A DNA stretch of 64,000 nt from Fluviicola sp. GTDB lineage: Bacteria; Bacteroidota; Bacteroidia; Flavobacteriales_D; Crocinitomicaceae. Of the stretch, positions 1-64,000 are shown piece by piece. A model generated the notes under the pieces. It was not told the origin of the DNA and did not search any database. It saw nothing but the letters and a program-made list of their open reading frames with translations. Position 1 is the first letter of the stretch; every line of letters begins with the position of its first letter. The translations under genes were made by a program, and so were the position numbers. The DNA lies in assembly GCF_029266855.1 (NCBI RefSeq), contig NZ_JAQSWB010000004.1, positions 62,001-126,000 of the forward strand, given 5' to 3'.

Positions 1-1652
1 GCGATCGGACCCGGCTCACTAGTCAACAATATGGAATCCGTAACCGAACAAACATTATCCGTAAGTGTGAAAACATACCATCCCGGAGGAAGATTTTGCA
101 TTACAGTAGCGTCGATTTCAAATGGTCCGCCGGTATTTGGTCCTTCCCAGTGATACTGCGGCTGGCCAGTTATTCCTTCTCCCATTCCACTTACGGCTCC
201 ATCCGGTGTACAGGCAGAGGCCGGGAACATCATCATCGTATCAATAGCTAAAGTTTGATTCATGGTTACCGTTACGGTATCCGTTCCGGTATTCCCACAT
301 TGGTCTGTAGCAGTGACATAATAATCAATTGATCCGTTTTGAAAAATCGGTACATAAGCCGAATTTCCGGTTTGTCCCAGATAAGACCAAAGATATGTGT
401 ATGGACCAAAACCTCCACTGGCTGTAGCCGTTACAGGCACAGAATCGTTGGCACAAAATACCGTAGGATTTGACTCATTAATTGGTAATGTTGGTCCGTC
501 AATAATATATAGCGTTCCTGTTGTAATAATGGTATCTCCACATTCCGTAATTGTTGTAGCTGTAATAATTACAGTCTCAGGAGTCTCAGTAATTCCATCT
601 CCGATAGGAAATAAGTTAATTACAATTGTATCCTCTCCGGGAAGGAAAGTAATCGGGTTTGGTAAATTATTATAATCTGCCCCGGCGTTTGGTGACATAA
701 TAGCTGTACCGCCGATATCATAATTCACCAATAAGGTATCACCCAATTGCGTTTGAGGACGGGAGAAGATGAATTGTGCACCTGTACAGTTTTCAATTAC
801 AGTAGTATCTCCGGTTACTGTTGCAACAGCGATATCCACAGCCTCTGAAGAGAATGAATCAGCTTCGAGAAAAACCCCTGAATCCCAACCATTATCAGCA
901 ATATTACAGATAGCAAGTTTAATGTGATAAGTTTGTCCGCATTGTACACTTGCATTCGCCGTTAAAACTACAGTAGTTCCGTCAAATTGAATAGCATTTC
1001 CATATGCTACGCCATTTACATTGTTAACGTAATAAGCAGAATTCGTTGATGGACTTACATTATCAATAGTTACAGGAGTTGCTGTTCCGGGTACCAAAGC
1101 AATATTTATTGCACCGTTTGAATACGGCCCGGCTATCCCAGGTCCTGAAAGGAAAAAACCAAATGCATCATTGAATCCCGCGTTAACAAATTCAGGATAT
1201 TCTTCCGACCCGAAGATATATCTGAAACTAATGGTATCTCCGGATGGAACAAAGTCAAATTCCAAAACGACTCCGTTAGTTGGATTGTCATTTGAAATAG
1301 CAATCAAATCCGGATCTGTAGAAACATCCGGAGTTGCCGGAACATTATTAGAAAATGACCCTGAGTTATTCGGACCAACTGCTGCGTTTCCATTACCGGA
1401 TGTTAACAATACTCCGGTTGAAATCGGGAAACTAGAACCGTTGCTGTTGAAAAAAGTAACATTCCCCTGTGGAGTCTGAGCATTCACTGCAGAACCATTA
1501 TAGGTAATGTTCGAAGCAACAACTCCATTTCCCATTAAAATGTTTTGTACCAGTGTACTTGGTGATTGTGTATTTTGCACAACGATTTGTGCTTTTACAT
1601 CATTCCAGATAAGAATGAGACCTAAAATAAGTATTGTAGTAATTTTCTTCAT
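1..1652 (-). CDS. Secreted choice-of-anchor-L-type protein, N-terminal part (runs off left edge)
   Basis: The reading frame opens at the ATG at 1652 and stays open to base 1, so about 550 residues are visible and the C-terminus is outside the window. It begins with a signal peptide (MKKITTILILGLILIWNDVKA, cleavage near AQ). The next ~230 residues resemble the choice-of-anchor L domain of secreted Bacteroidota proteins: PQGNVTFFNSNGSSFPIS, a phrase for a start-of-name anchor (STGVLLTSGN), FRYIFGSEEYPEF and CNIADNGWDSGVFLEADSF. A Calx-beta-like stretch (ETVIITATT) and SprB/Ig-like repeats (GGFGPYTYLWS) follow. Proteins of this plan normally end in a T9SS sorting or CHU_C domain, so export to the surface is inferred; that domain is not visible here. 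Likely an adhesin or large structural surface protein. Confidence 0.85.
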   Translation of the reverse strand, partial: MKKITTILILGLILIWNDVKAQIVVQNTQSPSTLVQNILMGNGVVASNITYNGSAVNAQTPQGNVTFFNSNGSSFPISTGVLLTSGNGNAAVGPNNSGSFSNNVPATPDVSTDPDLIAISNDNPTNGVVLEFDFVPSGDTISFRYIFGSEEYPEFVNAGFNDAFGFFLSGPGIAGPYSNGAINIALVPGTATPVTIDNVSPSTNSAYYVNNVNGVAYGNAIQFDGTTVVLTANASVQCGQTYHIKLAICNIADNGWDSGVFLEADSFSSEAVDIAVATVTGDTTVIENCTGAQFIFSRPQTQLGDTLLVNYDIGGTAIMSPNAGADYNNLPNPITFLPGEDTIVINLFPIGDGITETPETVIITATTITECGDTIITTGTLYIIDGPTLPINESNPTVFCANDSVPVTATASGGFGPYTYLWSYLGQTGNSAYVPIFQNGSIDYYVTATDQCGNTGTDTVTVTMNQTLAIDTMMMFPASACTPDGAVSGMGEGITGQPQYHWEGPNTGGPFEIDATVMQNLPPGWYVFTLTDNVCSVTDSILLTSEPGPI

Positions 1653-1807
1653 ATCATAATCTTATGTCCTTTAGACTCAAAAATGTGTTAAAGGTTGCAT
1701 TTAAGTGCCAATATTATTAAATTTTGTTTAACTGTTAAATTTTAATCACAATTATTCGATAAAAAACGCGGCGATTTAACCAAATTTGCCTGAGAAATAT
1801 AAAAATC

Positions 1808-3196
1808 ATGCAAAATACCCAAAAATATATACAAAAGTCCAAAGATAAGTTTTTAGTAGAACTAATTGACCTTTTGAAAATTCCGACAGTTTCCGCAGAC
1901 AGTGCTTATGCCAAAGAAGTGATTCGCGGAGCTGAAAAGGTTGCTGAATTCCTTAAAGAAGCAGGAGCTGAAAAAGTGGAAATCTGCAAAACAGCCGGTC
2001 ATCCGATTGTATATGGAGAAAAGATCATTGATTCTTCTCTTCCAACCGTACTGGTATATGGACATTACGATGTTCAACCTGCAGACCCGATCGACCTGTG
2101 GACTTCACCTCCATTCGAGCCTGTATTGAAAAAAACAGATATTCATCCGGATGGTGCTATTTTTGCTCGCGGAGCGTGTGACGATAAAGGTCAGTTTTTC
2201 ATGCATGTAAAAGCTTTCGAAGCAATGATTGCAGCCAATGAACTTCCGTGCAATGTGAAATTTATGATCGAAGGGGAAGAAGAAGTTGGTTCTGTAAACC
2301 TGGGTGTCTTCATTAAAGAAAATAAGGAACGTCTTAAAGCTGACATTATTTTGGTGTCAGACACAGGAATGTTAAGCAACGATACACCATCTATCACAAC
2401 AGGATTGAGAGGATTGAGTTATGTTGAAGTTGAAGTAACAGGGCCAAACAGGGATCTTCACTCTGGTCTTTACGGCGGCTGTGTTGCGAATCCGATTAAT
2501 ATCTTAACCAAAATGATCGCTTCACTGCACGACTCGGATAATCATATTACAATCCCGGGGTTTTATGCAGATGTAGTTGAATTAAGTCTGGAAGAGCGGG
2601 CAGAGATGGCAAAGGCGCCTTACAACGAGGAAGATTACAAAAAAGCATTGAACATAGATGCTGTTTACGGTGAAAAAGGATATACAACACCAGAAAGAGG
2701 TTCTATTCGTCCGACACTGGATGTAAACGGGATCTGGGGAGGATATACCGGTGAAGGTGCAAAAACTGTTATTGCTTCGAAAGCCTATGCCAAAATTTCC
2801 ATGCGTTTGGTTCCGAACCAGGAGCCGGAAAAAATCACTGAATTGTTTGCCAAACATTTTGAATCCATTGCACCTGCCGGGGTGAAGGTTGCAGTAAATC
2901 CACATCATGGCGGAGAACCTGTTGTAACACCAATTGATTCGATTGCTTACAAAAGTGCAGCGAAAGCCTATGAAGAGACATTCGGTAAAACACCAATTCC
3001 GGTAAGAAGCGGCGGAAGTATTCCGATCATTGCTTTATTCGAGAAAGAATTGGGACTGAAAACGGTAATGATGGGCTTTGGCCTGGACTCAGATGCGATC
3101 CATTCACCCAATGAACACTTCGGTTTATTTAATTTTTACAAAGGAATTGAAACCATTCCGTATTTCTTCCATTATTTTAATGAAGCAATGAAATAA
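1808..3196 (+). CDS. M20 family dipeptidase (CNDP-like metallopeptidase)
   Basis: A 462-residue zinc peptidase of the M20 family, in the carnosinase/PepV-like dipeptidase branch, expected to hydrolyse dipeptides in the cytoplasm (no signal peptide). The metal-site motifs are present in order: YGHYDVQP (H86, D88), ARGACDDKG (about 120-128), EGEEEVGS (E157/E158), SDTG (D185) and the C-terminal HSPNEHF (H432). A lid/dimerisation insertion lies between about 200 and 380 (NRDLHSGLYGG marks its start). Length is normal for the family. A -7-like CAAATTTG lies shortly before the ATG. The lipoprotein gene at 3198 starts one base after this stop, so the two are probably cotranscribed. True substrate is unknown. 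Confidence 0.93.
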   Translation: MQNTQKYIQKSKDKFLVELIDLLKIPTVSADSAYAKEVIRGAEKVAEFLKEAGAEKVEICKTAGHPIVYGEKIIDSSLPTVLVYGHYDVQPADPIDLWTSPPFEPVLKKTDIHPDGAIFARGACDDKGQFFMHVKAFEAMIAANELPCNVKFMIEGEEEVGSVNLGVFIKENKERLKADIILVSDTGMLSNDTPSITTGLRGLSYVEVEVTGPNRDLHSGLYGGCVANPINILTKMIASLHDSDNHITIPGFYADVVELSLEERAEMAKAPYNEEDYKKALNIDAVYGEKGYTTPERGSIRPTLDVNGIWGGYTGEGAKTVIASKAYAKISMRLVPNQEPEKITELFAKHFESIAPAGVKVAVNPHHGGEPVVTPIDSIAYKSAAKAYEETFGKTPIPVRSGGSIPIIALFEKELGLKTVMMGFGLDSDAIHSPNEHFGLFNFYKGIETIPYFFHYFNEAMK

Positions 3197-3197
3197 G

Positions 3198-3692
3198 ATG
3201 AAGAAGATACTTTTTATATGTGCGTTCTTAATCACGGTATCCAGCTGTGAGTTTATAGAACCTGAAGTTTCCGGGTATTCCAATTTTAAATTTGGGAAAT
3301 TAGAAGGAAAAACATTGAATGTGAGTTTCGATGCGACTGTAGACAATGAAAACGGTTACGGATTCAAGATCAAGAAAGGGAAACTGAACGTTTCAGTCAA
3401 TGACCTGGAGATCGGAGTAATAGACCTGAACAACAAGATCAAAGTCAGGAGAAAATCTGAGCACGTTTATACTGTCCCGTTAAAGCTAAGTTTAAGTGAC
3501 GGAGCTTTGTTCCGTATTGCAAAGTTGGCAAATGCTGAGAAATTCGAGCTGAAACTGGACGGAACGGTTCGCGGAAGTGTAATGGGATTCGGGAAGAATT
3601 TCGATATACATGAAACGCGCAACTTGTCCAGTGGAGATATTAAATTTGAGGGTTTACTTGAAGGTATAATGAAGGGGGCAAACCGGGATTGA
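3198..3692 (+). CDS. Small LEA-type-2-like lipoprotein
   Basis: A 164-residue lipoprotein with signal sequence MKKILFICAFLITVSSC and lipobox cysteine at residue 17. The mature part is a beta-rich domain with the alternating pattern of LEA14/WHy-type proteins (LEGKTLNVSFDATVDNENGY, VYTVPLKLSLSDGAL, GSVMGFGKNFDI). Such domains are found in Bacteroidota lipoproteins of unknown role. The start codon is one base past the stop of the M20 dipeptidase, so translational coupling is likely. A strong hairpin terminator follows at 3719-3749. The fold assignment rests on pattern only. Confidence 0.75.
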   Translation: MKKILFICAFLITVSSCEFIEPEVSGYSNFKFGKLEGKTLNVSFDATVDNENGYGFKIKKGKLNVSVNDLEIGVIDLNNKIKVRRKSEHVYTVPLKLSLSDGALFRIAKLANAEKFELKLDGTVRGSVMGFGKNFDIHETRNLSSGDIKFEGLLEGIMKGANRD

Positions 3693-3718
3693 TTTTTTTA
3701 CCAAATAGTATAAAACTA

Positions 3719-3749
3719 AAAAGCCCCGACTAGCAATTTCGGGGCTTTT
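3719..3749 (+). terminator. Rho-independent terminator after the dipeptidase/lipoprotein pair
   Basis: The arms AAAGCCCCGA and TTCGGGGCTTT form a GC-rich stem closed by a short loop, followed by a T run. It lies 27 bases after the lipoprotein stop. The symmetric A/T flanks could also stop glyS transcription arriving from the right. Confidence 0.85.
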
Positions 3750-3770
3750 CTATAAATTTAAAATAATGTA

Positions 3771-3806
3771 CCTCGGTAAATGGTGGATAATCTTACACTT
3801 ATCCCC
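3771..3806 (+). repeat. Dispersed hairpin repeat, family B copy 1
   Basis: Contains GGTAAATGG followed by GGATAA, eight bases, then TTATCC. Related copies lie at 16385-16417 (same strand) and 57245-57276 (opposite strand). It sits between two convergent genes. A second short hairpin, GAAAGCTTGCTTTC, follows at 3844-3857. Confidence 0.6.
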
Positions 3807-3859
3807 AAATCCTGGATCCATCCGGCTAACACTTGTCGTTATCGAAAGCTTGCTTTCTC

Positions 3860-5398
3860 TTATTTTGCAAGTAGGTTTCTCCAACTTACCTTTCCTTCAA
3901 TCTTTGCTCTCAACTCTGAAATAGCCACGCGTTCCTGTAACATGGTATCCCTGTCACGAATAGTAACTGTATTGTCTTCCAATGTCTGATGATCCACCAT
4001 CACACAATAAGGCGTTCCGATCGCATCTTGTCTGCGGTAACGTTTCCCCGGAGAATCTTTCTCATCGTATTGACAATTGAAATCAAAACGCAAATCATTC
4101 AGGATATCCGTAGCTTTTTCCGGCAAACCATCTTTCTTGGTCAAAGGCATAATAGCAACTTTATAAGGAGCCAGTTGCGCCGGTAAACTCAATACGGCAC
4201 GTTCGGAACCATCTTCCAATTTTTCATTTTTGAAAGAAGCACTCATGACAGCCAGGAACATCCGATCCAAACCAACCGAAGTCTCTACGACATAAGGAAC
4301 ATAATTCTGGTTCAATTCCGGATCAAAATACTGTAATTTTTTTCCTGAAAACTGTTCGTGTTGTTTCAAATCGAAGTCTGTTCTTGAATGAATCCCTTCC
4401 AATTCTTTGAATCCCATCGGGAAATCAAATTCGATATCACTTGCAGCATTTGCGTAATGAGCCAATTTAATGTGATCGTGCTCGCGGTAATACTTATCTC
4501 CCAAACCAAGCGCTTTATGCCAGGCCAAACGAGCCGCTTTCCAATGGTTGTACCACTTCATTTCATCACCCGGACGAACGAAGAACTGCATTTCCATTTG
4601 TTCGAATTCACGCATACGGAAAATAAACTGACGGGCTACGATCTCATTTCTGAAAGCTTTACCGATCTGAGCGATTCCAAAAGGAATCTTCATACGTCCG
4701 CTTTTTTGAACATTCAGGAAGTTCACGAAAATTCCCTGAGCAGTTTCCGGACGCAGGTAAATAGTAGCTGCATCACCCGCAACCGAACCCAATTCTGTTG
4801 AAAACATCAGGTTGAACTGACGCACTTCCGTCCAGTTTCTGGAACCACTGATCGGGCAAACAATTTCCAGGTCTTCGATCAATTTCTTCACTCCTTCCAG
4901 ATCGTTATTCTCCAGTGTAACTCGCATGCGGTCTTCGATCTCTTTGATCTTTTCCTCGTTGCGCAACACATTCGGATTGGTCGCCCGGAATTGAGCTTCA
5001 TCAAAAGCATCTGCAAATTTCTTTGCTGCCTTTTCTACTTCCTTATTGATCTTCTGACGGATTTTCTCAATATGTTCTTCGATCAATACATCCGCACGGT
5101 ATCTTTTTTTAGAATCTTTGTTATCAATTAATGGATCATTGAACGCATCAACGTGACCTGAAGCTTTCCAGGTGGTAGGATGCATGAAGATTGCCGCATC
5201 AATTCCCACAATATTGTCGTTCATCTGAACCATGGATTTCCACCAATATTGTTTGATATTGTTTTTTAGTTCCGATCCCAGCTGACCATAATCATACGTC
5301 GCAGCCAATCCATCATAAATTTCTGATGAAGGGAAAACAAAACCATACTCTTTCGCGTGGGAAATGACCTCTTTTAGTAAATCTTCTTTCTGTTCCAT
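3860..5398 (-). CDS. glyS: Glycyl-tRNA synthetase, dimeric class II type
   Basis: Charges tRNA-Gly with glycine in the cytoplasm. The 512-residue protein is the alpha-2 (eukaryote/archaeal-like) form, not the alpha2-beta2 bacterial form; this single-chain type is usual in Bacteroidota. Visible signatures are GFVFPSSEIYDG and YDYGQLGSELKNNI near the N-terminus, LRPETAQGIFVNF (about 215-227), class II motif 2 around FRNEIVARQFIFRMREFEQ (249-267) and motif 3 at SVGLDRMFLAVM. The C-terminal anticodon-binding domain carries LAPYKVAIMPL and RYRRQDAIGTPYCVMVD. A TAAATTTG box on the minus strand (5403-5410) sits just upstream of the ATG. Confidence 0.97.
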   Translation of the reverse strand: MEQKEDLLKEVISHAKEYGFVFPSSEIYDGLAATYDYGQLGSELKNNIKQYWWKSMVQMNDNIVGIDAAIFMHPTTWKASGHVDAFNDPLIDNKDSKKRYRADVLIEEHIEKIRQKINKEVEKAAKKFADAFDEAQFRATNPNVLRNEEKIKEIEDRMRVTLENNDLEGVKKLIEDLEIVCPISGSRNWTEVRQFNLMFSTELGSVAGDAATIYLRPETAQGIFVNFLNVQKSGRMKIPFGIAQIGKAFRNEIVARQFIFRMREFEQMEMQFFVRPGDEMKWYNHWKAARLAWHKALGLGDKYYREHDHIKLAHYANAASDIEFDFPMGFKELEGIHSRTDFDLKQHEQFSGKKLQYFDPELNQNYVPYVVETSVGLDRMFLAVMSASFKNEKLEDGSERAVLSLPAQLAPYKVAIMPLTKKDGLPEKATDILNDLRFDFNCQYDEKDSPGKRYRRQDAIGTPYCVMVDHQTLEDNTVTIRDRDTMLQERVAISELRAKIEGKVSWRNLLAK

Positions 5399-5402
5399 GG
5401 CG

Positions 5403-5410
5403 CAAATTTA
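5403..5410 (-). promoter_or_regulatory. Bacteroidota-type -7 box upstream of glyS
   Basis: Reads TAAATTTG on the minus strand, an exact match to the TAnnTTTG -7 consensus of Bacteroidota. It lies only a few bases before the glyS ATG, implying a very short or leaderless 5' end. No clear TTTG -33 box was found. Confidence 0.4.
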
Positions 5411-5464
5411 GTGGAAATAAGGGAAAATGAACTGCTTATCTTAAGATTTTATATCATAAAGGAA

Positions 5465-5579
5465 CTCCCGCAGATCACGCAGATTACGCTGATTCTTTTT
5501 AAACATCTGGCTAAAAGAATTCATCTTTTAATATTTCCAGACAAATGAAATCTGCGTTCTTCTGCGAAATCTGCGGGAG
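5465..5579. repeat. Long imperfect palindromic element (CGCAGAT type)
   Basis: The outer arms CTCCCGCAGAT (5465-5475) and ATCTGCGGGAG (5569-5579) are perfect inverted repeats. Similarity continues inward over about 30 bases per arm, as spaced CGCAGA units. It fills the gap between two minus-strand genes. A single arm of the same family lies at 13441-13475. Confidence 0.7.
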
Positions 5580-5618
5580 CTTAATCTTCCCAAATTTCTA
5601 AATATGGAATTTATGTGC

Positions 5619-7016
5619 TTACTTTTTCGAGCTACAAACAAAATCAGTTGTGGGAATTCCTGCTTTTTTGATCGCAGCAAATCCTCCGGCAATGTCGATT
5701 AAGTTTTTAAATCCTTTTTGTTTCAATAATGAAATAGCGATCACGCTCCGGTAGCCACCAGCGCAATGCACATAATACGGATTATTGGGTTTCAGATCCC
5801 CCAGATCATCCAGCATGAAATCCAAAGCAACATGTTCTGCATTTTCCAGGTGTTCTGCTTCGTACTCTCCCGGTTTACGCACATCCAGAACCGGAAGTGA
5901 ATCAATTTTAGAAGCAATACTTTCCGCACTTACTGATTCGATGGTTTCAACAGGTTCCCCGGCTTCAATCCAGGTTTGCATTCCGCCATTCAAATACCCG
6001 ATACAATTATCATAGCCAACGCGGGCCAAACGCGTCACCGTTTCTTCTTCCTTACCTTCAGGAACTACCAAAACTATCGGTTGATTGATGTTTTCAATCA
6101 ATGCACCCACCCACATGGCAAATGTCCCATTCAAGCCGATAAACAAACTGTTCGGGATTGCTCCCTTGATGTATTCATCCTGGTTGCGAACATCCAAAAC
6201 CAGCACGTTGTCCTGAATGGATCTTTTGACTTCTTCGACACTTAAAGGAGTGATTCCTTTCGAGATCACTTCATCAATTGATTCGTAGCCATTTTTGTTC
6301 ATCATGGCATTTTTAGGAAAATATTGAGGCGGAGGTAAAATTCCTTCCGTTACTTCTTTAATAAACTCTTCGCGGGTCATATCTGCCCTCAGGGCATAAT
6401 TTGTTTGCTTCTGTTCTCCGAGTGTTCCCACAGTTTCAGAACTCATGCTCTTCCCACAAGAACTTCCTGCTCCATGTCCCGGGTAAACCGTTAATGAATC
6501 AGGTAGGATCATAATACGATTTCTCAAAGAATCAAAGAGCATTCCTGCCAAATCATATTGAGTCAAATCGCCTTTAATTGCCAGATCCGGTCTGCCGACA
6601 TCCCCCAGAAATAAGGTGTCGCCTGTAAAAATGGCTGTTTCTTTTCCGTTTTCATCTATCAGGAGGTAAGTCACCGATTCCGGAGTATGTCCCGGTGTGT
6701 GAAGTACCTTTATGGTAAGCTTTCCAACTTTGAACTCTTGGTTATCTTCCGCAATAATGCTTTCGAAATTAGTTTTTGCTGTTGGTCCGTAAACGATCTT
6801 CGCTCCGGTATGCTTTGCCAGGTCCACGTGACCGGAAACAAAATCCGCGTGGAAATGCGTTTCAAATATGTATTTGATGCTTCCGTTCCATTCTTTGGCC
6901 AGATCCAGGTAAGGCTGAACCTCTCTCAAGGGATCGATGACTGCAATTTCTCCTTCGCTTTCAATGAAATATGCCGCTTCGGCTAAACATTTGGTATATA
7001 ATTGTTCTATGCGCAT
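5619..7016 (-). CDS. MBL-fold hydrolase with two rhodanese domains (ETHE1/persulfide dioxygenase-like)
   Basis: An N-terminal metallo-beta-lactamase domain (about 1-250) is followed by two rhodanese domains, the layout of sulfur-transfer MBL proteins that oxidise persulfides such as glutathione or CoA persulfide. Metal motifs: THFHADFVSGH, HTPGHTPES, GDTLFLGDVGRPDL and YPGHGAG. The usual THxHxDH box has Phe where the last His is expected. The first rhodanese domain lacks an active-site Cys (VVPEGKEEE at the loop); the second has it in VHCAGGYRS, so only the second is predicted active. I start at the ATG at 7016 (MRIEQLYTKC), where homology begins; an in-frame start at 7037 would add seven residues. 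Cytoplasmic. The exact substrate is unknown. Confidence 0.85.
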   Translation of the reverse strand: MRIEQLYTKCLAEAAYFIESEGEIAVIDPLREVQPYLDLAKEWNGSIKYIFETHFHADFVSGHVDLAKHTGAKIVYGPTAKTNFESIIAEDNQEFKVGKLTIKVLHTPGHTPESVTYLLIDENGKETAIFTGDTLFLGDVGRPDLAIKGDLTQYDLAGMLFDSLRNRIMILPDSLTVYPGHGAGSSCGKSMSSETVGTLGEQKQTNYALRADMTREEFIKEVTEGILPPPQYFPKNAMMNKNGYESIDEVISKGITPLSVEEVKRSIQDNVLVLDVRNQDEYIKGAIPNSLFIGLNGTFAMWVGALIENINQPIVLVVPEGKEEETVTRLARVGYDNCIGYLNGGMQTWIEAGEPVETIESVSAESIASKIDSLPVLDVRKPGEYEAEHLENAEHVALDFMLDDLGDLKPNNPYYVHCAGGYRSVIAISLLKQKGFKNLIDIAGGFAAIKKAGIPTTDFVCSSKK

Positions 7017-7237
7017 GTGTGTATTTTTGTAGAACAAATTTCGTGATTATTTCGACGCAAAAAATGACTTAACTCATAAGAATTCAAAATGATGAATTCA
7101 AAATGTAAAAGTTAGCATTCCTCCTTTCTAGAGTTTTGAATTTTGAACTTTGAATTTTCATTCGATTTTGGACTGATTTTTGATTTTTCCGGTTCAGTTC
7201 GCAAAATTGCACTATTTTTAAACCCAAATAATTGAAT

Positions 7238-8404
7238 ATGAAAAAAGGACTTAGATACATTTCAGCATTAATGCTTTTATGTATTACTACCACTTCGCTT
7301 TTTGCACAAAAGGTCGAATTACCGAAAGACTCTGATCCTGGTATTTACGCTGCTTTTGTTACTACAAAAGGAAATATCATCGTAAAATTAGAGGCAGACA
7401 AAACTCCTATGACAGTTGCCAACTTTGTTGGTTTGGCAGAGGGAAACCTAACACTTTTTGATTCTGTAAAAATTACAAAACCGTTTTATGACGGATTGAA
7501 ATTTCACCGTGTGATCAAAGATTTCATGATCCAGGGAGGAGATCCGCAAGGAACAGGAATGGGTGGCCCGGGGTACAAGTTTTTTGATGAAACAAGACCT
7601 GATTTAACACACAGCGGTCCAGGGATTCTTTCTATGGCGAACAGCGGGCCGGCAACAAACGGGAGCCAGTTCTTCATTACACACAAAGAAACTCCGTGGC
7701 TAAACGGAAAGCATACTGTTTTCGGACATGTAGTTCAGGGACAGGATGTAGTGAACAAAATTGAGGCAAACGATGTCATGACGAAAGTTGTGATTATCCG
7801 CAATGGAAAAGCTTACAAATCCTGGAATGCAACGGAAAAATTCAAATCTTCTTATGCTAAGGTACAGGCTGAACAGGAAGTTAAAAAAGCAGAGCAGGCA
7901 AAATTGGATGCAATCGAGAAAGATCGTATTGCAAAATGTGCTGCAATGTCTGAAGCTGAATACCGCGTTTACCTGTTGAACGAGATCCGTAAAAAATACC
8001 CGAATGCACAACAAACTGAATCAGGGTTGGTATACGTTATTCAAACTGAAGGAAACGGTACAAGAGCAAATAAAGGAGACAATGTTTCTACACACTATAC
8101 AGGAACTTTCTTAAACGGCACGAAATTCGATTCGTCACGTGACCGCAACCAGCCATTGGATTTCACACACAACGTGGGACAAATGATCGCTGGTTATGAT
8201 GAAGCAATTTCTATTCTGAGTAAAGGCGGAAGAGGGATTTTCGTGATTCCTTACTTCAAAGCATATGGTGCTGCAGGAAGACCGGGAGGAATTCCTCCGT
8301 ATTCGGACTTAGTATTTGATATTGAGTTATTGAATATTATCCCGGCTGTTACAAGCCCTAATCCAAATGCGCCAATGGAAATCAAAGGCGGAGCGGAAAA
8401 GTAA
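7238..8404 (+). CDS. Exported cyclophilin-FKBP fusion peptidyl-prolyl isomerase
   Basis: A two-domain foldase of 388 residues. After a signal peptide (ISALMLLCITTTSLFAQ) comes a cyclophilin domain (about 35-185: KFHRVIKDFMIQGGDPQGTG, GPATNGSQFFITHKETPWL, GKHTVFGHVVQG). A Lys/Glu-rich linker (about 205-245) leads to an FKBP domain (about 265-360: GDNVSTHYTGTFLNGTKFDS, GQMIAGYDEAISILSKGG, YGAAGRPGGIPPYSDLVFDI). Both classes catalyse cis-trans isomerisation of Xaa-Pro bonds, here in the periplasm or at the outer membrane. The ATG at 7238 is preferred over a TTG six bases earlier. A terminator follows at 8485-8516. Confidence 0.93.
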   Translation: MKKGLRYISALMLLCITTTSLFAQKVELPKDSDPGIYAAFVTTKGNIIVKLEADKTPMTVANFVGLAEGNLTLFDSVKITKPFYDGLKFHRVIKDFMIQGGDPQGTGMGGPGYKFFDETRPDLTHSGPGILSMANSGPATNGSQFFITHKETPWLNGKHTVFGHVVQGQDVVNKIEANDVMTKVVIIRNGKAYKSWNATEKFKSSYAKVQAEQEVKKAEQAKLDAIEKDRIAKCAAMSEAEYRVYLLNEIRKKYPNAQQTESGLVYVIQTEGNGTRANKGDNVSTHYTGTFLNGTKFDSSRDRNQPLDFTHNVGQMIAGYDEAISILSKGGRGIFVIPYFKAYGAAGRPGGIPPYSDLVFDIELLNIIPAVTSPNPNAPMEIKGGAEK

Positions 8405-8484
8405 TAGCTGGTGAAGACTGAGCGAAGCAATAGCAAATTGCTTAACGCGAATGATGGAGCAGCGTTTGCTAAATGAAATTATTG

Positions 8485-8516
8485 AAGTCCCGGTGATCAT
8501 TGTCGGGACTTTTTTA
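8485..8516 (+). terminator. Terminator after the cyclophilin-FKBP gene
   Basis: AAGTCCCG pairs with CGGGACTT across an 11-base loop and is followed by TTTTT. It lies 80 bases after the stop of the plus-strand gene and just before the end of the convergent barrel gene. Confidence 0.8.
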
Positions 8517-8529
8517 TTACTTCTTTTTT

Positions 8530-9189
8530 CTATTTCAGGTGGATCCCTGCACACAAACGTAAGTATTTGTAGCGGTAATTGAAATCATAGTCTCCACCAT
8601 AACCTGAACCGATAGTATTCCCGGAAAGCTGCTGGCCCTTTATCACTAAAGCAAATTCCGCTTTTAGGAATACATCTAAGCGTACTAAAAGTGGGAATCT
8701 TGTTCCCAGACCAATTGCCGGCGAAATAGACAGACCGTTATTATATGAATCTTTGCTTTCCTGGGTTGTGGTAGGATCGTTTGGAGAAGATGAGTAACTG
8801 GTATAAGTATATCGAACTTTTCCAGCCACACAAACTCCCGCATAAGCACCGGCTTCTAAAAAGACTTTAAACCGATCTCCAAAAGTAAGTCTCACAAATG
8901 CAGGAATCGACACCACCGCATACCGGTAATGCAGATCTTTTTTCGATGACATTTTACCGGAATAAATACCTTCATCCCAGGTATGGAAGTAATTCACTTC
9001 TATTCCTGTTTTAAAATTGAACAGGCAGGTATCGCGTAAAAGAATATTTGCTCCGATCCCCACTCCGTAGAATGTCCTGTCTTCTTTGCTGCTCAAAGGA
9101 TGATTGACAGAGCAATGAAATTCAAAACCCGGTTTCTGTGCACTGACTCCGAAAGGAAGCAGGATGATTAAGATTAAAATTGATTTCAT
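8530..9189 (-). CDS. Outer-membrane beta-barrel protein (PorT-like), intact tandem copy
   Basis: A 219-residue protein with signal peptide MKSILILIILLPFGVSAQ and a mature part of alternating strands and glycines (YGVGIGANILL, FNFKTGIEVNYFH, LSISPAIGLGTRF, YLRLCAGIHLK), consistent with an 8-10-strand outer-membrane barrel of the PorT/opacity family. Its neighbour at 9281-9901 is a paralog with the same signal peptide, strand order and C-terminus (GIHLK), so this is a recent tandem duplication. No function can be assigned. Confidence 0.8.
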   Translation of the reverse strand: MKSILILIILLPFGVSAQKPGFEFHCSVNHPLSSKEDRTFYGVGIGANILLRDTCLFNFKTGIEVNYFHTWDEGIYSGKMSSKKDLHYRYAVVSIPAFVRLTFGDRFKVFLEAGAYAGVCVAGKVRYTYTSYSSSPNDPTTTQESKDSYNNGLSISPAIGLGTRFPLLVRLDVFLKAEFALVIKGQQLSGNTIGSGYGGDYDFNYRYKYLRLCAGIHLK

Positions 9190-9191
9190 AT

Positions 9192-9269
9192 TTATTGTGA
9201 TTTGGTCAATTCTTTAGCCGTTTCTTCAATAAACGACCAGTATTTAGTCCAAGGGATGTCAAATTTCAC
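9192..9269 (-). other. 25-codon GTG-start reading frame between the two barrel paralogs
   Basis: On the minus strand, 11 bases after the stop of the upstream barrel copy, a GTG opens a 25-residue frame that begins MKFDIPWTKYWSF and ends in KELTKSQ, stopping just before the next barrel's ATG. The composition looks protein-like rather than random, but it is too short to judge. It may be a relic of a displaced gene end, a coupled small ORF, or chance. Confidence 0.2.
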
Positions 9270-9280
9270 TCCCTATTCTT

Positions 9281-9901
9281 TTATTTCAAGTGTATGCCTA
9301 CACAAAATCTTCCATAGAAAAAACGTGTAATCTGAAACTTATCATTTTCCTGATTCAACACGAAAGCGAATTCAGGTTTCAGCATGAGGTCAATACCGTC
9401 TGAAAGTGGAAACCTACCTCCAAGGCCAATTGCAGGAGTAAGCGATAAGCCGGAAAAATAATCCCTGCTTTCCTGTCCTTTAACGGAAGGATTGTTATAA
9501 GCACTCCATGAGAAATAATCATACTTGATTTTGCCGTATCCAATTCCCAAATAAGCTCCCGATTCCACAAAGAATTTAAATTCTTCTCCAAAGGAAAACC
9601 GAACAATCGCAGGAATAGACAAAGCCACAAATTGATAATGCACATTCGTTTGACTGGTATAATGCCCAGCATACAAGGTAGGAGCCCAGAGGTGAAAAAA
9701 ATTGAACTCCACTCCTGTTTTAAAACCGACCACCTAGTCCTCACCAAAAATAATATTACCTCCGACTCCTGCTCCGAAGAACGTTCTGTCTGAGGCATTA
9801 AGACTAAAGGCATGATTCACAGAATAATGAATCTCAAAGCCTGGTCCCTGTGCACTGGCTCCCAAAGGAAGCAGGATGATTAAGATTAAAATGGTTTTCA
9901 T
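9281..9901 (-). pseudogene. Tandem PorT-like barrel paralog interrupted by an in-frame TAG
   Basis: From the ATG at 9901 the frame encodes a signal peptide (MKTILILIILLPLGASAQ) and the first strands (DRTFFGAGVGGNIIFGED), then meets TAG at 9734-9736. Beyond the stop it continues in the same frame for 150 codons (VVGFKTGVEFNFFHLW to YGRFCVGIHLK). Aligned with the intact copy at 8530-9189, the TAG falls within the equivalent of RDTCLFNFKTG and no frame change is needed. It is therefore one gene with a single nonsense codon: a young pseudogene, a sequencing error, or a readthrough case. The downstream part alone lacks a signal peptide and is unlikely to be a separate gene. Leader sequences of the two copies are also similar, so the duplication included the 5' region. 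Confidence 0.75.
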
Positions 9902-9929
9902 ATTTAAGTTGATTTAGTTGCATTTATTC

Positions 9930-10973
9930 TTAGGACGATCCTTTTTTATAAAACCGGAAGTAATCGATTTCCATGCTTTTCGGGAAATCATCACCCAAAT
10001 TGGGATCGTTCCCATTTCCATGCTGGATCCCGAGGTTGAAGCGCACCTGCATTTTATCTGTAAAGGGCCAGGATTCATTTACTTTGTATTCAAGTCCCTC
10101 TTTAATGGTATTACAATCCGTGGGATTTCCATTCTTTGAATTAAAACGGTACAAAGAATGAACTATTTGTCCGTCGATCGACCAAACAATTTTGTAGTAA
10201 TCCCATTCCAGTGTATAAATGTGATAGTCATCACTCAGATCCGTTTTGGAGTTTCCCCAATTACCGTAGCACGGATAGAGATCATCAGAACATTGAGAAC
10301 TTCCGCGGTTTATACTATCGCCATGAATAGCAAAATGAGGATTCCGAGACAAGCGATTTTTCTTATATCTCCCGAGACAGTTGTACTCGTTCCAGAACTC
10401 GAAAATATCGATCTCGTAGTTGTGTTTTCCATTCTCCCCGTTAAAAAGCCAGAAAGCCGGCCACAGGCCTTTTCCCTTCGGGATCTTGATGCGAGCCTCG
10501 TACTTTCCGTAGCCAAACATACGCTGCGATTCGATCCAGGCAGAAGAATACAGGAACGAAGAAGAATCCTTTCCCGGAGTAGCTTTAGACCAATCCACCA
10601 CGTATTTTCCTGCAATGGGAGTATTTTCTTTTCTTGCGATCAATTGGAGAATCCCATTCAGCGTTACCACATTGTTAGCAATAGGAATAGCGGGTGTAGT
10701 ACCTGTATTGGCGTACCACGTTTTGGAACCATCGTTCTCAAAGTTAAAACCCGCCAGCACTCCCTGGTAAGGAAAGATCCAATTCTGAGGCGACAAGACC
10801 TTCCCGTCGAAATTATCTTCGTAGTCCAGTACCCAAGATCCGTCGCTGCACGGAATCAATTCTTTTGGGGAAATCGTTGCATAGGTATCGTCGAAACACT
10901 GAGCAAAAGCAGTATTCCAGGAAACAAGCGCTGTAAGGGCAAGTAAATTAACCGGTTTCAGGGGTCTTATCAT
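9930..10973 (-). CDS. Secreted glycoside hydrolase family 16 (laminarinase-type)
   Basis: A secreted single-domain GH16 enzyme of about 347 residues. The start at 10973 (MIRPLKPVNLLALTALVSW) gives a signal peptide ending at AFAQ; an in-frame ATG at 10994 is possible but less typical. The catalytic motif EIDIFEF has the ExDxxE spacing of the beta-bulge GH16 subgroup (beta-1,3- and mixed-linkage glucanases). Other family features are GYGKYEARIKIPKGKGLWPA, PAFWLFNGE, YHIYTLEWD and IVWSIDGQIVH. It probably cuts beta-glucan or a related polysaccharide outside the cell. No carbohydrate-binding module or sorting domain is present, so the product may be periplasmic or released. Confidence 0.9.
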   Translation of the reverse strand: MIRPLKPVNLLALTALVSWNTAFAQCFDDTYATISPKELIPCSDGSWVLDYEDNFDGKVLSPQNWIFPYQGVLAGFNFENDGSKTWYANTGTTPAIPIANNVVTLNGILQLIARKENTPIAGKYVVDWSKATPGKDSSSFLYSSAWIESQRMFGYGKYEARIKIPKGKGLWPAFWLFNGENGKHNYEIDIFEFWNEYNCLGRYKKNRLSRNPHFAIHGDSINRGSSQCSDDLYPCYGNWGNSKTDLSDDYHIYTLEWDYYKIVWSIDGQIVHSLYRFNSKNGNPTDCNTIKEGLEYKVNESWPFTDKMQVRFNLGIQHGNGNDPNLGDDFPKSMEIDYFRFYKKGSS

Positions 10974-11036
10974 TCTTGTTTTCAATCTTAGCATGAAAAT
11001 AAACTATTATTGATCAATATAAGGATGCAGAAAATG

Positions 11037-11069
11037 AAAAAGGTTGTACACCGAAGCGCACAACCTTTT
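11037..11069 (-). terminator. Terminator after the PpiD-like gene
   Basis: On the minus strand AAAAGGTTGT pairs with ACAACCTTTT over a 12-base loop, 20 bases past the stop at 11089. The T run follows in the minus direction. Confidence 0.8.
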
Positions 11070-11088
11070 CATCTTTCAATCTTATTTA

Positions 11089-13305
11089 TTAGCGGACAAT
11101 TCCTGCTTCCAATAAAGCTCTGTTATCCATTACATTCAATTTTTTCTGCAATGCCTGGCGAGAAGAGTTAGCAATACCTGCTTTGATCTGGCTCAACATC
11201 TGCATTTTTTCCGCATCGTAGTTTTTCGCTGCAGGAGCTTTAACTGTTTTGTTTACACGGATCACATAAACTCCGGACTGACCAACAGTTGGTTTGGATG
11301 ATCTTTTGTCCTTTACTTTACCTGAGAACAAGGCTCCGATAACTTCCGGCTCATAACCACCACCCTGAATACTTGGTGAAGCAAAAGTTACCTCTGCCTG
11401 TTTCACGTCCGTTTTCAATTTCTTAGCCAATACTTCCAGGTTTGTAACAGATCCGATCTTCTTCAAGATTGAATTTGCTTTTTTCTCGTTCAAAGCATCC
11501 GTTCTCATACGCTCATACGTATCAACCAATGCAGGTGCACCTTTTTCGCGGATAGAAGAAACGATTGCAATGATCAGGCGGTTATCGTCCTGGATCGGTG
11601 AAGAACATAGATCACCAACCTCAGCTTCATCGTTGTATGCCAACTCTAAAATTGACTGAGCAGCCATTTTAGTTGTGAATCCCTGAACTCTCGGAGACTC
11701 ATCGAACATACGAAGTGGTCTGGAGTAGAAGCCTTCTCTGCGGGCAATCGTATCAAACAAAATGATCTTATCCGTAATGTCTTCTTTTTTGGAAAGTTCT
11801 CTGTCAATTTTCGAAAGCAAGCTGTACGCTTTATCTTTCAATTTGATTTTTGTATCCTCGGATGCAAGCAATGTCTTTTGAATTAAAGCTACAATCGGGA
11901 ATTTCACATCGTTCTTTCTGTCCAAAACTTCCATGATATGGAAACCGAAATCAGTCTGAACAACTCCGATCGTTCCTACCGGTTTTTCTTTTGCAAAGTC
12001 AGAGAAAGGTGTTACCATTTCGTAATCCATGAAATCTTCGTATACACCTCCTTTGTCTTTCGATCCCGGATCTTCCGAATATTTTTTCACGAATTCTTCG
12101 AAATTGGTCTTATTCACCACTTTCACCAAACTATCAGCTAATTTCTTAGCAGAAGCAATTTTCTTGGTATCTCCTTTTTGAGCACTGATCAAAATGTGAC
12201 GCACTTTCATCACTGTTGAATTGAACCCAACCACTTTCGCAAGGCGTGTTTTTCCTTTGTCATCGTATGGTCCAACCAATTGACCGATAGCTGCAGATTT
12301 AAACACAGTATCCATTGCTGCAGGATAAGTCAAATCCGGACGAGCTTTCGGATCGCCTTCAGGGCGTAAAGTCAACGCGCTACCGGAAGGATACGCTCTT
12401 GAGAAAGGTACTTCCGAGTTTTCAAGAATAAATACAGAATCATTTGTTGATGTAGCGAATGCTTTTTTCACCACGGACAATTCTTTATTGAAAACACTTG
12501 AATCTTTCTTTGACGGCAAGATTGTTACATCAAAATACTTCACATCGCGACCTGCCATTACCTGGTATTTCGGTTTGTCCTTGTTCTTTTCATAGAAAGC
12601 ACGAACCTCTTTGTCAGAAATCTTCATCTGATCATCCGTAATATCGCGGTAAGCACCCATTACAAATGAAATAGATTTGGATTCGTTCTTAGCCAAATAT
12701 TCATTTTTAGCTTCCAATTTTGTCACATATGAACCCTGGCCTAAATACTGGAAGTATTTTTCCTGCATGCGCTGTATACGGATAGCTTCTTTTGTCTTTT
12801 TCCAATTTTCAATTGCTGTCGGATCTGAAGATTTCTCCTGGTCCTGAACATATTTTTCCAATTGTGCAGCGTTGAACTGACCCGTAGCCGGATCTGTAAA
12901 TGCCTGCTGAATTTCAGGTAACAAGGTAAAACCTTCTTCTCCATAAAGGAAAGAAGTAAATTCTTTTTCAGAAACGGCCAAACCAAGCGCTTCATATTCA
13001 CGCTTAAGGATAATTTCATCTACAGTTGCAGACCATGCTTTATCAGCAGATTGTTCCTGGTCTTTTTCTGTATATTCACGTTGCTGCTGCTGAAACTGTT
13101 GTCTGTCCGAATACTCAAACTGATTCATTTTCGCATTGTAAATTGCAGTATCCACTTCGTTTCCATCGATTGTACCAAGTGTACCTCTATCAACCGAAGA
13201 ACCGATTTTATCAAATAATCCTGTAAGAATAAAAGTCAAGAGAGCCAATCCTGTAATACCTACAAGCAGGTAACGCATGCTTCTTATTTTCCCAATAATT
13301 GCCAT
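11089..13305 (-). CDS. PpiD/SurA-type membrane-anchored peptidyl-prolyl isomerase
   Basis: A 738-residue periplasmic foldase anchored by one N-terminal membrane segment (RYLLVGITGLALLTFILTGL, about 11-30). A SurA_N-like helical region (about 35-200) follows, then a parvulin rotamase domain at about 365-470 (MKVRHILISAQKGDT, FEEFVKKYSEDPGSKDKGG, PVGTIGVVQTDFGFHIMEVL). A long C-terminal part (about 480-738) contains a second, degenerate parvulin-like segment (PTVGQSGVYVIRV). PpiD-like proteins help newly exported polypeptides fold near the translocon. A minus-strand TATATTCG box about 25 bases upstream of the ATG could be its -7 element. Length is typical of Bacteroidota homologues, which exceed E. 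coli PpiD. Confidence 0.93.
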   Translation of the reverse strand: MAIIGKIRSMRYLLVGITGLALLTFILTGLFDKIGSSVDRGTLGTIDGNEVDTAIYNAKMNQFEYSDRQQFQQQQREYTEKDQEQSADKAWSATVDEIILKREYEALGLAVSEKEFTSFLYGEEGFTLLPEIQQAFTDPATGQFNAAQLEKYVQDQEKSSDPTAIENWKKTKEAIRIQRMQEKYFQYLGQGSYVTKLEAKNEYLAKNESKSISFVMGAYRDITDDQMKISDKEVRAFYEKNKDKPKYQVMAGRDVKYFDVTILPSKKDSSVFNKELSVVKKAFATSTNDSVFILENSEVPFSRAYPSGSALTLRPEGDPKARPDLTYPAAMDTVFKSAAIGQLVGPYDDKGKTRLAKVVGFNSTVMKVRHILISAQKGDTKKIASAKKLADSLVKVVNKTNFEEFVKKYSEDPGSKDKGGVYEDFMDYEMVTPFSDFAKEKPVGTIGVVQTDFGFHIMEVLDRKNDVKFPIVALIQKTLLASEDTKIKLKDKAYSLLSKIDRELSKKEDITDKIILFDTIARREGFYSRPLRMFDESPRVQGFTTKMAAQSILELAYNDEAEVGDLCSSPIQDDNRLIIAIVSSIREKGAPALVDTYERMRTDALNEKKANSILKKIGSVTNLEVLAKKLKTDVKQAEVTFASPSIQGGGYEPEVIGALFSGKVKDKRSSKPTVGQSGVYVIRVNKTVKAPAAKNYDAEKMQMLSQIKAGIANSSRQALQKKLNVMDNRALLEAGIVR

Positions 13306-13440
13306 TCTATAATTTCTTTTAAGGGTGCGAATATAATCAGTTGAGCCGACTTTTTAAACCTTTCTACTTTTTTTTGTTGTTTCAGGGTCAATAATTTGTA
13401 TAATCCGCTGCGGTGAAAGTTAGAGGGTGAGTTATTTTTG

Positions 13441-13475
13441 CCCGCAGATTTCGCAGATTTCCGCAGATGATTTGC
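13441..13475. repeat. Solo arm of the CGCAGAT palindromic element
   Basis: Three CGCAGAT-type units (CCCGCAGATT, TCGCAGATTT, CCGCAGATGA) match one arm of the element at 5465-5579. No inverted partner is visible nearby. It lies in the 289-base gap between the divergent PpiD-like and msrA genes. Confidence 0.5.
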
Positions 13476-13594
13476 AATTACCAAAACCTGTTTAACGGCA
13501 TTACTTGACCTTCTTAAAACCCTTAAGAAAGGTTAAAAAGCCGGTGAACTAAATCCGGATTCGGAACTGTGTCGTAACTTGAAAAAAATATTTT

Positions 13595-14254
13595 ATGAAA
13601 CACATCATTTTCTTTTTAATCGTTACAGTTTTGTCTTTGAGTGCCTGCGGACAGAAGGATAAATCACAGGAAATCGCTAAAACTCCAAAAAGCAACAAGG
13701 AATTGTCCAAATACCAGGTAGCTTATTTCGGAAGCGGCTGTTTCTGGTGTGTCGAAGCCATTTACGAATCCGTTAAAGGAGTAGCCGAAGTGGAAAGCGG
13801 ATACGCAGGAGGCCATGTTGAAAATCCGACCTATGAAGATGTTTGTACCGGAACAACGGGCCATGCAGAAACAGTGAAAATTTACTACGATTCAAGCATT
13901 GTATCATATGATGAGTTATTGAAAGTTTTTTACGACTCCCACGATCCGACGACACTAAACCGCCAGGGACCTGATGCAGGCACACAATACCGCTCTGCAA
14001 TATTTTATCAAAACGACTTCGAGCGCGATCATGCCAAGACTTACATTCAGAAATTGCTACTGGAGAAAAAGTTTCCTTCCATCACCACAGAAGTAGTTAA
14101 ATACACCGCTTTCTACAAGGCAGAAGAATATCATCAAAATTTCGAATGCCGGAATCCGAATAACGGGTATGTGCAGGCAGTTTCACAGCCAAGACTGGAA
14201 CAGTTTAAGATTAAAGCTCCGGAAATGTTGAAAACGGAAGAAAAGAAGAAGTGA
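13595..14254 (+). CDS. msrA: Peptide methionine-S-sulfoxide reductase, lipoprotein form
   Basis: Reduces methionine-S-sulfoxide in oxidised proteins using thioredoxin-type electrons. The 219-residue product carries a lipoprotein signal (MKHIIFFLIVTVLSLSAC, lipidated C18), so it acts in the periplasm or on the outer membrane rather than in the cytosol. The catalytic motif GSGCFWCVEA has C49 as nucleophile; SGYAGGHVENPTYEDVC, TGHAET, HDPTTLNRQGPDAGTQYRS and FYKAEEYHQNF are family signatures. No fused MsrB domain. The next gene (14353) is convergent and separated by a palindromic element. Confidence 0.95.
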   Translation: MKHIIFFLIVTVLSLSACGQKDKSQEIAKTPKSNKELSKYQVAYFGSGCFWCVEAIYESVKGVAEVESGYAGGHVENPTYEDVCTGTTGHAETVKIYYDSSIVSYDELLKVFYDSHDPTTLNRQGPDAGTQYRSAIFYQNDFERDHAKTYIQKLLLEKKFPSITTEVVKYTAFYKAEEYHQNFECRNPNNGYVQAVSQPRLEQFKIKAPEMLKTEEKKK

Positions 14255-14276
14255 AAGCCAATACAGACTTAATTAT

Positions 14277-14346
14277 AACCGCAAAGAATGAAAGAGCGCA
14301 AAGATCGGATTAATATTCCCTTTGTGTTCTTAGCGTCTTTGCGGTG
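14277..14346. repeat. Imperfect palindromic element (CCGCAAAG type) between convergent genes
   Basis: AACCGCAAAGAATG at the left and its approximate reverse complement ending in TCTTTGCGGT at 14336-14345 form arms of about 28 bases around a short AT-rich centre. Located between the 3' ends of msrA and the YyaL-like gene, it could serve as a two-way terminator. Confidence 0.6.
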
Positions 14347-14352
14347 AAAAAT

Positions 14353-16311
14353 TCAATTCAAATTCTCCAAATAATCCTCTACTTCTCTTGTATGTACCAT
14401 TGGGATGGAACACAATCCTGCGGCGCAAACGGTTGCTTCACTTTCCCGGGTATACCGAATGACTAAAAACGGGGAACTCTGTTTTCTGAACATATTCCAT
14501 TCCGGAGTTAAGGGAAGCGTGAGTAAGCGCACCTCTTTTTGGAATCGAAGCAATAACAAAGCCCAGTTCGAATATCCCGAACCGTATTGTTCCATTCCGT
14601 CAATTACATTCTGAAGCATTTGCTTTGACTTTGCCTCGTAATCGAGATTATCGATCAATAATGAAAGCGTTAAGAGGTTATGTGCCATGATGCTATTTGT
14701 GGAAGGAATCACATTGTCGTTGATCTCCATTTTCCGGGCAATCAGGTCGTGATTATCCGGTGTAAAATAGAACATCCCGGATTTCTCGTCATAGAAATGT
14801 TCCAGGGTGTAAGTACATAAGTGCTTTGCAAAATCCAGATCTTCTTCATCACCCGTAATTTGATAAAGCGCAAGAAAGGCTTGGATTGCCGTTGCATAAT
14901 CGTCTAAAAAACCGGTGATAAACGAACGGTTGTTTTGCCTGGTATGGAATAATTGAAAATCACCTGCTGCCTGGTACTTCCGGAGCCACTTAGCGATTTG
15001 CAGAGCTATTTTCAGGTATCCGTGATCTTCCGTAGCCTTAAATGCTTCAATCAAACCGTTTATTGTAAGCGCATTCCAAGCTGTTAAACATTTCGTATCC
15101 GTTACCGGTGCAATGCGTTTTTTGCGGATATGCAGCAAAGTATCCAATTGTGCCTGAATCTTTGCTGGATTTACAGACGGGTTCATTTCACAAAATTCCT
15201 CCCATGTCTCATTTCTCAAGAGAACCCATTGCTGATGTTCCCAGAATCCTTTGTTTCCAGGATTATATAATTTCCAAAACCAGGATGCATCTTCACCCAA
15301 AGCTGCTTCGATCTCTTCCTTTGTCCAAACATAATACTTGCCCTCTACTCCTTCTGAGTCAGCATCCTGCGCAGCAAACAAACCTCCTTCTTCGCTCTGC
15401 ATTTCGCGTTCAAGCCATCCGAGCGTTTGATCCAATACCCGCTTATATTCCGGAGTTTTGGTTTGAGCATAAGCCTGGGCATATACACTCAGCAATTGTC
15501 CGTTATCATAAAGCATTTTCTCGAAGTGAGGGATTTTCCACAACATATCAACTGAATATCGCGAAAAACCACCACCAAGCTGATCGTAAATTCCTCCCAA
15601 AGCCATTTTATGGAGTGTCAGATCCACGTACTTTTGAATGGACTCGTTTTTCTCCAATGTTCCGTAATGCAGTAAAAACTCTATGTTACTCGGAAGAGGA
15701 AACTTAGGAGCAGAAGTGGGACCACCCTCCACCATATCCATCCGTGGCTGCCATCTCCGAACCAATTCCCATAATTTATCAGCTGGAAAAGGTTGCACTG
15801 GTTCTGCAACAGCAATGAGATCCGATTGCTGAACACCTTCAGAAAGTTCTTTTGCATATTCCAACACTTTTCCCGGCTCAGAAGTATAGGTATGATGTAA
15901 TGATTTCAATACATGCATCCATTGTTCTTTCGGGAAGTAAGTTCCACCATAAACCGGTTGTCCGTTCGGAATGGTGAAACAATTCAATGGCCATCCGCCT
16001 CTTTGAGTCATCAATTGAACAGCCGTCATATATACTTGGTCCACATCCGGACGTTCTTCGCGATCCACTTTGATACACACAAAATGCTTGTTCATCAAGG
16101 CAGCCACTTCTTCATCTTCAAAACATTCGTGCTCCATCACATGACACCAATGACAGGCAGAGTAACCAATGGAAACAAGTACCAGTTTCTGCTCTTCTTC
16201 CGCCCGGTCAAAAGCTTCCTTCGACCACGGGACCCAATTTACGGGGTTATGGGCGTGTTGCTGCAAGTATAAACTGCTTTCGTGAATGAGTTCGTTTGTG
16301 TACTGTTCCAT
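14353..16311 (-). CDS. Thioredoxin-domain/(alpha/alpha)6-barrel protein, YyaL/DUF255 family
   Basis: A 652-residue homologue of the YyaL/SSP411 (spermatogenesis-associated protein 20) family. An N-terminal thioredoxin-like DUF255 domain (about 1-170) has [18 protein letters not shown] with a CxxC at C53/C56, then [14 protein letters not shown] and [20 protein letters not shown]. The rest is an (alpha/alpha)6 barrel like those of N-acyl-glucosamine epimerases ([37 protein letters not shown]). Its biochemical role is not established in the family. No signal peptide, so cytoplasmic. Confidence 0.92.
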
Positions 16312-16384
16312 AAGATAAAGTTACGAAAGTCGGGGAATGAATTCGTGGATTTCCAGAAGGATTTTTGCAAACAATAATTAGTTA

Positions 16385-16417
16385 CCATGGTAAATGGGGG
16401 ATAATCTTACTCTTATC
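16385..16417 (+). repeat. Dispersed hairpin repeat, family B copy 2
   Basis: Starts with the palindrome TTACCATGGTAA at 16383-16394 and continues ATGG, GGGATAA, TCTTACTC, TTATC. It matches copy 1 at 3771-3806 over almost the whole length. It lies in the same gap as a family A copy. Confidence 0.6.
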
Positions 16418-16458
16418 TCAAAAACTAAAAAAAAAGCTCTGAAAGCTTTATAAACATT

Positions 16459-16491
16459 GGCCTGTTCGCAATATCGCGAACTTGCAACCAG
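16459..16491 (+). repeat. Palindromic repeat family A, copy 1
   Basis: Core TTCGCAATATCGCGAA at 16465-16480 (one mismatch from the perfect palindrome), followed by CTTGCAACCAG. It shares the core plus the right flank with the copies at 51158-51190 and 51578-51610. It lies about 67 bases upstream of the -33 box of the SGNH/MBOAT cassette. Confidence 0.7.
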
Positions 16492-16546
16492 ATGCTGTCC
16501 TGAGCCCTCAAATAATTCCCAAATGATCGCAGATAATAAACAATCA

Positions 16547-16576
16547 TTTGTCTATTCCGGATTTGGATTAATTTTG
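16547..16576 (+). promoter_or_regulatory. Promoter of the SGNH/SGNH/MBOAT cassette
   Basis: TTTG at 16547-16550, an 18-base spacer, then TAATTTTG at 16569-16576: an exact fit to the Bacteroidota TTTG/TAnnTTTG promoter. The GTG start is 20 bases downstream of the -7 box. Confidence 0.65.
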
Positions 16577-16596
16577 TACCTCAATTTTTAATGTAA

Positions 16597-18072
16597 GTGA
16601 AGCAATTACAACCATTTCATGTTCTTATTTACCTTGCCGGAATCCTGGTATTACTCACCGGCATTAGTTTTTTGGTCAAAGGAGACAAAATCGACCTTTT
16701 TGGTATGGATGTCCGGTTCCTTACATTCAATGAAGCATTAACTCCTCCAAAACCGGTAGAAAAGAAAAACATTACCAATATTGTACAAGTAGATACCTTG
16801 GATATTGAAGGAGCTTCAGCCGATACAACAATCAAAAACACCTTCGAGTCTGACGGAAAAATGGGAGCTCCGGCAGGAGGAACTTTATCTGCAGAGGCCG
16901 CAACAACCATTCAGTACAATGAAAAAGGCCAGGAAGCCCTTTATACTTTCTTCGAAAAACTGGATGCAGCAGCAAAGGGAAAAAAGGTGCGCATTTTGCA
17001 TTATGGTGATTCACAAATCGAAGGAGACCGCATGACATCCTATATCCGTCAGCGCCTGCAAACTCAATTCGGTGGATTCGGGCCGGGAACAATTCCTGCC
17101 AAAAACGAATACAACACCATTACTTTCAAACAAACCTGTTCACCTAATTTCATCCGTTACACGGCTTTTGGCGGTGCCAGTTTAAAATCACGCAAATACG
17201 GATCGATGAATACTGCCGCACGCTTTACCCCGGAAATGGATAGTGCACAAATGGCAGCTTCCACAACTATTAAGGAAGCGTTCATTGAAATTGAACCAAC
17301 TAAAACAGCCTATTCGAGAGCCAGATCATACAACAATGCAAAAATGTTCTATACCAGTTGTTTCAAACCCTGTAAAATTAAAGTTTACAGCGGCACCACA
17401 CTGGTTCATGAAGACAGTCTGGAAAATGATGGAAAATACCACGTTCTTTCGCTGCAATTCCCTTCTACGCCAAGCAAGTTGAGGTACGAATTTTCAGCAT
17501 CGGTGAGCCCGACCATTATTGGTTTCTCATTAGAAAGTGATTACGGAGTTTTTGTAGATAATATCGGAATGCGCGGTTCCAGTGGTACTTTCTTTGGTAA
17601 AATCGACCACAACATGGCATCTAAAATGTATGCAGACCTGAACGTCGAAATGGTTATTATGCAATTCGGAGGAAATGGCGTTCCATATATGAGCGATTCT
17701 TCTTCTGTGCGCAGATATGCAAAACAATTCAAAGGTCAATTATACACTATAAAAAAACTACGTCCATCAGCTTCTATTTTGGTGATCGGACCAAGTGACA
17801 TGTCTATGCAATCAATAGCCGGACGGGTTACTTATAAAATGCTGCCTTTCCTGGTGCAGGAAATGACAAAAGTTTCAAAAGAAGTCGGTGCCTGTTACTG
17901 GGATCTTTTCAGTGCAATGGGTGGAGAAAATTCCATGCCCAGCTGGGTTGAAAAAGGCTTAGCCGGGAATGATTACATACATTTCACGAACCGTGGCGCC
18001 AGTATCGCGTCACAGCTTTTCTTTGATGCTTTAGCAGCTGAGTATGTCAAATGGAAACAAAGAGCTCAATAA
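16597..18072 (+). CDS. Periplasmic SGNH/GDSL-type hydrolase-like protein (cassette gene 1)
   Basis: A 491-residue protein starting at GTG, 20 bases after a clear promoter. One N-terminal membrane segment (HVLIYLAGILVLLTGISFLV) anchors it with the bulk in the periplasm. SGNH signatures: block I HYGDSQIEGDRMT (Ser nucleophile), a block III-like MQFGGNG, and block V DYIHFTNRG with the Asp-x-x-His pair. An insertion of about 180 residues separates blocks I and III. Such proteins act as acetyl-transferases or esterases on polysaccharides, as AlgJ/AlgX do beside AlgI. The next gene overlaps its 3' end and an MBOAT follows, so a role in O-acetylation of a surface polymer is inferred. Confidence 0.8.
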   Translation: MKQLQPFHVLIYLAGILVLLTGISFLVKGDKIDLFGMDVRFLTFNEALTPPKPVEKKNITNIVQVDTLDIEGASADTTIKNTFESDGKMGAPAGGTLSAEAATTIQYNEKGQEALYTFFEKLDAAAKGKKVRILHYGDSQIEGDRMTSYIRQRLQTQFGGFGPGTIPAKNEYNTITFKQTCSPNFIRYTAFGGASLKSRKYGSMNTAARFTPEMDSAQMAASTTIKEAFIEIEPTKTAYSRARSYNNAKMFYTSCFKPCKIKVYSGTTLVHEDSLENDGKYHVLSLQFPSTPSKLRYEFSASVSPTIIGFSLESDYGVFVDNIGMRGSSGTFFGKIDHNMASKMYADLNVEMVIMQFGGNGVPYMSDSSSVRRYAKQFKGQLYTIKKLRPSASILVIGPSDMSMQSIAGRVTYKMLPFLVQEMTKVSKEVGACYWDLFSAMGGENSMPSWVEKGLAGNDYIHFTNRGASIASQLFFDALAAEYVKWKQRAQ

Positions 18073-18094
18073 AAGCGGCATGCTCATTGCACAA

Positions 18095-19426
18095 ATGAAA
18101 TATTGGATGAAGTTTAGTTTTTATACCGCATTATTAGTTACTTCCCTTATTGCCTGCAACAGTCAGTCGCAAGTGGAGATCCTGCGCGATAAAACTCCAT
18201 TGGACACTTATATCTATTCCAATTTTCATCATCTCGACAGCAATTTAAAACACCAATACCCTTTCATTAATTTTGAAAACAACTGTTTCCGGTTTTACAG
18301 TGCACAAAGTCCCAATTGGGAGCATTTGTTCCAGGATTTCAGAAACATGATCACTGAAAAGAACTGCAAGCTGAATTTTTACCACATCGGCGGATCGCAT
18401 CTTCAGGCAGATGTTTATACTCACGATATCCGAACCTATTTGCAAACACATTGGCTGGATATTCCCGGAGAACGGGGACTGATTTTTCCATTTGACCTGG
18501 CAAAGACCAACAATCCGTGGAACTACGAATTCAAATCAAGAAATCATTGGAATACTTATCGAAGCGTAAACTTCAATAATCCGGAAAGAATTAACTTCGG
18601 ACTGCTTGGTGCCGTAGTTGAAACACCCGATTCCATTGTTGAAATTACTTTTAAGTATGATAAAACGGACGTCAAGCCCGGTTTCACCAGGTTACGCGTG
18701 TATCACAACAAAGGGATTTTTCCCTATGAATTGAATTTCGGTCCGGATGAGATCTTAATCGTCAATAAATTCCGGAACGAATCCCTGGGTTATACCGAAG
18801 CGGTTTTTGCAGACGCGGTTGACACTTTCAATCTTCAATTTACCAGGTTAATCGCAGGACCGTATAACCTTCAGCTTCATGCATTCCAGTTAAGCAATGC
18901 TGCACCGGGAATTTCCTACACAGCAATCGGCATCAACGGTGCAGGATTATATACCTACCTGGGAAATGAGAATTTTGAAGAACAGCTGAAAGAATCCCCG
19001 CCGGATTTCTTTGCGTTTTCTGTTGGAACCAATGACGCCAATGTTCCTTACTCCTCTTTTAACCCGGAAGTATATAAGAAGAATTTGGAAGCCATGATGC
19101 TCAAAGTATTGGCTGCAAACCCGGATTGTGCTATTCTATTGACTGTTCCGAATGATGCAGGCTACAAAAAGAAATACCTCAACCAAAACGTAGCCCGCGA
19201 ACGTGAAGTAATAATCGAACTGGCAAAAAAATATCAGTGTCCTGTTTGGGATTTTTACGGAATCATGGGTGAATTGGGTTCTTCCCGTATTTGGAAAGGT
19301 CATGGACTGATGCGAGGAGATTTAGTTCATTTTACAGTACCGGGGTACCATTTAAAAGCAGACCTTTTTATAGATGCTTTTGAAAAATGGCTGGAACAAA
19401 TGGAGAAGAGAAAATACATCAATTAA
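18095..19426 (+). CDS. SGNH-like lipoprotein (cassette gene 2)
   Basis: A second SGNH-fold protein, about 443 residues from the ATG at 18095. That start gives a lipoprotein signal MKYWMKFSFYTALLVTSLIAC (C21); upstream in-frame ATGs at 18044 and 18080 exist, and the first would overlap gene 1 by 29 bases. Motifs: HIGGSHLQADVYTHDIR (the block I Ser in GGSH, with Gly replacing the usual Asp), SVGTNDANVPY (block III Asn) and DLVHFTVPGYH (block V Asp and His). It is weakly similar in layout to gene 1, consistent with an old duplication. It is presumed to work with the MBOAT protein in acyl transfer at the cell surface. Confidence 0.75.
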   Translation: MKYWMKFSFYTALLVTSLIACNSQSQVEILRDKTPLDTYIYSNFHHLDSNLKHQYPFINFENNCFRFYSAQSPNWEHLFQDFRNMITEKNCKLNFYHIGGSHLQADVYTHDIRTYLQTHWLDIPGERGLIFPFDLAKTNNPWNYEFKSRNHWNTYRSVNFNNPERINFGLLGAVVETPDSIVEITFKYDKTDVKPGFTRLRVYHNKGIFPYELNFGPDEILIVNKFRNESLGYTEAVFADAVDTFNLQFTRLIAGPYNLQLHAFQLSNAAPGISYTAIGINGAGLYTYLGNENFEEQLKESPPDFFAFSVGTNDANVPYSSFNPEVYKKNLEAMMLKVLAANPDCAILLTVPNDAGYKKKYLNQNVAREREVIIELAKKYQCPVWDFYGIMGELGSSRIWKGHGLMRGDLVHFTVPGYHLKADLFIDAFEKWLEQMEKRKYIN

Positions 19427-19446
19427 AAAATAGTTTAAGTCCCTTT

Positions 19447-21114
19447 ATGGAATCGTTGCACCGCATTTTTAGTTTCACACCTATGTCAGCCAATGATCTG
19501 GCGTTTAACCGCCTTGATTTTTGGATCTTCTTTCTGGCGTTCATGGTGCTGTTTAGTTTTCTACACAAACATCAATTGGTGCGAAGCATGTTCATTACTG
19601 TAGCCAGTTTGTTCCTGTATTTTAAAACTTCCGGTTTTTTCGTAACACTTTTGATTCTTTCGGTGGTGGTCAACTTCTTATTCGGGAGATGGATTTTCCG
19701 GTCTGAAAGTAAATTGGCCCGCAAATGGATCATTGCACTTTCCGCAACATTCAATTTATTCTTCCTGGGTTTCTTTAAATATGCACATTTCTTTACCGAT
19801 TCCTTTAATAAGATGTTTCATACAAAATATGAAGTATTCAACACCTTTGCTCAATGGGGGAACGGATTTTTCGGCGCCGGGACTTTTGAAGAAATGATCC
19901 TGATGCCGGCAGGTATAAGCTTTTTCACCTTCCAGTCGATTAGTTATGTGGTTGATATTTACCGGAAGGAAATTGAGCCTGTGAAGAACATTTGGGATTA
20001 TGCTTTTTACGTGACTTATTTCCCGCACGTGCTTATGGGCCCGATCGTTCGTGCACGTGATTTTATTCCCCAGATCTACCAAAAATTCAAACTGAGTCAA
20101 AAGGAATTCAGTGAAGCGGTTTTCCTGATCATGAAAGGCCTTTTCAAGAAAATTGTACTGGCTGATTTCATTGCAACACATTTTATTGATGCAATAGTTG
20201 ATAATCCGGATGTTTACCCGGGATATTGGAGTGTTATTGCTATGTGGGGTTATTCTTTGCAGATCTACGGTGATTTCTCCGGTTACACAGATATTGCAAT
20301 CGGAATTTCCAAACTGATGGGTTTCGAATTGTTACCGAACTTCAATTCTCCGTACAAAGCAAACAGTGTTGCAGATTTCTGGAGAAGATGGCACAAATCA
20401 TTGGGATCCTGGCTGCGGGATTATTTATATATTCCATTAGGAGGAAACAAAAAGGGAACTATTGGAACCTTCATTGCGATTATTGTCATTTTCGTTTTCC
20501 TGATTTTCATCACCGGTTGGTTTGAGTTGATCTTCGTTTATATCGGTTTGATGAGTTTATATGGAATTGCAATCCTTATCAGCCCGAAAGTAAAAACATT
20601 CATGTACCGCGATTTAAACTTATTGATTACCATGATCCTGGGCGGTCTTTGGCATGGAGCTTCGCAAAACTTCGTAATCTGGGGAGCAATGAACGGTCTG
20701 GCACTCGTCATTTACAATCACTGGAAAAAAGTTTCACCCTATGAAAAGAGTTCCTGGTGGATAGTCCATTTCTGGAAGATCTTGCTGACCTTCAACTTCA
20801 TAACATTTACACGTATCTGGTTCCGCTTAAAAACCGAAGGAGCACCCGGTAATATGCTGGATCGCATTTTCAATAATTTCAACTTTGGGTGGGAAACCTT
20901 CCAAGCCATGATCAATACTTATTATCCGGCACTTTTGGTCATGCTTTTAGGATTTTTCATTCACTGGATGCCCCAAAAATGGAAAGATTTTATGGTCGCA
21001 AGTTTTGTAAAAACGCATATGGTTGTCCAGATGTTAATAATTGCAGTATTTATCGTTATCCTGTATCAGGCAGCTTCCGATTCGTTCCATCCTTTCGTAT
21101 ATTTGGAGTTCTAA
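19447..21114 (+). CDS. MBOAT-family membrane O-acyltransferase (AlgI-like)
   Basis: A polytopic membrane protein of about 555 residues with some 10-12 hydrophobic segments. MBOAT/AlgI signatures: DFSGYTDIAIGISKLMGF, NFNSPYKANSVADFWRRWH, SWLRDYLYIPLGGN and GGLWHGASQNFVIWGAMNG, the last with the conserved catalytic His. These enzymes carry acyl (usually acetyl) groups across the membrane to polysaccharide-modifying partners. I choose the ATG at 19447; an in-frame ATG at 19387 would overlap the preceding gene by 40 bases. It forms an operon with the two SGNH genes and ends at a hairpin terminator. The acceptor polymer is not indicated by the neighbours. Confidence 0.92.
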   Translation: MESLHRIFSFTPMSANDLAFNRLDFWIFFLAFMVLFSFLHKHQLVRSMFITVASLFLYFKTSGFFVTLLILSVVVNFLFGRWIFRSESKLARKWIIALSATFNLFFLGFFKYAHFFTDSFNKMFHTKYEVFNTFAQWGNGFFGAGTFEEMILMPAGISFFTFQSISYVVDIYRKEIEPVKNIWDYAFYVTYFPHVLMGPIVRARDFIPQIYQKFKLSQKEFSEAVFLIMKGLFKKIVLADFIATHFIDAIVDNPDVYPGYWSVIAMWGYSLQIYGDFSGYTDIAIGISKLMGFELLPNFNSPYKANSVADFWRRWHKSLGSWLRDYLYIPLGGNKKGTIGTFIAIIVIFVFLIFITGWFELIFVYIGLMSLYGIAILISPKVKTFMYRDLNLLITMILGGLWHGASQNFVIWGAMNGLALVIYNHWKKVSPYEKSSWWIVHFWKILLTFNFITFTRIWFRLKTEGAPGNMLDRIFNNFNFGWETFQAMINTYYPALLVMLLGFFIHWMPQKWKDFMVASFVKTHMVVQMLIIAVFIVILYQAASDSFHPFVYLEF

Positions 21115-21119
21115 AATTG

Positions 21120-21155
21120 AAAAGGTGATTTCGACTCCGCTCAATCACCCTTTTA
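21120..21155 (+). terminator. Terminator after the MBOAT gene
   Basis: AAAAGGTGATT and AATCACCCTTTT pair over a 12-base loop right after the MBOAT stop. This separates the acylation cassette from lipB. Confidence 0.8.
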
Positions 21156-21182
21156 TTAAAACAAGTAGCGAGATTTAAAGAT

Positions 21183-21881
21183 ATGTTACCTGAAGTACGC
21201 TTTCAAGATTTGGGACTGATTGATTATCAGGAAGCCTGGGATTACCAGGAAAAACTCTTTGGAGCAACCATTGCGCTTAAAATTGAGCGCAGAAATGAAA
21301 CTACTACCGAAGAAACTCAAAATCACCTTCTTTTCTGTGAACATCCACATGTTTTTACACTTGGAAAAAGCGGTACGGAAGATCATCTACTTTTAAATGA
21401 AACCGGGCTGGAAGAACATGATGCAAAGTTCTATAAGATCAACCGCGGCGGAGATATTACTTACCACGGACCCGGGCAATTAGTAGCCTATCCCCTTTTC
21501 GACCTGGACTATTTCTTCACGGATATCCACAAGTACATGCGATACCTGGAAGAAGCAGTCATCCAAGTCCTGGCACATTACGGAATTAAGGGCGAACGTT
21601 CACAAGGATTTACCGGTGTCTGGATCGATGCTGACAAACCAACTGCCCGAAAGATTTGTGCAATGGGTGTGAAATCATCACGCTGGGTTACGATGCATGG
21701 AATTGGTTTCAATATAAATTCAAATCTTTCCTATTTTTCTCATATTGTGCCTTGCGGAATTGAAGATAAATCTGTAACTTCCTTGCAACAGGAACTTGGA
21801 AGAGCTATTGACATGCATGAGGTAAAAGACCTCTTGAAAGAAAAATTAGCCTCTCAATTCGGATTTACTTACGCACAATAG
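21183..21881 (+). CDS. lipB: Lipoyl(octanoyl) transferase LipB
   Basis: Transfers octanoyl from octanoyl-ACP to the lipoyl domains of 2-oxoacid dehydrogenases and GcvH, the first step of lipoate assembly, in the cytoplasm. The 232-residue protein shows NRGGDITYHGPGQLVAYPLF (about 87-106), ARKICAMGVK with the catalytic Lys (K157), MHGIGFNIN and HIVPCGI with the acyl-thioester Cys (C191). Length is normal. The serine hydrolase gene begins two bases after its stop, suggesting cotranscription without an obvious functional link. Confidence 0.97.
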   Translation: MLPEVRFQDLGLIDYQEAWDYQEKLFGATIALKIERRNETTTEETQNHLLFCEHPHVFTLGKSGTEDHLLLNETGLEEHDAKFYKINRGGDITYHGPGQLVAYPLFDLDYFFTDIHKYMRYLEEAVIQVLAHYGIKGERSQGFTGVWIDADKPTARKICAMGVKSSRWVTMHGIGFNINSNLSYFSHIVPCGIEDKSVTSLQQELGRAIDMHEVKDLLKEKLASQFGFTYAQ

Positions 21882-21883
21882 TC

Positions 21884-23113
21884 ATGAAACACACCCTGCT
21901 CAAATGGTTAAAACGAACCGGTTGGTTTGTCTTAATCCTGTTTTTATCCGTCAATATTTTTATTCTTCTAAGTGGCCGCTTCTACCTTTACAAGGGCGTC
22001 TATTATACTTATTTGCAGGGAGAAACCTCTCCAACCATCTATGATTTGAATAAATTTTACAATTCAACCGTAGAGGCTCCCAAGAAAACTCAGCCCTGGG
22101 TTTTTAAAACGTCCAAAAACGAATTGCTCGATAAAAAAGACCTGAAATACATGGAAACCTGGATGACCTCTTCCTTTCTGATTGTGAAAAATGACCAGGT
22201 CATTTATGAAAGGTACTGGGACGATCATCATCCTGAAACTGTTTCCAATTCTTTTTCCGCAGCCAAAACCATTGTAAGTATCCTTATAGGAATTGCACTC
22301 GAAGAAGGCGACATCAAAAGCCTGGATGAACCTGTTCGAAAATACATCCCCGAATTTTCAGGAAAAGGAAAAGAAAAAATCACCATCCGGCATTTACTCG
22401 CCATGTCTTCCGGCTTAGACTGGACGGAAAGCGGTAAAAATCCCTTATCTGAAAATGCCGAATCTTATTACGGATGGGATTTAAGAGGTTTGGTTACGCG
22501 CCAGCATGTTGAGCGGATTCCGGGAAAAGACTTCATTTATCAAAGCGGAAACTCTCAGCTTCTCGCTTTTATTCTTGAAGAAGCAACTGGGAAAGATCTT
22601 TCCTACTATGCTTCCGAAAAATTATGGAAACCAATTGGTGCAGAATCTGATGCCTTTTGGAGCTTAGACAAGGAAAACGGTGCTGAAAAAGCCTTTTGTT
22701 GTCTTTACAGTACCACGCGTGATTTTGCCAGAATCGGAAAGGTATTGGCCAATCATGGGAAATGGAATGACAAACAAGTGATTCCGGCATCTTACTTTGA
22801 TGAAATGGTCAAAAACCCGGAAATGACCACAGAAGAAGGCGTTCCGAATACCCGTTACGGCTTACATATCTGGACCTATGTAAGTAATGGCCACCCCGTT
22901 TATTACTGTCGTGGAATCAAAGGTCAATACATTATCGCAATTCCCGGCGAACAGTTAGTGATCGTTAGAACAGGCCATATCCGGGCTCCAAATATTGAAA
23001 AAGACATTCTGAAATCTGCCAACACAAAAGAAAACCAGGAAAAAATCGGGCACCCTTCTGATTTGTTTGAATACATTCGAATGGCAAGAGAAGCAGCAAC
23101 TGCCAACAAATGA
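21884..23113 (+). CDS. Serine hydrolase, class C beta-lactamase/penicillin-binding fold
   Basis: A 409-residue protein with an N-terminal membrane segment (GWFVLILFLSVNIFILLSG, about 13-31), so the catalytic domain is periplasmic. The nucleophile motif is SFSAAKTIVS with S125-x-x-K128; YQSGNSQLLAFILEEATG carries the Tyr-x-Asn-like second motif, and the C-terminal part (GLHIWTYVSNGHPVYYCRG, IKGQYIIAIPGEQL) matches the usual distal region. The family includes esterases, D-amino peptidases and carboxypeptidases; true beta-lactamase activity is not implied. Length and order are typical. It is coupled to lipB by a two-base gap. Confidence 0.88.
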   Translation: MKHTLLKWLKRTGWFVLILFLSVNIFILLSGRFYLYKGVYYTYLQGETSPTIYDLNKFYNSTVEAPKKTQPWVFKTSKNELLDKKDLKYMETWMTSSFLIVKNDQVIYERYWDDHHPETVSNSFSAAKTIVSILIGIALEEGDIKSLDEPVRKYIPEFSGKGKEKITIRHLLAMSSGLDWTESGKNPLSENAESYYGWDLRGLVTRQHVERIPGKDFIYQSGNSQLLAFILEEATGKDLSYYASEKLWKPIGAESDAFWSLDKENGAEKAFCCLYSTTRDFARIGKVLANHGKWNDKQVIPASYFDEMVKNPEMTTEEGVPNTRYGLHIWTYVSNGHPVYYCRGIKGQYIIAIPGEQLVIVRTGHIRAPNIEKDILKSANTKENQEKIGHPSDLFEYIRMAREAATANK

Positions 23114-23143
23114 TTAACTTTGCAATTCAAAATCGGATGAGCA

Positions 23144-23554
23144 ATGCGAGAAGAATTGAAAGGCCCTGTAGTTGAAAACGTAAAAGTTGTAATCGTTCCC
23201 GAAATCAATGAAGAAGGCGGTACACAGCATTACGTCTATCTTTTGAACTTAAGGGACGATATCATGGAAGGAATTATAATCACCAGCCGTGGTTATGGAG
23301 AAGATGTGAACACGGGCGAGAAAATTAAAACTTCCACATTGCGTCATTCTTTGGAAGTCCTTTTACCAAATGAAGCCGCTAAAATCGAACCTATCATGGA
23401 AGAAGTATTTGGTCTTACAAATGAGTATTGGGTATCTTTCTGGGCAGACGATGTGATGTACGACAAACGTTTTATTTTCCTGCCGGAAACTATTAACGAA
23501 AAGAACATGACGACAATTCCTATGCTTGGCGGCAAAGGTGTTATGATCGGATAG
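23144..23554 (+). CDS. Small conserved cytoplasmic protein of unknown function
   Basis: 136 residues, no signal peptide or membrane segment, acidic. The sequence starts MREELKGPVVENVKVVIVPE and contains YVYLLNLRDDIMEGIIITSR, TLRHSLEVLLPNEAAKIEPI and VSFWADDVMYDKRFIFLPET. I believe similar short proteins occur widely in Bacteroidota, sometimes mislabelled in annotations, but I recognise no catalytic motif. It is 30 bases downstream of the serine hydrolase and ends before a strong two-way hairpin, so it is likely the last gene of the lipB transcript. Confidence 0.7.
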   Translation: MREELKGPVVENVKVVIVPEINEEGGTQHYVYLLNLRDDIMEGIIITSRGYGEDVNTGEKIKTSTLRHSLEVLLPNEAAKIEPIMEEVFGLTNEYWVSFWADDVMYDKRFIFLPETINEKNMTTIPMLGGKGVMIG

Positions 23555-23600
23555 AAAAGACTTTAAAGACAAAAGACTCAAGACAGATTTGTTAAAATTC

Positions 23601-23640
23601 AAAAACCTCGACAATCCATCAAATTGGAGTCGAGGTTTTT
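23601..23640. terminator. Bidirectional terminator between convergent genes
   Basis: AAAAACCTCGAC (23601-23612) and GTCGAGGTTTTT (23629-23640) are perfect inverted repeats, with A and T runs that serve both the 23144 gene and hppD. Confidence 0.9.
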
Positions 23641-23672
23641 ATCTATAATCTCTGTCTTTTGTCTAAAGTCTA

Positions 23673-24836
23673 TTATAACGTTCCACGCTTCTCCTGCTCT
23701 CTTTCGATTGATTCGAACAAGGCTTTGAAGTTTCCTGCGCCGAATCCCTTGGCCCCCATTCTCTGGATAACTTCGAAGAAGACAGTCGGACGATCTTCTA
23801 CCGGTTTGGTGAAAATCTGCAACAAATAACCTTCTTCATCCGCATCGATCATAATACCAAGCTTTTGTAACTCTTTAATATCTTCCTTGAATTTCGACAT
23901 GTGATCTTTCAAACGCTCCGGAATTGCATCGTAATAAGCTTGAGGAGGAGTTGATAAGAATTCAATTCCACGGGAACGCATATCTGCTACTGTTGTAATA
24001 ATATCATCTGTTGCAACAGCTATATGCTGTACACCTTCACCTTCATAAAAATCAATGTATTCTTCGATTTGAGATCGCTTTTTTCCTTCCGCAGGTTCGT
24101 TGATCGGGAACTTAATGCGTCCATTTCCGTTCGACATTACTTTTGACATCAAAGCGGAATATTCAGTAGTAATTTGTTTATCATCGAACGATAAGAAATT
24201 GACAAATCCCATGACATCCTCAAACCATTTTACAGCTTCATTCATTCTATTCCACCCGGTATTTCCAACCATATGATCAATGAACTTTAATCCAACCGGA
24301 GCCGGATTATAATCTGACTTATACTCCACATAACCCGGCATAAAAATACCTGTATAATTTTTGCGTTCAACGAATACAAAAACCGTTTCGCCATAAGCTC
24401 CATAAATTCCGGAACGAACAACTTCTCCATGCTCATCGGATTCAACAATTGGCTCAAAGAAAGATCTCGCACCTCTTTTGGTCGTTTCTTCGTATGACTT
24501 TCTGGCATCTTCTACCCAAAGTGCAATCACTTTTACTCCGTCGCCATGCTTTTTTACGTGTTCTCCAATTGGTGAATCGCTCTTCAGTGCAGTTGTTAAT
24601 ACAATTCTGATTTTGTCTTGTTTTAATACATAAGATGCTCGATCCTTTATACCAGTTTCCAAACCAGCATAAGCTAAATCCTGGAAACCAAATGCTGTTT
24701 TATAAAAATGCGCAGCCTGTTTTGCATTTCCTACGTAGAACTCTACATAATCGGTTCCCAACAAGGGTAAAAAATCTTGTGCTCCTTCAAATATCTTTTC
24801 TAATCCGTACTCAACGTTTTTAATCTCGTTACTCAT
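23673..24836 (-). CDS. hppD: 4-hydroxyphenylpyruvate dioxygenase
   Basis: Converts 4-hydroxyphenylpyruvate to homogentisate, the second step of tyrosine breakdown, using one Fe(II). The 387-residue protein has two VOC (glyoxalase-fold) domains: the N-terminal one with DYVEFYVGNAKQAAHFYKTA, and the catalytic one with iron ligands in FIDHMVGNTGW (His), GVQHIAVATDDI (His) and TVFFEVIQRMGAKGFGAGNF (Glu). Length matches the family. It lies downstream of hmgA on the same strand, about 100 bases apart. No fumarylacetoacetase gene is in the window. Confidence 0.97.
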   Translation of the reverse strand: MSNEIKNVEYGLEKIFEGAQDFLPLLGTDYVEFYVGNAKQAAHFYKTAFGFQDLAYAGLETGIKDRASYVLKQDKIRIVLTTALKSDSPIGEHVKKHGDGVKVIALWVEDARKSYEETTKRGARSFFEPIVESDEHGEVVRSGIYGAYGETVFVFVERKNYTGIFMPGYVEYKSDYNPAPVGLKFIDHMVGNTGWNRMNEAVKWFEDVMGFVNFLSFDDKQITTEYSALMSKVMSNGNGRIKFPINEPAEGKKRSQIEEYIDFYEGEGVQHIAVATDDIITTVADMRSRGIEFLSTPPQAYYDAIPERLKDHMSKFKEDIKELQKLGIMIDADEEGYLLQIFTKPVEDRPTVFFEVIQRMGAKGFGAGNFKALFESIEREQEKRGTL

Positions 24837-24865
24837 AATGTTATTCTTTAAATGTTTAATCTTTT

Positions 24866-24925
24866 CTCCCTTGAGGGGAGATCAAGAGGGGTGGCCATTC
24901 CCCTAAGTCCCCCTTCAAAGGGGGA
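24866..24925. repeat. Two G/C-rich hairpins in the hmgA-hppD gap
   Basis: CTCCCTTGAGGGGAG at 24866-24880 and TCCCCCTTCAAAGGGGGA at 24908-24925 are separate stem-loops in the intercistronic gap. There is no T run, so they are more likely an mRNA-stability or attenuation element, or a small dispersed repeat, than a terminator. Confidence 0.6.
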
Positions 24926-24937
24926 AATAATTTGTAA

Positions 24938-26098
24938 TTATTTATCCAGCCAGCTTGTCGCGTAGGAATCATCTTCCATATCGACAGCTGCCTGTGTTAA
25001 TTTTAGCGGTCTGAAAGTATCTACCATAACAGCCAGCTCCTTTGTTTCCGTTTGTCCGATACTTCTTTCATAAGCTCCCGGATGTGGCCCGTGAGGAATT
25101 CCTCCCGGATGTAAAGAAATATATCCTTTTTCCACATGGTTTCTGCTCATGAAATCGCCATCCACATAATAAAGCAACTCATCAGAATCAATGTTACTGT
25201 GATTATACGGTGCAGGAATCGAAAGCGGGTGATAATCATACATTCTCGGCACAAACGAACAAATCACAAAATTGTGGGCTTCAAATGTCTGATGAACCGG
25301 AGGTGGCTGATGCACGCGTCCGGTAATCGGCTCGAAATCGTGAATGGAAAATGCATATGGAAAATTGTATCCATCCCAACCAACGACATCGAAAGGATGA
25401 GAAGCATATTCCAATTCATGCAGCATGTTTTCCTTTTTGATCCTGATTTTAAATGTTCCCAACTCATCGTGTGTTTCCAACTCGGAAGGGGCTCTGAAAT
25501 CTCTTTCGCAGAAGGGAGAGTGCTCGAGCAACTGTCCGAACTTATTGCGGTAGTTTCGGGGAGTATAGATCGGAGAAAATGATTCTACGATAAACAACCT
25601 GTTTTTCTCCGTCTCAAATTCCATTTGGTAAATCATTCCGCGGGGAACAACCAAATAATCACCGTAGCTGAACGGGATGTTGCCCAGCATTGTTCTCAAC
25701 TTTCCGCTTCCTTCGTGAATAAAAATCACTTCATCTGCATCCGCATTTTTGTAGAAATAACTTTCCATCGACTTTTTAGGTGCAGCAAGTGCAATATTCA
25801 AGTCGTTATTAAAGAGAACTATTTCGCGCGACTCTAAAAAATCATCTTTCGGAGTTACATTAAATCCCTTCAACATGCGGGAAGTAATGTTTTTATTGAC
25901 TGCAGGAACAGGTGTCAGATCTTTGAATTCTTTGACGGATCTTACCATGGTAGGTCGGTGCACATGGTATAACAAGGATGAAAATCCATGAAAACCTTCT
26001 GTTCCGAATAACTGTTCATAGTACAAATCACCGGATTCCTTGCGGAACTGAGTATGTCTTTTAGGCGGGATTTTCCCCAAATTATAGTAAAAAGGCAT
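24938..26098 (-). CDS. hmgA: Homogentisate 1,2-dioxygenase
   Basis: Opens the homogentisate ring to maleylacetoacetate in tyrosine catabolism. The 386-residue cupin-fold protein carries candidate Fe(II) ligands near the C-terminus: PAPYNHSNIDSDELLYYVDG (His and Glu) and GGIPHGPHPGAYE (His). Other family features are LFGTEGFHGFSSLLYHVHRP, IFIHEGSGKLRTMLG and LVVPRGMIYQM. It is shorter than the human enzyme (445), as is usual for the Bacteroidota branch. It precedes hppD on the same strand, and the pair likely forms one unit. Confidence 0.93.
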   Translation of the reverse strand: MPFYYNLGKIPPKRHTQFRKESGDLYYEQLFGTEGFHGFSSLLYHVHRPTMVRSVKEFKDLTPVPAVNKNITSRMLKGFNVTPKDDFLESREIVLFNNDLNIALAAPKKSMESYFYKNADADEVIFIHEGSGKLRTMLGNIPFSYGDYLVVPRGMIYQMEFETEKNRLFIVESFSPIYTPRNYRNKFGQLLEHSPFCERDFRAPSELETHDELGTFKIRIKKENMLHELEYASHPFDVVGWDGYNFPYAFSIHDFEPITGRVHQPPPVHQTFEAHNFVICSFVPRMYDYHPLSIPAPYNHSNIDSDELLYYVDGDFMSRNHVEKGYISLHPGGIPHGPHPGAYERSIGQTETKELAVMVDTFRPLKLTQAAVDMEDDSYATSWLDK

Positions 26099-26309
26099 CT
26101 TTTATTTATTTAAATGTTAACTGTAAAACGATCAAAAAGATGCTCCTCTCATTCGGGTTTTCGAATAAGAAGCCACATGAGTTTTATCGTCAATTCCAAC
26201 CACATAGTATCTGAAAGTTACGCAAAAATACCGACAAAAAGAGTTATAAAAAATGAGAATTGTCAGTTTTTATACCAAAGTGAACACTTTTATTGGTGGG
26301 AAAAAAAAG

Positions 26310-26317
26310 TATATTTG
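26310..26317 (+). promoter_or_regulatory. -7 box upstream of threonine dehydrogenase
   Basis: TATATTTG matches TAnnTTTG exactly and lies 17 bases before the ATG at 26335. The -33 region is a TTTT-rich stretch without a clean TTTG. Confidence 0.5.
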
Positions 26318-26334
26318 CGGACAAATCGCACCCC

Positions 26335-27267
26335 ATGAAAAAAATTCTGGTTTTAGGTTCCTGTGGACAAATCGGTACTGAATTAGTACTTGCGCTAAGA
26401 GAAAAATTTGGCTCTCAAAATGTTGTCGCAGCCGATTTAAAAGACGAATGTCCTGAGAATCTTTCAAACGGACCTTACATTCAGCTAGACGCCTTAAATA
26501 AGGAAGGGGTTCGTGCATATATTATCGAACAGAAATTTTCGGATGTTTATTTACTTGCTGCATTGCTTTCAGCAACTGCAGAGAAAAACCCGGATTTTGC
26601 CTGGAAATTGAACATGGAAAGCTTGTTCATTATACTTGACCTTGCAAAAGAAGGACATATCTCAAAGATATTCTGGCCTTCATCCATTGCTGTTTTTGGT
26701 CCCACAACTCCACGATTTAACACCCCTCAATATACAGTCATGGAACCGAGCACTGTTTATGGAATATCCAAACAGGCCGGGGAAAGATGGTGTGAATACT
26801 ACTTTAACAAATTTGGCGTGGATGTGCGAAGTATCCGCTACCCCGGATTGATCTCTTACAAGAGTTTACCGGGAGGTGGTACCACTGACTATGCGGTCGA
26901 CATTTATTATAAAGCAAAAGCAGGAGAACATTTTACCTGTTTCCTGAAAGAAGACACTGCACTTCCAATGATGTTTATGGATGACGCGATTCGTGCAACT
27001 ATTGAACTGATGGAAGCCCCTGCTGAAAAAGTAAAGATCCGCTCCAGTTATAATCTTTCCGCTTTAAGTTTTACCCCAAAACAGATATTCGAAAGCATCC
27101 AAAAAGCAATACCTTCATTTACAATAAATTACGAACCGGATTTCAGACAGGCAATTGCAGATTCCTGGCCTGCTTCAATAGATGATTCATATGCACGCGA
27201 GAACTGGGGCTGGAAAGAGAGCTACGATCTGGACAAAACCACTAACGAAATGTTAAATAACTTGTGA
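26335..27267 (+). CDS. L-threonine 3-dehydrogenase, SDR/epimerase type
   Basis: An NAD-dependent extended-SDR enzyme of 310 residues. The nucleotide-binding glycine motif is GSCGQIG (8-14); the catalytic Tyr-x3-Lys is in TVYGISKQAGE. The stretch RYPGLISYKSLPGGGTTDYA and the following ALPMMFMDDAIRATIEL are characteristic of the GalE-like threonine dehydrogenases that convert threonine to 2-amino-3-ketobutyrate. The start at 26335 follows a clear -7 box; a TTG at 26293 would only add an implausible leader. It is divergent from hmgA, so amino-acid breakdown genes are grouped here. No Kbl (2-amino-3-ketobutyrate ligase) neighbour is present. Confidence 0.9.
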   Translation: MKKILVLGSCGQIGTELVLALREKFGSQNVVAADLKDECPENLSNGPYIQLDALNKEGVRAYIIEQKFSDVYLLAALLSATAEKNPDFAWKLNMESLFIILDLAKEGHISKIFWPSSIAVFGPTTPRFNTPQYTVMEPSTVYGISKQAGERWCEYYFNKFGVDVRSIRYPGLISYKSLPGGGTTDYAVDIYYKAKAGEHFTCFLKEDTALPMMFMDDAIRATIELMEAPAEKVKIRSSYNLSALSFTPKQIFESIQKAIPSFTINYEPDFRQAIADSWPASIDDSYARENWGWKESYDLDKTTNEMLNNL

Positions 27268-27401
27268 TTTTAGTTTAAAAAAATCAAACTATTCATTGTT
27301 AATCGAAAAAAAAAAGCACTTCAGCGAAATTTTAAAGGTATTTGGGTAACTATAACAAAATAATTCTATCTTTAAAATGCGCTACAAAACTAATTCAAAA
27401 C

Positions 27402-28280
27402 ATGTGGAAGTATAAACAAGCCGGACTCGTTGTTTTTTTCCTGTCACTACTTATGACTGCCAAAGCATCTCCAACCACAGATCAAGATGGCAAATTGAAT
27501 GTTACAGATGAAAAGGGAAGAAAACAAGGCAAGTGGATTTACTACGGTAAAGACCGTCCAGATTCTGGTATTCCTGCAAACGGTAAAGTCGAAGAAGGCA
27601 AATACGTAGATGACCGTAAAGAAGGCATTTGGATTAAATATCATACCGATGGAATGACTCCATCTCTCAAAGGAAACTACGAAAACAACCGTCCGAAAGG
27701 TCAGTTTACCCGCTATTGGGCAAACGGCAGACCGAAAGAAAAGGGTAATTTTGAAAAGAATATTTATAAGGATTCGCTTATTCGTTATTACGAAAACGGA
27801 CAGGCTTCTTACCAGGGATATTATAACGAAATAGGAAAAGAAAACGGAAAAATCCGTTATTACTATCCGAACGGTCAACTGGAATACGAATATGATTCTA
27901 ATAATGGAGTGATTTCGGGAAAAGCAGTCCGTTATTATGAGAACGGTGATGTAAAAGAAATCTCTTACTATGACGGTTCAGGTAATCAGACAAAATCTGA
28001 AGCTAAGGATCCTGTAAATCCGATGGTTAAAGTGAAAGACCCGGGACAATCAAAAGAAAAAGCTCCTATGATTGGCGGTACACCAAAAACACAAGGTGTA
28101 AAATGGGCTCCGAACGGCTACAACAAAGTTTATAACAATGACGGAGAAATCTGGCAAGACGGAGAGTTTAAAAACGGTGCTCTTTGGGATGGAAAAGTAT
28201 ATGTCTACGACAATGACGGAATTCTTCTTAAAGTAAAAGTTTACAAAGGTGGTGTCTATCATTCCGACGGACAATTATAA
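27402..28280 (+). CDS. Exported MORN/YwqK-like repeat protein
   Basis: 292 residues from the ATG at 27402, with a signal peptide (AGLVVFFLSLLMTAKA). The mature part is a run of MORN-type repeats of about 20-24 residues, each with a GxWxxYxxNG or GKxxxYYxNG pattern (RKQGKWIYYGKD, RKEGIWIKYHTDG, KGQFTRYWANGRP, NGKIRYYYPNGQLEYEY, SGKAVRYYENGDVKEISYYD). These resemble the YwqK-type repeats annotated as antitoxins in some databases, but no toxin gene is adjacent. After a Pro/Lys-rich linker, one more repeat ends the protein. The function is unknown; a structural or surface role is plausible. A terminator follows. Confidence 0.75.
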   Translation: MWKYKQAGLVVFFLSLLMTAKASPTTDQDGKLNVTDEKGRKQGKWIYYGKDRPDSGIPANGKVEEGKYVDDRKEGIWIKYHTDGMTPSLKGNYENNRPKGQFTRYWANGRPKEKGNFEKNIYKDSLIRYYENGQASYQGYYNEIGKENGKIRYYYPNGQLEYEYDSNNGVISGKAVRYYENGDVKEISYYDGSGNQTKSEAKDPVNPMVKVKDPGQSKEKAPMIGGTPKTQGVKWAPNGYNKVYNNDGEIWQDGEFKNGALWDGKVYVYDNDGILLKVKVYKGGVYHSDGQL

Positions 28281-28300
28281 CAATACGACGATCTTATCTT

Positions 28301-28330
28301 AAAGGCTTCCATTTCCGGAAGCCTTTTTTA
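28301..28330 (+). terminator. Terminator after the MORN-like gene
   Basis: AAAGGCTTCC and GGAAGCCTTTTTT form a tight hairpin followed by a T run, 21 bases after the stop at 28280. Confidence 0.9.
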
Positions 28331-28610
28331 TTTGGAATAAATAGTGCAAAAAATTGGATATTATATATCCCCTCACCAAGCTTTTTCAAAGCACAATATT
28401 TTATCTTACCCACAGACGAACACTGAAGAATACAAAGTTTCACACTCTGATCAATAGAAATAAGGCTTAGATCAGATAAAGCGTTTATTTTGCCCGGACT
28501 AAATTTATTCCGTTTTCTGTCCTCCCCGTGTACCTCTTAGAAGAAAACATGAACATTGGGCAGTGTGATTAATTCCCAAAATTATCCCGAACTGCTTTCA
28601 TAAATCTGTC
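28331..28610. other. Intergenic stretch without a recognisable gene
   Basis: 280 AT-rich bases between the MORN-gene terminator and the end of the convergent TonB-receptor gene. I see no credible ORF, RNA gene or strong hairpin here. Confidence 0.5.
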
Positions 28611-31064
28611 TTATTTATTGAATGTGTTAATTCTCAAAGTAAAAATCCAATTTCTACCTGGCGCACTGATATTGGAGGCAAACGTTCTATAGTTCGCATC
28701 AAAAATGTTTTCACAAGCAGCCTGAACGGAGAAAAACTTGTTGATCTGCCAACCAACTTTTGCATTTAAGGTGAACCAAGCGGGCATTCCGTCAGCAGTG
28801 GCATACGGTAAATTATCTTCACCACTGTTCGAATAATCTTTTAATCTTTTCCAGCCATTGTACAAGCTATACACTTCAATTCTGAACTTTTTAATGATCT
28901 GCTGAATACTTGTTTTTCCGTAAAGAGGCGGAATATGATCCAGCGGTTGCTGGGAACCATTAAATGTCAAATGTCCTTTTGTATAAGTTATGGAGGAAGT
29001 CAGGATCGTATTTTTAAAGGGCTGGATCTTCAATGTACTTTCAAAACCATAAATACTTCCCTGGTTTGCATTCTGAGCAGAATATACATTCACATAATTG
29101 TTATTGTATAAAATAGTATCGCTGCCATTAAACGTACTTGGCAAAATAGCAATTAAATTATTGATATACGTGTAATAAGCCACAACTGAAAACTGATACT
29201 TTTCATTGAATCTTAAGCCAATGGAAAATTCAGTTGAATAGGCATATTCCGGTTTCAATTTAGGGTTAGGCATGACCAATTTCCCCTGTTCGCTGTTAGT
29301 CTCTATAACAGATTCAAATACTTTCGCCAGATCATCAACATTCGGAGCTCTGAATCCGGAAGATTCCGAAAGTGAAAATCGCAGGTTCTTATTTGCCAAA
29401 TAAACAACTCCGACATTTCCGTTTACAGCAAAATTAGATGTGTTTGCTCTCTCAAAAGGAAACGGAAAAAATTCTTTACTCTTAAAAGCGGCTTTCAGAT
29501 TGACATAGTTTGCGCGAACACCTCCGTTAACGATCCATTTATTATTTATATGCCATGCATCAGTCAGATAGGCTGCAATACTTGTCATACTTGAACCTCC
29601 GTCAGGATATCTTGTGTCCAGGTTTCCTGTCGTATCGTTAATGATATCCTCAACAAATGCGGTGGATTTAACGTCATTATAACTTCCCGAAATTCCATAC
29701 CGAACTTCCTGCTTCTTAATCCGCTTTTCAAAATCAAGGAGCAAGGAACTTACCGCAACCTGCTCATTCCGATGATTCAAAAAATCAGAGTTAAAATTGC
29801 GGTCATGGCGGCTTTCCTTAACCAACTGCTGGCTCAAAATCACTTTGAGACGATCAAAAATTACTGTTTTCTTACTGTAATTCAGTTCATAGCTTCCCAT
29901 TACTCTTAGTTGTGGGCCGTAATACCATTCTGCAAATCTTGGCAAACCGTTTTTAGTCTGTGTTAACCGGTCGTATCTTGAAATATTGGACGAGTTGGAA
30001 AACTGAAAATTCAATTTATGCTCAACAAAGTTGTTTTGTTTGAAGCCAATTTTCTGGAGAATATCGTATTGAGAATAGCCCGAACCAAGCTGCCGGTTTT
30101 TATTCGGATTGTTCATTACAGAATCCGTGTCATTCATTCGTTCCACATAAAAACTTCGCTCACCAAAATCAGGGTATTTTGACTTTCGTTTACTTCCCTG
30201 CATAAGATCATCGAATTGAGAGTAGCTGAAACTGGTAACAGACGACCACTTTCTCGACCCGAGTATTAAAGTAGAATTTGCTGAAAAGCCATTTGCAGCT
30301 GAAAAGTAACGTCCATAGCTTCTTGATTTGACAACAAGTTTCGAATCCGTTGAATACTCCGGTGATTGCGTATAGAAATGCATGACACCACCTAAGGCAT
30401 CCGAACCGTAAACCACGGATCCCGGACCATAGACAATCTCAATTTTTTCCAGCGAAGCCTGATCGATTGTAATGACATTTTGCAAATGGCCTCCTCGATA
30501 AATGGCGTTATTCATCGGGACACCATCCACCACAAGCAAGACTTTATTGGTTTCGAATCCTCTGATTACCGGAGAACCTCCTCCCAATTGGGATTTTTGC
30601 ACGAAAACGTTTCCACTGGCAGTTAATACATCCGCACTATTTGACTGATTCATCTCATCCAATTCGGTCTTCCTGATGATTTCGATTCTTTTGGAAACAT
30701 CCTGTTTCACTTCTCTAAACCTGCTTGCAGAAACCACCTCTTCATCGAGATCAATCACTTTTTCTCTAAGCCAAATTGTATCTGTACTGTTCAAATCATT
30801 TTTGAGAACCTCAATTGTAAAATAATTCGGATGGTACACTTTTACAGGCTTATCAGTTTTCAGATTTTCCAAAATGCACTGCCCTTTTTCATCCGTGGTA
30901 GCTAATAAAAGTCCGTCCTGAACAAAACGAACCTCGAAAACGGGTTGCCTGTAATATTCGTCAAAAACAGAAATCTGCTGGGAGAATCCCACATTTACGA
31001 ATGCTATCAAAAAGGATGTTAAAAGAGCTAACCGATTTCGATGAAACAGGAATGATTGTGACAT
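28611..31064 (-). CDS. TonB-dependent outer-membrane receptor
   Basis: An 817-residue receptor for uptake of an unknown ligand across the outer membrane. After the signal peptide comes a carboxypeptidase-like (CarboxypepD_reg) domain (about 30-110), then the plug (about 120-240: VLTASGNVFVQKSQLGG, GSPVIRGFETNKVLLVVDGV, EKIEIVYGPGSVVYGSDALG) and a 22-strand-type barrel ending in an aromatic residue region (NWIFTLRINTFNK). The plug resembles vitamin B12/siderophore/metal receptors more than SusC, and no SusD partner follows, so a small ligand is more likely than an oligosaccharide. Monocistronic. No Fur box or B12 riboswitch was recognised upstream. Confidence 0.93.
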   Translation of the reverse strand: MSQSFLFHRNRLALLTSFLIAFVNVGFSQQISVFDEYYRQPVFEVRFVQDGLLLATTDEKGQCILENLKTDKPVKVYHPNYFTIEVLKNDLNSTDTIWLREKVIDLDEEVVSASRFREVKQDVSKRIEIIRKTELDEMNQSNSADVLTASGNVFVQKSQLGGGSPVIRGFETNKVLLVVDGVPMNNAIYRGGHLQNVITIDQASLEKIEIVYGPGSVVYGSDALGGVMHFYTQSPEYSTDSKLVVKSRSYGRYFSAANGFSANSTLILGSRKWSSVTSFSYSQFDDLMQGSKRKSKYPDFGERSFYVERMNDTDSVMNNPNKNRQLGSGYSQYDILQKIGFKQNNFVEHKLNFQFSNSSNISRYDRLTQTKNGLPRFAEWYYGPQLRVMGSYELNYSKKTVIFDRLKVILSQQLVKESRHDRNFNSDFLNHRNEQVAVSSLLLDFEKRIKKQEVRYGISGSYNDVKSTAFVEDIINDTTGNLDTRYPDGGSSMTSIAAYLTDAWHINNKWIVNGGVRANYVNLKAAFKSKEFFPFPFERANTSNFAVNGNVGVVYLANKNLRFSLSESSGFRAPNVDDLAKVFESVIETNSEQGKLVMPNPKLKPEYAYSTEFSIGLRFNEKYQFSVVAYYTYINNLIAILPSTFNGSDTILYNNNYVNVYSAQNANQGSIYGFESTLKIQPFKNTILTSSITYTKGHLTFNGSQQPLDHIPPLYGKTSIQQIIKKFRIEVYSLYNGWKRLKDYSNSGEDNLPYATADGMPAWFTLNAKVGWQINKFFSVQAACENIFDANYRTFASNISAPGRNWIFTLRINTFNK

Positions 31065-31269
31065 AGCTTCTTAGGTTTATTTATTGTCCTAAAACTATGC
31101 ATATTTCCAATACATAAATAAAAACATAGAATCTTTTTGAGATTGTATAATTGCATCTAACCTTAAAAGAATTATTTGAGATGTCTGGCTCTAGCTGCAA
31201 TAATAAATTCAAGGGCACGTTTTAAGCAAGCCCATCCGTTATATTGGGGAAATTCGTTATTTTCGTTCC

Positions 31270-31995
31270 ATGTCCAGTGAAATCAGTAAACTTTCAATCA
31301 TCATTCCTGCTTATAATGAAGAAAAAACAATAGCAGAAGTATTGAGTCGAATTGCAAATCTACCTTTATATAAAGAACTTAAACGGGAGATTCTCGTTGT
31401 GAACGATTGTTCGAAAGATCAAACTGAAACGGCTATTCAACAGTTTATTGAAGAAAATCAAAGCGGTGAAATACGCTATTTTAAGCAGGAATACAATCAG
31501 GGAAAAGGTGCTGCTATTCATCGCGGAATCACGGAGGCAACCGGAGATCTGATCATTATCCAGGATGCTGACCTGGAATTGATACCGGAAGAAATTAATG
31601 ACCTCTTAAAAGAAAGTTTAGAAGGTCCGTCAAGAATTGTATATGGTTCCCGGTTCCTTGAAGATAAACATACAAAAACCAAATATGTCTGGCATATCCT
31701 TGGAAATGGCTTTCTAACCCGATTGTCCAACCTTTTTTCAGGATTGAGACTTACGGATATGATGACTTGTTATAAACTGGTTCCACGAGAGATTATCCAG
31801 GACTTAAAACTCAAAGAAAAGCGTTTTGGTTTTGAACCGGAGATAACCATGAAATTGGCTAAAATAAAAGGCTTAAAAATCACCGAAGTTCCTATTTCAT
31901 ATGAAGCACGGTCAAAGAGCGAAGGAAAAAAAATATCGTGGAAAGACGGGATGAAAGTTATCTGGTGTGTTATTCGTTACCGTTTCGGAAACTGA
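31270..31995 (+). CDS. GT2 glycosyltransferase (polyprenyl-phosphate hexose synthase-like)
   Basis: A 241-residue GT-A enzyme without membrane segments, in the dolichol-phosphate mannose synthase-like part of GT2. Motifs: SIIIPAYNEEKTIAEVL, EILVVNDCSKDQT, GKGAAIHRGI and the metal-binding IIIQDADLEL, followed by VYGSRFLED, DMMTCYKLVPREI and FGFEPEITMKLAK. It likely makes a polyprenyl-phosphate-linked sugar for a periplasmic transferase. The converging neighbour at 32002 is a candidate GT-C user, although the two genes are on opposite strands with a six-base gap. Confidence 0.88.
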   Translation: MSSEISKLSIIIPAYNEEKTIAEVLSRIANLPLYKELKREILVVNDCSKDQTETAIQQFIEENQSGEIRYFKQEYNQGKGAAIHRGITEATGDLIIIQDADLELIPEEINDLLKESLEGPSRIVYGSRFLEDKHTKTKYVWHILGNGFLTRLSNLFSGLRLTDMMTCYKLVPREIIQDLKLKEKRFGFEPEITMKLAKIKGLKITEVPISYEARSKSEGKKISWKDGMKVIWCVIRYRFGN

Positions 31996-32001
31996 CCTGT
32001 C

Positions 32002-33777
32002 TTACTTCCGACTGTCGATCTTTTTAAGCTGTATCCGGAAATCATCCACTTTAAACTGTTTCTTCCCTTTGTTCCAGATGTACACGATCATTTTGTGACT
32101 TGAATCAAAGAAGGGATAGTACTCTTCCTGAATATCAAAAACACTCCATTCTTTCCTGCCTTCTTTATAAAAATGGTACATCGGGAAAGAGGAGTAGTGA
32201 ACAATTTCTCCTGCTACTGATTCACCTACAAAAACGACATTCACACCCTTCCAATCACCGTCGTTCAGCAATTGTTTATTGATATGTACTTCACAGAAGT
32301 AACGAATGTGTTTGCTTTTATCCGTGAAAAAATAATCTGTCCCGGAACCGAATTCTTTATTCTCATCAAATTCTTCGTAGCGGAGTTTCTCCGGAACCAG
32401 TTCTTTGGAAGAAACAACTCTTCCGTACGGCTGGCAATTTGCAAAAACATAGTATTTATCACCAATCCTGCTATTAAAATCAAACATACTTTTCCAGTAT
32501 GTATAAGCAGTAAACCGCTGTTGATTATAAATTCCCGTGAGTTTTTGATAGGAACGAATTCCCATATACATTAACACCAACCCCAAAAGGGTGTATTTCA
32601 ATCCCGAACTCCTGATCACCTGAAATGAAAACAGCAGTGGAAAAGAGAACAAGAACTGGAATTCGGTAAACCCACGATGCCCGAAGAAAGACTGATAATC
32701 CCAGCACCACCAGGAAGATAAGATATAAGTGATCGCAACAAATGGCAGCAGCCAGGTAATAAACAAGTAGCTGTTTTTCCGCAACCAATGAAACAACCCG
32801 ACGAGCGCCAGTAAAGCAAGTGGTGTTAATACGAAGATTCCCACACGATAACTGAACCAGGTATCGATCAAATGCTTTCCCTTAAAATCAAAACCTTCAC
32901 CCTGATACGACCAGTAAAAAAAATGTCCGGTTTGCCAATAAGTAATGAATGGTAATATTGATAAAACCACAGCACAGGAAATCACAAATGAGATCAAATG
33001 GGTGTTTCTAAACTGAAGCAAAAGCTTCCATACTTTCACAAAGGATTCCCAGCTTCCCAATAAAAAAGGAAGGAAAGCCAAAACCATTACGTTTGTTGGC
33101 CGAACCAAAAATAACAAGCCCAGGATGATACCGGTATATACGAGGTGTTTCAAATGGGGATCGCGCTTATAACGAAGGACATTCCAACAAAAAACGGAGA
33201 ACAGGAAAAGACTGTAGTGATGAGATAAACCACAATAAAAAACTGCCTGATACCAAACATTTGTCCCGAAAACAAGCAGAATACTGATCAGCCAGGTATA
33301 TTTAACAGAACCAAAGAACAGAGCGAGACTTTTCTGAAAAAACACCATGCTGAGAAAAACATACAGCATTGAAGCCCAGAAAAAAGCCAATAAGTGAGTA
33401 TCGGAATAAGCATTAAACTCAGCTCCGCTTAAGTAGTCTAATCCAGTTGCAAGAAGGTAAAAAGGACTTTGAAGAACCGCAACACCTGGATAACACTTAT
33501 TGGTGTATTTTCCCTCATCCGTTTTAAGGATGTATAACTGTGGTGCTGAATTTCCAACGATTTGTTTTTCAGATTCCAGTGTAGACTGATATGTTTTATC
33601 CGCTGTACTTAATGCAGGCAGGAAATAATAATATCCTCTTCCATCCGAATTAATGATACTCTTTTTCCAATTCGGGCCGTTAAAACGCAAGATGACAAGC
33701 CCAAATAAACACATCGCCACACCCAACCAAAAAATCGGGTTTCGAAACAGTGCGGCCAGTGAAAAGGAAGTTCTCAT
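32002..33777 (-). CDS. Polytopic membrane protein, possible GT-C glycosyltransferase
   Basis: 591 residues with about ten membrane segments in the first 420 and a soluble beta-rich tail (about 430-591: YRVVSSKELVPEKLRYEEF-like stretch). The first long loop carries NSDGRGYYYFLPALS; an acidic residue here is typical of GT-C enzymes that use lipid-linked sugars. LFLVRPTNVMVLAFLPFLLG is also reminiscent of the PMT-like GT39 layout. I do not recognise a named family. It starts one base after the YD-repeat gene on the same strand, so the two are likely one transcript. The role is inferred, not shown. Confidence 0.6.
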   Translation of the reverse strand: MRTSFSLAALFRNPIFWLGVAMCLFGLVILRFNGPNWKKSIINSDGRGYYYFLPALSTADKTYQSTLESEKQIVGNSAPQLYILKTDEGKYTNKCYPGVAVLQSPFYLLATGLDYLSGAEFNAYSDTHLLAFFWASMLYVFLSMVFFQKSLALFFGSVKYTWLISILLVFGTNVWYQAVFYCGLSHHYSLFLFSVFCWNVLRYKRDPHLKHLVYTGIILGLLFLVRPTNVMVLAFLPFLLGSWESFVKVWKLLLQFRNTHLISFVISCAVVLSILPFITYWQTGHFFYWSYQGEGFDFKGKHLIDTWFSYRVGIFVLTPLALLALVGLFHWLRKNSYLFITWLLPFVAITYILSSWWCWDYQSFFGHRGFTEFQFLFSFPLLFSFQVIRSSGLKYTLLGLVLMYMGIRSYQKLTGIYNQQRFTAYTYWKSMFDFNSRIGDKYYVFANCQPYGRVVSSKELVPEKLRYEEFDENKEFGSGTDYFFTDKSKHIRYFCEVHINKQLLNDGDWKGVNVVFVGESVAGEIVHYSSFPMYHFYKEGRKEWSVFDIQEEYYPFFDSSHKMIVYIWNKGKKQFKVDDFRIQLKKIDSRK

Positions 33778-33778
33778 A

Positions 33779-34696
33779 TTATTTGGCGGGTTTGTCCCAG
33801 AAAGTGGGTTCCGAAAATCGAATGATCGAAATAAAATTCGTACTGACGTCCCGGATTATAATGGAATATAACAAACCTGTTAATCCGCTGTAAATAATCT
33901 GGTACTCCGTAATAAAAACCCCGTCTTTGTAAATTAATTTGGATTGCAGATTCCCAAAAGTATCGTAAGTAAAATGTGATTCAGAAGTTGGAACCTTCTC
34001 GGTATTCTTAAAGACAGAGATCTTCTCGATCCATCCCTTGTCCGAATACTTATAATTGGTGGTGATTCGATTACGGGTAATCGTAAATACTTCTTCTTCC
34101 CGAGCCAAATAACCCAGACTATCCAGGTATTTCGTCACTTCAAGGTACTGATTCCCGTAGCTGTTGAACACTTTCTTTTTATACTGTCCTTCATAAAGCT
34201 GGTAATCCATTGTTTCCGTATTCCAGAGAATACTTCGTTCGATGGAAGGGTTCAACAAGCTGTTCATGGTGTCAATATCCCGGTATACTTCTTCCTTTAC
34301 GATTTGTCCGTTGGAATTATAGGTGTAATAGGTTGAAAGAAATCCCTTCTTCTGACTGATTCTTTTTCGAACGATTCTTCCGTCCTGGGTATAATCGTAA
34401 AAACGCACATTCGTATCGGCTCCCAAATCTCCTTTTGAAGTTTGGTAATGTCTTACCAGATTTCCGAGTGTATCAAAATTGAATACATACACGTAATTCG
34501 ATTCACGCATGATATCACCTTGTTTCTTAAAGGTAAACTTGCCATGAATTTCTTTGATCTTACTTCCTTTTACAAAATGGGTATTAAAGAAGGGAATATC
34601 AGTGAAAGCAAGACCTTTCGTATTCTCCAAAAGCTGCGCGGAAGACTGTAACCCAATAAAAAAAGAAAACAAAAAAAAGCTATACTTCAAAAACAT
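33779..34696 (-). CDS. Exported YD-repeat-like protein of unknown function
   Basis: About 305 residues from the ATG at 34696, with signal peptide MFLKYSFFLFSFFIGLQSSAQ. An in-frame ATG at 34726 would add ten residues before the signal and is less likely. The mature sequence has four or more YD/RHS-like strand units: RFYDYTQDGRIVRKR, YYTYNSNGQIVKEEV, NYKYSDKGWIEKI and HFTYDTFGNLQSKLIYKDG. No catalytic residues recognised. It is one base upstream of the membrane protein at 32002. Possibly a periplasmic or surface partner of that protein. Confidence 0.65.
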   Translation of the reverse strand: MFLKYSFFLFSFFIGLQSSAQLLENTKGLAFTDIPFFNTHFVKGSKIKEIHGKFTFKKQGDIMRESNYVYVFNFDTLGNLVRHYQTSKGDLGADTNVRFYDYTQDGRIVRKRISQKKGFLSTYYTYNSNGQIVKEEVYRDIDTMNSLLNPSIERSILWNTETMDYQLYEGQYKKKVFNSYGNQYLEVTKYLDSLGYLAREEEVFTITRNRITTNYKYSDKGWIEKISVFKNTEKVPTSESHFTYDTFGNLQSKLIYKDGVFITEYQIIYSGLTGLLYSIIIRDVSTNFISIIRFSEPTFWDKPAK

Positions 34697-34757
34697 AACA
34701 CAAAAATGGTGTGAATTTCGAAGCATAGCTAGTATTTTAAGATAAATTGGAATCTAA

Positions 34758-36137
34758 TTAAAGCAAAGGAAGCACAAAGCTAAATCCGAGCATGCCTGCC
34801 AATGCGATTACTAAAACAGCTATTGTTAAAGGTGATAACTTAATTTTCTCTTGTTCCTGATCCGCGGGAGAAGCAATAGCAACGATCACTTTCAGATAAT
34901 AATAAATACTGATCCCTGAATTGATTAATGCAATAATCACCAGCCAGGCAGCACTTTTCCATGCTGCTGAGAATAAAATATATTTTGCGAAGAATCCGGA
35001 TGTTGGTGGAATTCCTGCAAGGGATAGCAAGGAAACAATTCCGACTATCGCCAGGAATGGATTTCTTTTGCCCAATCCTCTTAGTGCATCGATCCGATCT
35101 TCCGAATCATTTACAGCGATTGCAACCGCAATGATTCCCACAATAGAGAATCCATATGCAAACATGTAGAACCACAAGTATTGAGAAGAGAAAAAGAAAT
35201 CAACCTGAGACACGAAAAGAAGCAAAGTATATCCTACGTGTGTAATCGAAGAATAAGCCAATAAGCGTTTAAATCTCACCTGTCGCAAAGCAGATAAATT
35301 ACCAACGAACAAAGTGATAATGATCATTACAACCAAAGCGCCTTTCCAGAACAGGAATAATTCTCCTTGTCCGAAACAAAGCGCAAACATTTTAAGGAAT
35401 GCATAGAATGCAGCGATCTTCACAACAGATGCCATAAATCCGGTTACTGCCGGTGGCGCTCCGTCGTATACATCCGGGCTCCAGAAATGGAATGGTGCCG
35501 CGCCAATCTTGAAGATAAATGAAGCCATGATCAACAAAACACCGATCATCAGGATTGGACTTAAGGTATCCATTTCTTCGATCTTCATCTGAATTTCCTG
35601 TAATTTAAATGTGCCGGTTGCTCCATACACCCAGGCCAATCCAAATAAGAAAATACCTGTCGCAAATGAACCTGTCAAGAAATACTTCAAGGATGCTTCA
35701 GAAGATCGCACGTCTGCCTTGTTACTTCCGGCCATTACATAAATCGGAATGGAAAGGATCTCCAAGCCCAGGAAGAACATGAACATGTCCGTATAAGCAG
35801 TCATGATCATTGCACCTGTAGCAGAAAACATCAATAAGCCGATATATTCTCCGGTATGTGTTGGATTTTCCTTAAATCGTTCGTATCCGATTCCAATAAT
35901 CAATAGTGATAAAACGCAGATAGCTAAGCTAAACAGTAATGCAAACTGATCAAATGACAATCCTTCATATGTCAGGAAGTCAAAAAATGCCTTTCCTGTC
36001 TGAAGCTGAACGATAATAACGATAATGGCAGCCAAAAGACCAGCCATTGCAGAGCTTACAACTAACCAAGGTTTCTTTGCAAAAGCAGCAAATAAGGAAA
36101 TCAATCCACTGGCAAAAACAATTAATAATGCATCCAT
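34758..36137 (-). CDS. nuoN: NADH-quinone oxidoreductase subunit N
   Basis: Antiporter-like proton-pumping subunit of complex I, 459 residues with about 14 membrane helices. Signatures include the Lys/Glu-containing helices around FFLGLEILSIPIYVMAG and GAAPFHFWSPDVYDGAP, then LLAYSSITHVGYTLLLF and SLAGIPPTSGFFAKYILF. It is the last gene of the operon and starts one base after nuoM ends. Confidence 0.97.
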   Translation of the reverse strand: MDALLIVFASGLISLFAAFAKKPWLVVSSAMAGLLAAIIVIIVQLQTGKAFFDFLTYEGLSFDQFALLFSLAICVLSLLIIGIGYERFKENPTHTGEYIGLLMFSATGAMIMTAYTDMFMFFLGLEILSIPIYVMAGSNKADVRSSEASLKYFLTGSFATGIFLFGLAWVYGATGTFKLQEIQMKIEEMDTLSPILMIGVLLIMASFIFKIGAAPFHFWSPDVYDGAPPAVTGFMASVVKIAAFYAFLKMFALCFGQGELFLFWKGALVVMIIITLFVGNLSALRQVRFKRLLAYSSITHVGYTLLLFVSQVDFFFSSQYLWFYMFAYGFSIVGIIAVAIAVNDSEDRIDALRGLGKRNPFLAIVGIVSLLSLAGIPPTSGFFAKYILFSAAWKSAAWLVIIALINSGISIYYYLKVIVAIASPADQEQEKIKLSPLTIAVLVIALAGMLGFSFVLPLL

Positions 36138-36138
36138 A

Positions 36139-37578
36139 TTATAAACCTGAAGGTGTTGAAACTGTTTCTAATACTATTTTTAAACTTGGATTTACAAAAT
36201 CCGTGATCGCAGCCGGGTAAATACCCAGAATCACTACCGCAATAACAATAATTGCCAGTACGATCAATTCTGACCAATGCAGATCTGCAAACTGATCTCT
36301 CGTAACCGGACCATACATACTCAATTGGTAAGCTCTGAAGGTGTAAACCGCTCCGAGGATCAGCGTTGTTCCAGCAATAATCCCGATAATCATATCAAAC
36401 TGAACCAAGCCTTTTAACATCAGGAATTCCCCGATGAAACCACTTGTTAAAGGAACAGAAACGGAAGCAAATGCCAAAACTGCAAACCAGAAGGCAAATT
36501 TCGGAGCTTGTTTCGCGAATCCACCCAAATCAGCTAAATTTCTTGTCGCCGTTCTTCTTTCAATGATCTCAACCGCAAGGAAAAGGCCAACTGCCACCAA
36601 ACCGTGGTTGATGATCTGAACCATACTTCCCGACAATGCATCGAAATCCCAGGTCATGATCGCAGCAGCAATTAAACCAACGTGAGACATGGAGGCAAAT
36701 GCGAATACGCGCTTCATATCTTTTTGCTTGATTGCAATAACTGCAGCATAAACAACCCCGATCGTCGCCAACACAATAATTGGATATTGAATACAAGCCA
36801 TTGCTTCCGGGAACAAAGGAATCATCCACCGGATCATTCCATATAATGCCATTTTCAGCATAATACCTGAAAGCAACATCGTACCGGCCATCGGAGATTT
36901 TGTATATGTATCCGGTTGCCAAGTATGGAAAGGGAAAATCGGAATTTTAATTGCAAAAGCCAGGAAGAAACCAAGCGCTAACCAACAAGCCGCTTTGGAA
37001 GTGAAAACAACCGCTTTCAGATCTTCAATGTAGAATGAAGCAGCGTTTACCTTGATACCAATCAAAGCCGCCAGCATTGCAAGAGATCCTACAAAAGTGT
37101 AGATGAAGAATTTCATCAATGCCGCCTTTCTTTCCGGGGCACCAAACCACCAGGAAATTAAGAAGATCGGAATTAATGTGATCTCCCAGAAAACGTAGAA
37201 CCACAATCCGTCCATCGAAATAAATACACCGATCAAACCTAATTGCATGAAGAAAACCATACTTGTAAACAAGCGGTTCTCAGCCAATTCATTCTTGAAA
37301 TTGGAAACCAATACCAAGGGAACCAAAACGGCTGTTAATAATAACATCAGTAAAGAGATCCCGTCGTACCCGAAACTCAGAGTAATTCCCGAGAGCCAAT
37401 CCTTTTTATCAGCAAAAAGATGAACTGTTCCATCGTTGCTGTACTGCATCATACATGCTATTACAACACCTAAAACGGCAAGCGAACCGATAATTCCGTA
37501 TGCACGAACGCCCTTTTTCGGGACAATTAATACCGATAACGCAAAGAAAACTGGTAAAATAAATAAAAGTAGTTCCAC
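36139..37578 (-). CDS. nuoM: NADH-quinone oxidoreductase subunit M
   Basis: Second antiporter-like subunit, 479 residues, about 14 helices. Recognised by DGLWFYVFWEITLIPIFLIS (helix 5 Glu), PFHTWQPDTYTKSPMAGTML, RVFAFASMSHVGLI and SVPLTSGFIGEFLMLKG. It lies between nuoL (three-base gap) and nuoN (one-base gap). Length is slightly below E. coli NuoM (509). Confidence 0.97.
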   Translation of the reverse strand: MELLLFILPVFFALSVLIVPKKGVRAYGIIGSLAVLGVVIACMMQYSNDGTVHLFADKKDWLSGITLSFGYDGISLLMLLLTAVLVPLVLVSNFKNELAENRLFTSMVFFMQLGLIGVFISMDGLWFYVFWEITLIPIFLISWWFGAPERKAALMKFFIYTFVGSLAMLAALIGIKVNAASFYIEDLKAVVFTSKAACWLALGFFLAFAIKIPIFPFHTWQPDTYTKSPMAGTMLLSGIMLKMALYGMIRWMIPLFPEAMACIQYPIIVLATIGVVYAAVIAIKQKDMKRVFAFASMSHVGLIAAAIMTWDFDALSGSMVQIINHGLVAVGLFLAVEIIERRTATRNLADLGGFAKQAPKFAFWFAVLAFASVSVPLTSGFIGEFLMLKGLVQFDMIIGIIAGTTLILGAVYTFRAYQLSMYGPVTRDQFADLHWSELIVLAIIVIAVVILGIYPAAITDFVNPSLKIVLETVSTPSGL

Positions 37579-37581
37579 GTC

Positions 37582-39507
37582 TTAGTTTTTATAATAGATA
37601 ATGTAATAAACGATCAACCCGATGATTCCAAAAACCATCCATAAAATATAGTTGTCTGTTCTTCCTGTTTGAATTTTGCGCACTATATCGCCCGATTTTC
37701 CAATCGCTTTTCCTAAACCGACTACGCCGCGGTGCAAAAATGCTCCCTCAAAGTAATGTGCTCCTTTTTCTGAAAGCCAAAGAACCGGTTTTACGAATAA
37801 GAAATCATAGATCTCATCAAAGTATAATTTCATTGCAGAAGCTTTCTCCAGTCCTTTCAATTGATCATCGGCAACCGGAACGCTATTTCTTTTCACATAT
37901 ACAATGTAAGTGATGATTGAGATAATTACCGCCATAGCTCCGGCAGCAGCCATCAACATCAAAGTCGTATTCGGATCTCCGTGTTCACCAAGCTCCATTC
38001 CAGGACCTGTTACATTGAATGCATAATGATGAGAGAGCCAATGCGTTCCGCTGTGAAGGAAAACTCCAGGTAAGTTCAACAAGCCTCCAAAAATTGAAAG
38101 AACTGCCAAAATAATTAAAGGCAAAGTCATAGATGCAGGTCCTTCATGCAAATGATGTTCTTGTTCGTGTGTTCCGCGGAATGTTCCGAAGAAGGTTACG
38201 AAATACAAACGGAACATATAAATAGCAGTCAACGCAGAACTGAACATTAAAGCAAAGTATACAAACTTATGCGATTCAAATGCATGACCGATAATCTCAT
38301 CTTTCGAGTAAAAGCCTGAAAGTAAAGGAATTCCCGAGATGGCCAAGGTTCCGATCAAGAAAGTGAAATGCGTGATTGGAATTTTCTTGCGCAGACCACC
38401 CATTTTGCGGATATCCTGTTCGTCAGACATAGCGTGGATCACACTTCCCGAACCTAAGAACAGTAATGCTTTAAAGAATGCGTGAGTTGTAACGTGGAAC
38501 ATAGCAGCTGTATAAGCTCCCATTCCCAATGCTACAAATAACATCCCCAACTGAGAAACGGTCGAATAAGCCAATACTTTCTTGATATCGTTTTGACGCA
38601 TTGCAATAATTGCCGCAATGATAGAAGTTGCCAAACCAACATACAGCATAATGTCTTTTGTCAGGTGCGCTCCATCGAGTTCGAATAAAAAATTCGAGCG
38701 AACCGTTAGGAAGATACCAGCCGTTACCATCGTTGCGGCGTGGATCAATGCAGAAACGGGAGTTGGGCCTGCCATTGCATCCGGTAACCAGGTAAATAAA
38801 GGAATCTGTGCAGATTTCCCGGTTGCACCGATAAACAAACAGATCGTAATTCCGAAAATCAGGTATTCTGAAATTTCGAATCCTTCCATCATTACTGCCT
38901 TCGCAACTTCCACATATTCCAGGGTTCCGAATTTTCCAAGGATTAAAAATAAACCGATCAATAAACCTAAGTCACCAATACGGTTCATGATGAATGCTTT
39001 GCGCGCAGCTAATGTGTTTTTGAAATCCTGGTACCAGAATCCGATCAGGAGGTAAGAACAAATTCCTACACCTTCCCATCCGAAGAACAACATGAAGTAG
39101 TTGCTTCCCAAAACCAGGGTTAACATAGCAAAGATGAAGAGATTCAAATAAGTAAAGAACTTATAATACCCTGCATCGTGTTTCATATATCCCATGGAAA
39201 ACAAGTGGATCAATGTTCCGACACCTGTTACGATCAAAGTCATCCATAAGGATAAATTATCTGCGAACAAACGCGCATTCAAAGAAAAACCGCTTGTTTT
39301 TATCATTGTAAACAACTGAACCGTCACGGGTTCACCGTGCTGAACACTCATAAAAGCCATTACTGCAAGCACAAAAGAAATAGCCATTACTCCGGTTGCA
39401 ATTGTTCCAACAACAACTTTCGAAAGTGATTTTCCAATTGTACCGTTAATAAAAGCCCCAATTAAAGGAAGCAGCAGAATCAAAGGAAGTATTTGTGATA
39501 CCGACAT
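37582..39507 (-). CDS. nuoL: NADH-quinone oxidoreductase subunit L
   Basis: Largest antiporter-like subunit, 641 residues. The N-terminal part carries NYFMLFFGWEGVGICSYLLI and SAQIPLFTWLPDAMAGPTPV; the middle has KVLAYSTVSQLGMLFVALG and GIPLLSGFYSKDEIIG. The C-terminal region (about 540-641) provides the lateral helix and ends in a hydrophobic anchor (ILWMVFGIIGLIVYYIIYY). It pumps protons at the distal end of the membrane arm. Nothing unusual. Confidence 0.97.
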   Translation of the reverse strand: MSVSQILPLILLLPLIGAFINGTIGKSLSKVVVGTIATGVMAISFVLAVMAFMSVQHGEPVTVQLFTMIKTSGFSLNARLFADNLSLWMTLIVTGVGTLIHLFSMGYMKHDAGYYKFFTYLNLFIFAMLTLVLGSNYFMLFFGWEGVGICSYLLIGFWYQDFKNTLAARKAFIMNRIGDLGLLIGLFLILGKFGTLEYVEVAKAVMMEGFEISEYLIFGITICLFIGATGKSAQIPLFTWLPDAMAGPTPVSALIHAATMVTAGIFLTVRSNFLFELDGAHLTKDIMLYVGLATSIIAAIIAMRQNDIKKVLAYSTVSQLGMLFVALGMGAYTAAMFHVTTHAFFKALLFLGSGSVIHAMSDEQDIRKMGGLRKKIPITHFTFLIGTLAISGIPLLSGFYSKDEIIGHAFESHKFVYFALMFSSALTAIYMFRLYFVTFFGTFRGTHEQEHHLHEGPASMTLPLIILAVLSIFGGLLNLPGVFLHSGTHWLSHHYAFNVTGPGMELGEHGDPNTTLMLMAAAGAMAVIISIITYIVYVKRNSVPVADDQLKGLEKASAMKLYFDEIYDFLFVKPVLWLSEKGAHYFEGAFLHRGVVGLGKAIGKSGDIVRKIQTGRTDNYILWMVFGIIGLIVYYIIYYKN

Positions 39508-39510
39508 GTT

Positions 39511-39840
39511 TTAGTTTTTTAATTTATTAAACAATCGAATATCCACTGAGCGGGTATTGCGGAAAAGAAGCACGAGGATCGATAAACCAACCGTAGCTTC
39601 AGCGGCTACAACCACCATGATGAAGAATACGAAAAGCTGACCGTCGGCCTGTCCGAAATAAGTTGAAAACGCTACGAGTAACAAATTCACCGCATTGAGC
39701 ATTAATTCAATACACATCAATAAAATGATTGCATTCTTTCTGTAAAGCACTCCAAAAACACCAATGACAAACAATGCCGTAGCAAGTACCATGTAATGTT
39801 CAATCTTTACTCCTGATTCAAATAATGTCGCTAATAACAT
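39511..39840 (-). CDS. nuoK: NADH-quinone oxidoreductase subunit K
   Basis: 109-residue, three-helix subunit of the complex I membrane arm. The conserved membrane glutamates lie in [17 protein letters not shown] and [17 protein letters not shown]. Three bases upstream of nuoL and one base after nuoJ. Confidence 0.97.
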
Positions 39841-39841
39841 A

Positions 39842-40354
39842 TTACTCTATAGTTTGTTTTTCTTTTTTTGCTAAAAGAACTGCTCCGACCATTGCGGCCA
39901 AGAACAAGATGGAAGAAACTTCAAAAGGAAGCACGTATTTTGTAAATAGAACCTGACCCAAATTTTCGACCAATCCCACTTTTTCGGAATTTGTATCGAT
40001 CATCGGAGTAGCCAAAATTGCTTCCCGCATTGCTGCAACGACTACCAGGAACAGAGCTCCTCCGGCAATGGCCGCACCAATGGTCATCAAAGGAGAATGT
40101 TTCGGTTCGTTTTCTTTATTGAGATTTAATAACATCAACACGAAGAGGAAAAGTACCATGATCGCTCCTGCATAAACAATGATGTTTACAATTGCAATAA
40201 ACTGGGCATTCATCAATACGTAGTTTGCTGAAATCAGGAAGAACGTAAGTACGAGGTACAAAACACTTCTTACCGGGTGTTTACTTAAAACAACCATCAA
40301 AGCTGTTCCGATTGTTAGTCCACCAAGAATATAAAATAGGATATCTAAACTCAT
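39842..40354 (-). CDS. nuoJ: NADH-quinone oxidoreductase subunit J
   Basis: 170-residue, five-helix subunit. The third-helix region [20 protein letters not shown] is the conserved pi-bulge helix near the quinone-coupled proton path. Its start overlaps the nuoI stop by one base. The loop after helix 4 (about 105-135) is typical of Bacteroidota NuoJ. Confidence 0.96.
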
Positions 40355-40893
40355 TACGCAGGTCTTTTTCCGGTTAATTGTCTTTTACTAATATCCACAC
40401 GCTGATCCACCGGTTCAACCAATTTATCCTTTCCATAGATAAAATCGTTACGCTCAAAAAAGGTAGGAACCATTCTATCCGTCAGGAAAATTGCTTCTTT
40501 AGGACATGCTTCTTCACACAAACCACAGAAAATACAACGCAACATATTGATCTCATAGGTAGATGCGTATTTTTCTTCCCTGTATAAGTGCTCTTCTCCT
40601 TTTTTACGTTCCTCCGAAGTCATTGTAATAGCTTCAGCGGGGCATGCAACTGCACACAATCCACAAGCAGTACAATTTTCACGGCCTTGTTCGTCGCGTT
40701 TCAGTACGTGCTGACCACGATAAACGGGAGCAAACTCACGTTTTACTTCCGGGTACTTAATAGTATTGTGTTTCTTGAAAACATGCTTCAATGTGATCCA
40801 CATACCTCCCAAAATTGCCGGGAAGTAAAGTTTCTCCATGAAGCTCATCTTCTTGTTCGAAACAACTTTTTTACGATTTGATAAACTTTCCAT
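40354..40893 (-). CDS. nuoI: NADH-quinone oxidoreductase subunit I
   Basis: Ferredoxin-like subunit with clusters N6a and N6b, 179 residues. Two CxxCxxCxxxCP motifs are visible: CTACGLCAVACPAEAI and CIFCGLCEEACPKEAI. It passes electrons from the peripheral arm toward NuoB. The N-terminal amphipathic segment (EKLYFPAILGGMWITLKHVF) docks it on the membrane arm. Confidence 0.97.
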   Translation of the reverse strand: MESLSNRKKVVSNKKMSFMEKLYFPAILGGMWITLKHVFKKHNTIKYPEVKREFAPVYRGQHVLKRDEQGRENCTACGLCAVACPAEAITMTSEERKKGEEHLYREEKYASTYEINMLRCIFCGLCEEACPKEAIFLTDRMVPTFFERNDFIYGKDKLVEPVDQRVDISKRQLTGKRPA

Positions 40894-40901
40894 TCGAATA
40901 T

Positions 40902-42032
40902 TTATAAGCTATTTCCAGTTTTTGTCTTTTCAAAGGATGTATTCACACCTAAGGGTTGCTCTGTTTTGGCATTGCTTGCAGATTCAGCGTCCTTGCTTTT
41001 GGAAAACCAGCCTTCCGTATAAGCAATCACAACTCCGGTGATCAATAAGTTGATCAATGCAATCGGAATCATTTTCTTCCAACCAATGTGCATTAACTGA
41101 TCGTAACGGAAGCGTGGTAAAGTCCAGCGGATCCACATGAATACAAAGATGAAGAAGAATGTTTTTACGAAGAAAGCCACTCCGCCAAGAATAGTCAGTG
41201 TAAGTCCAGAAAAATGGTCCATTCCCGGGAAGTTATACCCTCCAAAAAACAAAGCTGATATCACTGCACAGGAAATGAACATATTTACATATTCTGCAAA
41301 AAGGAAGAATCCTAATTTCATTGCACCGTATTCCGTGTGGTAACCCCCGATCAACTCCGATTCACACTCCGGTAAGTCGAACGGAGCGCGGTTACATTCT
41401 GCCAGAGCAGTAATTAAGAATACAACGAAACAGATCGGCTGTTTGAATACATTCCAGGTAAACCATCCGTTATCCCAAAAGCCATGCTGCATATCAACGA
41501 TTTTAGTCAGGCTCAATGAACCCGTCATCATTACAATTGTAATGACTGAAACTCCCATTGCCAATTCATAAGAGATCATCTGAGAACTTGCACGAATTGC
41601 TCCGAATAAGGCGAACTTGTTGTTGGAAGACCAGCCCCCGATCATGATTCCGTAGACCCCGACGGAAACAGCTCCCATAATAAAGAGAATTCCAATATTT
41701 ACATCCGCAACCTGAATTGCAATTGTTTCAGTTGCCGTTTTTAAAGCTGGTGCCCACGGAATTACCGCACCCGTAATGAGCGAGGTAAACATGGCAATTC
41801 CCGGCCCGATAATAAACAACCATTTATCTGCATTTGTCGGACGGAAATCTTCTTTAAAGAACATTTTTCCACCATCTGCAAGCGGTTGAAGCAAACCGAA
41901 AGGTCCGGCTCTATCCGGTCCGATACGATCCTGCATCCAGGCAGCAACCTTTCGCTCCATTAGAGTCAGATAAGCTGCAATCCCCAGTGTAATTGCGAAT
42001 AAGGCAACAACTATGATTAATTTTATGATCAT
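40902..42032 (-). CDS. nuoH: NADH-quinone oxidoreductase subunit H
   Basis: 376-residue subunit that forms the quinone channel with NuoB and NuoD. Signatures: LTLMERKVAAWMQDRIGPDR, GPFGLLQPLADGGKMFFKED, NRAPFDLPECESELIGGYHT and FFIFVFMWIRWTLPRFRYDQ. An extra Lys/Ser/Thr-rich tail of about 35 residues (KSKDAESASNAKTEQPLGVN and on) extends past the usual end. Confidence 0.97.
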   Translation of the reverse strand: MIIKLIIVVALFAITLGIAAYLTLMERKVAAWMQDRIGPDRAGPFGLLQPLADGGKMFFKEDFRPTNADKWLFIIGPGIAMFTSLITGAVIPWAPALKTATETIAIQVADVNIGILFIMGAVSVGVYGIMIGGWSSNNKFALFGAIRASSQMISYELAMGVSVITIVMMTGSLSLTKIVDMQHGFWDNGWFTWNVFKQPICFVVFLITALAECNRAPFDLPECESELIGGYHTEYGAMKLGFFLFAEYVNMFISCAVISALFFGGYNFPGMDHFSGLTLTILGGVAFFVKTFFFIFVFMWIRWTLPRFRYDQLMHIGWKKMIPIALINLLITGVVIAYTEGWFSKSKDAESASNAKTEQPLGVNTSFEKTKTGNSL

Positions 42033-42033
42033 C

Positions 42034-43002
42034 TTACTTTCCTGTTAATTTTTTGGATTCGATTCGCTCGTCAACAAGGTATTGATTTTGAGAAATCACC
42101 GAATGACGATTAATCACACGTGGTCCTGCAATATTCCACATGCTTTTATCTTTTTTGTCGAAACGGCATTCATTACAAATCCAGGCAGTTTTTCCGTCGA
42201 TGTCTTCGATCTCTCCGTATCTGTCTTTACGACCCGTAACGCGGTAAATCTCATCACCAAACATCCAAACAACCGCTTTACCTGCACACTTCGTACATTC
42301 ACAAGATGCTTCCATTGGTTTCAGGAACCACACACGGCTTTTGAAACGGAATGTTTTATCCGTCAATGCTCCAACCGGGCACACATCAATTACGTTCCCG
42401 GAGAAATCGTTATCAATTGCCTGCTCGATATAGGTTGAGATTTCCGCATGATCTCCACGGTGCATCACACCATGAACACGTTTATCCGTTAATTGATTTG
42501 CCACGTAAACACAACGGTAGCACAAAATACAGCGATTCATGTGCAACTTGATCTTATCACCGATATCGATCGGATCAAACGTTCTGCGTTTCTCTTCGTA
42601 GCGTGTTCCTTCTTTTCCGTGTTCAAAACCAAGATCCTGTAAATGACATTCACCTGCCTGGTCACAAATCGGGCAATCCAGGGGATGATTGATCAACAAG
42701 AACTCTGTTACAGCTGCGCGATTATCGTAAACGCGTTCTGAGGTTTTGTTTTTCACAATCATTCCATCCATTACCGGAGTGGAACAAGAAGCAACCAATT
42801 TGGGCATCGGGCGCGGATCTGCAGCAGAACCGGCGGCTACTTCAACCAAACACGTTCTGCATTTACCTCCACTTCCCTGCAGTTTACTGTAATAACACAT
42901 TGCAGGAGGAACTACATCTCCACCGATCATACGAGCAGCATTCAAGATCGTTGTTCCCGGTTCTACTTCTACTTCGATATCGTCAATGATAACTTTTACC
43001 AT
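42034..43002 (-). CDS. nuoG: Short NuoG: iron-sulfur part only
   Basis: 322 residues against about 900 in E. coli. The N-terminal [2Fe-2S] domain has CYYSKLQGSGGKCRTCLVE and a fourth Cys in CSTPVMDG; the His-Cys3 site is HPLDCPICDQAGECHLQD; the [4Fe-4S] site is MNRCILCYRCVY with CPVGALTDK. The final part, ASCECTKCAGKAVVWMFG to WICNECRFDKK, is the [4Fe-4S]-carrying start of the molybdopterin-oxidoreductase module, whose large remainder is missing. As far as I recall, a short NuoG is normal in Flavobacteriia, so it is probably functional rather than truncated here. Frame and stop are clean, with a one-base gap to nuoH. Confidence 0.95.
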   Translation of the reverse strand: MVKVIIDDIEVEVEPGTTILNAARMIGGDVVPPAMCYYSKLQGSGGKCRTCLVEVAAGSAADPRPMPKLVASCSTPVMDGMIVKNKTSERVYDNRAAVTEFLLINHPLDCPICDQAGECHLQDLGFEHGKEGTRYEEKRRTFDPIDIGDKIKLHMNRCILCYRCVYVANQLTDKRVHGVMHRGDHAEISTYIEQAIDNDFSGNVIDVCPVGALTDKTFRFKSRVWFLKPMEASCECTKCAGKAVVWMFGDEIYRVTGRKDRYGEIEDIDGKTAWICNECRFDKKDKSMWNIAGPRVINRHSVISQNQYLVDERIESKKLTGK

Positions 43003-43017
43003 AATGGAATCTCTATT

Positions 43018-44361
43018 TTATACTAAAGGCATGTGACTTGACGCAATTCCGAAGTTGCGTTTTACAGCTTCATCCGGGTGAGTTACGTGCCATTCAAATT
43101 CTTCTCTGAAATGACGAATCGCCGCCGCTACCGGCCATGCTGCTGCATCACCCAACGGACAAATCGTATTTCCTTCTATTTTCTTATTGATCTCAGCCAA
43201 TAAATCAATATCGTGCATGTGACCCTGCCCGTACTCCAAACGACGAAGAACTTTCTCCATCCATCCGGTTCCTTCACGGCAAGGTGAACATTGTCCGCAT
43301 GATTCATGTGCGTAGAAACGTGCGAAATTCCATGTATTTCTTACGATACACTGATCTTCATCAAATACGATAAAACCTCCGGAACCCAACATCGATCCTG
43401 AAGCGAAACCACCTTCTGCCAAACTTTCGTAAGTCATTAAACGATCCGTTCCTTCCGCTGTCTTTGTGATCAGGTTTGCAGGCAAAATCGGAACTGATGA
43501 TCCTCCGGGCACACAAGCCTTGATTTTCTTTCCGTTTGCGATTCCACCGCACCATTCGTCAGAGTAAATGAATTCCTCGACAGACAATCCCAATTCAATT
43601 TCGTAAACACCCGGTTTTACTAGGTTTCCACAAGCAGAAATCAGTTTTGTACCGGTACTTTTTCCAATACCGATCTTTGCGTATTCAGCTCCTCCGTCAT
43701 TTACGATCGGAACAACTGCTGCGATGGATTCTACATTGTTTACTACCGTCGGGCATCCCCACAAACCTTTTACAGCCGGGAACGGTGGTTTGATACGCGG
43801 ATTCCCACGTTTTCCTTCCAACGATTCGATCAATGCAGTTTCTTCACCACAGATATAAGCTCCGCCACCCGGACAAATTGCCAGGTCCAGATCATATCCC
43901 GAACCCAGGATATTTTTCCCCAGGAATCCGTTTGCGTACGCTTCAGCAATTGCTTTCTCCACAATTTCCAAAACCCACATGTATTCTCCGCGGATATAAA
44001 TGTATGATTGGTTGCATCCCAAAGCATAAGAAGAAGTGATCATTCCTTCGATCAGCAAATGCGGGATCTTTTCCATCAGGTAACGGTCCTTAAAAGTTCC
44101 CGGTTCGGATTCATCCGCGTTACATAATAAATAACGTGGAACTCCTTCCGGTTTTGCCAGGAAAGACCATTTCATTCCTGTTGGGAATCCTGCCCCTCCG
44201 CGACCTCTCAATCCGGATGCCTGAACTTCTTCTACCACATTTTGCGGTGACATCGTTTTCAAAGCCTTTTCTACAGAACGGTAACCCCCGTTTCTGCGGT
44301 AGACTTCAAAAGTTTCAATTCCGGGAACGTTTGCATGTTCCAATAATAATTTTCTTCCCAT
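43018..44361 (-). CDS. nuoF: NADH-quinone oxidoreductase subunit F
   Basis: NADH-binding subunit with FMN and cluster N3, 447 residues. GLRGRGGAGFPTGMKWSFL forms the FMN/NADH site, ICGEETALIESLEGKRGNPR is the conserved nucleotide loop, and ESCGQCSPCREGTGW with the later NTICPLGDAA supplies the four cluster cysteines. Length normal. Confidence 0.97.
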   Translation of the reverse strand: MGRKLLLEHANVPGIETFEVYRRNGGYRSVEKALKTMSPQNVVEEVQASGLRGRGGAGFPTGMKWSFLAKPEGVPRYLLCNADESEPGTFKDRYLMEKIPHLLIEGMITSSYALGCNQSYIYIRGEYMWVLEIVEKAIAEAYANGFLGKNILGSGYDLDLAICPGGGAYICGEETALIESLEGKRGNPRIKPPFPAVKGLWGCPTVVNNVESIAAVVPIVNDGGAEYAKIGIGKSTGTKLISACGNLVKPGVYEIELGLSVEEFIYSDEWCGGIANGKKIKACVPGGSSVPILPANLITKTAEGTDRLMTYESLAEGGFASGSMLGSGGFIVFDEDQCIVRNTWNFARFYAHESCGQCSPCREGTGWMEKVLRRLEYGQGHMHDIDLLAEINKKIEGNTICPLGDAAAWPVAAAIRHFREEFEWHVTHPDEAVKRNFGIASSHMPLV

Positions 44362-44363
44362 TC

Positions 44364-44900
44364 CTATTTCTCTGAATGTTCTTTACGCAAGGTATCCAAT
44401 AACTCGTCTACTTTAGCAGGAGTTAAGTGTTCGTGGTAGTGTTTCCCGCATTGCAGCATCGGTCCGTAACCACAAGCTCCCAAACATTCTGCAGTTTTTA
44501 ATGTAAACATTCCATCTGCCGAAGTCTGACCAACTTTGATATCTAATTTTTGTTCGATGTGTTCGATGATCTGATCCGAACCGACCAACATACATGGTCC
44601 TGTTCTGCATACTTCCAAAACAACTTTTCCAGGTTTCTCAATATTAAACATGGTATAGAAAGTTGCTACTTCATACACTTCGATCGGTTGAATATTCAAC
44701 AAGCCGGCAACGTAATTCATTGTAGGCACACTCAGCCATCCTCCGAACTCTTCTTCTGCCAAATGAAGAATACGCATCAATGCACTTTTCTGCTTCCCTT
44801 CCGGAAACATGTTGATGATACGTTGTACCTCAACCAATTTCTCAGCACTGAATTGCGGTTCAGCCTGATCTGTATTATTATGTGTAACTGATATACTCAT
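44364..44900 (-). CDS. nuoE: NADH-quinone oxidoreductase subunit E
   Basis: Thioredoxin-fold subunit with [2Fe-2S] cluster N1a. Cysteines lie in CRTGPCMLVG and CLGACGYGPM. I start at the ATG at 44900 (MSISVTHNN), one base after the nuoD stop; a start at 44924 would overlap nuoD. This gives 178 residues. Confidence 0.95.
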   Translation of the reverse strand: MSISVTHNNTDQAEPQFSAEKLVEVQRIINMFPEGKQKSALMRILHLAEEEFGGWLSVPTMNYVAGLLNIQPIEVYEVATFYTMFNIEKPGKVVLEVCRTGPCMLVGSDQIIEHIEQKLDIKVGQTSADGMFTLKTAECLGACGYGPMLQCGKHYHEHLTPAKVDELLDTLRKEHSEK

Positions 44901-44901
44901 C

Positions 44902-46122
44902 TTATGCGTCCAATTCTCCTGCAATCACGTTCAAACTACTTAATGTCAATACGGCATCTGAGATGGTTTGACCGGTAATCATTTCCGGATATGCTTGATA
45001 ATAAATAAAACAAGGTCTTCTAAACTGAAGTCTGTATGGTGTTCTTCCTCCATCTGAAATCAAATGGAATCCCAATTCTCCGTTTCCTCCTTCTACTGCA
45101 TGATAAACCTCTCCGACCGGAACAGGTGTTTCTCCCATTACGATTTTGAAGTGGTAGATCAATGCTTCCATTTTCGTATAAACATCTGCTTTCGTAGGCA
45201 AATAGAATTCAGGAACATCCGGTGAGAAATAGCTTCCTTCCGGCATGTTGTTATATGCCTGTTCGATGATTCTCAAACTTTGGCGCACTTCTTCCTGGCG
45301 AACACAAAAGCGATCATAAGTATCTCCCTGCGTTCCAACCGGAATTATGAAATCGAAATCTTCGTAAGAAGAATAAGGTGTCATAACGCGTACGTCATAA
45401 TCCACTCCTGCCGCGCGCAGGTTAGGACCTGTGAATCCATAATCCAAAGCGCGTTCTCCTGAAATAGGGCCTGCACCGATCGTACGATCCATGAAAATAC
45501 GGTTGCGCAACAATAAGTCGTCGAATTCCTGGAAGTGCTTATTAAATTCTTTGAGGAACTTTTTCAGCTTTACGTGGAAAGTCGGAGAGAAATCTCTTTC
45601 GAAACCTCCGATGCGACCGATGTTTGTTGTCAAACGTGCACCACATACCTCTTCATACAATTCATAGATCAACTCGCGCTGCTGGAACATGTAGGTAAAT
45701 CCCGTCAATGCTCCGGTATCCACACCAATTACCGAATTACAAACCAGGTGATCTGCAATGCGCGCCAATTCCATGATGATCACACGCATGTAATCTACTT
45801 TCTTAGGAACCTGCACCCCGATCAGTTTCTCCATTGTCATTTCCCAACCCATGTTGTTGATTGGAGAAGAACAGTAGTTTAACCGGTCTGTAATAGGTGT
45901 AATTTGATTGTAAGGTCTTCTCTCCGCCAGTTTTTCAAAAGCGCGGTGAATGTATCCTACAGTTTGAACCGAACCCAGGATCTTCTCTCCGTCCACTGTC
46001 AACACGTTCTGGAAAATTCCGTGTGTTGCAGGGTGAGTTGGCCCAAGGTTTAGTGTTGCAATTTGCCCGTCGATGGTTTCATCGGCAAACAAACTTTTAT
46101 TTTTATTAGGAGTATCGCTCAT
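44902..46122 (-). CDS. nuoD: NADH-quinone oxidoreductase subunit D
   Basis: 49-kDa subunit lining the quinone site, 406 residues. Signatures: NLGPTHPATHGIFQNVLTVD, GYIHRAFEKLAERRPYNQI, DRLNYCSSPINNMGW and SDGGRTPYRLQFRRPCFIY. It is separate from nuoC (not a CD fusion), and the 104-base gap between nuoC and nuoD is the largest in the operon. Confidence 0.97.
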   Translation of the reverse strand: MSDTPNKNKSLFADETIDGQIATLNLGPTHPATHGIFQNVLTVDGEKILGSVQTVGYIHRAFEKLAERRPYNQITPITDRLNYCSSPINNMGWEMTMEKLIGVQVPKKVDYMRVIIMELARIADHLVCNSVIGVDTGALTGFTYMFQQRELIYELYEEVCGARLTTNIGRIGGFERDFSPTFHVKLKKFLKEFNKHFQEFDDLLLRNRIFMDRTIGAGPISGERALDYGFTGPNLRAAGVDYDVRVMTPYSSYEDFDFIIPVGTQGDTYDRFCVRQEEVRQSLRIIEQAYNNMPEGSYFSPDVPEFYLPTKADVYTKMEALIYHFKIVMGETPVPVGEVYHAVEGGNGELGFHLISDGGRTPYRLQFRRPCFIYYQAYPEMITGQTISDAVLTLSSLNVIAGELDA

Positions 46123-46226
46123 AGTTTCTTTATTAGCTACTCAATTTCTTTTTGGTTTATGTCTCATTTCCCTCGCATAACGCAATGTGCGATTGCTATT
46201 GCCCGGTCTTCGAAAGCTGCGCTTTC
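46123..46226 (-). other. nuoC-nuoD gap with two short hairpins
   Basis: TCGCA/TGCGA at 46173-46192 and GAAAGC/GCTTTC at 46212-46226 are inverted repeats in the only sizeable gap of the operon. The second lies directly after the nuoC stop. There is no T run. It may adjust mRNA stability or partial termination. Confidence 0.4.
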
Positions 46227-46733
46227 TCACCTACCGAAGTAGCGATCATCCTTATCTTCTCTTGTTGCGTCTTCCAAATGATATTCTTTTCTCATCGGGA
46301 AGTAATCCATTGAGTCTTCGTTCAGGATTCGAGTCAGATTCGGATGTCCTTCGAAGATCACTCCGAAGAAATCGTATGTTTCACGCTCCTGCCAATCTGC
46401 ACCGATGTAAATATCAATAATGGATTGAATACTTGGGTTTTCGATCGGAAGAAATGCCCGAACGCGCAAACGCACATTATTCACTAAGGAATGAAGGTGA
46501 TAGTTTACACAGATCTCACGGCCTTTATCATTCGGAAAATGAGCTCCACCGATCAATGTCAGAAAGGACATTTTTAATACCTCATCCGTTTTCAGCCAAG
46601 CGATCAGATCGTGTGTTTTATCGGATTGAATTTCGATCGTCAATAATCCGTATGGTTCTTCATGGTTGCGGATAGCATCGCCAAACTTTTCCTGCAGACG
46701 AGCTAAAACCATTTCGTTTGTCAAATTACTCAT
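46227..46733 (-). CDS. nuoC: NADH-quinone oxidoreductase subunit C
   Basis: 30-kDa subunit, 168 residues. Recognised by FLTLIGGAHFPND, VNYHLHSLVNNVRLRVRAFL, SIIDIYIGADWQERETYDFF and the C-terminal RREY-like PMRKEYHLED. The start overlaps the nuoB stop by eight bases. Confidence 0.95.
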   Translation of the reverse strand: MSNLTNEMVLARLQEKFGDAIRNHEEPYGLLTIEIQSDKTHDLIAWLKTDEVLKMSFLTLIGGAHFPNDKGREICVNYHLHSLVNNVRLRVRAFLPIENPSIQSIIDIYIGADWQERETYDFFGVIFEGHPNLTRILNEDSMDYFPMRKEYHLEDATREDKDDRYFGR

Positions 46734-47274
46734 CGTTCAAATCATATTTTTTCAACAAATGCTTGTATTCGTCCGAATAACGACGGCGAAGTGATTCGCT
46801 TTTCACCAGGCGGTGAATATTCATACAGCCTTCGATGATTTGTTCCGGTCTTGGCGGACATCCGGGAACGTAAACGTCTACCGGAATAACGCGGTCAATT
46901 CCCTGCAACACGGAATAAGTATCAAAAATTCCACCTGAACAAGCACAAGCACCCACAGACAAAACCCATTTCGGTTCAGCCATTTGTTCGTAAACCTGTT
47001 TCAGGATCGGAGCTAATTTTTTCGAGATCGTACCGGCAACGATCAACAGATCTGCCTGGCGCGGAGAGAAAGACATGCGTTCCATTCCAAAACGAGCAAC
47101 GTCGTAGTTACTTCCCATCGTCCCCATATATTCGATACCACAGCAAGAGGTAGCAAACGGCAGAGGCCAAACAGAATTTGCACGAGCTGCTCCAATGACT
47201 TTGTCAAGCGATGTCAATTGAAACCCTTCTCCGTTAATGGTTTCTACACCATTGATAATTTCTACTTTTCCCAT
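46726..47274 (-). CDS. nuoB: NADH-quinone oxidoreductase subunit B
   Basis: Carries cluster N2, the last before quinone; 182 residues. Cluster cysteines lie in ATSCCGIEYMG, GACACSGGIFDTY and YVPGCPPRPE. The 5' end overlaps nuoA by 13 bases. Length normal. Confidence 0.97.
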   Translation of the reverse strand: MGKVEIINGVETINGEGFQLTSLDKVIGAARANSVWPLPFATSCCGIEYMGTMGSNYDVARFGMERMSFSPRQADLLIVAGTISKKLAPILKQVYEQMAEPKWVLSVGACACSGGIFDTYSVLQGIDRVIPVDVYVPGCPPRPEQIIEGCMNIHRLVKSESLRRRYSDEYKHLLKKYDLNDE

Positions 47275-47627
47275 TCTAAAGCACCTTTTTTAAGTACGTA
47301 GAAAAATCCTGTAAGGAAGAATGCCACGAAAACAATTACCGCTATCAGACCGTCTGACTGTAAAACTTTGAAATTCACAGCGTAAGGATAGAAGAAGATT
47401 ACTTCCACATCAAACAGAACGAATAAAATTGCGGTTAACAAATAACGGATGGAGATCGGAAAACGAGCGTTTCCAACTTCTTCAATACCACATTCCCAGT
47501 TGGCATCTTTCTTTTTACCTCTTAGTCTTGGCCCAAGCATAGGAGCCACTACTAATACAAGTATAACAAAACCCAGGGCAACACCTGCCTGGAGTAATAT
47601 CGGTAAGTAATCTTCTGCAGAAGACAT
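47262..47627 (-). CDS. nuoA: NADH-quinone oxidoreductase subunit A
   Basis: First gene of the operon, 121 residues with three membrane helices. Conserved loop NWECGIEEVGNARFPISIRY and helix TAILFVLFDVEVIFFYPYAV. A promoter is visible 23 bases upstream. Confidence 0.96.
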   Translation of the reverse strand: MSSAEDYLPILLQAGVALGFVILVLVVAPMLGPRLRGKKKDANWECGIEEVGNARFPISIRYLLTAILFVLFDVEVIFFYPYAVNFKVLQSDGLIAVIVFVAFFLTGFFYVLKKGALEWEK

Positions 47628-47649
47628 AATCTCTAGTTTTTAAGACACG

Positions 47650-47678
47650 CGAATTTAATACTTTTTAACAAGAACAAA
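47650..47678 (-). promoter_or_regulatory. Promoter of the nuo operon
   Basis: On the minus strand TTTG (47678-47675), a 17-base spacer, then TAAATTCG (47657-47650), one base off the TAnnTTTG consensus. It lies 23 bases before the nuoA ATG. Confidence 0.55.
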
Positions 47679-47862
47679 TGGCGCAAAATCCTATTTAGAT
47701 TTAATCTAAATTACAGGTAAAACACATTTGAAACCCAGTAAAAACGTTGGTCGAAGAAAAGTATTTGTAGAGCGATGATAAAGGCTTATTGATGAGACAG
47801 CTAGTTCCTGTTTTGATTCTAAAATTAAAATGTTAAAAGTGATCTTTTAAAAAATACCCGGT

Positions 47863-48360
47863 TCAAAGACCCTTCATTATCAGTGGAAAACTAATAGTTA
47901 AGTTAAAATAGTCATTCCCTAAATTGAAGGGATCATTATTGAATCCGAAAGTGTGGGCATAAGTTAAGTCGGCAAAACCAAGCAGGGAAAATCCGATCTC
48001 TGCAGAAACCCGATTTTCAAATGTGCGGTTGAAATCAGTGTAATAGAGATAAGTGAGCCTTACTATCCCGACCAGGTACCTGTACTCTAAGGTAATTTTC
48101 GGGGCCATAAGCAATGAGTTGGACAGTTTTATGTCCGAACCAATTGCAAATCCAACATGTTTAAGCGGAAGATAACCCGTTTCATGCCATCCCAGATTAA
48201 ACGCAAGTCCCAGGAATCCATCTTTTCCCTGCATGTAATTGATACGCGGCCCTCCAATCAGATCATCCGGGGAAACCACTAATTCTCTAAACGCATTCTG
48301 TGCACTTACCTTATTGAGAGCAAGACCAAAGAATAAAAAGATAAGGATACTAAGCTTCAT
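47863..48360 (-). CDS. Small outer-membrane beta-barrel-like protein
   Basis: About 165 residues from the ATG at 48360 (signal MKLSILIFLFFGLALNKVSAQ); an in-frame ATG at 48372 adds four residues. Alternating strands (FLGLAFNLGWHETGYLPL, LLMAPKITLEYRYLVGIVR, VSAEIGFSLLGFADLTYAHT, YFNLTISFPL) suggest an eight-strand barrel. I recognise no named family. It stands alone between the nuo promoter region and the stem-loop cluster. Confidence 0.6.
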   Translation of the reverse strand: MKLSILIFLFFGLALNKVSAQNAFRELVVSPDDLIGGPRINYMQGKDGFLGLAFNLGWHETGYLPLKHVGFAIGSDIKLSNSLLMAPKITLEYRYLVGIVRLTYLYYTDFNRTFENRVSAEIGFSLLGFADLTYAHTFGFNNDPFNLGNDYFNLTISFPLIMKGL

Positions 48361-48372
48361 CCGTTCCAGCAT

Positions 48373-48696
48373 AAGATATTAGACAAAGAAAGGTCCTTTG
48401 ATTGGAATGTGAGTTGCGATTTTCCGTACTTGTAATTATTTAAGCACAAAGCAAACGATTCCGATAGCCATCGGGAGCACGAGGTTACAATGTGAAACCT
48501 ACTTCGTCCTCGACTTCGTAGGTTATTCCCTACTTCGCTCTTTCGAGCTTCGTAGTTTGAAAGTGAAACACTGCTTCCACTGACGCTTTGGTCAGGGCTT
48601 TCAGCACTAAAGTTTCGCAGTGTAAGAGGTGGGGAAATAGTACCTCTTTAAGCTATTTACAAACCAATCTTTGGGGAAGACAGATCAAGACAGAGG
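48373..48696. other. 324-base gene-free stretch with clustered stem-loops
   Basis: Contains five inverted repeats in 190 bases. CCGAT/ATCGG at 48461-48474. AACCTAC/GTAGGTT at 48496-48524. CTAC-TTC-GCTC / GAGC-TTC-GTAG at 48530-48555. ACACTGC/GCAGTGT at 48568-48623 enclosing CTGAC/GTCAG at 48580-48595. AAGAGGT/ACCTCTT at 48624-48648. No gene is visible. It may be a structured RNA or a decayed repeat. Confidence 0.55.
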
Positions 48697-50526
48697 TTAC
48701 AAATCTTCCGAATCGGATACATCTCCGCGCAATGCACGATAGCGTTTACGAGCTTCAACTGTCAGTAAGCTTCCTTTGCATTCGAATAAGATCTTCTTGT
48801 AGTACTCGGTTGCTTTTTCCTTGTCGTGAAGATTGTTCTCGTAGATTTCGGCAATCGTGAAAATCGCATCGTCGGCCAGGATATCATCCATGTGGTAGGT
48901 GATAATTTTATTGAGGTAATCCAGGGCATCCTGCCATCTTCCCTGGTGTTGCATTGCTTGTGCTTTTCGTAAAAGGATTTCATCTGCCAAACCATGATCA
49001 GGAAAAGCCGCATTGATGGAATCGTAGAGTTTAAACGCCCGTTCGTACTGATGTTGCTCCAGGAGTAAATCTGCCTGGGCGAATTGATACATTGCGGTAT
49101 AGTTGCTATCCAGGCCTAAGTTGTCTGTGATGAGCACAGATAATTTCATCGCATCATTGGCGATCAACTTACTGGTAGATTCTTTCAATATATCCAGTTG
49201 AGATTGGGCAAATCTGAAATCACCGTCGTAATAGAAAATACGTGCATTCTTGAATTTAGCTTCCGAACCAATGGTTTCGAATTTGAAATCTTTGTCGATC
49301 TGCATGTAGTAAAGTGACGCCTGCCAAATGTCATCTTTTAAAATCAACACATCTGCCAAAGCCATCTTAATCTGTGCTTTCTCCAAATCAGACAATCCCT
49401 GCACTGCCAGGCAACTATCCAACAAGTTTGCCGCACCCTCGGCATCATTTCCGTAGTAAGCTTTTATTTCAGCCAATTCCTTTGCCGTGTAAACCGCATT
49501 TCTTCCCCAGCCTAATAATTTTAAGCCTTTACGGTATTCTTTTTCAGCGTCAATAATATCCTGTGGCTGGTATTTCTTTTCCACCGTAATTTCGCGGTAA
49601 CGTATATTTAGTAAAGCACTGTAAGCCGAATAATAATTCGGGTTTTGGGATCCCTGGTCAATAACGTAGTTGTAAGCCGACCGTGCTACTGCATAATCAC
49701 TGTTTTCCACACAGGTTTCAGCCAAATCCATCACACGGTTCCCGTTTCCTTTCTCCCTGCGATCCAGGGCTTGTGTCTGTGTCAAAGCAGATTTGAATTC
49801 CTTTTTTTGAATAAAGAGCCAAATAAGCATTTCGGAATACACAAAATCGTTGGGCTTTTTCTGAATCCGGACAAGGAGTTTTTCTTTCAGCTTTTGGTAG
49901 ACACCCGTTTTATCTTCCGAAAAATCGATTTGTTTTGTAAGTGCGTTCTGAATATTGCTGGCATAATTCGGATACTGATCCAGAATATCAAAATACTCAT
50001 CAATCATTTCGTCCGTTCTGCCAAGCATGGAATAAACTTCAGCAAATTGAATCTGCAGGGGATAACTTTTCTTCAGTTCCTTTCTTCCCGTTTCCAGGGT
50101 TTTTAAACCCCAGTCTACCTTTCCTTTTTTGATGAATGAATTATACAACTCAATCACTTCATATCCATTCGAAGCGACTTGTTTAATCCGGTCATTATAC
50201 AGTTTTTCTGTTTGGGAAATCCGTTCGGTCCGTTCGTATAGATCACCTAATGCAATGGTATAATCAAAATCGGTTGAATTGGCGGAAACCAGTTTTTTCA
50301 GAAACTTTTCGGCATCCTTAACCTGATTTGTTTTTTCCAGGCAATCCACATAGCGCAGCTGATCAAACTTGGTGCTTTGCTTGTTAATTATCTTTTCAAA
50401 ATACGGAAGTGCTTTTTCAAACTCGCCATTGTTGTAATACAAATTTGCCAATTGCTGATCGGTACTCGTTTGAGCGGATAATGCAAATGACAAAAAAATA
50501 CAACACAGAATTAGGGCTTGTTTCAT
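48697..50526 (-). CDS. Exported tetratricopeptide-repeat protein
   Basis: 609 residues with signal peptide (LILCCIFLSFALSAQ). TPR-like helical hairpins run through most of the protein: NLYYNNGEFEKALPYFEKII, ALGDLYERTERISQTEKLY, ADLLLEQHQYERAFKLYDSI, AMQHQGRWQDALDYLNKII and AEIYENNLHDKEKATEYYKK. It is probably periplasmic and works as a scaffold. The lipoprotein gene at 50534 starts the transcript and ends seven bases before this start, so they likely form one unit. Partners are unknown. Confidence 0.85.
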   Translation of the reverse strand: MKQALILCCIFLSFALSAQTSTDQQLANLYYNNGEFEKALPYFEKIINKQSTKFDQLRYVDCLEKTNQVKDAEKFLKKLVSANSTDFDYTIALGDLYERTERISQTEKLYNDRIKQVASNGYEVIELYNSFIKKGKVDWGLKTLETGRKELKKSYPLQIQFAEVYSMLGRTDEMIDEYFDILDQYPNYASNIQNALTKQIDFSEDKTGVYQKLKEKLLVRIQKKPNDFVYSEMLIWLFIQKKEFKSALTQTQALDRREKGNGNRVMDLAETCVENSDYAVARSAYNYVIDQGSQNPNYYSAYSALLNIRYREITVEKKYQPQDIIDAEKEYRKGLKLLGWGRNAVYTAKELAEIKAYYGNDAEGAANLLDSCLAVQGLSDLEKAQIKMALADVLILKDDIWQASLYYMQIDKDFKFETIGSEAKFKNARIFYYDGDFRFAQSQLDILKESTSKLIANDAMKLSVLITDNLGLDSNYTAMYQFAQADLLLEQHQYERAFKLYDSINAAFPDHGLADEILLRKAQAMQHQGRWQDALDYLNKIITYHMDDILADDAIFTIAEIYENNLHDKEKATEYYKKILFECKGSLLTVEARKRYRALRGDVSDSEDL

Positions 50527-50533
50527 GATCTAT

Positions 50534-51061
50534 TTAGTGTACAACTTTAAAACGCTCAAATGTAGGTTTAAATTGCTCGTAAGATTGTTTAAAATCTATA
50601 AATTGTTTTTCCAATATCAAACTATGTGCCCGGATCTGTCCTGCTTCCTTTCGTTCCAGCTGAACGTGTTCGTAATAAGTTGATCTGTCGCCTGCACCGG
50701 TTTCAATATCCGATTGCAATTTTTGCAGCCTTTCCCGCTGTTCCATGTTGGCTTTTCTCAACTGTCTGACCTCCGTTGTGAAGAAGTCCGTTGCCCTGTA
50801 GGCCTGAATAAATCCATCGATTTCCTTTGCTGTTTCGATATCAAGGGTATCATTTCCCAATTCGATGTTGAAATTCAACAACATCATTTTTGATTTGCCG
50901 CGCAGTTTCAGGACCTGGTTGGTGTCTAACTGCTGAAGTAAGTTCTGCACAGAATCATTGGTAGCTTTTGAAAACAGAATATCTTCTTCAAACTTACCCA
51001 GCTTGCTTTCGCAAGACAGAAGGAATGCAAGCAGTATTAGAAAAGGGGGGATTCTAAGCAT
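50534..51061 (-). CDS. Coiled-coil lipoprotein of unknown function
   Basis: 175 residues with a lipoprotein signal MLRIPPFLILLAFLLSC (C17). The mature part is charged and mostly helical, with a coiled-coil-like segment around VRQLRKANMEQRERLQKL. It resembles small Bacteroidota lipoproteins with no assigned function. It is upstream of and tightly linked to the TPR gene, so a periplasmic complex of the two is plausible. Confidence 0.7.
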   Translation of the reverse strand: MLRIPPFLILLAFLLSCESKLGKFEEDILFSKATNDSVQNLLQQLDTNQVLKLRGKSKMMLLNFNIELGNDTLDIETAKEIDGFIQAYRATDFFTTEVRQLRKANMEQRERLQKLQSDIETGAGDRSTYYEHVQLERKEAGQIRAHSLILEKQFIDFKQSYEQFKPTFERFKVVH

Positions 51062-51157
51062 GAGACTAAATTACACAAAATGATTGTTTCCATATAATTC
51101 ACAAAAAAAAGTCGGTGTAATTTCCTTCGTTTTTTGGCTAAAAGCCAATTAAAATAA

Positions 51158-51190
51158 GGGCTGTTCGCGATATCGCGAACTTGCAACCAA
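51158..51190 (+). repeat. Palindromic repeat family A, copy 2 (left of the regulator)
   Basis: Perfect palindrome TTCGCGATATCGCGAA at 51164-51179, preceded by GGGCTG and followed by CTTGCAACCA. It is in the same orientation as copy 3, exactly 420 bases away. A TTGGCT/AGCCAA hairpin precedes it near 51135-51150. Confidence 0.75.
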
Positions 51191-51263
51191 GGATAGAAAA
51201 AAAATTGAAATCCTATTGTGATAAAGCCCAATATTTCCTAACTTAAATAGAAATCAGTTAAAA

Positions 51264-51572
51264 ATGGGACTAATTAAACCGAACAATTACAGCAAAGAGG
51301 AACTTAAGTTTTCAAAAATCGCAAATGCCTTAGGACATCCTGCAAGAACCAGAATTATTGAATTAATTCAAGAGGAAATGTTAGTTACTCAAACCTCACT
51401 TATTTCTCACCTTAATCTTAATAAAGCTTCTATTCACAGACATATCAATTGTTTAAGGCGTGCAAATCTTTTGCTAAACAAGTATCGCATTCACTACGAT
51501 GTACTTCACCTGAATTCTGAGCCCTTAAAACAGTTTGAAGAACGAATCCAAAAGCTTTCAAAATCCTCGTAA
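51264..51572 (+). CDS. Small winged-helix (ArsR-type) transcriptional regulator
   Basis: 102 residues, no metal-binding cysteine pair. The domain begins FSKIANALGHPARTRIIELI, as in ArsR-type winged helices, with the recognition helix around LNKASIHRHINCLRRANLL (about 51-69) and a wing at KYRIHYDVLHL. No cotranscribed gene follows; a terminator lies 41 bases downstream. Direct copies of a palindromic repeat lie on both sides, which may be its own operator or the borders of a transferred unit. Codon use is A-rich compared with neighbours. The signal it responds to is unknown. Confidence 0.85.
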   Translation: MGLIKPNNYSKEELKFSKIANALGHPARTRIIELIQEEMLVTQTSLISHLNLNKASIHRHINCLRRANLLLNKYRIHYDVLHLNSEPLKQFEERIQKLSKSS

Positions 51573-51577
51573 ACACT

Positions 51578-51610
51578 GGGCTGTTCGCGATATCGCGAAT
51601 TCGCAACCAG
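51578..51610 (+). repeat. Palindromic repeat family A, copy 3 (right of the regulator)
   Basis: Perfect core at 51584-51599 preceded by GGGCTG and followed by TTCGCAACCAG. It starts five bases after the regulator's stop codon. Confidence 0.75.
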
Positions 51611-51612
51611 CA

Positions 51613-51655
51613 ACACAAAAATCCTCCTCATTAAACGGGGGATTTTTGTGTTTTG
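51613..51655. terminator. Bidirectional terminator between the regulator and the adhesin
   Basis: ACACAAAAATCC (51613-51624) pairs with GGATTTTTGTGT (51640-51651), followed by TTTT. It serves both converging genes. Confidence 0.85.
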
Positions 51656-51668
51656 TTTTCCTGTGAAA

Positions 51669-54600
51669 CTATCTTAACAAACTCAAATGTCCGTTTTTCT
51701 CATGTTTGGTATTCGTCAAATCCCTGAAACGGATTACCCACGTATAAGTCCCGTCCTGAACTTGCTCCGTGCCTGATCCGTAGGAACCATCCCAGCCTAT
51801 TTCCATATTGTGGGATTCAAAAATCAATTCTCCCCAGCGGTTGTATATCTCCATGCTAAAATCAGTTTCTAAAATGCCATATCCTTTTGCTGTGAATGTA
51901 TTGTTGAATTCATCTCCGTCTGGTGTAAACGCATTCGGAACAAACAATTCAAAAGACGGTTTTACGATCACCACCAAATGAGCCTGATCCGGGCAATTGT
52001 ATTGATTATTTGCATTCAGTATAACTGAAAATTCTCCATAAGTATCGTAACTGTGTGTCGGATTAGTTACATAACTCATCTCGTTATCTCCGAAATGCCA
52101 TTCATATTCCGAAGCATTCTGGGATGAATTGGTGAAATGGAACTCAGGATCAATTGTAGTTACTTCCAGTTTGTCTGATGTAAATGAGGCTATCGCCCGA
52201 GGATTAATTGTTACCGTACCACTTGCAGCTGAGGCACTCTGACAGCCATACTGATTAACAATAGTCAGGTTGATCTCGTATTGTCCCGGAGTATTGAACA
52301 CATGTACTCCTACCACATCGTGGGAAATTGTCCCATCACCAAAATCCCAGGTATAAGTCCACAAAGGATCATTCGTTCCGGAATTGGAAACAGAGAAATA
52401 TTCTCCTTGGCAATATGTTCCTAAATCCGGATTCAAATCTACAACCGGAGGATCGACTACCATAACTGATACTTCAGATGTAATTTGCTGATTGCACTGA
52501 TTCACCGCAGAAATGGTATAGGTGGTTGTTGCGGATGGTGTGAGTGTTTGATTGATCGGACAGGAAGAACAATGTGCCCAGGAAAGTACGACTGTTTGAT
52601 CCGGGCCTGTATAAGCGCCATTAATCAGCACATTTTCTCCCGAACAAATAATTGAATCCGAAATAGTTGCATAAATATCTGCCGGGTCTAATGTTATCAT
52701 GGTAATGGTGGCGGAAGAACTAACTACACAGCCATTTATATCTGTAACACTGCAGGTATATGTTGTCTGAACAAGCGGTGAAACCGTTAACTGACCAGCG
52801 TTTCCGCTTTGTGGTGACCAGCTGAATGAATAGGGACTGCTTCCACCACTTACCTGAGTTTCTATAATAACCGGACTACCTGGACAGATAGCAGTGTCTT
52901 GAGAAATAGTCATCGTCAAAAGTGCCGGCTGAGCAACAAAAGTGCTCTGATTCAAAATGCATCCGTTTGAATCCGTAATTGTTACTGAATAAGTTCCCGA
53001 AATCAATCCGTTTACAGAAGCTGTATTCGCACCCGTATTCCAGCTATACTGATATGGACCTGTTCCTCCTGAAACTGATGTCTGAATACTTCCGTCATTA
53101 AACCCATTGCAACTCGGCTGAACGATACTGAAATTATTCATTAATGGCAGAGGTTCGGTAATTATCAATACCAAATCACTTGTACATCCGTTTTCATCAG
53201 TTACAGTAACTGTATAATTACCGGCAACCAAACCGGATGCTGTTTCGGTGACCTGAACAGGATTGGTATTCCAAACATAAGAATAAGTACCATAACCTCC
53301 AGTAGCCTGAACCGTAACAGATCCATCCGATCCGCCGAAACACGTTACATTGGTTCTGTTTAATTCCCCAATTTGAAGAAGTGCAGGCTCGTAAATTTCA
53401 AACGAAAGAAGTGTATCGCAACCAATGGAATTCAATACACTCACTGTATGCGTTCCCGGAGCAAGGTTTGAAGTTGCATTCGAAGAATTATAAGCGCCTC
53501 CGTCAAATGCAAATGTATACGGACCTGTAAATCCGGTCATTGTAACCAAAGCCGTACCATTAGTCATTCCAAAACAGGAAACATCCTGTGTTTCTATCAC
53601 AACTGATTCCAGTACCGGATTAAAAACTATTTGGGTACTATCCGAAACCTCGGGACAACCGGTATTATTAACTGTTTCTACCTGGATCTGAACGATTCCT
53701 GTGCTGAATTCGCCGGCTCCGGGATAGTAATCGACCACTAATGATGTATCACTGGGTGAAAACGTTCCTGATCCACCCGACCACAATACACCTTGTGTAT
53801 TTGATGCGGTGGCGCTAAGTGTAATAGCTCCAATGTAATTTAAACAAACATCTATTTCGGCTCCTGCATCAATTATTGGTACCGGTAACTGGGTTACAGT
53901 CACCGAAGCCTGACGAATAATACAATTGCTTGCATCTGTAATACTGACGGTATGTGTTCCAACACCCAAGCCAGTTGCAGATGTATTGGCCCCGTTAGAC
54001 CACAGATAAGTATATGGAGGTGTTCCGCCCTGAGCCTGGGCTGTTGCAGGAACAGTAAGTTCCGACGGACAAAGTACAGTATCAGGAGCTAAGATTGCAG
54101 CCGTTAACGCAGGTGCAAAATTAACGCTTAGTGTATCACAGATCGGTTCAGTAGTACATCCATTTGCGGCCATACCACAAACCAGGTATTCAACAACCGG
54201 CGGTGCTAGAGAATTGTTTAATGCCAACACCGTATCACAAGCCATTGTACAGGAAAGCAACCCGTTTTGCGAACCTAATACTCCGGGATTAATACTATTC
54301 CAGGTAATTGTGCTCTCATCGTAGAATTGTACCCATAATTCATCGGAACAACCATCTCCCAAGGTCAGATTCGGACCGAAGATCGGGTTGGGAATTGTTT
54401 CAATGGAGAAGGTATTAATATTATTTCCGGGCTTACAAAATGTGAGATGAAAAGGACCGGTTCCATACAAACAAATCGGGGTTCCAACCGCAGTAGGTGT
54501 ACCACAATCAATTTGATAGAACAATGCACCGGGAGGCACTGCACCGGATGCAATATTAAAAACTACAGCAGCAGCATTTGGATTGAGTGTAATTATAAAC

Positions 54601-54812
54601 TCCAAACATTCATCCGGAGCGGATGCCCCACAGCAAAACCCATCTCTGTCGGTACCCGGACTTACCCAATTCATATAAGGACTTGCCGACAAATCGACAT
54701 CAAAGGAAGGTGTTATTGAATCACAATATTGCGCGTTCGCAATAGTCGAGGTGAACATAAGTGCACCAAACAATATGTTCAGTACACCAAAGATTGGCAT
54801 TCTAGTCTTCAT
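51669..54812 (-). CDS. Surface adhesin with SprB-type and PKD repeats and a CHU_C gliding/T9SS C-terminus
   Basis: 1047 residues. After the signal peptide (MPIFGVLNILFGALMFTSTI-ANAQ) there is a lectin-like N-terminal region, then repeated SprB-type modules of about 75 residues, each with a GGTGPYQYSWNTGA-like and GTYSVTITDSNGC-like core (about 255-720). Two PKD domains follow (YTWDFGDGTISHDVVGVHVF and YEWHFGDNEMSYVTNPTHSY). The last ~95 residues are the gliding-motility-associated CHU_C domain (FVPNAFTPDGDEFNNTFTAK, MEIYNRWGELIFES, GWDGSYG, DGTYTWVIRFRD), which directs type IX secretion. It is probably a surface adhesin related to SprB. It may be a functional relative of the protein at the left edge. 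Confidence 0.92.
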   Translation of the reverse strand: MKTRMPIFGVLNILFGALMFTSTIANAQYCDSITPSFDVDLSASPYMNWVSPGTDRDGFCCGASAPDECLEFIITLNPNAAAVVFNIASGAVPPGALFYQIDCGTPTAVGTPICLYGTGPFHLTFCKPGNNINTFSIETIPNPIFGPNLTLGDGCSDELWVQFYDESTITWNSINPGVLGSQNGLLSCTMACDTVLALNNSLAPPVVEYLVCGMAANGCTTEPICDTLSVNFAPALTAAILAPDTVLCPSELTVPATAQAQGGTPPYTYLWSNGANTSATGLGVGTHTVSITDASNCIIRQASVTVTQLPVPIIDAGAEIDVCLNYIGAITLSATASNTQGVLWSGGSGTFSPSDTSLVVDYYPGAGEFSTGIVQIQVETVNNTGCPEVSDSTQIVFNPVLESVVIETQDVSCFGMTNGTALVTMTGFTGPYTFAFDGGAYNSSNATSNLAPGTHTVSVLNSIGCDTLLSFEIYEPALLQIGELNRTNVTCFGGSDGSVTVQATGGYGTYSYVWNTNPVQVTETASGLVAGNYTVTVTDENGCTSDLVLIITEPLPLMNNFSIVQPSCNGFNDGSIQTSVSGGTGPYQYSWNTGANTASVNGLISGTYSVTITDSNGCILNQSTFVAQPALLTMTISQDTAICPGSPVIIETQVSGGSSPYSFSWSPQSGNAGQLTVSPLVQTTYTCSVTDINGCVVSSSATITMITLDPADIYATISDSIICSGENVLINGAYTGPDQTVVLSWAHCSSCPINQTLTPSATTTYTISAVNQCNQQITSEVSVMVVDPPVVDLNPDLGTYCQGEYFSVSNSGTNDPLWTYTWDFGDGTISHDVVGVHVFNTPGQYEINLTIVNQYGCQSASAASGTVTINPRAIASFTSDKLEVTTIDPEFHFTNSSQNASEYEWHFGDNEMSYVTNPTHSYDTYGEFSVILNANNQYNCPDQAHLVVIVKPSFELFVPNAFTPDGDEFNNTFTAKGYGILETDFSMEIYNRWGELIFESHNMEIGWDGSYGSGTEQVQDGTYTWVIRFRDLTNTKHEKNGHLSLLR

Positions 54813-55133
54813 AACTCAAGTATTAAACACAACACCTCAATGACGCAAAAAAAAGTGAATCGTCTAGCAAAACCAAAATACCGTGTTCATAGGAATTAGT
54901 CTACAGAAAATGGGGGCTGGTCTTTTTACAACCACCGTTTAACCTATAAAATAGGGAAAAACCTCTTGTCAGAACCAGGACAATTGTTGTATCAATTAAT
55001 TATATGCATGAATATTCCGGCTATATAAATGAATATTCAAAAATATTATTGGACAATGAATGGTTTCGTTTCGGGTAAAATTGAAAAAAGCACGAGGAAA
55101 ATCCATCGTGCTTCTTTATATCTCTTTTTATTA
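54813..55133. other. 321-base intergenic stretch, no gene seen
   Basis: AT-rich DNA between the adhesin start and the end of serS. The only clear structure is the serS terminator near its right end (55085-55113). Confidence 0.5.
55085..55115 (-). terminator. Terminator after serS
   Basis: AAGCACGA and TCGTGCTT are inverted repeats across a ten-base loop with a T run in the minus direction, 21 bases after the serS stop. Confidence 0.8.
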
Positions 55134-56405
55134 TTAATCAATTCTTGTGAAACCGGTATACTTGTGAAGTACTTCCGGGATCTCAATTCCATCTAAGGTT
55201 TGATAATTCTCCATGATAGATGCCATGATTCGCGGAAGAGCCAAAGCAGAGCCGTTCAATGTGTGTGCAAGGTGATTCTTCTTATCACTTCCTTTGAAAC
55301 GCAGTTTCAGACGATTTGCCTGGAAGGTATCAAAACGGGAGCAAGAACTCACCTCCAACCACTTCTCCTGTGCTGCAGAAAACACTTCAAAATCATAGGT
55401 CATCGCAGATGCAAAACCTGTATCACCACCACACAACCGTAGAATACGGTAATGCAATCCTAATTTTTCAAGCAATCCCTTTACGTGATCAACCATTTCA
55501 GTTAATGCACGATCCGTATTTTTCGGGTGCTCAATACGAACAATTTCTACTTTATCAAATTGATGCAAACGGTTCAAACCACGCACATGGGCACCATAAC
55601 TTCCTGCTTCACGGCGAAAGCAAGGTGTATAACCCGTCATTTTGATGGAGAAATTCTCGTCAGGCAAGACTACATCACGGTAAATATTTGTCAGAGGAAC
55701 TTCTGCTGTAGGAATCATATATAAATCATCCACAGGCATGTAATACATCTGACCTTCTTTATCCGGAAGCTGTCCTGTACCATATGCACTCGCTTCATTT
55801 ACTACGTGAGGAACAATAAATTCTTCGTAACCGGCTTTTTCTGCTTCTTCCAAAAAGAATTGGATTAAAGCCCGTTGTAATTTAGCTCCTTTACCTCTGT
55901 AAACCGGGAAACCGGCTCCTGTGATCTTAACACCCAACTCGAAATCAATCAGATCAAATTTCTTGGTCAGTTCCCAGTGAGGAAGTGCATTATTATGCAA
56001 TACTGCCGGTTCACCAACTACTTCAACCGTTTCATTATCCTCTTCATTTTTACCTGCAACTACCAGGCTATTCGGAACGTTTGGAATCTGATACAAGAGG
56101 TTTGTAATTTCATCTTCCAGGGCATCCACCTGCACTTTCAGCTGGCTCTCTTCCAGTTTTAGATCTGCGGTTTTTGCTTTTGCAGCTTCCGCTTCTGAAG
56201 TTTTACCACTTTTGAAGAATTCACCAATTTCTTTTGCAATCTTATTCAATTCCGACGCAATAGATTCCATGGACGTTTTTGCTGCACGCCATTGCTGATC
56301 TTTTTCAATAATTGCATCAATTGTTTCCGTAACATCGATGTTGCGCTTTTTTAATGCAGTGATGATTTCATCACGCTCAGCGCGGATTTTGGTCATTTCT
56401 AACAT
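55134..56405 (-). CDS. serS: Seryl-tRNA synthetase
   Basis: Charges tRNA-Ser (and tRNA-Sec) with serine. 423 residues: an N-terminal coiled-coil arm that holds the tRNA (about 1-110, KSGKTSEAEAAKAKTADL), then the class II core with motif 2 at PCFRREAGSYGAHVRGLNRL, LHQFDKVEIV and motif 3 around TLNGSALALPRIMASIMENY. Normal length. The preceding rpmA ends in a terminator, so serS probably has its own promoter; the TACCGTTTG near 56445 is not a good consensus fit. Confidence 0.97.
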   Translation of the reverse strand: MLEMTKIRAERDEIITALKKRNIDVTETIDAIIEKDQQWRAAKTSMESIASELNKIAKEIGEFFKSGKTSEAEAAKAKTADLKLEESQLKVQVDALEDEITNLLYQIPNVPNSLVVAGKNEEDNETVEVVGEPAVLHNNALPHWELTKKFDLIDFELGVKITGAGFPVYRGKGAKLQRALIQFFLEEAEKAGYEEFIVPHVVNEASAYGTGQLPDKEGQMYYMPVDDLYMIPTAEVPLTNIYRDVVLPDENFSIKMTGYTPCFRREAGSYGAHVRGLNRLHQFDKVEIVRIEHPKNTDRALTEMVDHVKGLLEKLGLHYRILRLCGGDTGFASAMTYDFEVFSAAQEKWLEVSSCSRFDTFQANRLKLRFKGSDKKNHLAHTLNGSALALPRIMASIMENYQTLDGIEIPEVLHKYTGFTRID

Positions 56406-56462
56406 AAATAAATGGTATTTATGTCCCGAGTACCGGGATCAAACGGTAAATTAAAAAACGTA

Positions 56463-56500
56463 AAAAGGCGAATTCCGAAACTGTCGGAACTCGCCTTTCT
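56463..56500 (-). terminator. Terminator after rpmA
   Basis: AAAGGCGA-ATTCCGA and TCGGAAC-TCGCCTTT form a 15-base arm hairpin with one mismatch, 22 bases after the rpmA stop. Confidence 0.8.
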
Positions 56501-56521
56501 CAAAAATGTTATATTATTCGA

Positions 56522-56791
56522 TTAAGCTTCCGCAGTTTCAAATGGAACTACCGATACAAACGAACGATTATCTCTTTTCTTGCGGAACTCAACAGTTCCG
56601 TCAGTTAAAGCATATAATGTGTGATCTTTACCGATCCCAACATGCTCTCCCGGGTGGTGTGCAGTACCGCGTTGACGAACAATAATGTTCCCAGCGATTG
56701 CAGCTTGTCCACCGAAAATTTTCACTCCTAGACGCTTGCTATGTGATTCGCGACCGTTTTTGGAACTACCGACTCCTTTTTTATGTGCCAT
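56522..56791 (-). CDS. rpmA: Ribosomal protein L27
   Basis: 89 residues of the 50S subunit, located at the peptidyl-transferase region. The N-terminus [20 protein letters not shown] has no cleaved extension; [20 protein letters not shown] is the L27 signature. Follows rplU by 35 bases, the usual rplU-rpmA pair. Confidence 0.97.
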
Positions 56792-56826
56792 CTTTTCTAA
56801 TTTTTTATTCGTCTGCCGACGAAGAA

Positions 56827-57138
56827 TTACCCTTTAATATCTGTAATTGTAATTTGTGTAAAAGATTGACGGTGACCGTTTCTTTTCACATATCCTTTTC
56901 TACGTTTCTTACGGAAAATGATAACTGTATCACCTTTAACGTGATCATTCACTTGAGCAGTAACGATTGCTCCTGCGATAGCTGGGGCGCCAATATTCAC
57001 TTTTCCTCCGTTGTCAACCAATAAAACACGATCAAATTCTACTTTTGATCCTGCTTCAGCGTCTAAACGGTGTACAAAGATTTTTTGGTCTTTTTGCACT
57101 TTAAATTGCTGCCCTGCTATTTCTACTATTGCGTACAT
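56827..57138 (-). CDS. rplU: Ribosomal protein L21
   Basis: 103 residues from the ATG at 57138 ([20 protein letters not shown]), which matches the family start; the upstream in-frame codon at 57171 is not needed. The C-terminal [19 protein letters not shown] is characteristic. It binds 23S rRNA next to L20. A -7 box lies 31 bases upstream. Confidence 0.97.
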
Positions 57139-57168
57139 AACAGATGTTTTAAAATTTAATTTGGAGGG

Positions 57169-57176
57169 CAAAGATA
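57169..57176 (-). promoter_or_regulatory. -7 box of the rplU-rpmA operon
   Basis: Reads TATCTTTG on the minus strand, an exact TAnnTTTG match, 31 bases before the rplU ATG. The -33 element is not clear. Confidence 0.5.
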
Positions 57177-57244
57177 GTAAAGTTTTTCAACAATTCATCT
57201 GTGCAATTGATTTTCTTGCTCCAAAAGAAAAAAAATATCATTTT

Positions 57245-57276
57245 GGATAAGTGTATGCTTATCCTCCCTCTACCCA
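57245..57276 (-). repeat. Dispersed hairpin repeat, family B copy 3
   Basis: On the minus strand it reads GGGTAGAGGGAGGATAAGC then ATACACTTATCC, matching copy 1 at about 25 of 31 positions. The inner GGATAAG/CTTATCC is a perfect inverted repeat. It sits between rplU and the M43 protease gene. Confidence 0.5.
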
Positions 57277-57308
57277 GGCAATTAATTTTGGAGGGCTCCA
57301 GATGCACT

Positions 57309-59384
57309 TTAATTCAATATCAAAGGTGAGGAATAAGAACCTTTCCCGCTGTTCAAGCGGACAAAATAACATCCTGGATCTAACCCTTTCAAATGAAGCT
57401 GAAACGAATGTAAACCTGTGAGATCGCTTGTTTCAAAAACAACTCTTCCCTGAGCATCCAGTAATTGTATTTCGTTCGGATTTAAACCTGCTTCCCATTT
57501 CAAAATCACAGAGCTTTCTTTCTCTGCCGGATTCGGACAGATCTCAAACATGTTTCCCGAAGCCACATCATGCAAGCCCAATTCATTCAATTTACCAATT
57601 CGTATATTATCCAAAAAGAAATTGTTCCCTCCCTTTGACTCAAAACGGAATTTTAATTGTGTGTGATCTGTGAAATTGATTGCTCCGTTTATTATTGCTG
57701 TATCACTTGCCCATTCGCTCAATGAAGCGGGAGAAAACGGAGTTGACCATAACTGACTTACCGACTTCAAGAAATTCATGCCTGAGTAACTCTTCTTAAC
57801 CTGCCAGGTTGATCCACAGTCATTCGAGATAAAGATCCGGAACAAGTCTGCATCACTTGCCGTTTTTTGCGCATAGGCCCAGTCAAATGCAACTGCCAAA
57901 CTTGAAAATCCGGATAAATCCAGGGGGTCAGAAAAGAATTCGTACACCTGGTTTGAACCTCCTTCAAAATTATTAATCCGGATCGCCTGATTACTTTGAA
58001 AGCCTGGGTTGGTAATTTCCCAATTATACATTTGTCCCACATCTCTCACATGCCACCTGTTTGAAAATCCGGACAGATTATCTTCGAATCCTTCTGTAAT
58101 TCCATGAGCTGATCCCTGAGCAGGAAGTACGGTGATATAATCTGTCAATGTGAGCTCTAATGTATCCGTTCCATTACTGACCTTGATCGTTACATCAAAA
58201 GTTCCCGGCTGGTTATAGGACACAATCGCCGTATCATTCGTAACAGAACCCATTACAACTCCTGCTTCAAAACTCCACAACCTGCTGACCACACCATGTG
58301 ATGAAACATCCCTGAACAAAACCGAATCTCCCTGGCAAACAACCCGTTTATCGGATTCAAATTTCGCTTCACAGAGCTGATTCGTCAAACCATCTGTTCC
58401 GGTGGCAGCAAGATTCGCCGGAGTCCATAAGTTGTTTCTTTGTGCAACCGGGGAATTTAGGGCAGCATGCATTCTTACTTTTTGTCCTTCCGTAAACATC
58501 AATGCACAATAGGCATAATCCATGTAATTCTGAACATTATCCAAACTGCTGCAGGAAGTTGCATTCAGGTTACAGGAAGACCAGCCAATTGTGTTTGGTG
58601 TATCCATTACCTCATCATCATATGCGCAATTGCCGGCATTTCCAACCGGTAAATAATAGAAATCAGGAACGTTATTTCCGCCCCAAATATGATACAGGTT
58701 CAGATAGTGACCAATTTCGTGTGAAAGAACTGTTCTCCGGAAGTAATCAGAGGTTCCGATCGTTCCGACATAATCATGCCGGATCACAATTCCGTCCCAT
58801 TCCGGAATCGTATCTGCGGCCGGTGGCATTAAAGCATGACCGGCTAATCCGGCGGCATCAAAACACACGTAGATATTCAGATATTTTTCAGGTGGCCAAT
58901 GGATTAGGCTTTTTACCTGGTGATCACCGGGATAAGTCAGTGGAGACACTGTTCTTGTAATCCCGGAAGTACAATTTCCATCGGGATCGATCTGAGCCAG
59001 GCGAATTTCGATTTGTGCGTCTGCTGCTATGAATTGAAAAGCGGAGACAATTTGATTGGTGTCCGGATTCAATTTCCGATACTGTAAATTCACTTGTTCA
59101 ACCGCATCATAAATTTGCGAATCATTGATGTTTTCCGGACCATTGTTATGAATAATGTGAAACACTACCGGAATAATATAAGCAGCACCTGATTTCACGG
59201 GATTATCCTGGAATTGTTTGGTGAATGATTCCAGCTTCTTTTTGGAGCGCAAAAATGCCTGTTTGTATTCCGGATGTTCCTGAAACAGTTTTTGTTCCAT
59301 TTCGTCACTTCCGCAATGGAGTATTTCCTGTGCATATGCATTCGATAGAACGAAGGCCGCAACAAACAAAAGAATTCCTTTCAT
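57309..59384 (-). CDS. Secreted M43 (pappalysin-like) zinc metalloprotease with T9SS sorting domain
   Basis: 691 residues, signal peptide MKGILLFVAAFVLSNAYAQ. The catalytic domain has the extended zinc motif HEIGHYLNLYH (H222, E223, H226, H232) and a Met-turn around NVQNYMDYAYCALMF, with paired cysteines nearby. A PKD domain (about 350-420, PGTFDVTIKVSNGTDTLEL) and a carbohydrate/MAM-like beta domain (about 430-600) follow. The C-terminal ~75 residues (FEICPNPAEKESSVILKWEA, GCYFVRLNSG) are a type A T9SS sorting domain. It is exported and likely cuts extracellular protein; the target is unknown. A -7 box TATCTTTG lies at 59410-59417. Confidence 0.92.
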   Translation of the reverse strand: MKGILLFVAAFVLSNAYAQEILHCGSDEMEQKLFQEHPEYKQAFLRSKKKLESFTKQFQDNPVKSGAAYIIPVVFHIIHNNGPENINDSQIYDAVEQVNLQYRKLNPDTNQIVSAFQFIAADAQIEIRLAQIDPDGNCTSGITRTVSPLTYPGDHQVKSLIHWPPEKYLNIYVCFDAAGLAGHALMPPAADTIPEWDGIVIRHDYVGTIGTSDYFRRTVLSHEIGHYLNLYHIWGGNNVPDFYYLPVGNAGNCAYDDEVMDTPNTIGWSSCNLNATSCSSLDNVQNYMDYAYCALMFTEGQKVRMHAALNSPVAQRNNLWTPANLAATGTDGLTNQLCEAKFESDKRVVCQGDSVLFRDVSSHGVVSRLWSFEAGVVMGSVTNDTAIVSYNQPGTFDVTIKVSNGTDTLELTLTDYITVLPAQGSAHGITEGFEDNLSGFSNRWHVRDVGQMYNWEITNPGFQSNQAIRINNFEGGSNQVYEFFSDPLDLSGFSSLAVAFDWAYAQKTASDADLFRIFISNDCGSTWQVKKSYSGMNFLKSVSQLWSTPFSPASLSEWASDTAIINGAINFTDHTQLKFRFESKGGNNFFLDNIRIGKLNELGLHDVASGNMFEICPNPAEKESSVILKWEAGLNPNEIQLLDAQGRVVFETSDLTGLHSFQLHLKGLDPGCYFVRLNSGKGSYSSPLILN

Positions 59385-59409
59385 GATTGTTATCTAGTAG
59401 TAAGTTGAC

Positions 59410-59417
59410 CAAAGATA
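59410..59417 (-). promoter_or_regulatory. -7 box of the M43 protease gene
   Basis: Minus-strand TATCTTTG, an exact TAnnTTTG match, 26 bases upstream of the ATG. No clean -33 TTTG. Confidence 0.4.
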
Positions 59418-59431
59418 AGAAAAAGCGATAG

Positions 59432-59445
59432 TCCGCCGCGGCGGA
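59432..59445. repeat. GC-rich 14-base palindrome
   Basis: TCCGCCGCGGCGGA is its own reverse complement and is far richer in GC than its AT-rich surroundings. A second, looser inverted repeat (CAAATCA ... TGATTTG) follows at about 59450-59485. Confidence 0.5.
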
Positions 59446-59562
59446 AAGAGCAAATCATGACAAACGTTAGCGCGAAAGTGATTTGGGACACTTCAACTTA
59501 AAATCAGATACCCATTTATCATTTTAATACTGAGGAACGTATTGAGCGAATAATCCAAAAAC

Positions 59563-59593
59563 AAAAAACCCTGACGATAATCATCAGGGTTTC
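59563..59593 (-). terminator. Terminator after the small membrane protein / bat cluster
   Basis: AAAACCCTGA and TCAGGGTTT flank a nine-base loop, 22 bases past the stop at 59615, with a T run in the minus direction. Confidence 0.75.
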
Positions 59594-59614
59594 TATTAAA
59601 ATATACTTTGCAAA

Positions 59615-59782
59615 TTACTTTGCTTCTGAATCTTCTTCTTTTTCAAACACACGTTTCGGACGCATTTGTTGGCTGATTCCCAATGAAATCCAAAAAGGAA
59701 GAACAAATCCCATTAAGAATAACAACATCCAAAATGCCATACCTCCAATCAAAAGAAACAATACGATACCGAAAACGCTCAT
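59615..59782 (-). CDS. Small membrane protein at the end of the bat cluster
   Basis: 55 residues: MSVFGIVLFLLIGGMAFWML at the N-terminus forms one long or two short hydrophobic segments, followed by SQQMRPKRVFEKEEDSEAK, a charged cytoplasmic tail. It follows batD by 88 bases on the same strand and precedes a terminator, so it is probably the last gene of the bat transcript. No named family recognised. It stands where batE is found in other Bacteroidota but is much too small to be BatE. Confidence 0.65.
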   Translation of the reverse strand: MSVFGIVLFLLIGGMAFWMLLFLMGFVLPFWISLGISQQMRPKRVFEKEEDSEAK

Positions 59783-59870
59783 GATGTACTAATTTGTGTT
59801 TTGTGGGGTAAAAGTAGTAAAAAAATCAAAAGCGGATCTTTTTGAAACAAATATTCTGACAAAAAAAGAC

Positions 59871-61643
59871 TTAAGAAGGCAATTGACGGAACAAGCTTTC
59901 GGCGTTTGTCAAAATCTCTTTTGTCTCCAAATGCTCGGCACCGAATCCATAACGGTATTGGTCGCACATCTCAATGATTTCACGCAATCCTTTGGCAATT
60001 TCCGGATTAGTATCTACTAAGCGGTCAAAAGCTTTCTCTCTAGATTGGAAATTACATTTTTCACATTGCTCAATCCGCTGGATGATTGCTTTCGGCATAA
60101 GGATTGCGAACACACTTGGATCTTCCACATGCCTTTCAGCATCTTTCCAGTAATCAATTTCTTCTGCCAGGGTTGTTTCTTTTGTCTCATTTAAAAAGAT
60201 CGGTGCTTTTGGCAGTTCGCCGACCACGGAAGCTTCTGTTTTTTCCGTTTCTTTTTTCTTGCGTTTTTTCACTGCCAGGAACACAAATAAAATTCCCAAC
60301 AAGCTTGTCGGAGCGACAATACCAACCCATAATTTCGATTTGGATGTTGATTCCTTTTTTGTTTCCTTCTTTACTGTCTGCTGAGTTTTCAAGTCCAGCA
60401 TGTCCGTATGAGTTCCGGGATCAGGGCTTGAAAGTACTATTGGATTAAAGCTTTTATCAGGAGTAACATTTACCTTGAAGGCATTTCCCCTGATCGTTAT
60501 ATATTTTTCCTTTTCCGGATCAAAATAACTGATCGATGGCGCTGTAAATGCCAGACTGTGACCTTCCAATACCTGGATATTGAACCGGTAGGTAATCATT
60601 CCCTCTGCACCACTTTCTGTAAATTCGATATCTTCTATTCGTTCCGGATCGCCATAAATAGAACAACCTTTCGGAAGTTTCAATTTCGGAGTATTGGAAT
60701 TATGAAGATTCCCGATTCCGGAAACAATCAGTTCCAGTGTGAAGACATCCCCTTCTTTCACCTCTTTAACCGGGTTTTTTTGAGTCAGCCTGTATTCACC
60801 CACCGCGCCGATGAAATCTTTCGGGGCATTGGCGGGCAGAGGTTTAATATTGATACACAATCCCGAAGAGCGTACACGCATGGTTTTTGAGAAAAGGGAA
60901 CCGTGACAACGCAAAGCCATTTCAAAAGGTTTAATGTGGCATTTGCCTGTTCCAATCGGTATGAGTAATTGTTTTCCGTATTCAAATGCCAGGGCATCTT
61001 TCCCGTTCACCCGTGTCTGTTCTACTTCCACACGCCCGTTGGGGAATGCGTGTTCCTCCATTGAAAGATCTGCTTTAAAGTCAGAGTACCCTTCAAGGTA
61101 TTCAATATTTATGTACGAGAAGACTTTCGCCTTAACTAAGATCGGCTCTCCTTCATATACACTTGTCTTTTTGCATTGAATGAAACCAAAAACCGGGTCG
61201 TTTGAATTTACTTTATTGTCTTCAACCGAAGCTTCATTGACCTTAATAGTGATCTTATTTGACCGGTAAACTTTATTTCTATAAGTTGTATAAGCGTAAA
61301 ATGAATAGGTTCCTTCTTTTTTGAAGGTTCCCGTTTGCTGCATGTAATAGTATGTTTTGATCTTTCCGCTCGGATCCATTTTCTGTTCCATCCCGTGCAT
61401 TACACCAAAATCCACTTCAAACTCAACAGGAAAATCAATTTTCATTGAACCTTCCACATTCGCGGTTACGGTAAAATTCAGGTGTTCATTGGTCCCGATT
61501 TCTTTCTTATCGGAAGTAAGTGCAACTACTGGTTTTTGAGCAATAGAAACCTGGCTCACAAACGTGAACAAAAACAATAACAATTGCCATTGATTACCAA
61601 TCCTTTCTTGCTCTTTTACCACCTGTAGTACCTTTTGAACCAT
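59871..61643 (-). CDS. batD: BatD, oxygen-tolerance protein
   Basis: 590 residues. The N-terminal half (about 25-430) is a run of Ig-like beta domains typical of BatD (VTANVEGSMKIDFPVEFEVD, GTFKKEGTYSFYAYTTYRNK, PVKEVKEGDVFTLELIVSGI), a membrane segment follows at LWVGIVAPTSLLGILFVFLA (about 445-464), and the rest is cytoplasmic and helical. The only in-frame ATG, at 61643, overlaps the batC end by 50 bases and leaves a charged 17-residue leader before the hydrophobic signal (QLLLFLFTFVSQVSIAQ), so a later non-ATG start is possible. Bat proteins are linked to stress and aerotolerance. Partner of BatA-C. Confidence 0.88.
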   Translation of the reverse strand: MVQKVLQVVKEQERIGNQWQLLLFLFTFVSQVSIAQKPVVALTSDKKEIGTNEHLNFTVTANVEGSMKIDFPVEFEVDFGVMHGMEQKMDPSGKIKTYYYMQQTGTFKKEGTYSFYAYTTYRNKVYRSNKITIKVNEASVEDNKVNSNDPVFGFIQCKKTSVYEGEPILVKAKVFSYINIEYLEGYSDFKADLSMEEHAFPNGRVEVEQTRVNGKDALAFEYGKQLLIPIGTGKCHIKPFEMALRCHGSLFSKTMRVRSSGLCINIKPLPANAPKDFIGAVGEYRLTQKNPVKEVKEGDVFTLELIVSGIGNLHNSNTPKLKLPKGCSIYGDPERIEDIEFTESGAEGMITYRFNIQVLEGHSLAFTAPSISYFDPEKEKYITIRGNAFKVNVTPDKSFNPIVLSSPDPGTHTDMLDLKTQQTVKKETKKESTSKSKLWVGIVAPTSLLGILFVFLAVKKRKKKETEKTEASVVGELPKAPIFLNETKETTLAEEIDYWKDAERHVEDPSVFAILMPKAIIQRIEQCEKCNFQSREKAFDRLVDTNPEIAKGLREIIEMCDQYRYGFGAEHLETKEILTNAESLFRQLPS

Positions 61644-62325
61644 CCAATCTTTTCTTTGTATTCAGTTCCTGCTTGCTAAACTCATCGAGTTTGCGCTCGG
61701 TTTCTTTGTCTTGTAGTTTTTTCTGTTCGCTTTTTTGTTGTTGCGACTGTTGATTTTGCTGGTTTTGATTCTGCTGTTTATCTTTTGAATTCTGTTGATT
61801 CTGATTCTGATTCTGTTGATTATTATTTTGCTGTTGATTTTGGTTGTCCTTGTTCTGTTCTTTATTCGCTTTGTCTTCTTTGTTTTGCTGTTCCTTTTTT
61901 TGCTGTTCCAATAATCTTTTTGCCTCAACTAATCGTTGTCTTGCTTTCTCATTATCCTGATCCAAGCGTAAAACATCTTTATACGCGTCGATCGCTGCCT
62001 GGAAATCCTGTTGTTTCATACGGGATTCTCCCAAACTTGTTCTGGCACTGATCTCTTTTTCTTTGTTCTGAGCATTATTTGCCTGACGTTCAAAGTTTTC
62101 TGCAGCTGTACCAAAATCATTTGCACGGTATGCAGTTTGACCAATCTCCTGTGACAAATCTACATCATTTGGCGCTAATCTTTCGGCTCTTTTATAATAC
62201 TTTAACGCTTCTTTGTAGTTTCCTTTTTTGTACAACCTCCTGGCTTCGTTGAGTGTATCTTTCCATTCCTGTCCGAAAGAGGTGAAAGTCAGAACACACG
62301 AAATGATTATTAACGTAGTTTTCAT
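61594..62325 (-). CDS. batC: BatC, TPR protein with Q/N-rich tail
   Basis: 243 residues: signal peptide (MKTTLIIISCVLTFTSFGQ), three or so TPR units (NEARRLYKKGNYKEALKYYK, AYRANDFGTAAENFERQANN, ESRMKQQDFQAAIDAYKDVL), then a low-complexity tail of about 75 residues made almost only of Q, N, K and E (about 145-220). The tail corresponds to CTG/TTG/ATT-like simple repeats in the DNA. The ATG overlaps the batB stop by four bases (ATGA), indicating coupling. Typical BatC plan; the tail is long. Confidence 0.9.
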   Translation of the reverse strand: MKTTLIIISCVLTFTSFGQEWKDTLNEARRLYKKGNYKEALKYYKRAERLAPNDVDLSQEIGQTAYRANDFGTAAENFERQANNAQNKEKEISARTSLGESRMKQQDFQAAIDAYKDVLRLDQDNEKARQRLVEAKRLLEQQKKEQQNKEDKANKEQNKDNQNQQQNNNQQNQNQNQQNSKDKQQNQNQQNQQSQQQKSEQKKLQDKETERKLDEFSKQELNTKKRLDGSKGTTGGKRARKDW

Positions 62326-63449
62326 GACTTATTCGGATTAATAATGATCGGTAAAAAGAAGTAGCAAATCATACACAATAATGCCAATATTGCAGGGATA
62401 TAAAAATAGTTTTTATCTACTTTAAATTCTATTTTCATCAGCTGCTTATTTTTCGTATTCTTATAATTCGTTGCGATATCATAGATATTGGGGAAAGGAC
62501 TATCGGAAGTTACTAAAATACTTCCGGATTCAGAAGCCATTTTAGTCAATCCTTTTTTATCAATTTTTGACACAACTGCCTGACCGTTTTCCCGTTTGTA
62601 ACCTTCCGATGGATCGTAAGGATTATTTGGAATGAGACCACCTTTGCCTGAACCCAGTCCCAGATAAGCCAGTTCGACCTGCTGCTTTTTCAGCTCTTCC
62701 AATTGTTTTCTCCAAAGCGCTTCGTGATCCTCCCCATCTGTTATTACTAAGATTGCCTTTCCGGATTCGGTATCTTTAAATTGTTCCCGGGCGACTTCCA
62801 AAGCCCTTCCGATGTTTGTCCCCTGGTCCGAGATCATGGAAGTTTCAATATCCGGAACAAACAATTTTGCCGCTCCGTAATCCATTGTAAGCGGGAGCTG
62901 TGTGTATGCATCATTGGCAAAAACCACAACTGCAATTCGTTCGCCTTTTAACTGGTTCAATAACTCTCCGATAGCTTGTTTCGCAGCCGTCAACCGGCTT
63001 ACTTCACCACCGCCCATGTCTTTGGTGTTCATAGAATTTGAGATGTCCAGGCAAATCACCAAATCAAGCACACGCTTGGAACCGTTCACTTTCCTGGATC
63101 CGGCAACGGGTTGTGCCATAGCCAAAACAATGAAGAAATAAGTGCTTCTCAATAAAAAATAATGAAGAAAAGCCTTTGCAGGCTCAAATTTCACCCACAA
63201 CATCCGTGTATGACCGTACCCGGAATATTCCTTGTATATCTTCGCTTTCCAATTCCAATGAATCCAGGATAACAATGCTAAAACCGGAATTACAATCCAC
63301 AAACCAAGCATTTCAGTGTGAAGCAGCTTAATACCCAAACGATCCAAAGGAACGAAGGCATAGGCTATTAGTACAAGCGTCCACCAAATTCCCTCCGAAA
63401 GAAGTAAAAGCTTCACCAGGCGATTATATGTGTTCGTTTCTTCAATCAT
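62322..63449 (-). CDS. batB: BatB, membrane-anchored von Willebrand factor A domain protein
   Basis: 375 residues with two N-terminal membrane segments (about 12-34 and 45-62), a third near 100-115 and one at the C-terminus. The VWA domain carries a complete MIDAS metal site: DISNS (D135, S137, S139), the Thr in DQGTNIGRAL and the Asp in VITDGEDHEAL. Works with BatA, probably in the periplasm-facing membrane. Overlaps the batA 3' end by eight bases. Confidence 0.93.
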   Translation of the reverse strand: MIEETNTYNRLVKLLLLSEGIWWTLVLIAYAFVPLDRLGIKLLHTEMLGLWIVIPVLALLSWIHWNWKAKIYKEYSGYGHTRMLWVKFEPAKAFLHYFLLRSTYFFIVLAMAQPVAGSRKVNGSKRVLDLVICLDISNSMNTKDMGGGEVSRLTAAKQAIGELLNQLKGERIAVVVFANDAYTQLPLTMDYGAAKLFVPDIETSMISDQGTNIGRALEVAREQFKDTESGKAILVITDGEDHEALWRKQLEELKKQQVELAYLGLGSGKGGLIPNNPYDPSEGYKRENGQAVVSKIDKKGLTKMASESGSILVTSDSPFPNIYDIATNYKNTKNKQLMKIEFKVDKNYFYIPAILALLCMICYFFLPIIINPNKS

Positions 63450-64000
63450 CCAGTTTGAATTTCAAACGTTGAACTCCCCAGGCTATTCCGGAGAACAACA
63501 TACTCCAAATAAAGAATGGAAACAAGGTCAGCGGGGGCTCTATACCTAAGTGCTGGTCTTCCATTTTACGTTTTTCCAATTTATCAATTTCGGCATAAAT
63601 TTTTTCAAGTGATTTTTCATCCTGGGCGCGAAAATATTTTCCGTTCGTTAGTTCGGCAATATCTTTCAAAATACCTTCGTCGATTTCTACCGGAAGATTC
63701 TGATAAATTACTCCGAAAGGGGTTGAGACAGGTGTTGGCGCCATTCCATTTGCCCCCACACCTATCGTATACACTTTACATTTTTTTTGCTTCGCTAATT
63801 CCGCTGCCTCCATAGGATCCGGGCCGGTATTGCTGCTTCCATCGGTCAAAAGAATAATTACTTTGGATGGTAAACTGTCGCTTCTCAGTCTTGTTACCGC
63901 AACTCCCAAACCGCTTCCGATTGCTGTGCCGGGCTCCAGATACCCAGGTTCGATTGCCGTAATCTGTTCTTTTAATAACTTGTAATCCAATGTTGCGGGA
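63442..64000 (-). CDS. batA: BatA, VWA-domain protein, partial (N-terminus beyond right edge)
   Basis: The frame is open to the right edge; about 186 C-terminal residues are visible. They include the later MIDAS parts GTAIGSGLGVAVTRL (Thr) and ILLTDGSSNTGPDP (Asp), and the C-terminal membrane segment (TLFPFFIWSMLFSGIAWGV). The preceding codons (PATLDYKLLKEQI) match the middle of the VWA domain, so the DxSxS motif and N-terminal helices are outside the window. Order batA-B-C-D matches other Bacteroidota. Confidence 0.9.
   Translation of the reverse strand, partial: PATLDYKLLKEQITAIEPGYLEPGTAIGSGLGVAVTRLRSDSLPSKVIILLTDGSSNTGPDPMEAAELAKQKKCKVYTIGVGANGMAPTPVSTPFGVIYQNLPVEIDEGILKDIAELTNGKYFRAQDEKSLEKIYAEIDKLEKRKMEDQHLGIEPPLTLFPFFIWSMLFSGIAWGVQRLKFKLDD

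Follow-up and report, generated by a model that had tools for sequence, protein, structure and literature searches.

MatP with matS, and Noc, are dispersed-site chromosome factors in which one small protein is combined with tens of short palindromic sites. The element analysed here, located in a 64,000-nucleotide stretch of Fluviicola sp. DNA (the window), is similar in that a small protein occurs together with tens of short palindromic sites, to which its binding is putative. It differs in that several paralogous systems seem to coexist and that the gene is bracketed by its own sites.

According to three papers on REPs, REPINs and RAYTs, REPs are placed between unidirectional and convergent ORFs (PMC3733652) and are usually present in more than 100 copies per genome (PMC2817692), and the RAYT gene is single-copy and vertically inherited, with REPIN copies being more numerous in genomes that hold it (PMC8049555). 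Our element is likewise palindromic and intergenic, its convergent or unidirectional placement is similar, and copies of it flank a gene (PMC3733652); further, the repeat is commoner in genomes holding its gene (PMC8049555). However, the bracketed gene encodes a winged-helix protein of about 100 aa, and the genome's own Y1 gene is unflanked. In addition, the GTAG or CGTC tag (PMC3733652) is absent from the consensus of 25 element copies, and the about 40 copies detected are below the number usual for REPs (PMC2817692).

The third point of comparison is the ArsR/SmtB family. By sequence (Pfam HTH_5 and PDB relatives) the bracketed protein is a member of it, and most brackets resemble the palindrome upstream of arsR in this clade, but the CxC metal motif is missing and the site is present in tens of copies, many of them off promoters. 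A literature search limited to titles and abstracts of open papers revealed none tying palindromic repeats to ArsR-type genes.

Architecture and genomic placement of the element

The core TTCGCGATATCGCGAA is present in the window at 51164-51179 and 51584-51599, both on the + strand, as two identical 16-bp sequences with a spacing of 420 bp. A further copy with one mismatch is found at 16465-16480. With up to three mismatches allowed, these are 3 matches versus 0.22 expected, a number reached in 0 of 100 shuffles. The features of the locus are listed below, where R1 designates a sequence model built from 25 aligned copies of the element.

16439..16491, + strand: third, solo element copy (TTCGCAATATCGCGAA); R1 match C3:78432-78494, E 7.9e-16
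50534..51061, - strand: left neighbour gene, 175 aa, synteny anchor
51138..51190, + strand: left element copy, core 51164-51179; R1 match C3:113131-113192 (window 51131-51192), E 2.3e-16, training-set member
51212..51263, + strand: promoter-like block directly before the ATG, TATTG..CTTTT..CTAACTTAAATAGAAA, by-eye likeness to paralogues
51264..51572, + strand: ORF of the 102-aa ArsR-superfamily winged-helix protein (Pfam HTH_5)
51558..51610, + strand: right element copy, core 51584-51599, left part over the gene's 3' end and stop; R1 match C3:113555-113615, E 3.1e-14, training-set member
51669..54812, - strand: right neighbour gene, 1047 aa, second synteny anchor, convergent with the regulator

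A search of the own genome (G000), which comprises 4.30 Mb in 14 contigs, gave 32 places for the 16-bp core with at most two mismatches, and none for the reversed pattern as control. From the core search 33 places were picked. Six that looked like chance matches and two unusual ones (C1:1130305, C7:150775) were removed, and the other 25 were aligned; places with three mismatches were kept out, save C8:52312, which was later dropped. The R1 search of the own genome yielded 31 places at E <1e-6, 25 of them training copies by construction. At eight more places the same flanks surround a GC-rich palindrome, TTTGTCCGCCGCGGCGGACGAAC, which replaces the core (weakest match C5:58598, E 0.0103).

The 25 copies align without gaps, and their conservation spans roughly positions -26 to +8 relative to the core, which gives a directional element of about 50 bp with the consensus CTGAAACCCTT-N-AAAGGGCTG-TTCGC[A/G]ATATCGCGAA-CTTGCAAC. 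Most of them (17/25) contain A at the variable position and thus the imperfect palindrome TTCGCAATATCGCGAA, and 8/25 contain G, the perfect form. A sequence-only reading of the window had described same-orientation copies of an element of about 33 bases with a perfectly palindromic 16-bp core around a 102-residue gene, an additional site at 16465-16480, and a right copy starting five bases past the stop codon. Both cores, their orientation, the ORF and the additional site, the latter with its one mismatch, were confirmed. The conserved stretch is longer than proposed, however, and the perfect palindrome, although true of the window pair, is the minority form genome-wide. Likewise, the distance of five bases holds for the 33-bp element, but in the full right copy the conserved left part (51558-51583) already covers the final codons and the stop. 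The same reading had favoured a repeat element over a plain operator, which agrees well with a dispersed, directional repeat at about 40 places in the own genome.

Among the 30 best own copies 29 lie between ORFs and one lies over a 107-aa ORF, as judged with a simple custom ORF caller. By orientation of their neighbours, 12 are convergent, 13 tandem and 5 divergent. For comparison, 20 selected copies of another repeat in the congeneric genome G011 comprised 6 convergent, 12 tandem and no divergent ones, with 2 over short ORFs. The excess of convergent over divergent places is 18:5 when both sets are pooled (p 0.011) and non-significant in the own genome alone (12:5, p 0.14). Since the copies lie between ORFs, with 12 convergent versus 5 divergent (n=30), we do not regard the element as a plain set of operators. 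The dispersed copies are without a gene of their own.

At the level of RNA, an Rfam search of window 51000-51800 on both strands gave no match up to E 1. RNAalifold gave just a 6-bp core stem with 0 compensatory pairs, so we do not claim a structured RNA.

Several further repeats were observed. Same-orientation pairs of the element, 92-162 bp apart, are present in G000 at C10:423863 and 423955, C1:653109 and 653271, and C11:20086 and 20235. A second abundant palindrome, TCCGCCGCGGCGGA (window 59432-59445), has 56 exact copies in the own genome, including several pairs 67-167 bp apart, and in 8 places it lies within the flanks of the present element and replaces its core. A third, CCGATAGCTATCGGGA-like palindrome is found inside the core or replaces part of it at G000:C7:150775 (L053) and G002:C1:814357 (L143), so that palindromes are nested in palindromes; a form with two mismatches is located at window 48460. 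At L008, L158-L163 and L060 the elements form part of a larger repeat, about 90-230 bp in length, whose copies are 67-91% alike and vary in the central palindrome. Finally, a 48-bp repeat with 81% identity is present at window 3762-3809 and 16376-16423, its second copy lying directly before the third element.

The bracketed gene, its paralogues and their sites

The window protein matches Pfam HTH_5 (ArsR) with 24.8 bits (cut-off 22), and HTH models alone were matched. Its score with NCBIfam HTH_metalloreg, 34.4 bits, is below the cut-off of 55. Its PDB relatives are PagR, YgaV, HlyU, Rv1994c and NolR. No CxC metal motif is present in its sequence, which has one Cys in total; the ordinary ArsR members of the genus (n=11) fit C[IV]C[GN][DE]I or begin with MGATKT. 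A single-sequence AlphaFold2 model with a mean pLDDT of 56 was set aside. By eye, a promoter-like block, TATTG..CAAATGA.CTTTT..CTAACTTAAATAAGAAA, is common to most of 24 loci before the ATG, and the palindromes above it differ.

The protein belongs to an ArsR-derived paralogue family with 69 matches in all 14 genomes of the genus. Seven of them are in the own genome, which contains one full-identity copy of the window protein and six paralogues with 29-38% identity. We called a gene bracketed if its flanks, taken as 260 bp on the upstream and 160 bp on the downstream side, shared a direct repeat scoring 28 bits or more. According to this definition 15 of the 69 family matches are bracketed (L199, L200, L201, L202, L203, L210, L214, L218, L227, L228, L234, L248, L252, L253 and L260), versus 5/300 in an unpaired control and 0/83 among other complete ORFs at the same loci (Fisher p 2.8e-6). 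The ordinary arsR genes of the genus were bracketed in 0/11 cases. The 54 matches unbracketed by this test include L213 of G002 (45% identity) and, by counting, three mis-called (L259, L266, L267) and two cut short (L245, L247); L224 has an inverted pair, and L206 and L207 have a long palindrome upstream only. The element is not a generic repeat either: the gene belongs to a family with 15/69 bracketed members versus 0/83 neighbours. Tens of copies in a genome, which together with an absent regulator link should have spoken for such a repeat, were thus found, but the link to the regulator exists.

The bracketing repeats differ by paralogue. Examples are an inverted double unit of CACGTAATATTGCAAATTTACGTG in L218 and L227, CCGTAATATTGCGGGATTACTG in L248 and L252, CGTAATATTGCGGAATTACG in L253, and GGTAATATTGCAATATTAC in L210. 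Outside the genus there is one strong case, L332 (genus g17), with a 54-bp repeat of 85 bits; the other tested loci with at least 28 bits, all of ArsR-type genes, are L355 (29, low complexity), L357 (38), L371 (29) and L378 (32). Bracketing alone proves nothing special, since ArsR-type genes outside the genus (L357, L378, L371) can have an arsR site on both sides.

The ordinary arsR genes offer a reference for the brackets. The sequence ATCGTAATATTGCAATAT is located upstream of all 26 ordinary arsR entries (25 genes, as L212 and L343 are the identical gene) with 0-2 mismatches, versus 6/520 shuffles at up to four mismatches. Part of this site is GCAATAT. In the flank from -230 to -60 this heptamer or its reverse complement ATATTGC was found in 10/15 bracketed paralogues, several of which form near-orthologue pairs (L218/L227, L228/L234 and L248/L252) and are therefore not independent, in 9/38 other paralogues, in 0/11 ordinary arsR genes, where the site is nearer to the ATG, and in 56/1500 shuffles. 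The window's own brackets have GCGATAT instead, at a position where 17/25 copies of the own genome have A, and GCAATAT is also missing from the brackets of L202, L203, L214 and L260. Based on its presence in 10/15 bracketed flanks, most brackets resemble operators of the arsR type that have diverged and were shifted upstream.

A site shared by paralogues and dispersed copies was found a second time in the genus. With up to two mismatches on both strands, CGTAATATTGCRAATTTACG has 54 matches in G011, 67 in G009, 28 in G005 and 0-11 in the other 11 genomes; these counts are complete, a double unit or palindromic form yielding two hits, and the reversed control gave 0 in all 14. G011 and G009 are the two genomes with paralogues bracketed by CGTAATATTGCRAATTTACG. 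A Mantel test of protein versus site similarity with nine representatives gave p 0.003, and p 0.06 without L228, a close relative of L218.

Distribution among relatives and synteny

R1 matches at E 0.01 were found in 9 of 59 genomes (14 of the genus, 45 outside it), and all nine are within the genus: G000 with 42, G002 with 26, G013 with 11, G012 with 9, G005 with 7, G003 and G011 with 6 each, G007 with 4 and G009 with 3. In these counts stricter filters lose weak matches, and the 42 of G000 include reverse hits on the same palindromes. The weak matches may represent different palindromes belonging to the same class. The record CP034120.1, titled Glaciecola amylolytica (a gammaproteobacterium in the NCBI taxonomy), has its element matches at the same places as G002 and is probably mislabelled.

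By their flanks, 9/11 element loci of G013 (L074-L151 with an offset of about 400 bp) and 9/20 of G002 have a counterpart in the own genome. From at least 18 such pairs 14 were aligned, and the core aligns in 13 and fails in L099-L157. The solo copy of the window (16439..16491) has its G013 counterpart at an aligned place (L081-L154) with a core identity of 16/16. The left half of the core is TTCGC in 23/30 own and 8/11 G013 copies, and TACGC in 12/19 scored G002 copies; at the shared place L164/L148 a GC-rich core in the own genome stands opposite TTCGCAATATCGCGAA in G013. Many places are thus common to species though the cores differ, so that the elements are old and their places mostly inherited. 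At the aligned places the cores are 85-88% conserved versus 58-65% for other intergenic DNA, and the element flanks, with 56-62%, are no better. We rejected this as a proof of selection, as the sites were chosen for having an element.

A close orthologue of the window protein was detected only in G002 (75% identity). It is located at the same position and is bracketed by the same pair in the G002 subtype, GGYCAATACGCAATATCGCGA, the common one of that genome (TACGC 12/19). Of 33 positions, the two copies of a bracket pair share 29 and 26 within the two genomes, whereas copies compared across genomes share 20-24. In a two-protein tree the own genome is in a polytomy and G002 and G005 are sisters.

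Between the same neighbours G000 and G002 contain the module, and the unit is missing, with the neighbours adjacent, in G012, G006, G001, G008 and G011. At these module-less sites the anchor genes are 76-186 bp apart, the anchors in G011 being distant (31 and 50% identity). The sequence-only reading had proposed to look for relatives with one copy and no regulator; all five of these sites are without a regulator match, but they also lack an element, as judged by eye and by the absence of R1 matches. G007, G013, G005, G009, G004 and G003 showed no regulator, and the stretch compared did not contain their right anchor; G010 had no match to the left anchor. Elements are kept in G013 (11 matches) and G012 (9), where the nearest relatives of the window protein have at most 36 and 38% identity.

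Possible origin and role of the element

Sequence comparison gives hints that this palindromic repeat family is tied to a regulator rather than to a transposase. The alternative is that a trans-acting transposase, e.g. of the Y1/HUH type, spread a REP- or MITE-like repeat long ago, with the regulator as a frequent landing place or passenger. The placement between ORFs with an excess of convergent sites, as for REPs (PMC3733652), inverted pairs resembling REPINs, with a spacing of 34-35 bp, in G011 and G009, and a Y1_Tnp gene in the own genome, with matches in 11/14 genomes of the genus, are in line with it. However, the own Y1_Tnp gene (C13:47383) has no adjoining element copy, and in G011 the three Y1 places are separated from the closest of the 54 repeat matches by some 50 kb or more. 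Y1_Tnp is also found in G004, G006, G008 and G010, which are free of R1, whereas G012 and G003 have R1 matches and no Y1_Tnp match. Altogether, neither the positions of Y1_Tnp in the own genome and G011 nor its occurrence across the genus revealed a transposase linked to the element. Last but not least, many element places are common to species, and the restriction of bracketing to one protein family would be left unexplained. We therefore consider spreading by a transposase rather unlikely.

It is improbable that the element is simply an operator placed before an autoregulated gene and the target genes of its regulon. The left copy is indeed located upstream of the regulator's promoter-like block, and arsR-type sites precede the ordinary arsR genes. 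But the right copy lies between convergent gene ends, the conservation exceeds the 16-bp site, and 12/30 own and 6/18 scorable G011 copies are convergent, where no promoter is expected, against 5 and 0 divergent ones. The earlier proposal of an operator is supported insofar as the paralogue-specific brackets mostly share a submotif with ATCGTAATATTGCAATAT, but not in its plain form. A small cassette of element, gene and element, likewise proposed earlier, which recombination between its direct-repeat borders would move or remove, fits the presence of the unit in two genomes and its absence in five, four of them with the same neighbours and G011 with distant ones, and is nevertheless very doubtful, because such recombination would leave one element at the empty sites, the module contains a single real ORF and thus no recombinase, the own genome has a single full-identity copy, the dispersed copies carry no gene, and many places are shared by species with no sign of active movement.

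We favour, with a probability of roughly 0.5, an explanation in which the bracketed winged-helix protein recognises the core of this REP-like, dispersed family of elements and occupies it for autocontrol and as a boundary, with the sites drifting along with the protein. In this model, which is built on sequence comparison, the element population would be derived from an ArsR operator. Every bracketed paralogue would possess a diverged site of its own, with one copy upstream of the gene and one shortly after it, and in two or more paralogue groups this site would be dispersed in many places too. By occupying the bracketing copies the protein may control its own gene, and at the dispersed copies, oftener between convergent than between divergent genes, it could act as a boundary or roadblock. 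If the preference of the protein drifts, the sites of that genome would drift along, and such co-evolution may be the cause of their concerted change. The 54 unbracketed family matches, the eight own copies with a GC-rich core, and the elements of G013 and G012, which occur without a close orthologue, speak against this model; in G013 and G012 the gene was possibly lost and the sites could be decaying slowly.

It is tempting to speculate further, although we consider this more doubtful than not, that the system is a transposase-free counterpart of REPIN-RAYT, in which expanding ArsR-derived proteins each have private, dispersed and gene-bracketing sites, largely at gene ends and co-evolving with them, with several populations per genome. 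If a repressor-type protein owns and reshapes genome-wide palindromes, this would provide a testable origin of orphan REP families from operators. It would also offer naturally occurring sets of protein-site pairs in which drift of DNA recognition could be studied, and the protein would be a candidate for a boundary factor where genes converge.
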